From an uncultured Flavobacteriales bacterium (GTDB lineage Bacteria; Bacteroidota; Bacteroidia; Flavobacteriales_D; Sanyastnellaceae), in NCBI GenBank assembly GCA_913051865.1, contig CAJXHE010000006.1, positions 1 through 43,386 of the forward strand: a DNA stretch of 43,386 bases, in the 5' to 3' direction. The stretch's first letter is position 1; each line of letters begins with the position of its first letter. Under the pieces are notes generated by a model. That model made no database searches. It worked only from the letters and a program-made list of their open reading frames with translations, and was not told the DNA's origin. Shown piece by piece: positions 1 through 43,386 of the stretch. Both the position numbers and the translations under genes were made by a program.

Positions 1-2065
1 CGCCATCAGGGATACCCTCGCCACAAGGGCCACAGTCTCCGTCACATGTCGTTCCGTCTCCGTTTATAACACCACAGCAGTCAAGACAAGTTGTATTGTC
101 TCCACCACATACACCACACTCGTCTAATACGTTTCCGTCACAGTCACACTCGCCATCATCATTGCCGCCACAATCCACATCTCCACTATTATTATCACCA
201 TTTTGAGTGAGTGAATCAGCCCCATTTCCCCCTTGTAACTGGTCATCCCCACTGCCTCCAATTAATACGTCATTCCCCCCATTACCTTGGATCTGATCAT
301 CTCCCGATCCTCCATAAATAGAATCATTGCCACCATCAGCTCCTTGTAGCTGGTCCGCTCCACTGCCCCCTTCTATAAGGGTTGGAAATGTAATTGACCC
401 CATTTGAACTTGATCATCACCACCACAAACCACGACAACAATCGAATTTATACTCGCCTTAGGAATATAAATATCATTTTGTGATTGCCCATTGAATTCA
501 TTTTGAAGTTTCAAATTTGGATGGTCATCTGAGACCTGAATCACATCTGCTGCATTCGTGCCAAAGATGTATAAAACTCCTTCTAATACATACACTTCAC
601 CTGACGACTCCGGATCTTCACATGCACAACCGTCGTCGTATCCAGCAGGAATGCCATCTCCACCACATACGCCACACTCATCGAGTACGTTTCCTTCGCA
701 GTCACAAGGCCCCTCGATTTCCACAAAATCCAGAGTATTAGAACATCCGTTGTAGTCTGTAACAGTAACCTGATATGTGCCAGCGCAAAGATCATCTCTA
801 TCTTCTGTAGTTGACCCATCTGACCACAAATATGTATACGGAGCTTCTCCATTAGAAGCTGTTATATCGGCAACTCCATCGCAATTTGTTAAAAAAGGAT
901 GGCATTCATTGCCATTGATATCTGTATAGGCAACAATGTTAAAGGGTCCAAATGATAGGCCTACCACATCCAAAGCACATGAATGATCAACAACCCCAAA
1001 AGACTCCCAACCAACTGGCTCACCTTCGTTCGTCCAAAATTCTGGGTCGTTATGCTGGTGATACTGACCTGGATGATTAGGGCTGTCTACTATAAAGCTA
1101 TAAACAATATTATTCTGCAAGCTTGGCCAATAACCATATTCGTTGTCGTGTTCCTCATCATAAGCACCTCCTCCTATGCCTGGAATCCCTGTATACTCGA
1201 AGAAGAACTCTTGAATATATCCATTGCAGTTGCAGTTGTTTTCTCCTGTTTGCTCATCACACACCGTATTCGTAACTGTGGATGCCTCAATCTCTATGGT
1301 TGCGGGCGCATCAACAATGGTAAAAACAAACACACTAGAGTCATCAAGGGAGACCCTAGATACAGTAACTGAGTAGGTGCCCGCGCAAAGATCAACTCTT
1401 TGGCTAGCTGTTGAGCCGTCTTCCCAAAAGAATGAGAAGTCACTTAAGCTACCACTATATGAATTCTCAATATCGAACATTGCTGTTCCATTACATGAAC
1501 TGGAGCTGTTATCTGCTCCGCACCATCCGTCATTTGGCGTTGCAAGTCCTTCTATAATAAAGACGATGTCAGAAGCATTTTCATTAGGGTTTGGAATAAA
1601 GGTGCCTTCGGTGCTTATTCCGTAGCCAACATTAGTAGGGTCTGAACATGAGGTGTGTACTTCGAACTCAGCGCCATTAATTGACATATGTGAGTTGGCG
1701 CCAAAACGATCATCTGCCTCAATCAAGAATACATCATTTAATGAATGCGTCGCCGTGTAGGAAGTGTTTGAGTAGCCTTCCGTAGAAAACGCAATCGTGG
1801 CAGGGCTTGTCTGACCTACATAGCGCAAAACCAAACCGCTAATATGGTCATGATCACCATGGTCTTGACAACAATCATCATAATCACCTGTCTCTGGAGG
1901 AAGTCCACCACAATTTGTGTTAGGCGAAGTGCTTACCACTATGACATCCTCAACCCCTTCGTTCAACCCGTCATCTTTAGCATTTGCGGTTAGGGTGAAA
2001 AAAAAAGAGGCTACAAAAAGAGAGCTTATAGAAAATGAGCCCATAAATTTATTGAAAGTATTCAT
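1..2065 (-). CDS. Secreted RTX/SprB-repeat protein, partial (3' end outside window)
   Basis: An uninterrupted reading frame of 688 codons runs leftwards from an ATG at 2065 and is still open at base 1, so the C-terminus is missing. Residues 1-28 form a signal peptide ending in ANA. Two SprB-like repeats of the form W-x-D-G-S-T followed by DLCAGTY lie about 200 residues apart, near 214 and 414. Two Cys-rich blocks with the core DECGVCGGD lie near 460 and 650. Between them, about residues 565-622, are RTX-like calcium-binding repeats such as GGSGDDQIQG and GGNDVLIGGSGDDQLQGG. Such proteins are exported adhesin or surface-layer-type proteins in marine Bacteroidota. The role here is inferred; no catalytic domain was seen. 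A T9SS sorting domain or dockerin-like tail may lie outside the window. Confidence 0.85.
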   Translation of the reverse strand, partial: MNTFNKFMGSFSISSLFVASFFFTLTANAKDDGLNEGVEDVIVVSTSPNTNCGGLPPETGDYDDCCQDHGDHDHISGLVLRYVGQTSPATIAFSTEGYSNTSYTATHSLNDVFLIEADDRFGANSHMSINGAEFEVHTSCSDPTNVGYGISTEGTFIPNPNENASDIVFIIEGLATPNDGWCGADNSSSSCNGTAMFDIENSYSGSLSDFSFFWEDGSTASQRVDLCAGTYSVTVSRVSLDDSSVFVFTIVDAPATIEIEASTVTNTVCDEQTGENNCNCNGYIQEFFFEYTGIPGIGGGAYDEEHDNEYGYWPSLQNNIVYSFIVDSPNHPGQYHQHNDPEFWTNEGEPVGWESFGVVDHSCALDVVGLSFGPFNIVAYTDINGNECHPFLTNCDGVADITASNGEAPYTYLWSDGSTTEDRDDLCAGTYQVTVTDYNGCSNTLDFVEIEGPCDCEGNVLDECGVCGGDGIPAGYDDGCACEDPESSGEVYVLEGVLYIFGTNAADVIQVSDDHPNLKLQNEFNGQSQNDIYIPKASINSIVVVVCGGDDQVQMGSITFPTLIEGGSGADQLQGADGGNDSIYGGSGDDQIQGNGGNDVLIGGSGDDQLQGGNGADSLTQNGDNNSGDVDCGGNDDGECDCDGNVLDECGVCGGDNTTCLDCCGVINGDGTTCDGDCGPCGEGIPDG

Positions 2066-2142
2066 ATGAATAATATTGGTTAATTTGCTAGGCGCTGTTC
2101 GACTGAATCCAGACCTATCAAGTATAGACGCTTAATGTACTA

Positions 2143-2160
2143 AAAAAAAGCATGCTTTTT
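2143..2160 (-). terminator. Possible weak terminator after the lysyl oxidase gene
   Basis: A perfect palindrome, AAAAAGCATGCTTTTT, overlaps the stop codon of the leftward gene and continues into a run of T on the minus strand. The stem is short and AT-rich and the loop would be only four bases (CATG), so termination would be weak. It could equally be a protein-binding palindrome. Confidence 0.3.
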
Positions 2161-4480
2161 AGCACACTGTTCCGAAGGCAGAAAGAACAAGAAGTACGTC
2201 TGCGACATTCACTGCGCCATCCTCATTTACATCATTTGTACAACCTGACAGGCACCCAAACTCACTTAAAACGGCGAGAATATCGTTAACCGTAACAATT
2301 AAGTCACCATCGAGGTCTCCAACACATCCGCTGGAAGTTGATTCTTCAGTACACGGATTGAAAAGAGATGTCATCGTTGTCTGAAGCATCTCATTGACAA
2401 CATCTACTGCTTGAGAAATACATACCATTCCATTTGCCGACCCTATCCAATGCACACGAAGAAGTGGATTGTAAACTGTACTTTTTGGTATAGAGGTGCC
2501 ATCGTAGCTTAAAGAAAGTACGTCTATCCCCCCAGGCACATGAGAGGGTGTTCCTGAATAAAGAAGAGGGTCGATCAAGCTTTCTGTTTGAGAGATTTGA
2601 ATGCCATCGAACTCAAGATGATATGCATAGATTCTATTGTCTGGGTTAAGAACATGAACGTCAAAATACTGTAAGTCCCAATCTACATTTGCAATGGTAA
2701 ATTCAACATTGTCAAACGGGTTTTCAACAGCCACAGATGGGAAGTCACAGTGAGCGTGAACGCCCGAGCTGTCGGGATGTGCGTGAGCGGAATTCCAGTA
2801 CTGACAATCCGCTATCGTAGCTGCATCAACAAGGTTGATTAAGCCATCAACATTAATGTCATTGCAAGCAGTCAGTGGGATATCTGATCCCAAAACACCT
2901 TCTGTATACAATTGAGCGTCTGTTAAGTCTTGGTCAAAATCTGCGTCGATGTCACCCATTAAGGTCGCACCTCCACAATCACCAGCACAGTCAAATATGG
3001 TCGTGCCATAAGGCTCCCCTGAACAATCTGTGAAAACAGGGCAATCTGTGATAATCGCGACTTCATATCCAACACTTCGGTCAATTTCAATGCAAACAAC
3101 ACCCCAATTGTTGTCGGTATTTGTTTCATAATGGCCCAACGCATCTGGTGCATAGTCCCAGTTGACACGAACCACTAAGCGATACTGTCCGTCAGGTACA
3201 TCTGTAACATCAATCCATTGGCAACTGAGTCCACTAGAGTAAATATCTCCGCAACCAGCGGAAATACCCATCGTTGAGCAACCGTAAGTAGCCGTTCCTC
3301 CATCGCTACACTCTAAGTCCATCACGCAAAACCCATTTTTAAATCCCACAGGAATGAAGCCGCCATTCATGTCAAATAAATCATACTTGGCATATCCATC
3401 ATAATGCCAGTGGTTGTGACAAGCGCCCCACTCAAATTGTGTAGACGACTCGCCAGTTTGACCTATATAGTAATCAAGGTCCCCTATATTCTTAATATGT
3501 GTTGTGAATCTAATGATTTGCCTTTCCCCAAAGCCATTTAAGCACCCCTCTTCAATATAACAGTCCGTTTCATTAACCTGCATTGTCGTTGCATATAGAG
3601 AGCTCGTAATCGCATCGGTGAGAATTAAAAGGTCTGGCCCGTTACACAATGGGTCTCCTTCATAAATACAGGTGCCATTGTCGATTTCTGCTGAAGGATT
3701 GTAGTTGCAAGCTGTTGCGTCCATGCATCCTTCAGGTGGTCCTATAAAAAAGAAATCCCAATCAAAAGCCCCACAACTCGCGTCCAAAGATGCCCAACGT
3801 ATCCACATCTGTTCTCCTCCAGTTAACAAGGCTGTAATTGCAGCCTCATCTCCACAACCACCTTCCATATCATCGTAATAAATTGTCCCCTCATTCGTGT
3901 CACCAAAGTTGTTCATGTTACAGTAGTCATAGATATAAAGTGTTGTATTACAGGCTGCTCCACAAGAGCTAAATCTGTACATACCGTTTGCTGGGGCAGT
4001 GAACGTGTACCAAAAATTATCTAACGCCTGAGTTACCGTGCCATAATCTGCATCTGTCAAAACCACCGCATCATTGCAAGTCGTCCCTGGAGCGCAGTCA
4101 AACATGACGACGTCCTGATAGTCAAAATCTCCACCCGTTGCTACTTCAACGCCATCAATGAGTAGCGTAAAATCACCATTGCCATAACCACAACAAATTC
4201 CATCGCCATAAGAATCGTCTATTACAAACTGTAAACAAGAAGGGTCTCCAGTATTGGGGATACATGTTGACGCCGTATAGGTCGTGTTTTGATCCGAATA
4301 AGGGCCCCCTGTTAAGAGTGTCCCACTTGCGTCGGACAAAGTCCATGTTGTTTCCGCAGGGTAATTGTCGGTAAGGATTTGGACAACAATTACAGACTCC
4401 CCATCCACACACTGACTTAGAGCAACGTCTATAGGCAAAAGAAAAAATACGATAATTAGGGCTGAGAAATAGTTTTTCAT
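2159..4480 (-). CDS. Secreted lysyl oxidase-domain protein with dockerin-like C-terminus
   Basis: This 773-residue protein has a signal peptide (1-22). An N-terminal region around 85-115 carries the Cys/Gly-rich motif DSYGDGICCGYGNGDF. An ACNY-type repeat lies at 251-272. A lysyl oxidase catalytic domain spans about 285-468. In that domain the copper site CHNHWH (354-359) matches the three-histidine ligand motif of animal LOX. Lys381 in GFKNGFC and Tyr414 in GDIYSSG align with the pair that forms the lysine tyrosylquinone cofactor, and CQWIDVTDVPDG (420-431) is the conserved strand that follows. Residues 508-560 and 719-773 hold dockerin-like DxDxDG helices, and the protein ends in Cys. LOX enzymes oxidatively deaminate lysine side chains or other amines; the substrate here is unknown. 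It probably acts outside the cell. The start ATG gives an intact signal peptide. Confidence 0.85.
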   Translation of the reverse strand: MKNYFSALIIVFFLLPIDVALSQCVDGESVIVVQILTDNYPAETTWTLSDASGTLLTGGPYSDQNTTYTASTCIPNTGDPSCLQFVIDDSYGDGICCGYGNGDFTLLIDGVEVATGGDFDYQDVVMFDCAPGTTCNDAVVLTDADYGTVTQALDNFWYTFTAPANGMYRFSSCGAACNTTLYIYDYCNMNNFGDTNEGTIYYDDMEGGCGDEAAITALLTGGEQMWIRWASLDASCGAFDWDFFFIGPPEGCMDATACNYNPSAEIDNGTCIYEGDPLCNGPDLLILTDAITSSLYATTMQVNETDCYIEEGCLNGFGERQIIRFTTHIKNIGDLDYYIGQTGESSTQFEWGACHNHWHYDGYAKYDLFDMNGGFIPVGFKNGFCVMDLECSDGGTATYGCSTMGISAGCGDIYSSGLSCQWIDVTDVPDGQYRLVVRVNWDYAPDALGHYETNTDNNWGVVCIEIDRSVGYEVAIITDCPVFTDCSGEPYGTTIFDCAGDCGGATLMGDIDADFDQDLTDAQLYTEGVLGSDIPLTACNDINVDGLINLVDAATIADCQYWNSAHAHPDSSGVHAHCDFPSVAVENPFDNVEFTIANVDWDLQYFDVHVLNPDNRIYAYHLEFDGIQISQTESLIDPLLYSGTPSHVPGGIDVLSLSYDGTSIPKSTVYNPLLRVHWIGSANGMVCISQAVDVVNEMLQTTMTSLFNPCTEESTSSGCVGDLDGDLIVTVNDILAVLSEFGCLSGCTNDVNEDGAVNVADVLLVLSAFGTVC

Positions 4481-4568
4481 GATTGTAATATCAGAGATTC
4501 AGATTTAGTCTTTCAGATAACGCCTTAAAACAAACTTTGGTTGCCTCGTATGGACTTTAGACACAAAA

Positions 4569-4769
4569 CTAGACGAATGCGGCGAGTATCAAAAAAAAAT
4601 CTGTGACAGTAACAGATCTGTCTGTATCAACATTTGTCCATGCGATATCGTTGATGGTTTTTGAATCAAGGGATTCTGAAAAAAGGCATGTGCCATCATC
4701 CGAATTTGCTGCAGTATCCGAAATCGAAGCCCCAAGGTATATGCGCCTGTTTTCTGTGAAAATGGGCAC
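4569..4769 (-). pseudogene. Remnant of a dockerin-tailed secreted protein gene
   Basis: The 504-base space between the two neighbouring secreted-protein genes holds a short leftward frame of 66 codons with no signal peptide. Its translation contains ANSDDGTCLF, which resembles the end of the ACNY repeat. It then has VDTDRSVTVTDFFLILAAF, which resembles the dockerin-like tail DxDGxVxVxDLLxxLxxFG found in both flanking proteins. The invariant DG is changed to DR and the tail ends early. This looks like the decayed 3' end of a third, related gene. The rest of 4481-4984 shows nothing recognisable beyond leader sequence. Confidence 0.5.
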
Positions 4770-4984
4770 TGTTTAATTGCGAAAATATGCATCGAGTTTT
4801 CATATTCGACTGATAGTCAAGCAACCAAACTCGGTAGGCCGCGTCTTTTTAATGAGGAGGATGTCGAAGTTAAAGTGTTAATCCACAATCCTTCATATTC
4901 GATTTCTCAAAACTTAATACTACAAATTATTGTTTTTATTCTGATGTGTCTTTTTGTTTTTTATATAAACCAAATCTTATTCTC

Positions 4985-6829
4985 ATGAAAAAGCTTACTA
5001 AAAACCTTTTGTTCCTCGCGGTTATTCACTGTGGAGCCACTTCACTTCAAGCTCAGTGTGACCACATCTTTACCCATGATGCTATTGCTCCGGCTGACAC
5101 ACCTCTCTCTCTTGGGTCCTCCTATACAGAAGACGGAATCACCATGACCACCACGGATTTTAACGATTCTTTTGGCCTCACTTACAATTTAGCGATGGCA
5201 AAAACCGTCATGCCTTCTGATGTCTTTGGTTCTGGCTTGTCCATGGTTCTATCAAACGCCGCCGCGACATACAACGTTTCTGCGCATTCATGTGCCAACG
5301 TCGTGAAGATAGAGTACTTTGATGGTGCAGGGATCGAAAACCTTGAGGTCAATGGTGCAGGACTGTTCATTGATGAATTCGAGTTTATGCCAAACAACAT
5401 CGCTCCAGGAGTGACCATGACGGTCACTGAGACGCTTCATTCGTCTGGAGCCTACTTCCTCGGAACCATTGAGCTGCAGGGAGTCATTAACAAAATCACC
5501 ATTGGCGGACAGCAATTTGAGGTTGATGACATCCATGTGACGAATGCCAATGTGCCTTCCTCGCCAGGGTGCTTCGGGTCTTGTGATTTGCTCTTTGATT
5601 TTGAATCCCTCCCTTTGGGAGACCGTTGGGGAGATCTTATTGCGTCCTCAACTGATCACCCCGTTCCTCCGGGAGGGACCATTTTTTCTACTGGTGACGT
5701 AGATTTTTACATAGATGAGCTTCATTCATTAAGTGGGTTTGTTGGTTTTAACTATGCAATGGCTGACAACTCCATCAGCACATTCACAGGAAGCGGCATA
5801 TCGCTTATGACAAATAATGTCACTGCAGGACTTGATCTTTCTGCCCTCGATGTAGACACTTTGTGTTTCGATTTTGTCGATATGGGGGGGTCTGAAGAAT
5901 TAACCATCAATGGCGCACAGTTCTTGACCCCTAGTGGTTATGGCGAATTGGTGACTGCCCCTGCAACACTTGGGGGGGTAAGCGTATCAGTCACCGGAAG
6001 TTCTATAGGTTTTGGATTCGTCGGAAGTGTCGTCTTAGTTGGCGATGTCACAGATCTTAAAATTGGCGGACAAGAATTTTGGATTGACAATGTCTGTATT
6101 GTTAGCAGTGAAAGCTCTGGTGGCGCTAGTGCTGTTGGAGTTGCATCTGCGGTTTACTGCGAGATGGATTGTAATTATGGGGTCGACAATGGTTCGCAGG
6201 CCTTTGGTAATCAATGGGGAAATGTGATTCCCGGACCGCAATCATGGCAAGCAAACCCTGGTGACTTTATCTTTAATGAGGATGGAATTGATGTATTTAT
6301 AGATGAGCTCAATGGGTTCTTATACCCTGTGACTTATGGCAGTATTGGCATCGTTCATTCCCCTCTCGCCTCTTTCGGAGTCGACCAGGTGATGAACACA
6401 AACAACACAACAGCTCTGTTTGATTTGAGTGCCATTGTCACAGATTCTGTATGCATCGAGTGGCTTGACCTTGGGGGACATGAGGTGCTAGAAATCAATG
6501 GCCATCTGGTAAGTTCACCTGATGGGTATGGCCAGCTTCTGGGCCTGCCATCTTCAATTGGCGGGACATCTGTTCAAATAACGGGAAACCCAGTGATAAC
6601 CGTTGTTGGTGGTGCTCCTACTGTAACAGGATATCAAGGAAAACTTGTGATTGTCGGCAATGTTGACGCGCTTCGTTTTGGGGGGCAAGAATTTTGGATT
6701 GACAATCTATGTATAAGCGAAGCACCAACTGTTTCTGCAGCTTGTGTTGCTGATTTAGACGAAGACGGACTTGTCGGTGTCTCAGACCTCCTTATTGTGT
6801 TGGGTGTGTTTGGAATACCTTGCCAATAG
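4985..6829 (+). CDS. Secreted three-module repeat protein with dockerin-like tail
   Basis: This 614-residue protein of unrecognised function starts at the ATG before MKKLTKNLLFL, which gives a clean signal peptide ending in LQAQ at 24; an upstream in-frame ATG at 4946 would bury the signal. Three related modules of about 160-180 residues follow at 26-185, 197-372 and 396-577. Each ends in a variant of GGQEFWIDN; modules 2 and 3 also share GDRWGDL/GNQWGNV, DFYIDEL/DVFIDEL and a SGYGEL/DGYGQL turn. Module 1 is the most divergent. Residues 587-612 are a dockerin-like segment, DLDEDGLVGVSDLLIVLGVF, ending close to a final Cys. The modules look like beta-rich binding or structural domains. It is probably secreted and is transcribed away from the lysyl oxidase gene. 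Confidence 0.85.
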   Translation: MKKLTKNLLFLAVIHCGATSLQAQCDHIFTHDAIAPADTPLSLGSSYTEDGITMTTTDFNDSFGLTYNLAMAKTVMPSDVFGSGLSMVLSNAAATYNVSAHSCANVVKIEYFDGAGIENLEVNGAGLFIDEFEFMPNNIAPGVTMTVTETLHSSGAYFLGTIELQGVINKITIGGQQFEVDDIHVTNANVPSSPGCFGSCDLLFDFESLPLGDRWGDLIASSTDHPVPPGGTIFSTGDVDFYIDELHSLSGFVGFNYAMADNSISTFTGSGISLMTNNVTAGLDLSALDVDTLCFDFVDMGGSEELTINGAQFLTPSGYGELVTAPATLGGVSVSVTGSSIGFGFVGSVVLVGDVTDLKIGGQEFWIDNVCIVSSESSGGASAVGVASAVYCEMDCNYGVDNGSQAFGNQWGNVIPGPQSWQANPGDFIFNEDGIDVFIDELNGFLYPVTYGSIGIVHSPLASFGVDQVMNTNNTTALFDLSAIVTDSVCIEWLDLGGHEVLEINGHLVSSPDGYGQLLGLPSSIGGTSVQITGNPVITVVGGAPTVTGYQGKLVIVGNVDALRFGGQEFWIDNLCISEAPTVSAACVADLDEDGLVGVSDLLIVLGVFGIPCQ

Positions 6830-6877
6830 GGTAAATTTAGAATTCACCTTTACTAACAAGGTCGATATTAAGAACAA

Positions 6878-6910
6878 GTCCCGTGCTGTGATGAAAATCC
6901 GGCACGGGGC
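6878..6910 (+). terminator. Stem-loop between the repeat protein gene and the coiled-coil gene
   Basis: GTCCCGTGC at 6878-6886 can pair with GCACGGGGC at 6902-6910, nine pairs including one G-T, around a 15-base loop. No clear T run follows, so this is either a weak terminator of the upstream gene or a structured leader of the next one. Just downstream, CATCTTTG at 6914-6921 resembles a Bacteroidota -7 element with one mismatch, but no TTG was found at the right distance. Confidence 0.4.
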
Positions 6911-6948
6911 TTGCATCTTTGCACCATATTTAAATAAAGCGCCATTTA

Positions 6949-7809
6949 ATGAATCTCACTTCAAAACAATCCCTCATTGCAATCGTAGTATTGGCTGTTA
7001 TATGCATCTTTCTTGGAGCGCAGCTGTTTCTCGGAAATAAAAACTACGACGAACTCACAAATGAATATGGTCAGCTTGAGATTGACAAAGAGCAGGTTGT
7101 TTTAGATTTGGAAAAAATGCGCTTCTCATACGACACCCTACAAACAGAGAACAGCATGATCATTGCCGAAATTGCTGCGCAAAGAGACCGCGTTGATGGA
7201 CTGCTTACAAAGGTGAAAAATGGCAATTGGGCGCTTGGGCGCGCAAAAAAAGAAGCAGAAACTTTAAAGACAATTATGAAGGGCTATATCGCCACTATTG
7301 ATTCCGTTAACCAGTTAAATAATGCGCTCACAGAAGAAAACAGCGCAATGAGAGATCGGGTTGAAGAAGTACAGGACAGAAACTCCCTGCTTGAAGAACG
7401 CCAAGAAAACATGTCTGAGATTATTGAAGCTGGAAGGGTGCTTCAATGTGCCGACATTCAAGCGTTGGGGGTGCGGATTCTTTCTTCGGGGAGACAGCGC
7501 GAAACCTCAAGGGCTGACCGAACGGATATGATTAAGGTTTGTTTTACACTTTTAGAAAACAGAATATCAGAGCCTGGGAGCAAGCTCTTACACCTCAGAA
7601 TAACTGGGCCAAATGAAAAAGTGTTACGCTCGGGAGATGGTGACGCGTATAGCGCTTCGAGAAACATCGACTACGCAAATGAACGTCTAGACGCTTGCGT
7701 GTTTTACACAAATGAAGGTGAGGATTCTGGCTTAGAGCCCGGAACATATCTTGTTGAAGTCCTAGAAGGTGAGATTGTAATCGGCAGTGTCTCTACAGAT
7801 CTGAGATAA
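6949..7809 (+). CDS. Membrane-anchored coiled-coil protein, unknown function
   Basis: This 286-residue protein has one N-terminal membrane segment (about 8-28). A long charged heptad-rich coiled coil follows (about 33-160). A compact C-terminal domain lies at about 185-286 and contains VCFTLLENR, LHLRITGP and LEPGTYLVEVLEG. The topology suggests an inner-membrane anchor with the coiled coil and beta-rich end in the periplasm. Similar proteins are common in Bacteroidota as uncharacterised proteins. It is first in a rightward series leading to yraN and the pseudouridine synthase, but 65 bases separate it from yraN and no partner function can be inferred. Confidence 0.8.
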   Translation: MNLTSKQSLIAIVVLAVICIFLGAQLFLGNKNYDELTNEYGQLEIDKEQVVLDLEKMRFSYDTLQTENSMIIAEIAAQRDRVDGLLTKVKNGNWALGRAKKEAETLKTIMKGYIATIDSVNQLNNALTEENSAMRDRVEEVQDRNSLLEERQENMSEIIEAGRVLQCADIQALGVRILSSGRQRETSRADRTDMIKVCFTLLENRISEPGSKLLHLRITGPNEKVLRSGDGDAYSASRNIDYANERLDACVFYTNEGEDSGLEPGTYLVEVLEGEIVIGSVSTDLR

Positions 7810-7874
7810 AAACCATCCGCCCTCACATATAAATTTCAAGAAAACCCTACTTGCTTTTGGTTGACTTTCGGTCA

Positions 7875-8243
7875 ATGAAAATGACATCATCAGAAACTGG
7901 GAGAAGGGGTGAATTGTTTGCTGAAAAATATCTTCAATCCATTGGATTTAAGATCATCGATAAAAACTGGAGGTGGCGAAAATGCGAAATCGATTTAATT
8001 GCAATTCACAACGGGATGGTTGTTTTTCTTGAGGTGAAAACCCGAGGAGGCAGAGCGCTTGATGAAGGCGACGAGATAAAACCAGGGCAGAGACAACGAA
8101 TTGTCGCGGCTGCAAGTGCATACCTTGCAACCAAAGTGACGGGGAATATGGAGTGCCGGTTTGACCTTGTTCGTGTTCGGATGTCACAAAGAGGATGGAG
8201 GTTAGACCATATACAAGATGTATTTGAAGGGGCTTCTATATAG
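7875..8243 (+). CDS. yraN: YraN/UPF0102 family nuclease-fold protein
   Basis: This is a small protein of about 122 residues of the YraN (UPF0102) family, which has a Holliday-junction-resolvase-like restriction endonuclease fold. The N-terminal GRRGELFAEKYLQSIGF, the core CEIDLIA, and VFLEVKTR with the E-x-K pair are all present and give the predicted metal-binding site. The biochemical role is not settled for the family. I chose the ATG at 7875. An ATG two codons on is equally possible, whereas a longer frame reaching 7851 needs a non-ATG start and adds residues without family similarity. Confidence 0.88.
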   Translation: MKMTSSETGRRGELFAEKYLQSIGFKIIDKNWRWRKCEIDLIAIHNGMVVFLEVKTRGGRALDEGDEIKPGQRQRIVAAASAYLATKVTGNMECRFDLVRVRMSQRGWRLDHIQDVFEGASI

Positions 8244-8258
8244 AGTGATGTATCTTTG
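8224..8258 (+). promoter_or_regulatory. Possible promoter for the pseudouridine synthase gene
   Basis: TATCTTTG at 8251-8258 is a perfect match to the Bacteroidota -7 element TAnnTTTG and lies 22 bases before the ATG at 8281. The nearest upstream TTG is at 8224-8226, which gives a 24-base spacer, longer than usual, so the -33 part is doubtful. Confidence 0.35.
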
Positions 8259-8280
8259 TTGACTAAATATTTTCTGTGAT

Positions 8281-9261
8281 ATGAAAAAGCAAACCGGTTC
8301 AGGCCGCCGAGGAGGCGCCCGAAGAACCAAACCCGAATCTAAAGCGTTTCTACCTAAACGCAAATTATCCCAAACCAGTTCTAAAATCACCGAGACTGAG
8401 GGAGATGCCGGCGAGAAAGTTGGCGCGAAGAAGGGAGGAAAGTTTAGTGCCAAGAGGAAGCCTAAGGTTTCAAAAACCCGTACAGGTGGATACAAGTCCG
8501 AAGGTCGAAGACGTAGGCCAGAAACAAAACAAAAGCCACTTCCAGATTCTAATGCTCCGATGCGTCTCAATCGTTTTGTCGCTCAAGCAGGAATTTGCTC
8601 AAGACGTGATGCCGATGTCTTAATCGCTGCAGGTGTCGTGAGTGTTAATGGAGAGATTGTCACTGAGATGGGTTTCCGTGTTTTGCTTACTGACAAAGTA
8701 CAGGTCGAAGGAGAGACAATTAAAGCAGAAGCAAAGCAATATATTCTTCTGAATAAACCTAAAAACTTCTTAGCTACCGATGACGATCCGCAGGGTCGAA
8801 GAACTGTCATGCAGCTTATTAAGGGCGCCTGCAAGGAGCGCGTAGTGCCAATCGGGCGATTAGATCGAGATACAACGGGTCTTCTGTTGTTTACGAATGA
8901 CGGTGAAATGGCCAAACGCCTTACACACCCCAAAGTCGGGGTGCGAAATTTATATCATGCCACCTTCAAAGAGAAGGTCAGCAAAGTCGATCTAGAGAAA
9001 ATGCTTGTCGGCTTTGAATTAGATGGCAAGTTTGTGAAGTTTGACAAGGCCAACTTCGTGAAAGAAGACCCACGTGAAATAGGCGTAGAAATTCACTCGG
9101 GACGAAATAGAATCGTGCGACGCATCTTCGAACATTTCGGTTATAAGGTGACAAAATTAGACCGGGTAATCTTTGCGTGCCTCACGAAGAAAGATATTCC
9201 AAGAGGGCATTGGAGACATCTCAAGGAAGAAGATCTAAACATCCTAAGAATGACCACTTAA
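8281..9261 (+). CDS. rluB: rRNA pseudouridine synthase, RsuA/RluB family
   Basis: This 326-residue protein converts uridine to pseudouridine in rRNA. The first 93 residues form a very basic, low-complexity extension rich in Lys, Arg and Gly. An S4 RNA-binding domain begins at Met94 (MRLNRFVAQAGICSRRDAD). The RsuA/RluB catalytic domain follows, with the nucleophile Asp195 in GRLDRDTTGLLLFTNDG and the downstream motif GRNRIVRRIFEHFGY. The extension is typical of Bacteroidota members and probably binds RNA; a shorter protein starting at Met94 is possible but the frame is open and ATG-started at 8281. It is followed after a few bases by the glycosyltransferase gene. The family is certain; RluB versus RsuA/RluE/RluF is not resolved. 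Confidence 0.88.
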   Translation: MKKQTGSGRRGGARRTKPESKAFLPKRKLSQTSSKITETEGDAGEKVGAKKGGKFSAKRKPKVSKTRTGGYKSEGRRRRPETKQKPLPDSNAPMRLNRFVAQAGICSRRDADVLIAAGVVSVNGEIVTEMGFRVLLTDKVQVEGETIKAEAKQYILLNKPKNFLATDDDPQGRRTVMQLIKGACKERVVPIGRLDRDTTGLLLFTNDGEMAKRLTHPKVGVRNLYHATFKEKVSKVDLEKMLVGFELDGKFVKFDKANFVKEDPREIGVEIHSGRNRIVRRIFEHFGYKVTKLDRVIFACLTKKDIPRGHWRHLKEEDLNILRMTT

Positions 9262-9268
9262 GCAAGTG

Positions 9269-9994
9269 ATGAGTGACAGTTTAGTCATAATACCCACTTA
9301 CAACGAAAAAGAAAACGTTGAGAAGATGATTGAGGCCGTTTTGGGTTTAAATCAGGCGTTTGACGTGCTTATTGTTGATGACGGTAGTCCTGATGGTACA
9401 GCTGAACTTGTGAAGGCCCAAATCGAAAAGTTCGGAAGTCGGATCTTTTTATTAGAGAGAGCAGGGAAACAAGGCTTAGGGACAGCTTATATCGCGGGGT
9501 TTAAGTGGGCACTTGAGAGAGATTTTGATTACATTTTTGAGATGGATTGTGATTTCTCACACACACCTAAAGACCTCATTCGCTTGAAAAAATCTTGTGC
9601 TGAAAATGGGGCTGGAGTCGCTGTTGGGTCTAGATATGTTCAGGGAGGAGGTGTGGTCAACTGGCCTCTGAAAAGACGCGTTATGAGTCGAGGCGCATCC
9701 TTATACGTGAACTTGATTTTGTGGCTGGGGGTTCGTGACAGTACCGCCGGGTTTGTGGGCTATCGAAGAGAGGTCCTAGAGGCAATTGATCTCGATTCGG
9801 TTGAATTCATAGGGTATGCATTTCAAATCGAAATGAAGTTACGCGCGAAGAGAAGGGGGTTTAAAATAGAAGAAATCCCAATATCATTTAGTGACCGAGA
9901 ATTGGGTACTTCTAAAATGAGTCTGGATATTTTTAATGAAGCCTTCTGGGGTGTCTTGAAAATGAGGGTAAATTTGCAGCATGTCAAGAAGTAA
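9269..9994 (+). CDS. Polyprenol-phosphate mannosyltransferase (GT2, DPM1-like)
   Basis: This GT2 family glycosyltransferase of 241 residues resembles dolichol-phosphate mannose synthase. It would transfer a sugar, probably mannose, from a GDP-sugar to polyprenyl phosphate at the inner face of the membrane. The N-terminal SLVIIPTYNEKENV, the VDDGSPDGTAE loop, the DCDFSHTP metal site and VGSRYVQGG are all present. No C-terminal membrane segments follow, so this is the short soluble form. I used the ATG at 9269, three bases after an in-frame GTG. The 3' end overlaps the dihydroorotase start by 14 bases, which indicates translational coupling. Confidence 0.88.
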   Translation: MSDSLVIIPTYNEKENVEKMIEAVLGLNQAFDVLIVDDGSPDGTAELVKAQIEKFGSRIFLLERAGKQGLGTAYIAGFKWALERDFDYIFEMDCDFSHTPKDLIRLKKSCAENGAGVAVGSRYVQGGGVVNWPLKRRVMSRGASLYVNLILWLGVRDSTAGFVGYRREVLEAIDLDSVEFIGYAFQIEMKLRAKRRGFKIEEIPISFSDRELGTSKMSLDIFNEAFWGVLKMRVNLQHVKK

Positions 9995-11342
9995 AATTTT
10001 ATTTAGCCAAGCCCACATCGTCAATGAGGGGCGCGTCTTCATCGGTGACGTCCTTGTCGAAGGAGAAAAAATCTCAAAAGTAAAAGAAGGTTCTCTAACA
10101 TTAGAAGAGGTCCAAGACGTTGAGATCATAAACGCAAAGGGGTTTTGGCTCATGCCGGGATGTATTGATGACCAAGTCCATTTTCGAGAACCTGGCCTCA
10201 CCCACAAAGCAGAAATAGCGACTGAGTCAGCGGCGGCGGCGGCGGGAGGCATCACTTCTTTTATGGAGATGCCAAACACCATTCCCCAGGCATTGACGCA
10301 AGAGCTTCTGCAAGACAAGTACGAGAGGGCGGATGAGGTAAGTGCAGTGAATTACAGCTTCTTTATGGGGGCAAGCAATGGCAATATTGATGAAGTCCTG
10401 AAGACTGATCCAAAAAGAATTTGCGGCGTCAAAGTTTTTATGGGCTCATCTACAGGAGACATGTTGGTCGATGAGGAAAAGATTTTGGAAGGAATCTTTA
10501 AAGAGAGCCCCACTTTAGTGGCTACACATTGTGAAGATGAGTCAATCATTAGGGCAAACCTTGCCACAGCAAAAGAGCGGTGGGGTGAGAATGTGCCCAT
10601 GGATCAGCATCACTTAATTCGAAGCGCGGAGGCGTGTTATAAAAGCTCTTCAAAAGCGGCAGAACTTGCGTCAAAGCTTGGTACCAGACTTCACATTCTT
10701 CATATATCTACCGCAAAAGAGTTAAGTCTATTTGATGGGAATAAGGCGCTTTCTGAAAAACAAATTACCGCTGAGGCTTGTATTCACCACCTTTGGTTTA
10801 CGGATGCCGATTACAGCAATAAGGGGACGTACATCAAATGGAATCCAGCAGTAAAAACCGAAAGAGATCGGACCGCAATACGAGCCGCGTTACTCGATGG
10901 GAGAATCGATGTTGTAGCGACTGATCACGCGCCCCATACTGTTGAAGAGAAGAATGGGAAATATTTTTCAGCGCCGTCAGGAGGGCCTTTGGTGCAGCAC
11001 GGTTTGCCCGCAATGCTAGACCTTGTTCATCAAGGAGTTATATCTGTTGAAAGGGTTGTTGAACTTATGTCTCACAGAGTGGCCGAATGCTTTCAACTTG
11101 AAAACCGAGGATACATCCGTGAAGGATATCAAGCAGATTTGGTCCTTGTGAATCCGGATGCTGCATGGACCGTCACGGGCGAAAACATTCTATACAAATG
11201 TGGGTGGTCTCCATTTACGGGACACGAATTTAAATCCCATGTCGTAGGCACGTGGGTCAATGGTACGAGGGTGTGGAATGGCTTAAATATTCTAACTGAA
11301 AACGGAAATCATGCTGGGCAGCGTCTCTCGTTTAACAGATAA
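9981..11342 (+). CDS. pyrC: Dihydroorotase
   Basis: This 453-residue amidohydrolase catalyses the reversible cyclisation of N-carbamoyl-aspartate to dihydroorotate in pyrimidine synthesis. Visible are DDQVHFREPGLTHK (63-76), the carbamylated Lys151 in GVKVFMGSSTG, His183 in ATHCEDE, His241 in HILHIS and Asp315 in ATDHAPH. The first histidine of the usual HxH metal pair is Gln65; as far as I recall this is shared by Bacteroidota dihydroorotases rather than being a defect. The start overlaps the upstream glycosyltransferase gene, and the end overlaps the next lipoprotein gene by 32 bases. A TAAATTTG element lies at 9969-9976, but no well-spaced TTG was found. Confidence 0.93.
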   Translation: MSRSKILFSQAHIVNEGRVFIGDVLVEGEKISKVKEGSLTLEEVQDVEIINAKGFWLMPGCIDDQVHFREPGLTHKAEIATESAAAAAGGITSFMEMPNTIPQALTQELLQDKYERADEVSAVNYSFFMGASNGNIDEVLKTDPKRICGVKVFMGSSTGDMLVDEEKILEGIFKESPTLVATHCEDESIIRANLATAKERWGENVPMDQHHLIRSAEACYKSSSKAAELASKLGTRLHILHISTAKELSLFDGNKALSEKQITAEACIHHLWFTDADYSNKGTYIKWNPAVKTERDRTAIRAALLDGRIDVVATDHAPHTVEEKNGKYFSAPSGGPLVQHGLPAMLDLVHQGVISVERVVELMSHRVAECFQLENRGYIREGYQADLVLVNPDAAWTVTGENILYKCGWSPFTGHEFKSHVVGTWVNGTRVWNGLNILTENGNHAGQRLSFNR

Positions 11343-11697
11343 GGTTTTAATACCTGCACTCTTTCTTGTATTTATGGGGGTCGGTTGCGCCGAAGACTCC
11401 CGGGATTTGGCAAACGTAAATCCGCCTGAAGGAGTTCTAGAGAGGGTTAAATTCGTTGGACTAATGGCTGACATTCAAATTCTTGAGGGGGCGTCAAAGA
11501 TCGGTGCTTTCAGAAATGATGACGTTCAAAAAAGGCTAGGCGAGGCGTACTATGAGGTCTTTGCGAAGCACGCAGTGAGTGTCGCTGAGTTTGAGAGAAG
11601 TCACACCTGGTGGTGGGAACATCCCGTAGCAATGAAAGAGGTTTTGTTAGAGATTACCGAGAAAATATCTCAGATAGAGCGTGCGCAAAAGGAATAG
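11311..11697 (+). CDS. DUF4296 lipoprotein
   Basis: This 128-residue lipoprotein has a hydrophobic signal ending in a lipobox, FMGVGC, with the modified Cys at 26. The mature part contains LMADIQILEGA near residue 52 and a C-terminal helix, which match the Bacteroidota family DUF4296. The function is unknown; it should sit in the periplasm anchored to a membrane. The start ATG lies inside the 3' end of pyrC (32-base overlap), and uvrC follows after 13 bases, so the three are probably co-transcribed. Confidence 0.82.
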   Translation: MLGSVSRLTDKVLIPALFLVFMGVGCAEDSRDLANVNPPEGVLERVKFVGLMADIQILEGASKIGAFRNDDVQKRLGEAYYEVFAKHAVSVAEFERSHTWWWEHPVAMKEVLLEITEKISQIERAQKE

Positions 11698-11710
11698 TTT
11701 GGGCAACTAA

Positions 11711-13504
11711 ATGAAGGCCTCAAAACACATACAAAACATCCTCTCTCGTCTGCCTCATCAGCCTGGGGTGTATAAACATTTTAATGAGGCTGGTACGGTG
11801 ATCTATGTTGGGAAGGCGAAAGACCTAAAGAAGCGTGTGTCTAGTTACTTTAATAGAAAAACATACGAAAATAACAAGACCAAATTGCTCGTTCAAAAAA
11901 TTCAAGATATTGAGTGGATTGTGGCTCCCACAGAGCAAGACGCGTTGCTTTTAGAAAATAACCTTATTAAGGAGTATCGACCGATATACAATATCCTCCT
12001 TAAGGATGACAAAACCTTCCCTTTCATTGTTCTCAAAAAAGAACGGTTTCCAAGGGTTTTTTCAACCCGCATCACGAGCATAAAGGGGGAGTATTTTGGA
12101 CCCTTTACGAGTTTTAAAAGCATGAAGACTGTGCTAGATCTGTGTAAGAAACTTTATCCCATCCGGTCGTGTTCTTTAAATTTAAGTGAAAAGAATATCC
12201 TTAATAAACAGTTCAGAGTATGCTTGGAGTATCATGTCGGAAATTGTTTGGGGCCTTGTGTGGGGAAACAGCCGGAGGACGATTACAGCAAGAGCATAAA
12301 ATCAATTCAGCACGTTTTAAGAGGAAACCTGGGGGAGGTAAGAGATCATTTGAAAAAGGAGATGAATGAAGCGGTGGTGGGGTTGGCTTTTGAAAGGGCG
12401 GAGATTTTTAAATCCAAATTAAAATCACTTGACAAGTATCAGGCAAAAAGCACGGTCGTACATCCTAAAATAGATGGCGTTGATGTGTTTACAATCGCAA
12501 GCGACAGCAGTGCTGGATATGTAAACTTTTTGCTTGTTGTTTCAGGTGCAATCGTAATGGGCTCGACCTTTGAAGTGAAGAAAAGGCTGGATGAATCCGA
12601 TGCGGCAATTCTCGAGGCGGCAATTCCGCTTATTCGCGAAAAATTTAAAAGCAAAAGCAAAAAAATATTTACACCGCTGAAGGTTGATCTCAAAATTTCA
12701 GGCGTCTCTATTTCCGTTCCCGCAAAAGGAGATAAAAAACGTCTCGTAGATATGTCTGAAAATAATGCCCGATTCTTTATGAGAGATAAACAGAAACTTC
12801 AGGAGCAGGTTGATCCTGAAGCGGCGACAAAAAGGCTTATGGACACCATGAAGGCGGACTTAAGATTAACTGAACACCCTGTTCATATTGAATGTTTCGA
12901 CAACTCAAATTTGCAAGGAACAAGCCCTACATCTGCGTGCGTTGTGTTTCGAAATGGCAAACCCGCCAAGCGAGATTATCGAAATTTTAATATCCGCACT
13001 GTAGTAGGTCCTGACGATTTTGCAAGTATGCGGGAGGCGGTTTATCGCAGATACAAACGCCTGCTCGAAGAAAAGAAAGGTCTGCCCCAATTGCTTGTGA
13101 TTGATGGCGGAAAGGGACAAGTAAGTCACGCCATGGAAGCCGTTGAAGCACTTGGATTAAGGGGCGTCATCACCGTCGTTGGCATCGCAAAACGACTCGA
13201 AGAACTTTTTTTTGCTGGAGATTCCGCACCCATCTATTTGGATAAGAGGTCTCCCACATTAAGGGTTATTCAACAAATGAGAAACGAGGCACATCGGTTT
13301 TCTTTGGCGCATCACAGAAAAAGACGAAGCAAAGCGTCATTGCATTCTGAATTGGATGAAATTAAGGGTGTAGGACCAGCCACTAAAAAGAAGTTGATGT
13401 CAAGGTTTGGCTCCGTCACCAAAATCCGTGAAGCGAACCTCGATGAGCTCCTTGAGGCGTCAAGTCGTGGAGTGGCAATGGCCATTCGAAAACATTTCGG
13501 CTAA
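11711..13504 (+). CDS. uvrC: Excinuclease ABC subunit C
   Basis: This 597-residue nucleotide excision repair endonuclease makes the 3' and 5' incisions around DNA lesions after UvrB loading. Domains in order are an N-terminal GIY-YIG nuclease (about 15-95, with PGVYKHF and YVGKAKDLKKRV), a Cys cluster with CLEYHVGNCLGPCVGK near 172-188, and a UVR motif for UvrB contact near 200-243. The RNase H-like C-terminal nuclease follows, with ECFDNSNLQG near 394-403, and then a helix-hairpin-helix region, IKGVGPATKKKLMSRFG. The length is normal for the family. Its stop codon overlaps that of the convergent flavoprotein gene. Confidence 0.96.
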   Translation: MKASKHIQNILSRLPHQPGVYKHFNEAGTVIYVGKAKDLKKRVSSYFNRKTYENNKTKLLVQKIQDIEWIVAPTEQDALLLENNLIKEYRPIYNILLKDDKTFPFIVLKKERFPRVFSTRITSIKGEYFGPFTSFKSMKTVLDLCKKLYPIRSCSLNLSEKNILNKQFRVCLEYHVGNCLGPCVGKQPEDDYSKSIKSIQHVLRGNLGEVRDHLKKEMNEAVVGLAFERAEIFKSKLKSLDKYQAKSTVVHPKIDGVDVFTIASDSSAGYVNFLLVVSGAIVMGSTFEVKKRLDESDAAILEAAIPLIREKFKSKSKKIFTPLKVDLKISGVSISVPAKGDKKRLVDMSENNARFFMRDKQKLQEQVDPEAATKRLMDTMKADLRLTEHPVHIECFDNSNLQGTSPTSACVVFRNGKPAKRDYRNFNIRTVVGPDDFASMREAVYRRYKRLLEEKKGLPQLLVIDGGKGQVSHAMEAVEALGLRGVITVVGIAKRLEELFFAGDSAPIYLDKRSPTLRVIQQMRNEAHRFSLAHHRKRRSKASLHSELDEIKGVGPATKKKLMSRFGSVTKIREANLDELLEASSRGVAMAIRKHFG

Positions 13505-14472
13505 AATTTAAACCTCTGGCCGAGCTTGGCCCCTCCTATTTCGCGGTAGTCATTCACTATCTCTGAAATGATCTCCGCTGCAGGGCGCACTGATTTGAGT
13601 AGAGACGCAATTTGACCTATCTCAAGCTCTCCATTTTCAATGTCACCCTCGAACATGCCCTTCTTTGCTTTTCCACGCCCCATGATCTCTTTGAGCCGCT
13701 CAGGAGTGGCGCCGCTTTGTTGCGCCTGTACCACCTCTTTAAAAAGGGCATTGTGAAGCATCCTTACGGGGGTAAGTTGCTTTAAAGTAAACGTTGTCGA
13801 CCCTTCTTGCGCCGAAAGGACCGCATCCTTAAATGCACGGTGAGCCGATGACTCCTCAGAAGCCACAAATCGAGACCCCAGTTGCGCACCCTCAGCGCCA
13901 AGTACCATTGCGGCTAGAATGGATTTCCCATCGTGTAAGCCGCCTGCTGCGATTACGGGGATGTGACAGACTTGAGATACCGCAGGAATCAGACACATTG
14001 TCGTCGTTTCTTCTCTGCCGTTGTGACCTCCTGCCTCGAACCCCTCAGCAACAACAGCATCTACACCAGCCAACTCAGATTTAATCGCAAACGCTGAGCT
14101 ACTTACCACATGGACGACTTTAATGCCATGAGATTTTAAGTGTGAAGTCCACGTTTTAGGGCTTCCGGCGCTTGTAAAAACAATGGGGACCTTCAGCGCA
14201 ACAATCGTCTCCATGTGCTCCTCCACAGCTGGGTAGAGCAGTGGGACATTCACTGCAAAAGGCTGGGATGTCGCAGCTTGGCATTTTTTTATTTGGTCTT
14301 TTAAAACATCAGGGTACATGCTCCCCGCACCGATAATCCCCAAGCCTCCAGCATTGCTCACTGCACTGGCCAATTCCCAACCTGCACACCACACCATTCC
14401 TCCTTGAATGATGGGGTATTTTATCCCGAAAAGCGTCGTAATACGATTAGAAATGTTTTTTTGGGCGGACAT
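13501..14472 (-). CDS. Nitronate monooxygenase-like FMN oxidoreductase
   Basis: This 323-residue TIM-barrel flavoprotein belongs to the nitronate monooxygenase / FabK-like superfamily. The N-terminal YPIIQGGMVWCAGWELA, the central VVAEGFEAGGHNG with the catalytic His, and the FMN-binding VIAAGGLHDGKS and GAEGAQLGSRFVASEES are present. Such enzymes oxidise alkyl nitronates or, in the FabK branch, reduce enoyl-ACP; the sequence alone does not decide which. It is the last gene of a leftward series after the glycosyltransferase (21-base gap). It meets uvrC tail to tail with overlapping stops. Confidence 0.85.
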   Translation of the reverse strand: MSAQKNISNRITTLFGIKYPIIQGGMVWCAGWELASAVSNAGGLGIIGAGSMYPDVLKDQIKKCQAATSQPFAVNVPLLYPAVEEHMETIVALKVPIVFTSAGSPKTWTSHLKSHGIKVVHVVSSSAFAIKSELAGVDAVVAEGFEAGGHNGREETTTMCLIPAVSQVCHIPVIAAGGLHDGKSILAAMVLGAEGAQLGSRFVASEESSAHRAFKDAVLSAQEGSTTFTLKQLTPVRMLHNALFKEVVQAQQSGATPERLKEIMGRGKAKKGMFEGDIENGELEIGQIASLLKSVRPAAEIISEIVNDYREIGGAKLGQRFKF

Positions 14473-14493
14473 GGGCGGATGTTTTATTGCAAT

Positions 14494-15654
14494 CTAATTT
14501 GATGTGAAAATAACCCTGTTTGCCTTTAGATTTTCAGGGTCAAAAACCAGTTCTTGATAATGCGCGTTACACTTCGCTGACATGTTTTTTAAGTCAGGCT
14601 TTGATACAAGGAGGATTTCCTTAAAAACCGCTTCCCAAAGCCCTGGGATAAGTGGCGTACAGTAGCCCAAGCCCTTCTTTTGTATATCTCGCCAAGGGGT
14701 CTTGTCACTGAGGAGTACAGGTCTGCCAAACCCCCAAGCTTCGATGATTGCATGGCCGTAATTTTCATGCGTGGTGGGCATTAAAAGGAAGTGCGTGTTG
14801 CTAAATACCTCATGTAAGCCTTGATGAGGAACAGACCCTGAGTAGGTAATCTCCAAGCTAGAATTGGATAGGCGGAGGATTGAGTTGAGATAATGTTCAT
14901 CCTCGGACGGACCCACGATATTGACACATACCTTTCTGCCATTCATGTTCATTTTTGACAAGATCTCAACAGCAAAAAGAAGGTTTTTAATTGGATGGAC
15001 CCTTCCAAGACATAGAAAATTAAGGGATTCAGAAAGGTTCGTAGTGGGGAGAGTTTTAAGGGTGGGGTCTGAGAAATTTCTCGCCACAAAAACCTTTTTG
15101 CCTGGAATATGCATCTTCACATCACGAACTTCCTCTTCCGTACTTGCGTGGAATTCTACGCCACGAAAGAAATCTAAATTCCTAGCGAGACTGAGAAAAA
15201 TAAACTTCTTTAAAGGTTTAATCTCAAGTGCTCCCGCTCCCAACATGCCACGGGGGGCAAGTACCGTTTTTACACCTTTCGAACGTGCTACCTGTAATGG
15301 CCTGAGCGTAAATGCGCGGCTGAACAGACTGTTCAAGTAGAGCACGTCGGGCTTGACTTCGTCAAACACATGCTTCCAATGTGATTTTCTCCAGTTTAAG
15401 CGGTTTTCATATCTGACTTGAACGCCTGATACGCCTTGCAAATGAGACCATACGCCTTCATTCACGCCTTCCATCTTCTCTTCTTCTCCCAAGTCATATG
15501 CCCCAGAAAGCACAAAAAACTCAAGGTCAGGGTTCCCCCCATTCGACTTCATCGCAAGAATGAGATTATAGATGCTTCTGATGGGGCCTCCGGCCTTAAA
15601 CGCTGGGGGGAACCACTCCGTAGAAACGAGGATGCGTGTTTTATCTGAGTCCAT
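14494..15654 (-). CDS. Glycosyltransferase family 4 protein
   Basis: This glycosyltransferase of about 386 residues has the GT-B fold. The N-terminal VSTEWFPPAFKAGGPIRSIYN loop is followed by the C-terminal nucleotide-sugar site, LNFLCLGRVHPIKN. It also has the EX7E signature, with the two Glu in HENYGHAIIEAWGFGRP. It probably adds a sugar to a cell-surface glycan. I chose the ATG at 15654, which gives MDSDKTRILVSTEWFPP; an ATG-started extension to 15741 lies inside the asparagine synthase gene and looks unrelated. The 14-base overlap with asnB suggests coupled expression. Confidence 0.85.
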   Translation of the reverse strand: MDSDKTRILVSTEWFPPAFKAGGPIRSIYNLILAMKSNGGNPDLEFFVLSGAYDLGEEEKMEGVNEGVWSHLQGVSGVQVRYENRLNWRKSHWKHVFDEVKPDVLYLNSLFSRAFTLRPLQVARSKGVKTVLAPRGMLGAGALEIKPLKKFIFLSLARNLDFFRGVEFHASTEEEVRDVKMHIPGKKVFVARNFSDPTLKTLPTTNLSESLNFLCLGRVHPIKNLLFAVEILSKMNMNGRKVCVNIVGPSEDEHYLNSILRLSNSSLEITYSGSVPHQGLHEVFSNTHFLLMPTTHENYGHAIIEAWGFGRPVLLSDKTPWRDIQKKGLGYCTPLIPGLWEAVFKEILLVSKPDLKNMSAKCNAHYQELVFDPENLKANRVIFTSN

Positions 15655-17557
15655 GACGCTTGATATAGTATCCGAGAACCGACAAACTCCATTTCCGGCT
15701 CCATGTTGAAGTGGACAGAATCTTCTGTAACGCTCGCTCATGGATTAATTCAGATGACGCGAGGGCGTCTATTCCCTCCGAATAGATTTGGTCTAAAGGG
15801 CCTTTAAGCCATGCATCCCAAGGAAGCACAAAGCCTTGTTTCTCTCTCATAGAAATATCCTCTGAAACAATGCCATCGAGCGCTTTTACGAGAAGAGACT
15901 TGGGGGGGCGGGAATCGGAACGGGGAGGCTTGAGGTTGTCTGGCAAAGCGAGAACTTTCGTGACCAATTTGTGATCCATAAATGGTGTTCGAACCTCTAG
16001 GGAGTGCGCCATGCTGAACATATCGGTGTCTCTCAAAAGCGTGTGACCTAGATATGTATGGAGTTCCGCTAGGGAAACCTTGCTTAAAAATGGCAGGGAG
16101 AAAGCGTCTGTTCCCGGCCTTAAAGCATCCGTAATCCATTCGAAAACAGCATTGTTTGCAAGGCTTTTAGCACCGAGGATTTGTTTTACATCTGTGTCCA
16201 GAAAAAGTTGACGAGACAATGGGTATGTATGTTCGAGAGCGAAGTAATTGCCCGCGAGGATTTCTGCGCGTTTTCTTGACCCCTCTCCTGGAAAAAGTGT
16301 GTGGTATGACATCCCGACAAGTCGTCGCAATCCTCTCGGCCACGAAGCGATCCATTGGTGTTTCATGAGCTGTACAGATCGATCGAAAACGGGGTAGCCC
16401 GCAAATATTTCATCTGAACCTAAGCCACTTAGTGCCACCGTGATTCCGGCCTCGTGGGTCGCCCCGCTTACGATGTAAGTGTTCAGTCCATCAAAAGAAG
16501 GATGGTCCATCGCCGCAAGGGCAGCAGGAACTTTTTCAAGTACATCATCCGTAGTCAAGTGGATTTCGTGATGTTGGGTCTTGAATTTTTTGGAAACCGT
16601 ACGCGCCATCTGACTTTCGTCTAAAGAAGCATCATCAATCGCCACGGTAAAGGTTTTGATGGGTTTCTCTGAAATTTCAGACATAAGTCCAACAATTGCG
16701 GTGGAGTCAATTCCGCCTGAAAGAAACGCCCCAATGGAAACGTCGGATTGCATTCTTGCTTGAACCGAAGACGTGAGGGTCTCCCGAAGGTCTTTTGCAA
16801 TCGCATCCAGATCGTTTGTCGGGGAGAGGTTACGTTTTGCCTTAAGTGCTTCAGTGGCGGTATTCCACCAACGGAAAACGTCTGTGGATTCATCCTGTAT
16901 TTCTATTGCACAACCCGCTTCCAATAGTTTTATATCCTTGACAATCGTGTCAGGCGCATGCACGGTAGAATATCTCAGATAATCCGTTAATGCATCTTTA
17001 TTCACACGACGCGCGATGCATCCAGAAGCGAGTAAACTTCTAACTTCTGAGGCAAATAAGATGGCGCCTTTGTCGTTTTCTGAGGACCAGTAAAGCGGCT
17101 TGATGCCAAATCTATCTCGCGCCAGTGACAATTTCTCCTCGGCTGCATTCCACCACGCAAAGGCAAACATGCCGTCTAGCTTGTGGAGGGTTCTATCTAA
17201 ACCCCATGAGCGAAGAGCGGCAAACAAAACTTCTGAATCTCCGGTCGTTTTAAACGTGTGATTGCACTCTTTTGACGTTTGTAGTTCTGCGCGTAGTGAG
17301 CGGAAATTGTAGATCTCGCCATTGAAAACAAGTGCGTCTCCAGAAGGCTTATCTATAAGAGGTTGATTGGCTTCTGAGGACTCCGTATCGAAGACGCTAA
17401 GACGAGAATGGCCCAACGATAGGTTTTTGTTGTCAGACCAAATGCCCTTGGAGTTTGGGCCACGGTGGGACATCGCATCCACCATTTTTAACGCTGCGGA
17501 GTGTGCCTCCCCCTCTGGGAAGTTCTCAATTCCGAAAACGCCAGCTATGCCACACAT
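15641..17557 (-). CDS. asnB: Asparagine synthase (glutamine-hydrolysing)
   Basis: This 638-residue enzyme transfers the amide of glutamine to an aspartyl or similar carboxylate in an ATP-dependent way. The N-terminal nucleophile glutaminase has Cys2, the SHRGPNSKG stretch and the LVFNGEIYNF loop. The C-terminal synthetase has the PP-loop SGGIDS at 280-285 and LSGLGSDEIFAGYPVF. The length is that of AsnB/WbpS-type proteins, which occur both in asparagine synthesis and in amidation of surface glycans. The overlapping GT4 gene downstream favours a glycan role, but this is inference. It lies 12 bases after thiL. Confidence 0.92.
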   Translation of the reverse strand: MCGIAGVFGIENFPEGEAHSAALKMVDAMSHRGPNSKGIWSDNKNLSLGHSRLSVFDTESSEANQPLIDKPSGDALVFNGEIYNFRSLRAELQTSKECNHTFKTTGDSEVLFAALRSWGLDRTLHKLDGMFAFAWWNAAEEKLSLARDRFGIKPLYWSSENDKGAILFASEVRSLLASGCIARRVNKDALTDYLRYSTVHAPDTIVKDIKLLEAGCAIEIQDESTDVFRWWNTATEALKAKRNLSPTNDLDAIAKDLRETLTSSVQARMQSDVSIGAFLSGGIDSTAIVGLMSEISEKPIKTFTVAIDDASLDESQMARTVSKKFKTQHHEIHLTTDDVLEKVPAALAAMDHPSFDGLNTYIVSGATHEAGITVALSGLGSDEIFAGYPVFDRSVQLMKHQWIASWPRGLRRLVGMSYHTLFPGEGSRKRAEILAGNYFALEHTYPLSRQLFLDTDVKQILGAKSLANNAVFEWITDALRPGTDAFSLPFLSKVSLAELHTYLGHTLLRDTDMFSMAHSLEVRTPFMDHKLVTKVLALPDNLKPPRSDSRPPKSLLVKALDGIVSEDISMREKQGFVLPWDAWLKGPLDQIYSEGIDALASSELIHERALQKILSTSTWSRKWSLSVLGYYIKRHGLR

Positions 17558-17569
17558 GTATTTGCTTGT

Positions 17570-18598
17570 TTACGCTTTTATACTGTCCCAACCCTGCGCT
17601 TTAAGCGTGATGTCTTGGCCACTGTTGGTCACCATTACTTGCTCATTGACATCCTCAGTCATGTGACCGATAATAGAGAGTTTGGGGTGGTTGCGTATTT
17701 TTTCGAAATCATCTTGACGTACCGTAAATAACAACTCATAATCCTCGCCACCGCTTAGCATGCACACCGTAGGGTCCAGGTTGAACTCACGTGCGGTAGC
17801 ATGTGTTTTGGCATCTATGGGAAGTTTATCCTCATATAAGCGAACCCCCACCCCACTCGCTGCGACGATATGAAGGCATTCTGAGGCTAAACCGTCAGAG
17901 ATGTCGATCATGCTTGTGGGTTTAACCTCAAGGTCGGCAAGCTCTCTTATGATGTCTGTCCTCGCCTCTGGCTTCAGTTGACGTTCGATAATATAGCTGT
18001 GATCCTGGAGTTCTGGTTGTGCCGTTGGGGCCTCCTTGAAGACTTCTTTTTCACGCTCTAGAACCTGTAGGCCCATGTACGCAGACCCTAGTTCTCCTGA
18101 AACCACAAGCAAATCTCCTGCACTGGCTCCTGAGCGAGTTACAATTTTGTCTGCATCTACGAGCCCTAGAGCAGTAATCGACAAGGTAAGCCCTGAGGGA
18201 ATCGAGGTTGTATCTCCTCCTACGAGATCTACTTCATAAAGCTTACACGCGGTCTTGATTCCATCGTACAGTTCATCGAGGGCTTCAACTGAAAACCGAT
18301 TTGACACGCCTAAGCCTACTACTATTTGAGAAGGTTTGGCATTCATCGCACAAACATCACTGATGTTTGAGATCACCGCTTTATATCCCAAATGTTTTAA
18401 CGGCACATAACTCAAATCGAAATGCACGCCTTCAACAAGCATGTCTGTCGTGACAACAACGCGTTTGCCTAAAGGGTCTATTACTGCTGCGTCATCACCC
18501 ACACCTAACAAAGTAGATGGTGCGTTATTCTTTAATTCTTGCGTGAGTCGATTTATTAAAGCGAACTCTCCCAGTTCTTGTATCTCCGTACGTTCCAT
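17570..18598 (-). CDS. thiL: Thiamine-monophosphate kinase
   Basis: This 342-residue enzyme phosphorylates thiamine monophosphate to the active diphosphate. It belongs to the PurM/AIR synthase-like ATP-binding family. Motifs in order are GVGDDAAV near 32, DMLVEGVHFD near 52, LVGGDTT near 125, DISDGLASE, and SGGEDYELLF near the C-terminus; all catalytic acidic residues expected are present. It lies 28 bases downstream of slyD and 12 bases upstream of asnB. A TAACTTCG element at 18603-18610 on the minus strand precedes its ATG, one base off TAnnTTTG, but without a well-placed TTG. Confidence 0.95.
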   Translation of the reverse strand: MERTEIQELGEFALINRLTQELKNNAPSTLLGVGDDAAVIDPLGKRVVVTTDMLVEGVHFDLSYVPLKHLGYKAVISNISDVCAMNAKPSQIVVGLGVSNRFSVEALDELYDGIKTACKLYEVDLVGGDTTSIPSGLTLSITALGLVDADKIVTRSGASAGDLLVVSGELGSAYMGLQVLEREKEVFKEAPTAQPELQDHSYIIERQLKPEARTDIIRELADLEVKPTSMIDISDGLASECLHIVAASGVGVRLYEDKLPIDAKTHATAREFNLDPTVCMLSGGEDYELLFTVRQDDFEKIRNHPKLSIIGHMTEDVNEQVMVTNSGQDITLKAQGWDSIKA

Positions 18599-18626
18599 GG
18601 TGCGAAGTTACAGCTAAGAGCGTGGT

Positions 18627-19100
18627 TTAAGCTTCTTCTCTAATATCACATATTCGACCAGAAAAATGAAGGTCCAGGTCTGCAAATGGATGGTTGAAAT
18701 CCATCTGTACTCTATCGTCTAAAACATCAACTATAACTCCGAAAAGTTCATTTCCATCCTCATCATTCATTGGAATTGCCTCTCCAACTTTTATATTTTC
18801 TTCGTCGAATTTACCATCAATTTCAAAAACAGTTTTAGGAATCATCACAATGGCATCCTCTGTAGTGGGCCCGTATGCATCTATGCAAGAAAGAGCAATG
18901 TCAAATGGTTCGCCAACTTGCAGTCCGTTAAGCGCTTTTTCGAATGACTCTAAGACTTCTCCTGAACCAACATTGAATCCAAAGGCTTGTTCGGCAGGGC
19001 ATTCTTCCAGCATTTCACCCAATTGACCATCTTCTTTAGATTCACTCAAGATGTATTCAATTTCAATAAACTTCCCAGGGGCTACAATTATTTTTTCCAT
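18627..19100 (-). CDS. slyD: FKBP-type peptidyl-prolyl isomerase, SlyD-like
   Basis: This 157-residue cytoplasmic prolyl isomerase and chaperone has an FKBP core split by an insert-in-flap domain. FGFNVGSGEVLESFEKAL marks the FKBP core, and the insert with chaperone function covers about 68-120. The core resumes with DFNHPFADLDLHFSGRI, a SlyD signature. The protein is strongly acidic and lacks the His/Cys-rich metal-binding tail of the E. coli protein. It leads a leftward series with thiL and is divergent from the M1 peptidase gene, with about 29 bases between the two starts. Confidence 0.9.
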   Translation of the reverse strand: MEKIIVAPGKFIEIEYILSESKEDGQLGEMLEECPAEQAFGFNVGSGEVLESFEKALNGLQVGEPFDIALSCIDAYGPTTEDAIVMIPKTVFEIDGKFDEENIKVGEAIPMNDEDGNELFGVIVDVLDDRVQMDFNHPFADLDLHFSGRICDIREEA

Positions 19101-19129
19101 ACGGTAAAGGTCCGTCGTACTTTGTGGCT

Positions 19130-21670
19130 ATGCAACGACTTACACACTCTTTTGCCGTATTCGTGATTTTATTCAGTCTTATCGCGAATTCTACGCCTTC
19201 TTTTGCCCAAACAAAAATTAAGAATTTGTCTGAATACACGACCAATCAAAGGGTGTTTTTACCCGTGGGGTGTCGGGGTTTGGGTTTAAATGGCCATGTG
19301 CATTCTGAAGTGGGCGAAGACGTGAACGCGATAGGAAATAGGTCTTTCGTAGAAAATTACGACATGTCGGAATCGATTTCGAGAAGCGACACGTTCGATA
19401 TTGTTCATTACGCTTTGGATCTCGACCTTACAAACTACGGTCTACAACAGATGCGAGCCAAAGCCTTGATTACGATGTCTGTGATTGAAAGCGGTGCGGA
19501 AGACATTTGGTTTGACCTTGTTTCATTAACTGTTGACTCTGTTAATATCGATGGGGCAAGTTCTGTTTTCGTTCACGAAAACGGGCGACTCATTATTCCT
19601 TCTCCAAACACCGTTTTTCAATCTGAGGACGCCCACGAAATAGAAGTCTTCTATGGCGGTCATCCTGAACAGGATCCTTCTTGGGGGGGGGTATACTTTA
19701 CTTCTGGATACATCTATCACATGGGGATTGGGCTTACAAGCATCCCACCGAATTACGGCAAGGTTTGGCATCCATGCTTCGATAACTTTGTGGAAAGGGC
19801 GACATACTCTTGGAACATCCGAAGCGCAGACGGAATGGAGGCTCATCTTCAAGGAACATTTCTGGGAGAGACTTTTGAAGAAGGTGACACATTAACGCGA
19901 AGCTTCATCCTCGAACACCCCATAACGACTCACCAGGCTGCGTTTGCTGTGTCGACCTATGTCGACAGCAACTTCGTTCATACAGGAGAATATGGAGACA
20001 TTCCTGTTCGGCTTACCGCCAAATCGGAAGACATTAACCTCATGTCGAACAAATTCATTGACATCGGATACGCCATCGATGCGCTTGAATACTGGTGGGG
20101 GCCTTATGCATGGGAAAGAGTTGGGTATGTTCTCACCACAGATGGGGCGTTAGAGGTTCCGACAAATATCTCCTATCCACGCTTTATGATTGAGCAAAGC
20201 GTGACTGCAAATGGTGATCTTTTTTCTCACGAACTTGGTCACCATTGGTGGGGAGACCTCGTCGCTCCAACGATTCATAACCACATGTGGATTAAAGAAG
20301 GCCCCGCAGAATACTCCAGCCATCTTTTTGTAGAGTACAAAGATGGACACGAGGCGTTTGTTGATCTTGTTAAAGACAATCAGCAGTTTGTGCTAGAAGA
20401 GTGTCACATACAAGACGAGGGATTCCATCCTCTTTCTCCGATGCCAGACGCGCAAATTTACGGGCGCACCACTTATTACAAGGGCGCTTCTATTCATCAC
20501 AACCTCAGAGCATATCTCGGTGACGAACTGTACCGAAGCGCTTGCCAATCTGTGATTTCTACCCACTTCGACAGCCACATGGATGCAGAGGTCTTTCGTC
20601 TCACTCTTGAGGATGTTACCGGCTTAGATCTTGATCCTTTTTTTGATGCACAGATCTACCAACCTGGCTTTTCTACCTGGCTCATTGACTCCACCAGTAC
20701 TGAAATCGGAGCTGGGGGTGATGGATTTGAAACCACGTTGTATCTCAACCAAAAGCTCCGTGCTTGCGCTAATTTCCACGAGAATGAACCGCTCGATGTT
20801 ACGCTGTGGAATGCAGAATGGGACACGACGCTTTTTGAGGTGCGTGTAGGGGGAGCGTATGATGAGGTGACGGTTTTACACCCAGAACCATACGTACTCA
20901 TTGCGCTTAATGCCGATGGGAAGCTCAACCAGGGAAGATTAGACCACACCGTTGCAATTACCGAACCCACCGGATTGTCAACAATGCCTTGGGTTGAAAT
21001 GCGGCTCGGGTGCGACAACATTACGGACAGCGTCATCGCGCGTATTGAACATCATTGGGCCGCTCCCGACAGTGAGCCCACAGCTTTTTATGTCGACGAA
21101 ATAAGTGCGACACATTTTTGGACTGTAGACGGAACTTGGGAAGAAGGAATCGAAGGAACCGAGGCCCTCACAATCGACGCGCGGTTCTCCTATGTCGGTA
21201 ACAACAACGAGGGTTTAGATTACGATCTTTACTATGGCGGTGAGGAAAATGCGTTCCTCGCGTGGCGCCCTCATTCAGCTTCCACATGGGTTCAGTATCC
21301 TGACTATACATGGCAGGCAGGGTCATTGACAAACGGCAATGGGGTTTTCAGAGTTTCATCACTTAGAAAAGGACAATACGCATTTGCAAATGGGGACATT
21401 TCTCTTTCGATCGATGCGCCTGATTTAGCAAGCGCTACAGCCACTGCATTTCCTTCTCCAGCATCTACATCAATCACCTTAAAAAGCGATTTTGAGGCCG
21501 ATTTAATCAAAATTTGGGATATCAATGGAAGGGTGATTCTCAGCAAATCTCTGACCGACAATGTGGAAGTCTCTTTGGATCTTGAGGGTTGGGCCGAAGG
21601 GTCTTATGTGGCGGTTTGGTATCAAAACCAACGCACATCAAACAGCGCCAAGTTTATCATCTCTCACTAA
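19130..21670 (+). CDS. Secreted M1 family zinc metallopeptidase with T9SS sorting domain
   Basis: This protein of 846 residues has a signal peptide ending at SFAQ. The M1 aminopeptidase catalytic domain contains HELGH near 367-371, with the third zinc ligand Glu exactly 18 residues later in WIKEGPAEY. The substrate loop reads GALEVP in place of GAMEN, and the proton-donor Tyr sits in TTYYKGASIHHNLR. The last ~75 residues, from FPSPAST to KFIISH, form a type A T9SS C-terminal sorting domain with IKIWDINGRVI. It should therefore cross the outer membrane through the type IX system. I used the ATG at 19130 rather than the in-frame GTG two codons upstream. Its stop overlaps that of the convergent DUF4837 gene. 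Confidence 0.92.
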   Translation: MQRLTHSFAVFVILFSLIANSTPSFAQTKIKNLSEYTTNQRVFLPVGCRGLGLNGHVHSEVGEDVNAIGNRSFVENYDMSESISRSDTFDIVHYALDLDLTNYGLQQMRAKALITMSVIESGAEDIWFDLVSLTVDSVNIDGASSVFVHENGRLIIPSPNTVFQSEDAHEIEVFYGGHPEQDPSWGGVYFTSGYIYHMGIGLTSIPPNYGKVWHPCFDNFVERATYSWNIRSADGMEAHLQGTFLGETFEEGDTLTRSFILEHPITTHQAAFAVSTYVDSNFVHTGEYGDIPVRLTAKSEDINLMSNKFIDIGYAIDALEYWWGPYAWERVGYVLTTDGALEVPTNISYPRFMIEQSVTANGDLFSHELGHHWWGDLVAPTIHNHMWIKEGPAEYSSHLFVEYKDGHEAFVDLVKDNQQFVLEECHIQDEGFHPLSPMPDAQIYGRTTYYKGASIHHNLRAYLGDELYRSACQSVISTHFDSHMDAEVFRLTLEDVTGLDLDPFFDAQIYQPGFSTWLIDSTSTEIGAGGDGFETTLYLNQKLRACANFHENEPLDVTLWNAEWDTTLFEVRVGGAYDEVTVLHPEPYVLIALNADGKLNQGRLDHTVAITEPTGLSTMPWVEMRLGCDNITDSVIARIEHHWAAPDSEPTAFYVDEISATHFWTVDGTWEEGIEGTEALTIDARFSYVGNNNEGLDYDLYYGGEENAFLAWRPHSASTWVQYPDYTWQAGSLTNGNGVFRVSSLRKGQYAFANGDISLSIDAPDLASATATAFPSPASTSITLKSDFEADLIKIWDINGRVILSKSLTDNVEVSLDLEGWAEGSYVAVWYQNQRTSNSAKFIISH

Positions 21671-22710
21671 TCAACAGCCTCTTCTGCTGTAAATTTCTTG
21701 ACAGACTTAACAATCCCTTCTATTTCTCTCATGTAGGGGCGCTTGTCAAAATACGGCGCATATGCGTATCCTTCAACTGTGATGAGGCGCGCCTCTGGTT
21801 CGTCATAAAAGGTCAAACTGTAGTATGGTCCACCCATGAAATCATTCTCCATTCTCCAAAGACCTCTTACCTCAGCCGCAAAGCCGCCATTAAACGAAAA
21901 CGCTTCATATGAGGGAACCATACGCCTTTCGATTTGCATGTAACTCCCTTCCGTTGGGCCATAAACATGTCGTTGAGTAAGTTCGTCACGCCTATTGAGA
22001 ATGTAGTCGAGGGTAAATTGATGCGGGCCTGTATATGGTTCGCTATGAATAAAAAACCCTTCTTGAACATCGTGATTGTTGCTGCCTCGAAATCTCGTGA
22101 GTTGTCTGTCTATCCAAGTAAATGCAGTGTCGGCTCTTACAGCATATGACCCTTTAGGGATTAACAAATCCAAGCCCCATATGGTGTTTATTTTCGCCTG
22201 TATCACCTCATCTGTCGAAAGCTTCGTGACATATGTCGTTCTTTTTACCTCTACGTCATGTAGGAGGCTGACCATTTCGTTTGCCCGCTCCGAAATCTTC
22301 TCCGCCAGCGCCGTTTGGGTTCTGGCTTTTGCCACTATATAGATCTGTCCTTGAGAATACTTCTCTTTATAAAAAACCACTGAAGGATCTTGAGTGTCAA
22401 CCCTGTCCGCAATTTCAACATCGATGATATTACGGTGGGGTTTCCAAAACTTGCTAAAATCAAATCTGTTTTTGTGCACCACATCGAACATGGGTTCGTA
22501 TGTCTCAGTATGCATCTGAGGCAGAACGGCATATGGCTTCATGAGAATGTCTCTAATGCTGTCTCCAATCACACCTTCCCAAACCGCATCTGTACAGACC
22601 ACCAGAACTTCGCCTTGCGCACCGACCCTACTTGGAAGTGGAGATCTTGCCCCGTCTTGGCTTCCACAGCCTAACAAAATCAAAGCAAAAATAAGGCGCG
22701 GAAATCTCAT
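21667..22710 (-). CDS. DUF4837 lipoprotein
   Basis: This 347-residue lipoprotein has the lipobox LILLGC with the modified Cys at 15. The mature sequence, including GEVLVVCTDAVWEGVIGDSIRD near 33-54 and the conserved EGFFIHSEPYTGPHQF, matches the Bacteroidota-specific family DUF4837. No function is established. Its start overlaps the stop of the upstream transglycosylase gene as ATGA, so the two are translationally coupled and it may act in envelope maintenance (inference). Confidence 0.85.
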   Translation of the reverse strand: MRFPRLIFALILLGCGSQDGARSPLPSRVGAQGEVLVVCTDAVWEGVIGDSIRDILMKPYAVLPQMHTETYEPMFDVVHKNRFDFSKFWKPHRNIIDVEIADRVDTQDPSVVFYKEKYSQGQIYIVAKARTQTALAEKISERANEMVSLLHDVEVKRTTYVTKLSTDEVIQAKINTIWGLDLLIPKGSYAVRADTAFTWIDRQLTRFRGSNNHDVQEGFFIHSEPYTGPHQFTLDYILNRRDELTQRHVYGPTEGSYMQIERRMVPSYEAFSFNGGFAAEVRGLWRMENDFMGGPYYSLTFYDEPEARLITVEGYAYAPYFDKRPYMREIEGIVKSVKKFTAEEAVD

Positions 22711-23972
22711 AGTTTGGTGGGGTCACCGTGAATGATAAGCCTTTGTCCGATTCTAATATTAGAACTGTTTAAGCCATTCCAATCTTTTATCTTTCTCACG
22801 GAAACGCCATGTCTTTCTGCAATTGTTCCCAACACATCTCCTGATTTAACGCGATAGAATATCGGTTCAGGTTCGTATTGAATCTCAGGGGTTAATTCTG
22901 GATTGATGAGCCTCATATCAGCTTCACGTTCTATAAAAACAGCCACGGATTCATTTGGGATTCTAACAACCCACTTCTCCCCTGGGCCTGGAATGATTTT
23001 TTGTCGAAACATGGGGTTCAGGACAGCCAGTTCTGATTCAGAGAGAACGGTGAGCTCAGCAATTTGGTCAAACCGAAGAGGTCCTTCAACATGAACAGAG
23101 TCCATCTCAATGTATCCCGGTAGGATGTTTCTAGGCACGATACCATACTCTGCGTGGTACTCCATGAGATATACCACCGCAAGAAAGTTGGGGACATAGT
23201 TTCGAGTCTCTCTCGGAAGGAATGGCCTCACCTCCCAGTAATTTGTCTTGCCGCCACTTCTGCGAATTGCCTTATTTACATTTCCGCCCCCAGCGTTGTA
23301 AGCCGCAAGCGCTAGGTACCAATCATCGTAAATTTCATAAAGTTTCTTCAAATGATTGCAGGCGGCTTCTGTGCTTCTTTTGGGGTCCTTTCTTTCGTCA
23401 ATATAACTGTCTATTCTCAATCCTTCAGCCTTCGCTGTATAGTACATGAATTGCCAAAGGCCACGTGCGCCTGCTGGGGATCGCGCTTCGGGATTCAAGG
23501 CACTTTCTACGATGGGCAAATACTTCAACGCTAAAGGAAGCTCTGCCCGGTCTAGCATCTCTTCAAAAAGAGGGAAAAATGCGGGCGCCCTTCCCAACAT
23601 TGTGCTCAGACCTCTTTTGCGCTTGCTCACATAAAGCGCGACCCGTTTGTGCGCAACGCTATTCCACTGTAAATCTAGCTCCGACGACATATCTAGTATC
23701 GCCATTCTTGATTTCATGACAGCCGTGTCAAGCTCTAAATCGGGTTCACCCATAATGTTCCAGAGCCCAGTATCAGAGCTAACGCAAGTCTGAGAGTCAC
23801 ACCAAATTGACCACTCTTCTTCCCAAGAAAAAGGCGCAACCTTTTTTTGAACAAGGCGTGCGGTATCAGTCTCATTTAGGCTTCCCTCGCGTATGTCTTC
23901 CTGTCCAAAAACCACAAGGTTTATTGTAAAGAAAAGACACGTAACAATCAAATTTGAAAGCCTCGGACTCAC
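22707..23972 (-). CDS. MltD-like lytic transglycosylase with LysM domain
   Basis: This 421-residue periplasmic murein lytic transglycosylase cleaves glycan strands to 1,6-anhydro ends. After a signal peptide (1-23), the SLT domain spans about 140-290 with catalytic Glu156 in [12 protein letters not shown], then GARGLWQFM and [16 protein letters not shown]. One LysM peptidoglycan-binding domain lies at about 373-415 ([19 protein letters not shown]). The start is a GTG that overlaps the tatA stop as GTGA; no good ATG lies nearby, and the overlap supports this choice. It is followed by the DUF4837 gene with an ATGA overlap. Confidence 0.92.
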
Positions 23973-24151
23973 TTAGATTTTTTGTCGTCCGAAGATTTGT
24001 CTGACTTGCTGTCGTCATCCTTGTTCGATGCGTCCTTAAACTCCTTTATGCCTTGGCCAAGGCCGCGCATAAGTTCAGGAATTTTACGTCCGCCGAAGAG
24101 CAGTAGTACCACAAGGGCAATCAGAATTATTTGTACAGGACTTGGACCCAT
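23969..24151 (-). CDS. tatA: Twin-arginine translocase subunit TatA/TatE
   Basis: This 60-residue protein has one N-terminal membrane helix (about 6-20). The conserved [20 protein letters not shown] hinge and amphipathic helix follow, with an acidic/Lys/Ser-rich tail. TatA oligomers form the path for folded proteins with twin-arginine signals. Such single tat genes away from tatC are common in this phylum. It lies 36 bases after panC and overlaps the transglycosylase gene by four bases. Confidence 0.93.
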
Positions 24152-24187
24152 GATTTCTTATTTGCCACAAAGTACCGATAAAGAGGC

Positions 24188-25042
24188 TTAATCTACAACC
24201 TCTAATTCAATGTTGTCGATAAGTCTTACGCCATCGACGTTTGCGGCCACAACAATGTGGCTCCATTCGAAGGGTTTATCTTCGTGAGAAAATGTGTGGA
24301 AATTCACCCCATTAAAATACTCCAAATCGATTTCGTCATATTCCTTTAGCTCATTCCTGGCAGCATCTACAGCGGTTTTTTCAGACTCCCCTGCTGAAAT
24401 CTTTTCCACCACTTTAGAGAGTGCAAACGAGAGCTTTAAAGCTTGCTTTACGCCTTGATTTGTCAGCCTTATATTTCTTGAACTTAAGGCCAAACCTTTT
24501 GAATCTCGAATCAGTTCGCAGCTCACAATTTCAATATTGGGGTATCTTATCTGTGCCATTTTTTGCACGACTGCAACTTGCTGCAAGTCTTTGGCTCCGA
24601 AATATGCTTTGTCTGGTTTAATCGCATCAAATAGTTTGTCCACCACGGCTATCACGCCATCAAAATGACCTGGCCGGCACTTCCCTTCAAATGAATGCGT
24701 TAGATCTCCCCAGTTCACAGGCTCTGCTTTTGGTTTCCCCCCATATAAATCTTCTGCTGTTGGTGCAAAAATCACATTGCAGCCTGCTGCTTTGGCAATT
24801 TCGACATCAGCGGCCATTGTTCTTGGGTAGGCGTCTAAATCATCCTTTTCATTAAATTGGGTCGGGTTTACTAGGATACTTACAACCACTAAGTCACATT
24901 CTTTTGATGCTTTTTCGATCAGAGACGCATGTCCTTGATGTAAAGCCCCCATCGTTGGGACAAGCCCAAGTGATTTGTTGATTTGAATATTATGTTCGTT
25001 AAACCAATGGTTTAACCCGACCGATGTGCGTATAATTTTCAT
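24188..25042 (-). CDS. panC: Pantothenate synthetase
   Basis: This 284-residue enzyme joins pantoate and beta-alanine with ATP in coenzyme A synthesis. The HIGH-like motif is in LVPTMGALHQGHASLI (27-42). Further motifs are SILVNPTQF, a pantoate/ATP site with FDGVIAVVDKLF, AYFGAKDLQQ, and SSRNIRL. The usual second-domain fold follows. The gene heads a leftward operon with tatA and mltD. It is divergent from the glycogen-synthase-like gene; that neighbourhood recurs in Bacteroidota. Confidence 0.95.
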   Translation of the reverse strand: MKIIRTSVGLNHWFNEHNIQINKSLGLVPTMGALHQGHASLIEKASKECDLVVVSILVNPTQFNEKDDLDAYPRTMAADVEIAKAAGCNVIFAPTAEDLYGGKPKAEPVNWGDLTHSFEGKCRPGHFDGVIAVVDKLFDAIKPDKAYFGAKDLQQVAVVQKMAQIRYPNIEIVSCELIRDSKGLALSSRNIRLTNQGVKQALKLSFALSKVVEKISAGESEKTAVDAARNELKEYDEIDLEYFNGVNFHTFSHEDKPFEWSHIVVAANVDGVRLIDNIELEVVD

Positions 25043-25081
25043 TTTTCAGGAGGCCTGTCGCCCTGTATCCTTTGTAATTAC

Positions 25082-25112
25082 TTGGATTTATGGGTAAAAT
25101 TAGTTATATTTG
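25082..25112 (+). promoter_or_regulatory. Promoter for the glycogen-synthase-like gene
   Basis: TTG at 25082-25084 and TATATTTG at 25105-25112 are separated by 20 bases, matching the Bacteroidota sigma consensus TTG-N19-21-TAnnTTTG. The expected start of transcription would leave a leader of about 25 bases containing a purine-rich stretch before the ATG at 25144. Confidence 0.6.
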
Positions 25113-25143
25113 TTGTTAGTCTAACCAGAAGAGAGCATAAACT

Positions 25144-25974
25144 ATGAGCAAAGCACGAATCCTATACGTATCCCAACACCTGGTTCCCTTCCTCCCTGAG
25201 ACACCGATGAGTTCTATTTCTCGCCACCTACCTCAGGGAACACACGATAAGGGACGTGAGATACGCGTGTTTATGCCGAGGTTTGGTAAAATTAATGAAC
25301 GTCGTCATCAGTTACATGAGGTCATTCGACTATCTGGGATGAATCTAAACATCGATGATGTCGATCACCCCTTAATTATCAAGGTTGCTTCAATTCCTAC
25401 TGCAAGAATGCAGGTCTACTTCATCGATAATGATGATCTTTTCAAGCGCAAGGCTGTATTATATGATGCAAAAGACAAGCTCTTTGCTGACAACGATGTG
25501 CGCGCTATTTTCTTCGTTAGGGGTGTTTTAGAAACCGTAAGAAAGCTTGGATGGGCTCCTGATGTTATCCACTGCCATGGGTGGATGGCAAATCTGCTGC
25601 CGCTTTATCTGAAGAACAATTACGCTGACGATCCCTATTTCGCAAATAGCAAAGTCGTGTGTAGTATCTATGATGAAGGATTTGAGGGCGCTTTAGACGC
25701 GCGACTTTCTGAGAAGGTTTCTCTTGATGGAATTGATGCTGAAAAGGTTCAGACCATTAAAAACGCAACGTTCAACAACATGAATGCCATCGCAATTGAA
25801 AATGCTGACGCACTCATTACTGCATCCGAAGATCTGGATGAAGAAACGACATCTAAAATGGCCGCTGCTGGCGTTCCTGTTCTCCCATTCCCTGGTGAAA
25901 AAGGATATCTTGCAGAAATTAACCAGTTTTACGATGAAGTTCTTGAGGGAAAGTTTGAGGCTGTCGAGGAATAA
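25144..25974 (+). CDS. Single-domain glycogen/starch synthase-like protein (GT5 N-terminal half)
   Basis: This 276-residue protein resembles only the N-terminal Rossmann domain of GT5 glycogen synthase, starting with ILYVSQHLVPFLPETPMSS. It retains GREIRVFMPRFG, the YFIDND strand, and WAPDVIHCHGWMANLLPLYL. The KxGGL ADP-glucose loop is replaced by PMSSISRHLP. The whole C-terminal nucleotide-sugar domain with EX7E is absent; full glycogen synthases are nearly twice as long. It is therefore unlikely to be a normal transferase. Short homologues next to panC are widespread in the phylum. The gene is intact, with its own promoter, and is followed after 18 bases by a DUF4270 lipoprotein. Confidence 0.82.
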   Translation: MSKARILYVSQHLVPFLPETPMSSISRHLPQGTHDKGREIRVFMPRFGKINERRHQLHEVIRLSGMNLNIDDVDHPLIIKVASIPTARMQVYFIDNDDLFKRKAVLYDAKDKLFADNDVRAIFFVRGVLETVRKLGWAPDVIHCHGWMANLLPLYLKNNYADDPYFANSKVVCSIYDEGFEGALDARLSEKVSLDGIDAEKVQTIKNATFNNMNAIAIENADALITASEDLDEETTSKMAAAGVPVLPFPGEKGYLAEINQFYDEVLEGKFEAVEE

Positions 25975-25986
25975 TAGATATATTCG
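25955..25986 (+). promoter_or_regulatory. Possible internal promoter for the DUF4270 gene
   Basis: TTG at 25955-25957 and TATATTCG at 25979-25986 are 21 bases apart. The -7 box differs from TAnnTTTG at one position. It straddles the stop codon of the preceding gene, and the start codon follows after six bases, so any transcript would be nearly leaderless. Confidence 0.3.
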
Positions 25987-25992
25987 CGCCCT

Positions 25993-27342
25993 ATGATGAA
26001 GCAAAAAGCTAACATCCCTTGGGCAGCCTTCTGGACTTTATGGTGCCTTATTATATTTGTTGGCTGTGAAAAGCCTGACTCCTCTATCGGGCTAGGGCTT
26101 CAGCCGGTATCTGAAATGTTTGGGGTCTACACATCTGACACTTTAACAGTCGAAATGGTGACCGTTCGAGAGGATTCTCTTTCGACAGCGAGACTGAGTG
26201 CGGCTGTGCTTGGTCGGGTTTTCACACCCAGAATAGGCTGGACGACAGCTGGATTTGCAACGCAACTTCGTCTAAGTGCTCCCGGAATAGATTTTGGTTC
26301 CAACCCTCAGGTAGATAGCCTCTTTTTAAGCCTTCGATTTACTGGAGACACCTATGGTCAATTGAGCGACCAAAGCATGCTTGTTCAGCAGCTTGCCGAT
26401 TCGCTCTCCTACGATTCTGCTTATTACTCAAATTTCTCTCCTGAGGTTACACATGATATTTTAAACGACCTCTCGCAGGGACAGGTTTCTATTAACCCAT
26501 CACAAGATTTAATTGTCGGGGAGGATACGGTTGTAAAACAGATTCGTATAAACATGAACCCTGTTTTTGGACAAAATATTCTTGATCAGGACACCACGAT
26601 TTTCCAGGACAATGAGTCGTGGTTAAACTTCTTTCCTGGGATTGTTGTTTCTACCATGGGAGATGGTGTGGGCGCTGCAGGCGTCGATATTTCTTCTGGA
26701 TTGAGTTTGATGCGACTCCACTACCATAACGACAACGACACTTCATTTTATGACTTCATCATAAGCCCCTTAAGTGCGAGAGTGAATATGTTTCGCCAGG
26801 ATTACGTCGGTGAGTTGTCATCCCTAAATACACCCACTTCAGACTCGGCGTTCGTGGCTGGGGATCAGTCTTTATATGTCATGTCTGGTTCTGGACTTAA
26901 AACCCAATTGCGAATTCCATATTTAAATTCAATTACTGATTCGTTGGGCGCTGAGCGTGCTGTACAAAAGGCCGAATTAATCCTTCCACTCGACGAGTCC
27001 TTCTTCGATTCTCGATATCCCCCGCATGAGCAGCTCTTTATCCTGACCGAAAACCCTGAAGGTTTGTCTGTTTCAACGCCAGATCAAGTCTCTCTTGGGG
27101 TTAACATTGATGGTAACTATAACTCATCGACAAAGGAATACCGCTTTAACATAAGTCGAACAATACAACAGATACTTAACAGAGAGTCTGGTTTTGCGTA
27201 TGGTAATTTCTCTCCTGAAGAACCCGTTCCGCCCTTGTATATTGTGTCTAGCCGAGCTGGGATTTCTATCCAAGGTGTCGTTATTAGGGGTACTGGCGTT
27301 GATTTAAATCGCGCCAGACTGGTTCTTACTTGTAGTCACTGA
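25993..27342 (+). CDS. DUF4270 lipoprotein
   Basis: This 449-residue lipoprotein has the lipobox IIFVGC with Cys at 25, followed by EKPDSSIGLGLQP, the characteristic start of the mature DUF4270 family. The rest is beta-rich with many Ser/Thr/Asp residues, including VQKAELILPLD and the C-terminal GVDLNRARLVLTCSH. It is probably exposed in the periplasm or at the outer membrane. The function is unknown. The arrangement of GT5-like gene, DUF4270 and glmS is compact (18 and 14 bases between genes) and suggests one transcription unit. Confidence 0.85.
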   Translation: MMKQKANIPWAAFWTLWCLIIFVGCEKPDSSIGLGLQPVSEMFGVYTSDTLTVEMVTVREDSLSTARLSAAVLGRVFTPRIGWTTAGFATQLRLSAPGIDFGSNPQVDSLFLSLRFTGDTYGQLSDQSMLVQQLADSLSYDSAYYSNFSPEVTHDILNDLSQGQVSINPSQDLIVGEDTVVKQIRINMNPVFGQNILDQDTTIFQDNESWLNFFPGIVVSTMGDGVGAAGVDISSGLSLMRLHYHNDNDTSFYDFIISPLSARVNMFRQDYVGELSSLNTPTSDSAFVAGDQSLYVMSGSGLKTQLRIPYLNSITDSLGAERAVQKAELILPLDESFFDSRYPPHEQLFILTENPEGLSVSTPDQVSLGVNIDGNYNSSTKEYRFNISRTIQQILNRESGFAYGNFSPEEPVPPLYIVSSRAGISIQGVVIRGTGVDLNRARLVLTCSH

Positions 27343-27356
27343 ATTAACTTCGAAGT

Positions 27357-29216
27357 ATGTGTGGAATTGTTGCATATTTAGGACCCAAACCTGCTTTTCC
27401 CATTCTTATTGATGGATTAAAACGTTTGGAGTACCGTGGTTACGATAGCGCCGGTGTTGCAGTTATCGAATCAACAAAAACCGAGCCTGCTAAGCTTGTG
27501 ATTAGAAAAAAGAAGGGAAAGGTGAAAGATCTTCTCTCGCACGTTGGAAAAGAAAAGCTTACAGGCAATGTGGGAATTGGACACACAAGGTGGGCAACCC
27601 ATGGTCCTCCGAATGACGTCAATGCACACCCACATAGAGCGAGCAAAGGGCGGATTGCAATCATACACAATGGCATCATTGAAAATTATGCTGCACTTCG
27701 TGAAACTTTAGACCAAAGGGGCCACGCACTTTTGAGCGACACAGATTCGGAGGTTCTTGTACACCTCATTGAGGAAATCATGTTGGGGTCAGAATTAAGT
27801 TTATTTGACGCAGTAAGGTCTGCGTTGAAGCAAGTGGTGGGCGCGTATGCCATTGTGGTGATTGACCGAGAGCATCCTGACAGGCTAATCGCGGCAAGGA
27901 AATCCAGCCCGCTGGTGATCGGAATGGGTGAAGATGGCGCTTTTTACGTCGCTTCAGACGCTACGCCAATCATCCCCTACACTAAGAATGTTGTGTACCT
28001 GGAAGATGAAGAGGTCGCTGCTCTAGATATAAATGAAGGTCTTCGGATTCGAACCATTTCTAATGTAGCGATTGCACCTGAGGTCCACGCATTGGAAATT
28101 GAACTCGAGGCCATTGAAAAAGCTGGATACGAGCATTTTATGCTGAAAGAGATTTTTGAGCAACCACGGTCTATTCGTGATTCGATTAGGGGGCGTATAA
28201 ATCTTCCCTTGGGGGAAATTAAAATGGGAGGCATTGACGACCATTGGGACAGGTGGCAAAATGCCTCACGGATTCTCATTTTAGGTTGCGGAACAAGTTG
28301 GCATGCCGGTTTGGTTGCAGAATATTTACTGGAGGAGTTCACCCGAATTCCAGTAGAGGTAGAGTATGCTTCTGAATTCCGTTATAGAAACCCCATTATT
28401 CATCCGGACGATGTGGTCATCGCTATTTCACAAAGCGGAGAGACTGCTGACACGTTAGCTGCCATTAAAACGGCAAAGGAAGCAGGTGCTCATGTTTTCG
28501 GTGTTTGCAATGTTGTGGGCTCAAGTATCGCGCGAGAAGCTGAAAGTGGAGCGTATACGCACGCTGGACCAGAAATTGGGGTAGCTTCTACGAAGGCGTT
28601 TACTTCACAGATCGCAGTTCTTTCAATGATTGCACTGCATGTTGGATTTAAGAAAGGTTGCCTTCCTCGCGAACGTTTTTTAAGACTGCTTACCGAGCTA
28701 AACGGAATACCCGAATTGGTTGAGGGTGTTCTGAAACAAGCGGATTACATTGATACAATCGCCTCAAAATTTGAAAACGCAGAAAACGCGCTTTATTTGG
28801 GCCGAGGATATCAATTCCCCGTAGCTCTTGAAGGCGCATTAAAGCTTAAAGAAATCAGCTATATACACGCTGAAGGTTATCCTGCGGCCGAAATGAAGCA
28901 CGGCCCTATCGCGTTGATTGACGATGACATGCCTGTCATATTTATCGCGACCAAGGATGATGTATATGAAAAGGTCGTAAGCAATATTCAAGAAGTTAAG
29001 GCTCGGGGCGGTAAGTTGATTGCAATTGTTACAGAGGGTGACACAGAGGCGGCGAATCTGGCTGACCACGTCATCGAAATACCAAGATGTGTAGATTCGC
29101 TTGCGCCGTTGCTAAGTGTGGTCCCTTTGCAGCTTTTGAGCTATCGGATTGCTGTTTTAAGAGGATGTGATGTAGATCAGCCGAGAAATTTAGCAAAAAG
29201 TGTTACAGTCGAATAG
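27357..29216 (+). CDS. glmS: Glutamine-fructose-6-phosphate aminotransferase (isomerising)
   Basis: This 619-residue enzyme makes glucosamine-6-phosphate from fructose-6-phosphate and glutamine, the entry step to peptidoglycan and LPS amino sugars. The N-terminal class II amidotransferase starts at Cys2 (MCGIVAYLG), with GIGHTRWATHG and HNGIIENY. Two SIS sugar-isomerase domains follow, with LGCGTSWHAG, ISQSGETADT, and the C-terminal DVDQPRNLAKSVTVE including the catalytic Lys region. The length is normal. A TAACTTCG box at 27345-27352 precedes the ATG, but without a matching TTG. I saw no glmS ribozyme. Confidence 0.97.
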   Translation: MCGIVAYLGPKPAFPILIDGLKRLEYRGYDSAGVAVIESTKTEPAKLVIRKKKGKVKDLLSHVGKEKLTGNVGIGHTRWATHGPPNDVNAHPHRASKGRIAIIHNGIIENYAALRETLDQRGHALLSDTDSEVLVHLIEEIMLGSELSLFDAVRSALKQVVGAYAIVVIDREHPDRLIAARKSSPLVIGMGEDGAFYVASDATPIIPYTKNVVYLEDEEVAALDINEGLRIRTISNVAIAPEVHALEIELEAIEKAGYEHFMLKEIFEQPRSIRDSIRGRINLPLGEIKMGGIDDHWDRWQNASRILILGCGTSWHAGLVAEYLLEEFTRIPVEVEYASEFRYRNPIIHPDDVVIAISQSGETADTLAAIKTAKEAGAHVFGVCNVVGSSIAREAESGAYTHAGPEIGVASTKAFTSQIAVLSMIALHVGFKKGCLPRERFLRLLTELNGIPELVEGVLKQADYIDTIASKFENAENALYLGRGYQFPVALEGALKLKEISYIHAEGYPAAEMKHGPIALIDDDMPVIFIATKDDVYEKVVSNIQEVKARGGKLIAIVTEGDTEAANLADHVIEIPRCVDSLAPLLSVVPLQLLSYRIAVLRGCDVDQPRNLAKSVTVE

Positions 29217-29227
29217 ATTTATATATG

Positions 29228-29289
29228 ACTGATTATCAGTAGTTATGGCTCTTTATTGAGGTTGTTAACACTCAAATAGTGAGTGTTAA
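29228..29289 (+). promoter_or_regulatory. Two dyad-symmetric elements between glmS and the barrel protein gene
   Basis: ACTGATTATCAGT at 29228-29240 is a perfect 6-base inverted repeat around one base. At 29265-29289 TTAACACTCA and TGAGTGTTAA form a perfect 10-base inverted repeat around five bases. No T run follows the second element, so it is not a standard terminator. Either could bind a dimeric regulator of the downstream gene or shape the glmS transcript end. No convincing promoter was found in 29217-29366. Confidence 0.4.
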
Positions 29290-29366
29290 TATCTACATAT
29301 TTGCTTGATTCTGCTCAGTATTCCCGTTATTGCACTTTGAAAACTGAAAATAAATATATTTAGGGT

Positions 29367-30200
29367 ATGAAAAAACTAATGTTCACTCTGGCGATTTTCT
29401 CGCTAGTATTCACAAGCGCACAGGCGCAAAAGCAGTTGGGCGGAGAGCACAACGTAGAGGTAAACCTTACTCCTTTTGGCAATAGCCCTGTTGACGGCAC
29501 GACCATCAAGTATCGTAATTTTCTTGATGATGACAAGGCTTTTCGTGTCTCGTTAACTGTTGGTTCTAACTCTGGAACGTACGCTTACTTCCAAGAAGGT
29601 GAGCAGCTTGATGATCCTGTAAGTCCACAGTTAAATATGGAGACATCAAACACTCTGATTGGTATTGCACCTGGATACGAGATTCATTTCGATGGTACTG
29701 ACAACCTCAGTCCTTATTTCGGCATCGAGGCTTACTACATGATGGGCAGTCGTACTGATATGATTGAGTCTTGGGGACCAAATGATCTTGACAACGTCGG
29801 GCAACCTGATGTTTACGTGACTTGGGATTTAACAAACAAGCAGGCGTATAGCTCACTGGGTTTAAACTTACTCTTTGGAGCTGATTACTACTTCTCAGAT
29901 GCGATATATGTTGGATTTGAGGCTGGATTAGGTTTCGGGATGACATCTTTCGGCAACCACACTATTGAAACAAGTGACTTAACAGCATTCAACATTCAAT
30001 TCAATGGTGCTTTTGACCCTACAACAGCAGGAGCTGCAATTGCTGACAGCTTTGTAGGCGAGCTTCCTTTCAATGTTCTTGATGGAGATATTTTCTATGA
30101 TTACTACGAGCAAGGGTACACAGCCCCTAACCAAGTGTCTAACACATCTCTCGGAAACGTCTTTAACGGCGCGATCCGTGTCGGATTCCTTTTTGACTAA
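29367..30200 (+). CDS. Outer-membrane beta-barrel protein
   Basis: This 277-residue protein has a signal peptide ending in AQAQ (about 1-21). The rest alternates aromatic and polar residues typical of transmembrane beta strands, such as LSPYFGIEAYYMMGS, LGLNLLFGADYYF and IYVGFEAGLGFGM. The C-terminus is GAIRVGFLFD, with an aromatic near the end as expected for BAM recognition. The function is not recognised; it resembles generic OmpA/porin-like barrels of Bacteroidota. It stands alone, with its own terminator directly downstream. Confidence 0.8.
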   Translation: MKKLMFTLAIFSLVFTSAQAQKQLGGEHNVEVNLTPFGNSPVDGTTIKYRNFLDDDKAFRVSLTVGSNSGTYAYFQEGEQLDDPVSPQLNMETSNTLIGIAPGYEIHFDGTDNLSPYFGIEAYYMMGSRTDMIESWGPNDLDNVGQPDVYVTWDLTNKQAYSSLGLNLLFGADYYFSDAIYVGFEAGLGFGMTSFGNHTIETSDLTAFNIQFNGAFDPTTAGAAIADSFVGELPFNVLDGDIFYDYYEQGYTAPNQVSNTSLGNVFNGAIRVGFLFD

Positions 30201-30228
30201 TACGCAACGGAATTAATAATATTACTGA

Positions 30229-30256
30229 AAGGCGTCCCTCACGGGGCGCCTTTTTT
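30229..30256 (+). terminator. Rho-independent terminator
   Basis: AAGGCGTCCC at 30229-30238 pairs with GGGGCGCCTT at 30243-30252 (ten pairs with one G-T) around a TCAC loop, followed by a run of six T. It lies 28 bases after the stop of the barrel protein gene and is the clearest terminator of the window. Confidence 0.9.
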
Positions 30257-30284
30257 GTTTCTTTACTTTATGGATTTTTCTAAA

Positions 30285-31049
30285 ATGAACATTGCCTTAC
30301 ATTGGAACGGGTCCTCTAAAACAGTTGACCTTTCGTCTCCTATTGACCTTAGTCTCCCACTTCGAGACCCTCGCAAAGGGGAAGGTCCTGCGGCGTGGTA
30401 TGTGGGACGACCACATTTTGAGCCCGTGAAAGAAGATGGTTTTGTGGGCAGTGTGGCGCTAGGTGGAGCTGTGAATTTTACAAACGTAAGCTTCAATCCC
30501 CACGGTCATGGTACACATACTGAGTGCCTTGGTCACATCACAAAAGAAGCGGAGTCTGTAAATGACATTTCAATGCCCTTGTTGATGCCTTGCTTGCTCG
30601 TTTCAATTTCCCCCGAACAGAAGGGCGATGACTTTGTGATTACCCGGTCTCAGCTTCCTGGAGGGGTAGACGCTACAGAGCCTTTGCCGGCATCCTTGAT
30701 TATCCGCACACTCCCAAACGACGCTGAAAAGAAATCAAAAGACTGGGCAAATTCGAATCCCCCTTACTTGGATGTGGATTTTACACTTGGTTTGGTTGAC
30801 AGGGGCGTGAAACATCTTTTGTTGGACCTTCCGTCTGTCGATAAGGAGGTTGATGGAGGGGCTTTAGAAAGCCACAGAGCCTTTTTTGGGGTGGGTAGCG
30901 CGCCGCGTAGTTCTGCAACAATCACAGAGTTCGTTTTCGTTCCAGACAGCGCTCCTGATGGCTTATATGCATTGAGTCTTCAGGTGGCGCCTTTTGACCT
31001 TGACGCTTCGCCAAGTCGACCTGTTATTTACGGGCTTTTAGAAGCTTAA
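30285..31049 (+). CDS. Cyclase-family metal hydrolase (kynurenine formamidase-like)
   Basis: This protein of about 254 residues belongs to the cyclase family, whose best-known members hydrolyse N-formylkynurenine or other amides. The N-terminal VDLSSPIDLSLPL and the metal site NPHGHGTHTECLGHI are conserved. A C-terminal part with LLLDLPSVDKEVDGG and HRAFFG is also visible. The substrate is not predictable. I used the ATG at 30285, which fits the family start (NIALHWNG); an ATG at 30270 is the alternative, and an in-frame TTG at 30255 lies inside the preceding terminator. The 3' end overlaps that of the convergent histidine kinase by 26 bases. Confidence 0.82.
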   Translation: MNIALHWNGSSKTVDLSSPIDLSLPLRDPRKGEGPAAWYVGRPHFEPVKEDGFVGSVALGGAVNFTNVSFNPHGHGTHTECLGHITKEAESVNDISMPLLMPCLLVSISPEQKGDDFVITRSQLPGGVDATEPLPASLIIRTLPNDAEKKSKDWANSNPPYLDVDFTLGLVDRGVKHLLLDLPSVDKEVDGGALESHRAFFGVGSAPRSSATITEFVFVPDSAPDGLYALSLQVAPFDLDASPSRPVIYGLLEA

Positions 31050-32463
31050 TGGTAAAGGTGGCGCCCTTGCCATCTTTCGACACAACTGACACCTCGCCAT
31101 GTGATTGCTCTACGATGCTTTTAACCATGGCAAGACCTAGACCTAACCCATGAGTTTTGGTGGTAAAGCGGGGTTCAAAGATGCGGTCTAGTTTCTCAGG
31201 CGGAATCCCTATGCCGGTATCTGTCACTTTTATAAAGGCAAAATCTCCCTCTTCTAAAATCTCGATTTTAATAGGCTCTTTTGATTCCGCATCGTACATC
31301 GAATCAAGTGCATTGGCAATAAGATTGTTAAATGCGCGCATAAGTCGGCTAGCATCACCCTCAACGAATATGTTGTGTGATTTAGTCTCTACAATAACAC
31401 TCTCATCCCCATATAAGTGAGCCGCTTTATTAACGACATCGCTTAGATCAACTGATATTATTTCAGCTTCACGAACCACCGCAAGAAGCGCAAAGTCTTC
31501 GGCAATAGTAGCAAGAACATCTATTTGAGATATTGCTGTTGAAGAAAACCTTTTCAGTCTTTCTGGAAAGTCCTCAGCCTTGTCGTTCCATGCGCGCTCC
31601 AGTTGTTGAATTCCTAACTTAAGGGGTGTGAGTGGGTTTTTTATCTCGTGTGCAACTTGTTGCGCCATTTCTCTCCAAGCTCCTTCTCGTTCGTCTTTTG
31701 CTCTTCTAATAAGGCTCTCCCTAAGCTTAGAAAGCAGTTCATTGTATTGGTCTACCAACTCACCAACCTCGTCGTTCCATTTATGTTCTAAAGTGTTTGC
31801 GTTACCGAGGGGGTCCACAGTTGCCATCTCTAACCTGAGCTTATAAAGTGGCCTTAGGATTGATTGAACGATGAGATATGCGATAAGCATCGCGCCTAGA
31901 AATAGAAACAAATAAACTGGCGCTAAACGGTTTAAAAAGGGCTTGATGCCACCTTGGGTTAATGGTCTCGGGTTATATCTCGCGGTCGCAATTAATAAGG
32001 GGGCTCCATCATCGGCGGTCACCACCCAATGGACACGTGTTATTTCGTTTGGGCCAAGCGTTTCCGAGACTACAACACGGTCGCCTTTCAGTTTAAGATT
32101 ATTAAGCAGGTCTTGATCTAACGCTAATTCAGGCTGAAGGTCCTCGTTTTCAAACGAGGCTGAGGTGGTCACCAAAACACCATCTGGTCTATATAAACTG
32201 AACGTAAGCCTATGGACGTCAGCCAACTCACAGATATGATCTGTAAAAACGATGGAAATACTATCCGACGAAAGGCTTCCCCCTTGCCTTGTAAGAACAT
32301 AGTCTAAGCTTCTGCTTAAAGCAGCCTCTTTTCTTAACAGTCTCTGGCTATTGTAAGCCAACTCTTGTTTTTGGGAGTAGTCGAAAGCAACAACTGCAGT
32401 AGCTACTAGAGCAACCAAAACAACCGCCAACATTCCTATGAAAATTCTAAATCTTAAGCCCAT
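31024..32463 (-). CDS. Sensor histidine kinase, NtrY-like
   Basis: This 479-residue inner-membrane kinase has two membrane segments (about 8-27 and 181-203) flanking a periplasmic sensor region, then a HAMP linker (about 200-252). A HisKA domain carries the phospho-acceptor His272 in VAHEIKNPLTPL. An HATPase domain follows, with NLIANALDS (N box), DTGIGIPPEK (G1) and GLGLGLAMV (G2). The HEIKNPLTPLK form is characteristic of NtrY-type kinases. No response regulator gene adjoins it. It follows atpG after 61 bases in the same direction, so it may be read through from the ATP synthase operon or have its own promoter. Confidence 0.9.
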   Translation of the reverse strand: MGLRFRIFIGMLAVVLVALVATAVVAFDYSQKQELAYNSQRLLRKEAALSRSLDYVLTRQGGSLSSDSISIVFTDHICELADVHRLTFSLYRPDGVLVTTSASFENEDLQPELALDQDLLNNLKLKGDRVVVSETLGPNEITRVHWVVTADDGAPLLIATARYNPRPLTQGGIKPFLNRLAPVYLFLFLGAMLIAYLIVQSILRPLYKLRLEMATVDPLGNANTLEHKWNDEVGELVDQYNELLSKLRESLIRRAKDEREGAWREMAQQVAHEIKNPLTPLKLGIQQLERAWNDKAEDFPERLKRFSSTAISQIDVLATIAEDFALLAVVREAEIISVDLSDVVNKAAHLYGDESVIVETKSHNIFVEGDASRLMRAFNNLIANALDSMYDAESKEPIKIEILEEGDFAFIKVTDTGIGIPPEKLDRIFEPRFTTKTHGLGLGLAMVKSIVEQSHGEVSVVSKDGKGATFTIKLLKARK

Positions 32464-32524
32464 ATTGGTAATCTAATAACTAAAACCGGGCCAAAGAATA
32501 AAAAATTAAGATTATTCGAATTTT

Positions 32525-33412
32525 TTAAGCTCCCAGTGCTTCTGATCCTGCAACAATTTCAAGTATCTCTGTTGTAATAGAGGTTTGACGCGCTTTGTTG
32601 TAAGTGATTTTAAGGTCTTGAAGAAGGTCACCAGCGTTTTCTGTTGCAGAATGCATGGCTGTCATTCTTGCGCCATGCTCGGCTGCGTTGCTATCTAAAA
32701 GCGCTTTGTAAAGTTGTGTTTTAAGCGCACTAGGCAATATGTTTTGAACTATTTCCTGAAGATTTGGCTCGAAAATATAATCTATTTCAACCGTTTTATT
32801 GTCTTCTGGAGTTGTGAGAGGCAGCAGGGGTAAGTATGCTTCTTGGGTAGGAATTTGTACCGCAGCGTTTTTAAACTGGCTATAGGTAATCTCTACAGCG
32901 TCCCACTTTTTTGAAACAAACCCGTCCATGACAGTTTGGGCTATCTCTGAAGCTTTGTCAAAATTTAGAGCGTCGAAAACGGTTAATGAACTGTCCCCAA
33001 ACCCTTCCGCGAAGTCATTTCCTGCCCTCACGAAAGACTCGTGTGCCTTCTTTCCCAAGGGCAATACAACAACATTTGCACCCTCTGAACGAAATTTAGA
33101 GATTGCAGCTTGTGCCAACTTCATACTGTTGTTGTTAAACCCGCCACAAAGCCCTCTGTTGGAAGTAATGGCAATTACCAAAGCGGTTTTTACCTCTCTT
33201 TTATTTGAGAAAATGCCTTCTGAAGAATCTAAGGATGCGCTAACGTTTGCAAGTATCGCTTGGATTTTTTCTGCGTAAGGTCTCATCTGTGTGATCGCGT
33301 TCTGAGCTCGGCGAAGTTTTGCCGCAGACACCATCTTCATTGCAGATGTGATTTGCATCGTGTTCTGAACTGAACCGATACGTTCTCTTACTTCTTTTAA
33401 TCCTCCAGCCAT
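32525..33412 (-). CDS. atpG: ATP synthase F1 gamma subunit
   Basis: This 295-residue central stalk subunit couples rotation of the c-ring to catalysis. The N-terminal helix LKEVRERIGSVQNTMQITSAMKMVSAAKLRRAQ is recognisable in two parts, with ITSAMKMV conserved. The C-terminal helix has GARMTAMHSATENAGDLL and ITTEILEIVAGSEAL. The gene is last of the Fo-delta-alpha-gamma cluster, 11 bases after atpA, and is not followed by atpD or atpC. Confidence 0.96.
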   Translation of the reverse strand: MAGGLKEVRERIGSVQNTMQITSAMKMVSAAKLRRAQNAITQMRPYAEKIQAILANVSASLDSSEGIFSNKREVKTALVIAITSNRGLCGGFNNNSMKLAQAAISKFRSEGANVVVLPLGKKAHESFVRAGNDFAEGFGDSSLTVFDALNFDKASEIAQTVMDGFVSKKWDAVEITYSQFKNAAVQIPTQEAYLPLLPLTTPEDNKTVEIDYIFEPNLQEIVQNILPSALKTQLYKALLDSNAAEHGARMTAMHSATENAGDLLQDLKITYNKARQTSITTEILEIVAGSEALGA

Positions 33413-33423
33413 AGTCGTCTAGA

Positions 33424-35001
33424 TTATGCGTATTGAGCGGTCATTTCAGCAGCAGCGGACTCCAAAACACTCGTTTCTGCATCCGTGTATTTTCCGTTTT
33501 TCAAGGCGCTCAACGTATCTGAGTGTTTCGCTCTTAAATAGTCTAAGTAATCTTGCTCAAACTGCTTTACCTTATTAATCGGAACATTCATTAGAAGCCC
33601 TTTGGTACCACAGTAAACCATGGCCACCTGCTCCTCTACGGGCAGTGGAGAGTTAAGGTCTTGTTTCAGAATTTCAACGTTTCTTGCGCCCTTGTCAAGA
33701 ATCGCTTTTGTTGCATCATCGAGGTCAGAACCAAACTTAGCAAACGCTTCTAACTCACGGTATTGAGCTTGGTCTAGTTTAAGTGTACCACTGACCTTCT
33801 TCATTGATTTTATCTGAGCATTACCACCTACGCGGCTTACTGAGATTCCAACATTAATTGCTGGTCGAATTCCCGAAAGGAAGAGGTTTGACTCAAGGAA
33901 TATTTGCCCGTCGGTAATAGAAATTACGTTCGTTGGAATATATGCACTTACGTCACCAGCTTGCGTTTCGATAATAGGAAGAGCCGTTAATGAACCTCCT
34001 CCTTTTACAATTGATTTTAAAGATTCTGGCAGGTCGTTCATTTCACTAGCGATACTGTCTACAGCAATCACTTTAGCCGCTCTTTCAAGCAGACGTGAGT
34101 GCAGGTAGAAAACATCCCCAGGGTATGCCTCACGACCCGGAGGTCTACGAAGCAGAAGGCTCACCTCACGATATGCTACCGCTTGCTTTGAAAGATCATC
34201 ATATACAACGAGAGCCGCACGACCTGTATCACGGAAGAACTCACCCACAGCCGCTCCTGTAAAGGGCGCGTAGAACTGCAGTGGCGATGGATCAGATGCC
34301 GTAGCCGCAACAATTACGGTGTAAGCAAGTGCTCCAGCCTCCTCGAGCATATTTACGATTCCTGCAATCGTTGATCCTTTTTGACCGATCGCGACATAAA
34401 TACAGAATACTGGATCGCCAGCATCATAAAACTCCTTTTGATTGATAATCGTGTCAAGCGCAACAGATGATTTGCCTGTTTGACGGTCACCAATGATAAG
34501 CTCACGTTGTCCTCGTCCGATAGGAATCATTGAGTCAATCGCCTTAATGCCTGTTTGAAGAGGTTCGGCAACCGGTTCCCTGAATATGACACCTGGCGCC
34601 TTGCGCTCAATTGGCATTTCGTAAAGATCCCCAGTGATAGGGCCTTTTCCGTCAATTGGCTCTCCAAGCGTATTAACAACACGCCCTAGAAGGCCTTCGC
34701 CTGCTTTTATAGATGCAATTCTTCCTGTTCTTTTTACCGAACTTCCTTCCTTAAGGTCTTTTGATGGCTCAAGCAAAACGGCACCCACGTTATCTTCCTC
34801 GAGGTTGAGGATAATACCACGTACGCCATTTTCGAACTCTACAAGCTCTCCTGATTGGACATTACTAAGACCGTAGATGCGGGCAATTCCGTCACCTACT
34901 TGAAGGATTGTACCGACTTCTTCTAGTTCAGCTGCGGATTTAACTCCTGCCAATTGCTCACGTAGAATTGATGATACTTCTGCTGGGTTGATTTCAGCCA
35001 T
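33424..35001 (-). CDS. atpA: ATP synthase F1 alpha subunit
   Basis: This 525-residue non-catalytic nucleotide-binding subunit has a beta-barrel N-terminal domain with [11 protein letters not shown] and a central domain with the Walker [10 protein letters not shown]. The segment [20 protein letters not shown] and SISRVGGN-like [16 protein letters not shown] follow, with the C-terminal helical domain last. Length and motifs are standard. It follows atpH by 17 bases. Confidence 0.97.
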
Positions 35002-35018
35002 TTGAGATTCTTTTAGGC

Positions 35019-35576
35019 CTAAAATTCAGGCTCGTAATCGTGTTCTGATAGTTTTCGGCGCAGCGTGCTGAGCTGTCGCTTTAATGAAGCGTCGATCTGT
35101 TTGTCATCCATTCTTAGGATAAATCCTCCTAAGAGGTCTGGATCAATCGTTTCTTTTAGTTCTATGACTCCATCGTGAACCTTGGCTATTTCAGCCAAAA
35201 TATTATCACGAGAAGACGATTCCAGTGGTGTTGCAGAGCGCACCTCCGCAGCCTGGATGTTTTTTATTTGACGTAATTGAGAAAGCGCTTCTACTACAAT
35301 TGTAGGAAGAATCGATTCTCTGCCTTTCGTTACTAAAATATTAATAAAACCAAATGTGAGGTCACTCAGGCTTTCTTTAAAAATAGCCTTAAGTACGTCT
35401 TTCTTTTTATTTGGTTTTACAACGGGGCTAGTAAGCAGAAGCTCGAATTCACGAGACTCAGCAATCAATGAAGAGATCGTGCGGAGTTCTGACTCTACTA
35501 GATCTAGTTCATTCCTTTCGGAAGCAAAACCAAGGAGTGCCTTGGCGTATCTGGATGCTACGCGATTACTAGCCAT
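35019..35576 (-). CDS. atpH: ATP synthase F1 delta subunit
   Basis: This 185-residue subunit of the peripheral stalk links the alpha3beta3 head to subunit b. The N-terminal [18 protein letters not shown] and the C-terminal [27 protein letters not shown] are typical of the OSCP/delta family; the second is given in shortened form as [14 protein letters not shown]. It is separated by four bases from atpF and lies before atpA, the standard order. Confidence 0.95.
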
Positions 35577-35580
35577 GTTA

Positions 35581-36078
35581 TTAGTTCAGTGTCGATTCAT
35601 CGATGAGCTTCTCAACGAGTGCCGTTTGTTTTCCCGATTCTTTAAGCTCTTCACGAAGAAGGCGCTCAGCAATATCAATAGACAACTTCGCAACTTCTGC
35701 TTTAAGTTCAGCAACGGCCGATTTTCGTTCAATTTGGATTGCCTCGCGAGCGAGCTCAACCTCTTTTGAAGCTTCTTCTTTGGCTTTTGCTCTCGCATCC
35801 GAGACGACCTTGTTGGCCATCTCTCGAGATTCTTTCAGCATTGCGTCTCGGGTACTTCTCGCTTCTTGTAACAAGCGGTCATTGTCCGAATTTAGGCTCG
35901 CCATTTCCTCGCGTGCTTTGTCGGCAGAGAGAAGGGCTTCTTGTATGTTTTCTTCGCGATCTTGTAGCGCCTTTAGGATTGGTCCCCATGCTAGCTTTCT
36001 TAAAATAAAGAGCGCTAACAAAAAAGACAAGGTTGCCCAAAATACTGTACCGAAAGCGGGTGTTAACAACGTTCCCAT
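35581..36078 (-). CDS. atpF: ATP synthase Fo subunit b
   Basis: This 165-residue peripheral stalk subunit has an N-terminal membrane helix (about 8-26) with FWATLSFLLALFILRKLAWG. It continues as a long charged alpha-helix rich in Glu, Lys and Ala, which dimerises along the F1 head. The sequence after the membrane, ILKALQDREENIQEAL, is conserved in the family. It sits four bases after atpE and four before atpH. Confidence 0.95.
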   Translation of the reverse strand: MGTLLTPAFGTVFWATLSFLLALFILRKLAWGPILKALQDREENIQEALLSADKAREEMASLNSDNDRLLQEARSTRDAMLKESREMANKVVSDARAKAKEEASKEVELAREAIQIERKSAVAELKAEVAKLSIDIAERLLREELKESGKQTALVEKLIDESTLN

Positions 36079-36082
36079 TGGA

Positions 36083-36328
36083 CTAGCCTAAGACTACAAG
36101 TAGACAAATAATGATTCCGAAAAGCGCAACACCCTCAACAAGGGCCGCTGCAAGAATCATATTGGCACGTAGGTCGTCTGAAGATTCTGGCTGACGCGCC
36201 ATTGACTCCAAGGCCGCTTTACCAATTAATCCAACGCCGATTCCAGCGCCAATAGCAGCAACTCCTGCTCCAAGAGCCGCGAGTCCGTGGCCAGTAGTAA
36301 TTTCAAAAAGAATGGTCAACAATTCCAT
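36083..36328 (-). CDS. atpE: ATP synthase Fo subunit c
   Basis: This 81-residue hairpin of two membrane helices forms the rotor ring. The Gly-rich first helix has GAGVAAIGAGIGVGLIG, the polar loop is ARQPE, and the ion-binding Glu65 lies in ALVEGVALFG. The Gln and the Ser/Thr next to the carboxylate that mark sodium-type rings are absent, which points to proton coupling. It lies 30 bases after atpB. Confidence 0.96.
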   Translation of the reverse strand: MELLTILFEITTGHGLAALGAGVAAIGAGIGVGLIGKAALESMARQPESSDDLRANMILAAALVEGVALFGIIICLLVVLG

Positions 36329-36358
36329 GATGGGTTGTTTTTTAAATTATTATTATTA

Positions 36359-37501
36359 TCAATGGTGTGCCTCTTGGGTTGCATCTGCAAAATAAATGGC
36401 CGCAAGAAGTGTGAAAACGTATGCTTGAAGGAAAGCTACAAGTAGCTCTAAGAAATACATAAAGATCATAAATAAGGTAGAGAATACACCCATGCCGTAG
36501 CCAGCAACCTCTCCATAGTTTTGGTTAAAAATAAAAACCAAACTGACAAATGACAAAATTATAATATGCCCTGCCGTCATGTTCGCTGTCAAACGAATCA
36601 TAAGAACCGTGGGTTTTAGGAACATCCCAAATACTTCAATTGGAACGACAAGTAACTTTACAAGGTTTGGCACACCGGGAGGCCAAAACAAGTGACCCCA
36701 ATAAGCTTTGTTTCCATTCACTGTCGATATAAAGAAGACGGCAAACGCAAGCACAACAGTAACACCGATTGTGCCTGTAATGTTAAATCCGCCTATGAAA
36801 GGAATGAGTCCCAACAGGTTACTTGCAACGATAAAGAAGAAGGTTGTAAGTAAGAAGGGAAGGAATTTATCCGCCTTGTGTTTTCCGATAATTGGCACTG
36901 CGATGTCGTTTCTAACAAACAGCACCAATGGCTCAAGTACATTTGTAAGTCCTTTAGGAGCCTGGCCGGGGCGCTTTGAATAACTTTTTGCCATAGACCT
37001 TAGCATAATCACTAAGAGGGTCATAATAAACATCATCCCGAAAACGGACTTTGTAATAGATATGTCGTAAAAGGACTCCCCGCCCTTCGATGTGATTCCT
37101 GTGTCAGGATGCTTAATGTAGACCGTACCCGTATTTGGGCCTGTTGCTGTCAAGGTCTCATGCGAACCGTGAAATTCGGAGCTCATAAATAAATCAAACC
37201 CTTTGCCTTCTACGTAAAAAATCATGGGAAGGGGAAGACTGAAGCCGTTGTGGTGATCACCAAAAAAGTGAATCTCATTCGCGTCTGCGATGTGAGGGAT
37301 AATAAAGTCTTTTGCAACAAAGTCACCGTGTTCACCATCGTCTAGTGAGTTGTGACCCGCATCGTGGGAGTCGTGGGAGTCGTGGGAGTCGTGGGTGTGA
37401 TCACCCTCGCCATGACTCTCGGTTTGAGCGACAACAAGACTTACCCCTCCTAATATTATGAGGGTGGCAATTGCAAATCGTTTGGCGAACTCAGTTATCA
37501 T
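36359..37501 (-). CDS. atpB: ATP synthase Fo subunit a with His-rich N-terminal extension
   Basis: This 380-residue stator subunit carries the proton half-channels. The C-terminal two thirds hold the membrane helices, with the essential Arg in PTVLMIRLTANMTAGH. The N-terminal ~150 residues are a Bacteroidota-type extension with a signal-like segment ending at VVAQ. A His/Asp-rich stretch containing HDSHDSHDSHD follows, then a periplasmic domain. The triple repeat is encoded by a 9-base tandem repeat at 37362-37397. The gene is preceded by a 77-base space with a promoter-like box. Confidence 0.95.
   Translation of the reverse strand: MITEFAKRFAIATLIILGGVSLVVAQTESHGEGDHTHDSHDSHDSHDAGHNSLDDGEHGDFVAKDFIIPHIADANEIHFFGDHHNGFSLPLPMIFYVEGKGFDLFMSSEFHGSHETLTATGPNTGTVYIKHPDTGITSKGGESFYDISITKSVFGMMFIMTLLVIMLRSMAKSYSKRPGQAPKGLTNVLEPLVLFVRNDIAVPIIGKHKADKFLPFLLTTFFFIVASNLLGLIPFIGGFNITGTIGVTVVLAFAVFFISTVNGNKAYWGHLFWPPGVPNLVKLLVVPIEVFGMFLKPTVLMIRLTANMTAGHIIILSFVSLVFIFNQNYGEVAGYGMGVFSTLFMIFMYFLELLVAFLQAYVFTLLAAIYFADATQEAHH
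37362..37397 (-). repeat. 9-base tandem repeat encoding HDS units in atpB
   Basis: TCGTGGGAG occurs three times in a row on the plus strand at 37362-37388, followed by a fourth copy with one change (TCGTGGGTG). Read leftwards in frame it encodes repeated His-Asp-Ser. The unit is a multiple of three, so copy-number change would alter only the length of the His-rich stretch. Confidence 0.9.
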
Positions 37502-37527
37502 GCTCTAAATCTGTTCAAAAAACGAGG

Positions 37528-37535
37528 CAAAAGTA
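37528..37535 (-). promoter_or_regulatory. Possible -7 element upstream of atpB
   Basis: On the minus strand TACTTTTG matches TAnnTTTG exactly and lies 26 bases before the atpB start in the largest intergenic space of the block (77 bases). No TTG is found at 19-21 bases upstream, so it may be a weak internal promoter or chance. Confidence 0.35.
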
Positions 37536-37578
37536 CGAATATTAAGTGTGTAAAAAGTGGAAGAATCTAACTTTTCTT

Positions 37579-37947
37579 TCATCCACCTTTAATTAACCGC
37601 TGGACATCAATCACAAACAGGACCGAAAAGGCAACAAACACCCCAAACACCCCAAACACAAAAAGCTCTCGGCTTGGCATTTTAGACACGAGATAGGTTG
37701 TGATTATCACAATGGTGAGAAGCATTTTGGCGGTCGTTGTTCCAATTACCGCTGTTGAAAATTTTATTGCAGACCCTTGTTGTGATTTGGCAACCCAGGT
37801 TCTTAGTAAAATTGTAAGCAGGGCATAGAAAGCGATTGTTAAAAGCCAAATGGGTTGGTTTGCCATGTCAGAAAAAAGAGGAAGAATGTTCCCTATCGTC
37901 ACGCACAAAAAAGAAACAAGCAGTGTTTTAATAACAAATCTAATCAT
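37579..37947 (-). CDS. Small four-helix membrane protein (AtpI-like, operon-linked)
   Basis: This 122-residue hydrophobic protein has four predicted membrane segments, about 5-25, 31-50, 65-87 and 94-114, and a short basic end VQRLIKGG. Position and topology match the AtpI-like proteins encoded before atpB, which help assemble the c-ring or supply ions, although sequence similarity cannot be judged by eye. It starts four bases after atpZ. Confidence 0.7.
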   Translation of the reverse strand: MIRFVIKTLLVSFLCVTIGNILPLFSDMANQPIWLLTIAFYALLTILLRTWVAKSQQGSAIKFSTAVIGTTTAKMLLTIVIITTYLVSKMPSRELFVFGVFGVFVAFSVLFVIDVQRLIKGG

Positions 37948-37951
37948 GCGG

Positions 37952-38218
37952 TTATTTTGTCTGAATATTCCTGAGGACTGACCACATCCCTAATGCCAAG
38001 CCTAGTATAGCGCCCGCAGCCGTGCCCAGTGGTTTCTCAAGCTGGAAGTGGCTGTCTATTTGCCTACCTCCAAGTGCGCCTAGAGCGATGGCTGACGCGA
38101 GCGTTGTTCCAATGCCCGCAAATCGCAAAGCGGTTTTGGTGGCTTTTAACCTAGGGTTTGACTTGGGTTGTTGGTGATTACGTTCCGGCTCCAACCGTTT
38201 GCTTTTTGTGTGAGACAA
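37952..38218 (-). CDS. atpZ: AtpZ/AtpI family protein
   Basis: This 88-residue protein has a charged N-terminus and two membrane segments, about 33-50 and 62-82. They are joined by GGRQIDSHFQLEKPLGTAAGAILG, which resembles the AtpZ/AtpI family seen before ATP synthase operons (the loop core is GGRQIDSHF). No ATG is available before the first helix; the start is probably one of two TTG codons, at 38218 or 38194. Both lie within the 3' end of the bactofilin gene. The protein would assist ATP synthase assembly. Confidence 0.75.
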   Translation of the reverse strand: MSHTKSKRLEPERNHQQPKSNPRLKATKTALRFAGIGTTLASAIALGALGGRQIDSHFQLEKPLGTAAGAILGLALGMWSVLRNIQTK

Positions 38219-38675
38219 CGTCTGCTTCTGAGGGTATTCTTGAAGATTTTAATGAGGCCATTGCGTCTGCTTTAGATGCCGCTTTTTCCTCAATCTTCTT
38301 CTTGTTTTTAGGGACCCCCATACGGAAAGTACCAAGGGCTTTTGCGCCCGCCTCGACCGACAGCTGACCATAGAATAGGTCTCCTTGAACGGTCGCAGAC
38401 GACTTCATTGCAAGAAGTTCTAAAACGGTTACCTCCCCCTCCAGTATGCCTTCGACATCGCAACACAAACAATTGATCACTCCTTTTACGACACCCTTAG
38501 GCCCTACTACCAAGCGTCCTTTGGTTGTTAATTCACCGCTAAATTTACCGTCAATTCTGAGGTTGCTGTCGCTTTGTATTGTTCCTTCTATCACCGTCCC
38601 CTCTACGATACGGTTAATTCCGTTGTCCGAATGTGTTGCTTGTGTTCCTGCGGAACGTTTTAATGAGCCGATCAT
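38178..38675 (-). CDS. Bactofilin
   Basis: This 165-residue polymer-forming cytoskeletal protein has the beta-helical bactofilin core at about 20-120, marked by IVEGTVIEGTIQSDSNLRID, GKFSGELTTKGRLVVG and ATVQGDLFYGQLSVEAG. It ends in a charged Lys-rich tail of about 45 residues. Bactofilins form membrane-associated filaments that position cell-wall enzymes. The start overlaps the stop of the porW gene as ATGA, and the 3' end overlaps atpZ by about 41 bases. The divergent M23 peptidase upstream of porW fits the frequent pairing of bactofilins with M23 enzymes. Confidence 0.9.
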   Translation of the reverse strand: MIGSLKRSAGTQATHSDNGINRIVEGTVIEGTIQSDSNLRIDGKFSGELTTKGRLVVGPKGVVKGVINCLCCDVEGILEGEVTVLELLAMKSSATVQGDLFYGQLSVEAGAKALGTFRMGVPKNKKKIEEKAASKADAMASLKSSRIPSEADVVSHKKQTVGAGT

Positions 38676-41353
38676 GGTTCTTGTTTGTGTTTTTCCGAAA
38701 GGTAGTGAGTGTTGAAGAAATTTATATACTCATCTATGTCCTTGTTTTTAAAAAGTTCGATATAATTCACGCTGCTTATCACAAACATATCTAAACCTCT
38801 TGAATTTAAATCGATTAGCATCTCACGGTTTCCAGTGAATACTGTGTGGTAGTCCATTGATTTTGATAGGTTTGCAAACGACTTAACCAGAACTATTTGG
38901 TGGGTTCTGCTTAACAGGTTGCTCGTGATTCTAAGATTTCTTGATTCAAAGAAAGCGTTGTTAAAGTCTGATGCTTGCGCCTTTGCCTCTGACCCATTTC
39001 CTTTGTCTACGGGGATTAATATCGCAAAATAGTGCTCTTTGTTTGGGTCAAATACAAAGGGGTTAATCTTCTCCTCTTCTTCTTCTTTGTTTGGTTTTTT
39101 TCCTACCGAACCCAGATCCACCCCCAACTGTCTAAGTATTGAAGATGCAAACGCGGCCTCCTCTGTTTCTGGGCACTCCTGAAGAATTCCTTTAAGTGCA
39201 TCAAAGTAAGGTGTTCTGTCTCCCGTATAGCTTGTTAATCCACCCACACATTGGGCGCGGAGCAGGTTGTATTTGCACCGGAGTGGGTTTTCTGGCCTTT
39301 CCTTATTGAGCACATCAATGTCGAGAAGGGTTGATTGATAGTCTCTGGCGTAATAGCGTGTTAGGTATTCTTCATAAGCCAGTCGCTCAAATTCATACGC
39401 CTCCTCTTCTGCATCTAAGAAGTCTGGATCTTCTATCAATTTAGCCCACTCACTTCCGGGATAGTTTTTGATGATCTGATTTGCCCAATATTCCGAGTTG
39501 CAAGACTCACAAAAGGGGTTTGTAAAGTTTTCGTTAATCTCTCTTTGTAAATAAGTTCTAAAAAGCTGATAGGTTGCTGTAGGGTGGAAAGCGCTGCTGT
39601 CAAGACGATCTAATAGGTTCTCCCAGGTTTGAATTGCATTTTCTGGGTCTGACAGCTTCTCTCTATAGTCTAACCCTGCCATGTAGTATGCTTCTGCTAA
39701 AAGGGCTAAGGAATTTGCTCGCTCTTCTGGCTCACAAGGAAGATTGGATAGCATCTCGTCAACAGTGGGAAGTGAAGCGGGGTCAAATGGATCTTTTACC
39801 TCCTCCCCTTCTGAATCTTCTGAATCCTCTTGATTGGTGAACAATTCGCCTATTTTACTCTCTCTCCTCCAGTGGTCCTCTAAAACCCTGTCGCCCCAGT
39901 AGTCATAGAAGTTCTGTTGTCCACTCACTCTTAGTGAACCGTTGTATGGCCAAAACATTCCCGCGCCCTGTGAGCCTGCGGCGGAAATAGCTGCGCTGTT
40001 TGCAGCGTCCCTTTCTTCTTTTTGCCTTTCCAAGTCATCGACCATATCCTCCCAAACATTTTCAATAACCCTTCGTCTCTCATCATCACTTAAATCACAA
40101 AGTTCCTGTAGGCTATCTTGCTCCTCAATGGTTCTAAGGTTCATTACCAAATCAGTAAGGTTAGAGGCCAAGTTTGTAACGTCTTCTTTCCGCGTGTTGT
40201 CTTCGGGCATATGAACAAGTGCGCTGTCGTAATACGCTTGAGCCGTTTCATAATGAAGGTCTTCCATGTGGAGGTCCGCAAGTCTTAAATAACTCTTTCC
40301 TAGTTGGCGAGAATTGCCCTCGCTCACATAGACTGAAGACTCGAGGTGGTTTATCCCGTCTTCTCTTTTTCTGTCCTCTAAGGCCACTTCTGCAAGCGCG
40401 TAGTATACTTGGTCGAAATATGCTGTGTTTTTGCTGTCTTCAAGCATGTCTTCAAGCAACTCGATAATGGGCGCGCTGTTGCCTCCCCTTCGCTCATAAG
40501 TCATCGCTTGTTGAATCTTTGATTGGAACTCCAATACATAGGGGGTTCGTATCTCGGTAACCATTTTAAAGGTTTCAATAGCCGCCTCGCTGTCGCCCAT
40601 TTCTCTTAAGCATTGGGCAAGAATAAACAGTGGGCGCGCACGGTCTTTTTTCTTTTTTATCTCTTTAATTGCGTCTTTAATTTGGCTTACCGCCTCCTCG
40701 AAACTTTCTTTTTGAATGTAGTATTGAGCATACACTAACCCCGTGTGAATCTTCGCCTCTTGTGAAGCGTCTGTAAACTGCGAGGCCTTCGCAAGCATGG
40801 TGTTGGCTTTTATAAGGTTGTTTGTGCGCAGGTATATCCTTCCTAGCCAGCTATGAGACCATGCTTGTGCATCTGGGGTGTCAAGCGTTCGTGCAAGAAA
40901 AAGAAAAATTTCTTCTGCTTTTACAAAGTCTTCCTTCATATAGTACGCACGGCCAATAACAGTATAGTTGTCATCAATCCATTTGTTCATTTCAGGCCGT
41001 TTCATAGGCTTTTTGTCCCTTTTTGAAGGGTTCATCGTGTGTCGATCAACAACCTTTGAGCACTTTTCAATGGCCCGCTCCATTAATGGGTAAACCTGTT
41101 GGGATGAGCTCTCATCTGTGTCTAAAAATATCGGCAACACCTCGTCCCAGTTCGGTTCGTGCAGATCTATTATTTTCTTTTCCGCCTCAGCCATTGCTTC
41201 ATTGGCATAATAAAATCCGTTATATCTCGCAGTGGTATTGTGGTATATTCGATATGCTCGCCCGTCTCGTTTTGTCGAACACCCCTGAAGGGCCACTGTT
41301 GTGACAAAAAGTATCGCGAAAAGACATAAATATTTAGACATAAAGTGATTCAT
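38672..41353 (-). CDS. porW: T9SS-associated TPR lipoprotein PorW/SprE
   Basis: This lipoprotein of about 893 residues has the lipobox ALQGC close to the N-terminus. The conserved early motif YHNTTARYNGFYYANEAM follows, characteristic of the PorW/SprE family. Many tetratricopeptide-like helix pairs follow (about 130-700), including RPLFILAQCLREMGDSEAA. The C-terminal domain has HYFAILIPVDKG. In Flavobacterium SprE is needed for gliding and type IX secretion, and in Porphyromonas PorW links the motor to the PorKN ring. The ATG at 41353 was preferred over a TTG just upstream; an ATG at 41341 is also possible. The gene is the first of the leftward block that runs to atpG. Confidence 0.85.
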   Translation of the reverse strand: MNHFMSKYLCLFAILFVTTVALQGCSTKRDGRAYRIYHNTTARYNGFYYANEAMAEAEKKIIDLHEPNWDEVLPIFLDTDESSSQQVYPLMERAIEKCSKVVDRHTMNPSKRDKKPMKRPEMNKWIDDNYTVIGRAYYMKEDFVKAEEIFLFLARTLDTPDAQAWSHSWLGRIYLRTNNLIKANTMLAKASQFTDASQEAKIHTGLVYAQYYIQKESFEEAVSQIKDAIKEIKKKKDRARPLFILAQCLREMGDSEAAIETFKMVTEIRTPYVLEFQSKIQQAMTYERRGGNSAPIIELLEDMLEDSKNTAYFDQVYYALAEVALEDRKREDGINHLESSVYVSEGNSRQLGKSYLRLADLHMEDLHYETAQAYYDSALVHMPEDNTRKEDVTNLASNLTDLVMNLRTIEEQDSLQELCDLSDDERRRVIENVWEDMVDDLERQKEERDAANSAAISAAGSQGAGMFWPYNGSLRVSGQQNFYDYWGDRVLEDHWRRESKIGELFTNQEDSEDSEGEEVKDPFDPASLPTVDEMLSNLPCEPEERANSLALLAEAYYMAGLDYREKLSDPENAIQTWENLLDRLDSSAFHPTATYQLFRTYLQREINENFTNPFCESCNSEYWANQIIKNYPGSEWAKLIEDPDFLDAEEEAYEFERLAYEEYLTRYYARDYQSTLLDIDVLNKERPENPLRCKYNLLRAQCVGGLTSYTGDRTPYFDALKGILQECPETEEAAFASSILRQLGVDLGSVGKKPNKEEEEEKINPFVFDPNKEHYFAILIPVDKGNGSEAKAQASDFNNAFFESRNLRITSNLLSRTHQIVLVKSFANLSKSMDYHTVFTGNREMLIDLNSRGLDMFVISSVNYIELFKNKDIDEYINFFNTHYLSEKHKQEP

Positions 41354-41391
41354 CAAGAGTCAACGTACGAAGTGGCTAAATTATTCGATTC

Positions 41392-41422
41392 TTGGCTTAT
41401 TTCGCGAAGAACTTTACACTTG
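41392..41422 (+). promoter_or_regulatory. Promoter for the M23 peptidase gene
   Basis: TTG at 41392-41394 and TACACTTG at 41415-41422 are 20 bases apart; the -7 box has one mismatch to TAnnTTTG. Transcription would start near 41429, which rules out a TTG codon at 41430 as a practical start and favours GTG at 41448. Confidence 0.5.
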
Positions 41423-41447
41423 TCTATAGTTGGACGATATTCGCGGT

Positions 41448-42326
41448 GTGGCTAACAAGAAAAAAGTGAACAAAAATAAGCGGTTTTGGCGCCAAAGATT
41501 TAGAGTTATCATTCAAGAAGAGTCAACGTTTCATGAACGAAGGGCCTACTTTTTGTCTGGCCGAAGGTTAACGGTTATTGCGTTAGGTTGTGTTTTGTCT
41601 GTGGCGGTGGTTTCATATTTAACAATCGCACACACACCGTTAACCGAACACATTGTGCCTGGTTTTGTCGCAAATAAATACCGTGAGGATGCAGCTGTTG
41701 CGAGATTAGATGCTGATAGCGCGCTGAAATTACTTTCAGTTCAAGAAAAACAATTAAATTCCTTAAAAGCCATCTTGAGGGGTGATATTCTTGTTGACAG
41801 TGCGTTTGTCGGTCTTATGAATGGCTCAGTCAATACTGTAGGTGATGGAGACTTGCCCATGGCGAGCAGTGAAGATCTGCAACTTAGGGGGCGTGTTGAG
41901 GGTGAGGATAGATTTGCGCTAAGAAGAAGTGGTCCCGAAGTTGCGATGGCAATCGGATTTGATTTCCAACCTGTTGGAGGTGCTGTTTCTGATGGCTTTG
42001 ATCTTAGCCACGGACACTTTGGTGTTGACCTTGAGGCCGCTGAGGGGGTTCTCGTTCACACGGTTGACGATGGGACCGTGTTGATTTCTGACTACACTGT
42101 GGAGCACGGATATGTCATTGCGATACAACATCGAAATAACCGCATGTCCATATACAAGCACAACGCCTCTTTGTTAAAAGAGGTTGGAGAGTTGGTTCAA
42201 ATGGGGGATGTTATTGCGTCAGTTGGAAATAGTGGAACTCAGACAACGGGCCCGCATCTTCACTTCGAATGGTGGGTTAACGGACAACCCATAGACCCAA
42301 GTCCATGGCTAAGGTTGGGGAGTTAA
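41448..42326 (+). CDS. M23 family metallopeptidase, membrane-anchored
   Basis: This protein of about 292 residues has a basic cytoplasmic N-terminus and one membrane segment (about 40-60). A short coiled region follows. The C-terminal LytM/M23 domain carries the zinc ligands in GHFGVDLEA (HxxxD) and GPHLHFEWW (HxH). M23 enzymes cut peptidoglycan cross-links. The full motif set suggests it is active. I chose the GTG at 41448, which gives ANKKKVNKNKRFW as in relatives, because no ATG exists nearby and the promoter position agrees. It is divergent from porW and convergent with the PfkB kinase (3-base gap). Confidence 0.88.
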   Translation: MANKKKVNKNKRFWRQRFRVIIQEESTFHERRAYFLSGRRLTVIALGCVLSVAVVSYLTIAHTPLTEHIVPGFVANKYREDAAVARLDADSALKLLSVQEKQLNSLKAILRGDILVDSAFVGLMNGSVNTVGDGDLPMASSEDLQLRGRVEGEDRFALRRSGPEVAMAIGFDFQPVGGAVSDGFDLSHGHFGVDLEAAEGVLVHTVDDGTVLISDYTVEHGYVIAIQHRNNRMSIYKHNASLLKEVGELVQMGDVIASVGNSGTQTTGPHLHFEWWVNGQPIDPSPWLRLGS

Positions 42327-42329
42327 TAT

Positions 42330-43253
42330 TTAACCTCTTATTGAGCGAAACTTAACCATGGCGCGTAATTTACGCATGCGGTCGTGCCACTCTGATTCCT
42401 TGAGAGATTCTAACCTCTCAGTACCAAACGCTTCACATGTAAATGAGGCAAGGACGGAGCCCACAACTACAGCTTGTTTTTTTGCTTCCCAAGATGTGTC
42501 ACCAAGCCGAGCCAAATAACCGACAAAACCACCCGCAAAGGTGTCTCCAGCTCCAGTAGGGTCGACGACTTTCTTAAGCGGCATTGCTGGGCTGAAAAAC
42601 ACTTGGTCCTTCTCAAACATAATTGCGCCGTGTTCGCCTTTTTTTATCACAACAGTTTTAGGGCCCATTTTATGAACCGCCTCTGCGGCCAAGGGTAGGG
42701 TTTTTAATCCCGTAAGTTGCCTCGCCTCGTCGTCGTTTATCATAAGCACATCGACTTTTGATATCACTTTTTTCAGGCTATCCATTGCGATGTCCATCCA
42801 AAAGTTCATTGTGTCTAAGACAATCATGCTTGGTGTTGATTCGAGCTGTTCTATTACCGAAAGCTGAACGGACGGGTCAAGGTTGCCTAACATTACAAAC
42901 TTCGAATGGAGAGCGTTAGGGGGCACTTTTGGCGCCCATCCCTCGAGAACATTTAGCTCAGTTGTAACCGTGTCCCTTCCTATGAGGTCTTCGTGATAGC
43001 TTCCTTCCCAAAAAAAACTTTTACCACCTTTAATTGTGACAAGACCTTCCGATCCGACACCCCTTGAATCTAAAATAGAGAGAAATTCTTTGGGGAAATC
43101 CTCCCCTATTACGGAAATAAGCTCTTGCTCTCTCACAAAGTGAGATGCCGCTAAGGCGATATAGCTGGCGGCACCGCCAACGACGCGATCTGCTTTTCCT
43201 GATGGGGTTTCAATCGAATCAAACGCAACCGTTCCTACAGTAACTAAAGACAT
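42330..43253 (-). CDS. PfkB/ribokinase-family sugar kinase
   Basis: This 307-residue kinase has the N-terminal signature GGAASYIALAASHF. A central MINDDEARQLTGLKTLP region follows, and then the PfkB signature DPTGAGDTFAGGF (231-243), in which Asp237 is the catalytic base. The substrate may be a sugar or a nucleoside; the sequence does not decide it. It stands alone with about 100 bases to the tRNA. No terminator was seen in the 3-base gap to the M23 gene. Confidence 0.92.
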   Translation of the reverse strand: MSLVTVGTVAFDSIETPSGKADRVVGGAASYIALAASHFVREQELISVIGEDFPKEFLSILDSRGVGSEGLVTIKGGKSFFWEGSYHEDLIGRDTVTTELNVLEGWAPKVPPNALHSKFVMLGNLDPSVQLSVIEQLESTPSMIVLDTMNFWMDIAMDSLKKVISKVDVLMINDDEARQLTGLKTLPLAAEAVHKMGPKTVVIKKGEHGAIMFEKDQVFFSPAMPLKKVVDPTGAGDTFAGGFVGYLARLGDTSWEAKKQAVVVGSVLASFTCEAFGTERLESLKESEWHDRMRKLRAMVKFRSIRG

Positions 43254-43309
43254 TAGAGTGTGGTTTTAGAAAAAAAATCTATAAAAAAACAATAAGAGCC
43301 GCAAAAGTA

Positions 43310-43340
43310 TTGCGGAATGTGCTTCGTTGATGTATTTTTG
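43310..43340 (+). promoter_or_regulatory. Promoter for the tRNA gene
   Basis: TTG at 43310-43312 and TATTTTTG at 43333-43340 are 20 bases apart, a full match to the Bacteroidota consensus. The tRNA 5' end follows 15 bases later, which leaves a leader of less than 10 bases. Confidence 0.65.
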
Positions 43341-43355
43341 CGCACCAATCTAAAT

Positions 43356-43386
43356 TCCTCCTTAGCTCAGCTGGTTAGAGCATCTG
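43356..43386 (+). tRNA. tRNA, 5' part only (probably Asn)
   Basis: The last 31 bases read as the acceptor strand TCCTCCT, then T8-A9, the D-arm GCTCAGCTGGTTAGAGC, A, and the first bases of the anticodon stem (TCTG). This is the canonical start of a tRNA. The anticodon lies outside the window. The acceptor sequence is as I remember it for Bacteroidota tRNA-Asn, but Ile or Val types cannot be excluded. Confidence 0.85.

Follow-up and report, generated by a model that had tools for sequence, protein, structure and literature searches.

Lysyl oxidases (LOXs) were reported from Bacteroidetes in 2015 by Grau-Bove et al. (PMC4448552), and in that survey all but three prokaryotic LOXs consisted of the LOX domain alone. 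HTU-LOX, from the archaeon Haloterrigena turkmenica, is active and BAPN-sensitive in vitro (PMC6452851). We found no experiment on a Bacteroidota LOX in the literature; no role has been assigned to the bacterial enzymes since they became known in 2015, and a family-conserved LOX with docking modules offers a concrete target. Here, we describe such a gene in a 43,386-nucleotide stretch of DNA (hereafter, the window) from an uncultured Flavobacteriales bacterium. The open reading frame at 2159-4480 (minus strand) was confirmed, with an ATG start and a stop codon at 2159-2161, and has the following features:

2159..4480, minus strand: multidomain secreted lysyl oxidase, 773 aa (open reading frame; full-length homologues)
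4415..4480, minus strand: putative Sec signal peptide, residues 1-22 (MKNYFSALIIVFFLLPIDVALS; inspection of the sequence)
4094..4402, minus strand: N-terminal beta-sandwich, residues 27-129, CBM60-like at best (weak; predicted structure)
3746..4093, minus strand: second beta-sandwich, residues 130-245, PPC/collagen-binding-domain-like fold (predicted structure)
3668..3730, minus strand: ACNY-type repeat, single copy, residues 251-271 (GCMDATACNYNPSAEIDNGTC; sequence, with columns conserved in a 31-relative alignment)
3041..3646, minus strand: lysyl oxidase catalytic domain, residues 279-480 (PF01186; LOXL2 structure 5ze3)
3404..3418, minus strand: copper site His355-x-His357-x-His359 (alignment to LOXL2 H626/H628/H630)
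3338..3340, minus strand: Lys381, precursor lysine of the LTQ cofactor (LOXL2 K653; alignment, conservation in 49 domains)
3239..3241, minus strand: Tyr414, LTQ precursor tyrosine (LOXL2 Y689; alignment, conservation in 49 domains)
2813..2956, minus strand: internal dockerin-like EF-hand pair, residues 509-556 (PF00404, weak in this protein)
2333..2725, minus strand: cohesin-fold domain, residues 586-716 (predicted structure)
2162..2326, minus strand: GC-type-dockerin-like C-terminal tail, residues 719-773, ending FGTVC (NF041540; PDB dockerins)

The initial annotation had read this gene as a bacterial lysyl oxidase with complete copper and cofactor residues, and a LOX-family HMM search and a structure prediction compared with LOXL2 bear this out. 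The catalytic domain matches PF01186 (Lysyl_oxidase) at E 1.4e-32, its 113.5 bits exceeding the cut-off of 20.4. Human LOXL2 is found in the PDB by sequence (E 7.7e-24), and its match strengthens to 2e-32 when the profile is built from 49 bacterial LOX domains. For the LOX-domain model (pLDDT 84), LOXL2 (5ze3) is the sole strong structural match, with 192 residues aligned at an rmsd of 2.8 (Z 20.1) and a TM of 0.80 normalised to the query length; the runner-up reaches Z 8.2. The CHNHWH motif begins at residue 354, Lys381 lies within GFKNGFC, and Tyr414 is the first residue of YSSGLSCQWIDVTDVPDG; the three histidines, Lys381 and Tyr414 are all invariant across the 49 bacterial domains. Eight of the 10 cysteines of the LOXL2 domain (listed in PMC9180022) are aligned in the window protein, and these aligned positions are likewise invariant. 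Judged by sequence comparison, the family match and the alignment of catalytic residues are far beyond chance. Apart from Lys381, the only invariant lysine of the LOX domain is Lys330 (FTTHIKNIG). The initial annotation had also proposed that Lys381 and Tyr414 should lie close together in a predicted fold, which is not a valid criterion because the crystal structure of the LOXL2 precursor shows the corresponding residues, K653 and Y689, separated by 16.6 A (PMC9694262).

Outside the catalytic domain, the full-length model (mean pLDDT 70) contains two N-terminal beta-sandwiches before the LOX domain, followed by the EF-hand pair, a further beta-sandwich and the tail. N-termini are hydrophobic in most complete homologues. 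The first beta-sandwich (pLDDT about 85) has vCBM60 as its best match at Z 8.2, near background, and the second matches ColG s3b with Z 9.1 over 100 residues, overlapping a GBD_T9SS_assoc (PF23759) hit that lies under the Pfam cut-off (15.6 bits). We dropped collagen binding by residues 130-245, since it over-reads a common fold. No SRCR domain was found in a Pfam search of the 773-aa protein, and Pfam, the homologues and the predicted structure together support the view of a multidomain, presumably secreted protein with a non-animal architecture. The ACNY repeat (ACNYNP at residue 257) and the two dockerin-like stretches noticed initially are present, at 509-556 and 719-773; the cohesin-fold domain that sits between the latter two had been overlooked. 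Longer LOX relatives carry extra PKD, GEVED, F5/8, Big_12 or MopE-type repeats. The LOX proteins L075 and L081, which have GC-type tails, contain PKD domains and repeats that Pfam names Cu-binding MopE.

The internal EF-hand pair scores 12.5 bits against PF00404 (Dockerin_1), a weak match below the cut-off of 22.9. The same family matches in 18 of 25 relatives (best E 4.3e-5), exceeding the cut-off in L075 (33 bits). For the domain at 586-716 (pLDDT about 88), cohesins take the first 19 places among the structural matches (Z 10.3-11.2). Pfam searches returned no PF00963 (cohesin) match in the window protein, its relatives or the whole genome, and a profile of the domain found no cohesin by sequence in the PDB; because the fold matches without any sequence-family match, we term this domain cohesin-like only. 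The dockerin-like and cohesin-like pair follows the LOX domain in all 31 aligned relatives, including Saprospiraceae and Chitinophagales, the cohesin fold having been computed for the model of the window protein and the relatives compared through sequence columns. When the genome of origin was searched with the LOX cohesin-like profile, only its two LOX genes were found; with no PF00963 match in this genome either, the search for a separate scaffoldin gave no candidate.

The C-terminal tail aligns to NCBIfam NF041540 over model positions 1-67 of 67 (23.9 bits, below the cut-off of 29), and its profile matches PDB dockerins at 3.7e-9. The type A sorting domain of the type IX secretion system (T9SS; TIGR04183/Por_Secre_tail) is absent from the window protein. 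It occurs above the cut-off at the C-terminus of relatives L023, L047, L059 and L080, and below it (19.8 bits, cut-off 23) in L002, the other LOX encoded by this genome. L002 (499-2913, G000:C35; 804 aa) has modules as in the window LOX and this sub-threshold type A end. The GC-type-dockerin-like tail, which is also carried by L083-L112, and the T9SS type A domain are thus alternative C-terminal ends among LOX homologues. Two changes of tail type are needed to explain the LOX-domain tree, and its strongly supported branches still allow a single origin. Genome-wide, there are 46 tail-profile matches versus 58 T9SS type A matches; nearly all tail matches that were inspected lie at the extreme C-terminus. 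The closest same-strand pair of the two is 1351 bp apart, so apparently no protein bears both. The tail is present in all 25 genomes of the source family (1 to 69 copies each), and 15 genomes from other families of the order have between 0 and 2 copies each. The genome also encodes SprA, a T9SS component. It is conceivable, but on balance unlikely, that the GC-type tail is a second sorting or anchoring signal of the family's outer-membrane route, interchangeable with T9SS type A, and that the LOX builds a covalent surface layer held by dockerin-cohesin contacts.

LOX genes are conserved throughout the source family. From 121 relatives found in one scan, we kept 80, each at least 61% identical over the LOX domain; these come from Bacteroidota records, with the exception of one labelled Euryarchaeota. 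The latter (L043), a MAG sequence whose LOX is 72% identical to that of the window, probably belongs to a misbinned Bacteroidota contig. The gene occurs in 14 of 14 genomes of the same genus, 11 of 11 others of the family and 5 of 15 others of the order (the five including one partial match). Comparison of neighbours across genomes revealed no conserved gene pointing to a LOX substrate, and a conserved operon partner was rejected, the conserved neighbours being on the opposite strand and resembling housekeeping genes. Directly downstream on the same strand (window 2-2065) lies a truncated surface-type protein with RTX calcium-binding repeats, an SprB-like repeat and 0.6% lysine, which is conserved in the closest relatives only. 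On the other side (window 4946-6829), a divergently transcribed secreted protein has a single C-terminal dockerin-like repeat and shares the FGxxC type end of the window LOX.

Lysine makes up 0.6% of the window LOX and of neighbouring surface proteins, compared with about 4.5-12% in most other sampled proteins of the window. Considering the best-scoring loci only, median lysine content in the genome of origin is lower in GC-tail than in T9SS-tail proteins (0.72% vs 1.57%, p 0.009), whereas among other genomes the T9SS proteins of those with and without LOX do not differ (2.61% vs 2.86%, p 0.94). Because the latter comparison shows no LOX-linked difference, lysine avoidance was dropped as a mark of LOX activity.

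Taken together, these data make it probable that the gene encodes an active secreted amine oxidase of the LOX family, held in place by its docking modules. This reading is supported by the Pfam and PDB matches, the LOXL2 fold, the five invariant residues, the eight aligned cysteines and the family-wide conservation of LOX, and by the BAPN-sensitive amine oxidase activity of the archaeal enzyme (PMC6452851). The cohesin fold, the dockerin pair, the above-cut-off T9SS domains of relatives and SprA also speak for it. Sec would carry the protein into the periplasm, and the C-terminal tail would take it to the cell surface or retain it there. The LOX domain would generate its own LTQ out of Lys381 and Tyr414, with His355, His357 and His359 as copper ligands, and would then oxidise primary amines, including lysine side chains, to aldehydes, giving off NH3 and H2O2. 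Together, the flanking beta-sandwiches and the dockerin-cohesin pair may anchor the enzyme in an assembly at the surface or in a matrix; the most probable contact is that of dockerin with cohesin, in the same LOX molecule or between two of them. The likeliest role would be covalent cross-linking or maturation of an extracellular protein layer, with deamination of environmental amines as the runner-up; taken alone, the cross-linking role is tentative and falls somewhat short of probable. Counting against this reading are the Gly and Phe at the counterparts of LOXL2 H623 and H652, the lack of a conserved substrate-pointing neighbour, the lysine depletion of secreted proteins that does not track LOX in other genomes and the cryptic state of HTU-LOX in its host (PMC6452851).

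An active enzyme might instead serve nutrition or competition and have no part in cross-linking; its extracellular targets would then be small amines or antibiotics that bear amines. In favour of this, HTU-LOX is relaxed in its specificity, accepting aminoglycosides and polymyxin as well as small amines (PMC6452851). We regard this reading as rather doubtful, as docking modules and sorting tails point to an enzyme kept in place more than to one that diffuses freely, and the presence of LOX in every genome of the family fits a structural role somewhat better, even though neither argument is decisive.

The 46 tail matches, in a genome whose cohesin-like domain is confined to the two LOX genes, could also mean that this module captures proteins with GC-type-dockerin-like tails and delivers them to the LOX as substrates. 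This is quite improbable: such tails are absent from the LOX-bearing genomes G028, G029, G033 and G039, and the dockerin and cohesin-like modules occur together in 31 of 31 aligned LOXs. For these two reasons, the adjacent internal dockerin is more likely to be the module's partner than are the genome-wide tails.

In LOXL2, H623 and H652 are each required for full LTQ yield (PMC9694262). The absence of these animal-type histidines would suit a catalytically dead LOX-fold domain retained as a binding module, which is nevertheless very unlikely given that the 49 domains show no variation in the copper ligands, the LTQ pair or the aligned cysteines, that bacterial, fungal and amoebozoan LOXs generally do without the first histidine (the H623 position), and that its mutation was reported to have no significant effect on copper binding or oxidation (PMC4448552).

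The predicted active, docked LOX can be compared with several known systems. Because a Bacteroidetes LOX was reported in 2015 and in vitro activity is known for an archaeal one, the enzyme itself is not new in kind and is a further member of the known LOX family. It shares phylum, family and catalytic residues with the Bacteroidetes LOXs (PMC4448552), and differs in being multidomain, with a dockerin, a cohesin-like module and a sorting tail. HTU-LOX is likewise a prokaryotic LOX, but it is archaeal, and the accessible part of its description mentions no comparable docking modules (PMC6452851). Searches of the open-access literature for LOX combined with dockerin, cohesin or T9SS, and for GC-type dockerins, returned nothing relevant; within that literature, a dockerin/cohesin-like LOX architecture with exchangeable tails appears to be undescribed. 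Clostridial cohesin-dockerin systems, including the C. perfringens cohesin-like module 2jh2, have the cohesin fold (Z 10.7-11.2) in common with the window protein, as well as repeats like those of type I dockerins; in the window protein, however, the cohesin-like module has no sequence-family match, no scaffoldin was detected with PF00963 and a single LOX protein contains the two modules. The tail aligns with the GC-type dockerin of NF041540 over the whole model, albeit below its cut-off, and is unlike it in taking the position of a T9SS sorting domain in LOX homologues, a natural experiment for spotting a possible second sorting signal in Bacteroidota. Human LOXL2 (PDB 5ZE3) shares with the window protein the fold, the HxHxH copper site, the LTQ lysine and tyrosine, eight cysteines and the CQWxDxTDV motif. 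Identity is about 30%, H623 and H652 are replaced, and LOXL2 has SRCR domains where the window protein has CBM/PPC-like, ACNY, dockerin and cohesin-like modules. If a secreted LOX of this kind, equipped with docking modules, works as proposed, bacteria would have a counterpart to the cross-linking of the animal matrix.
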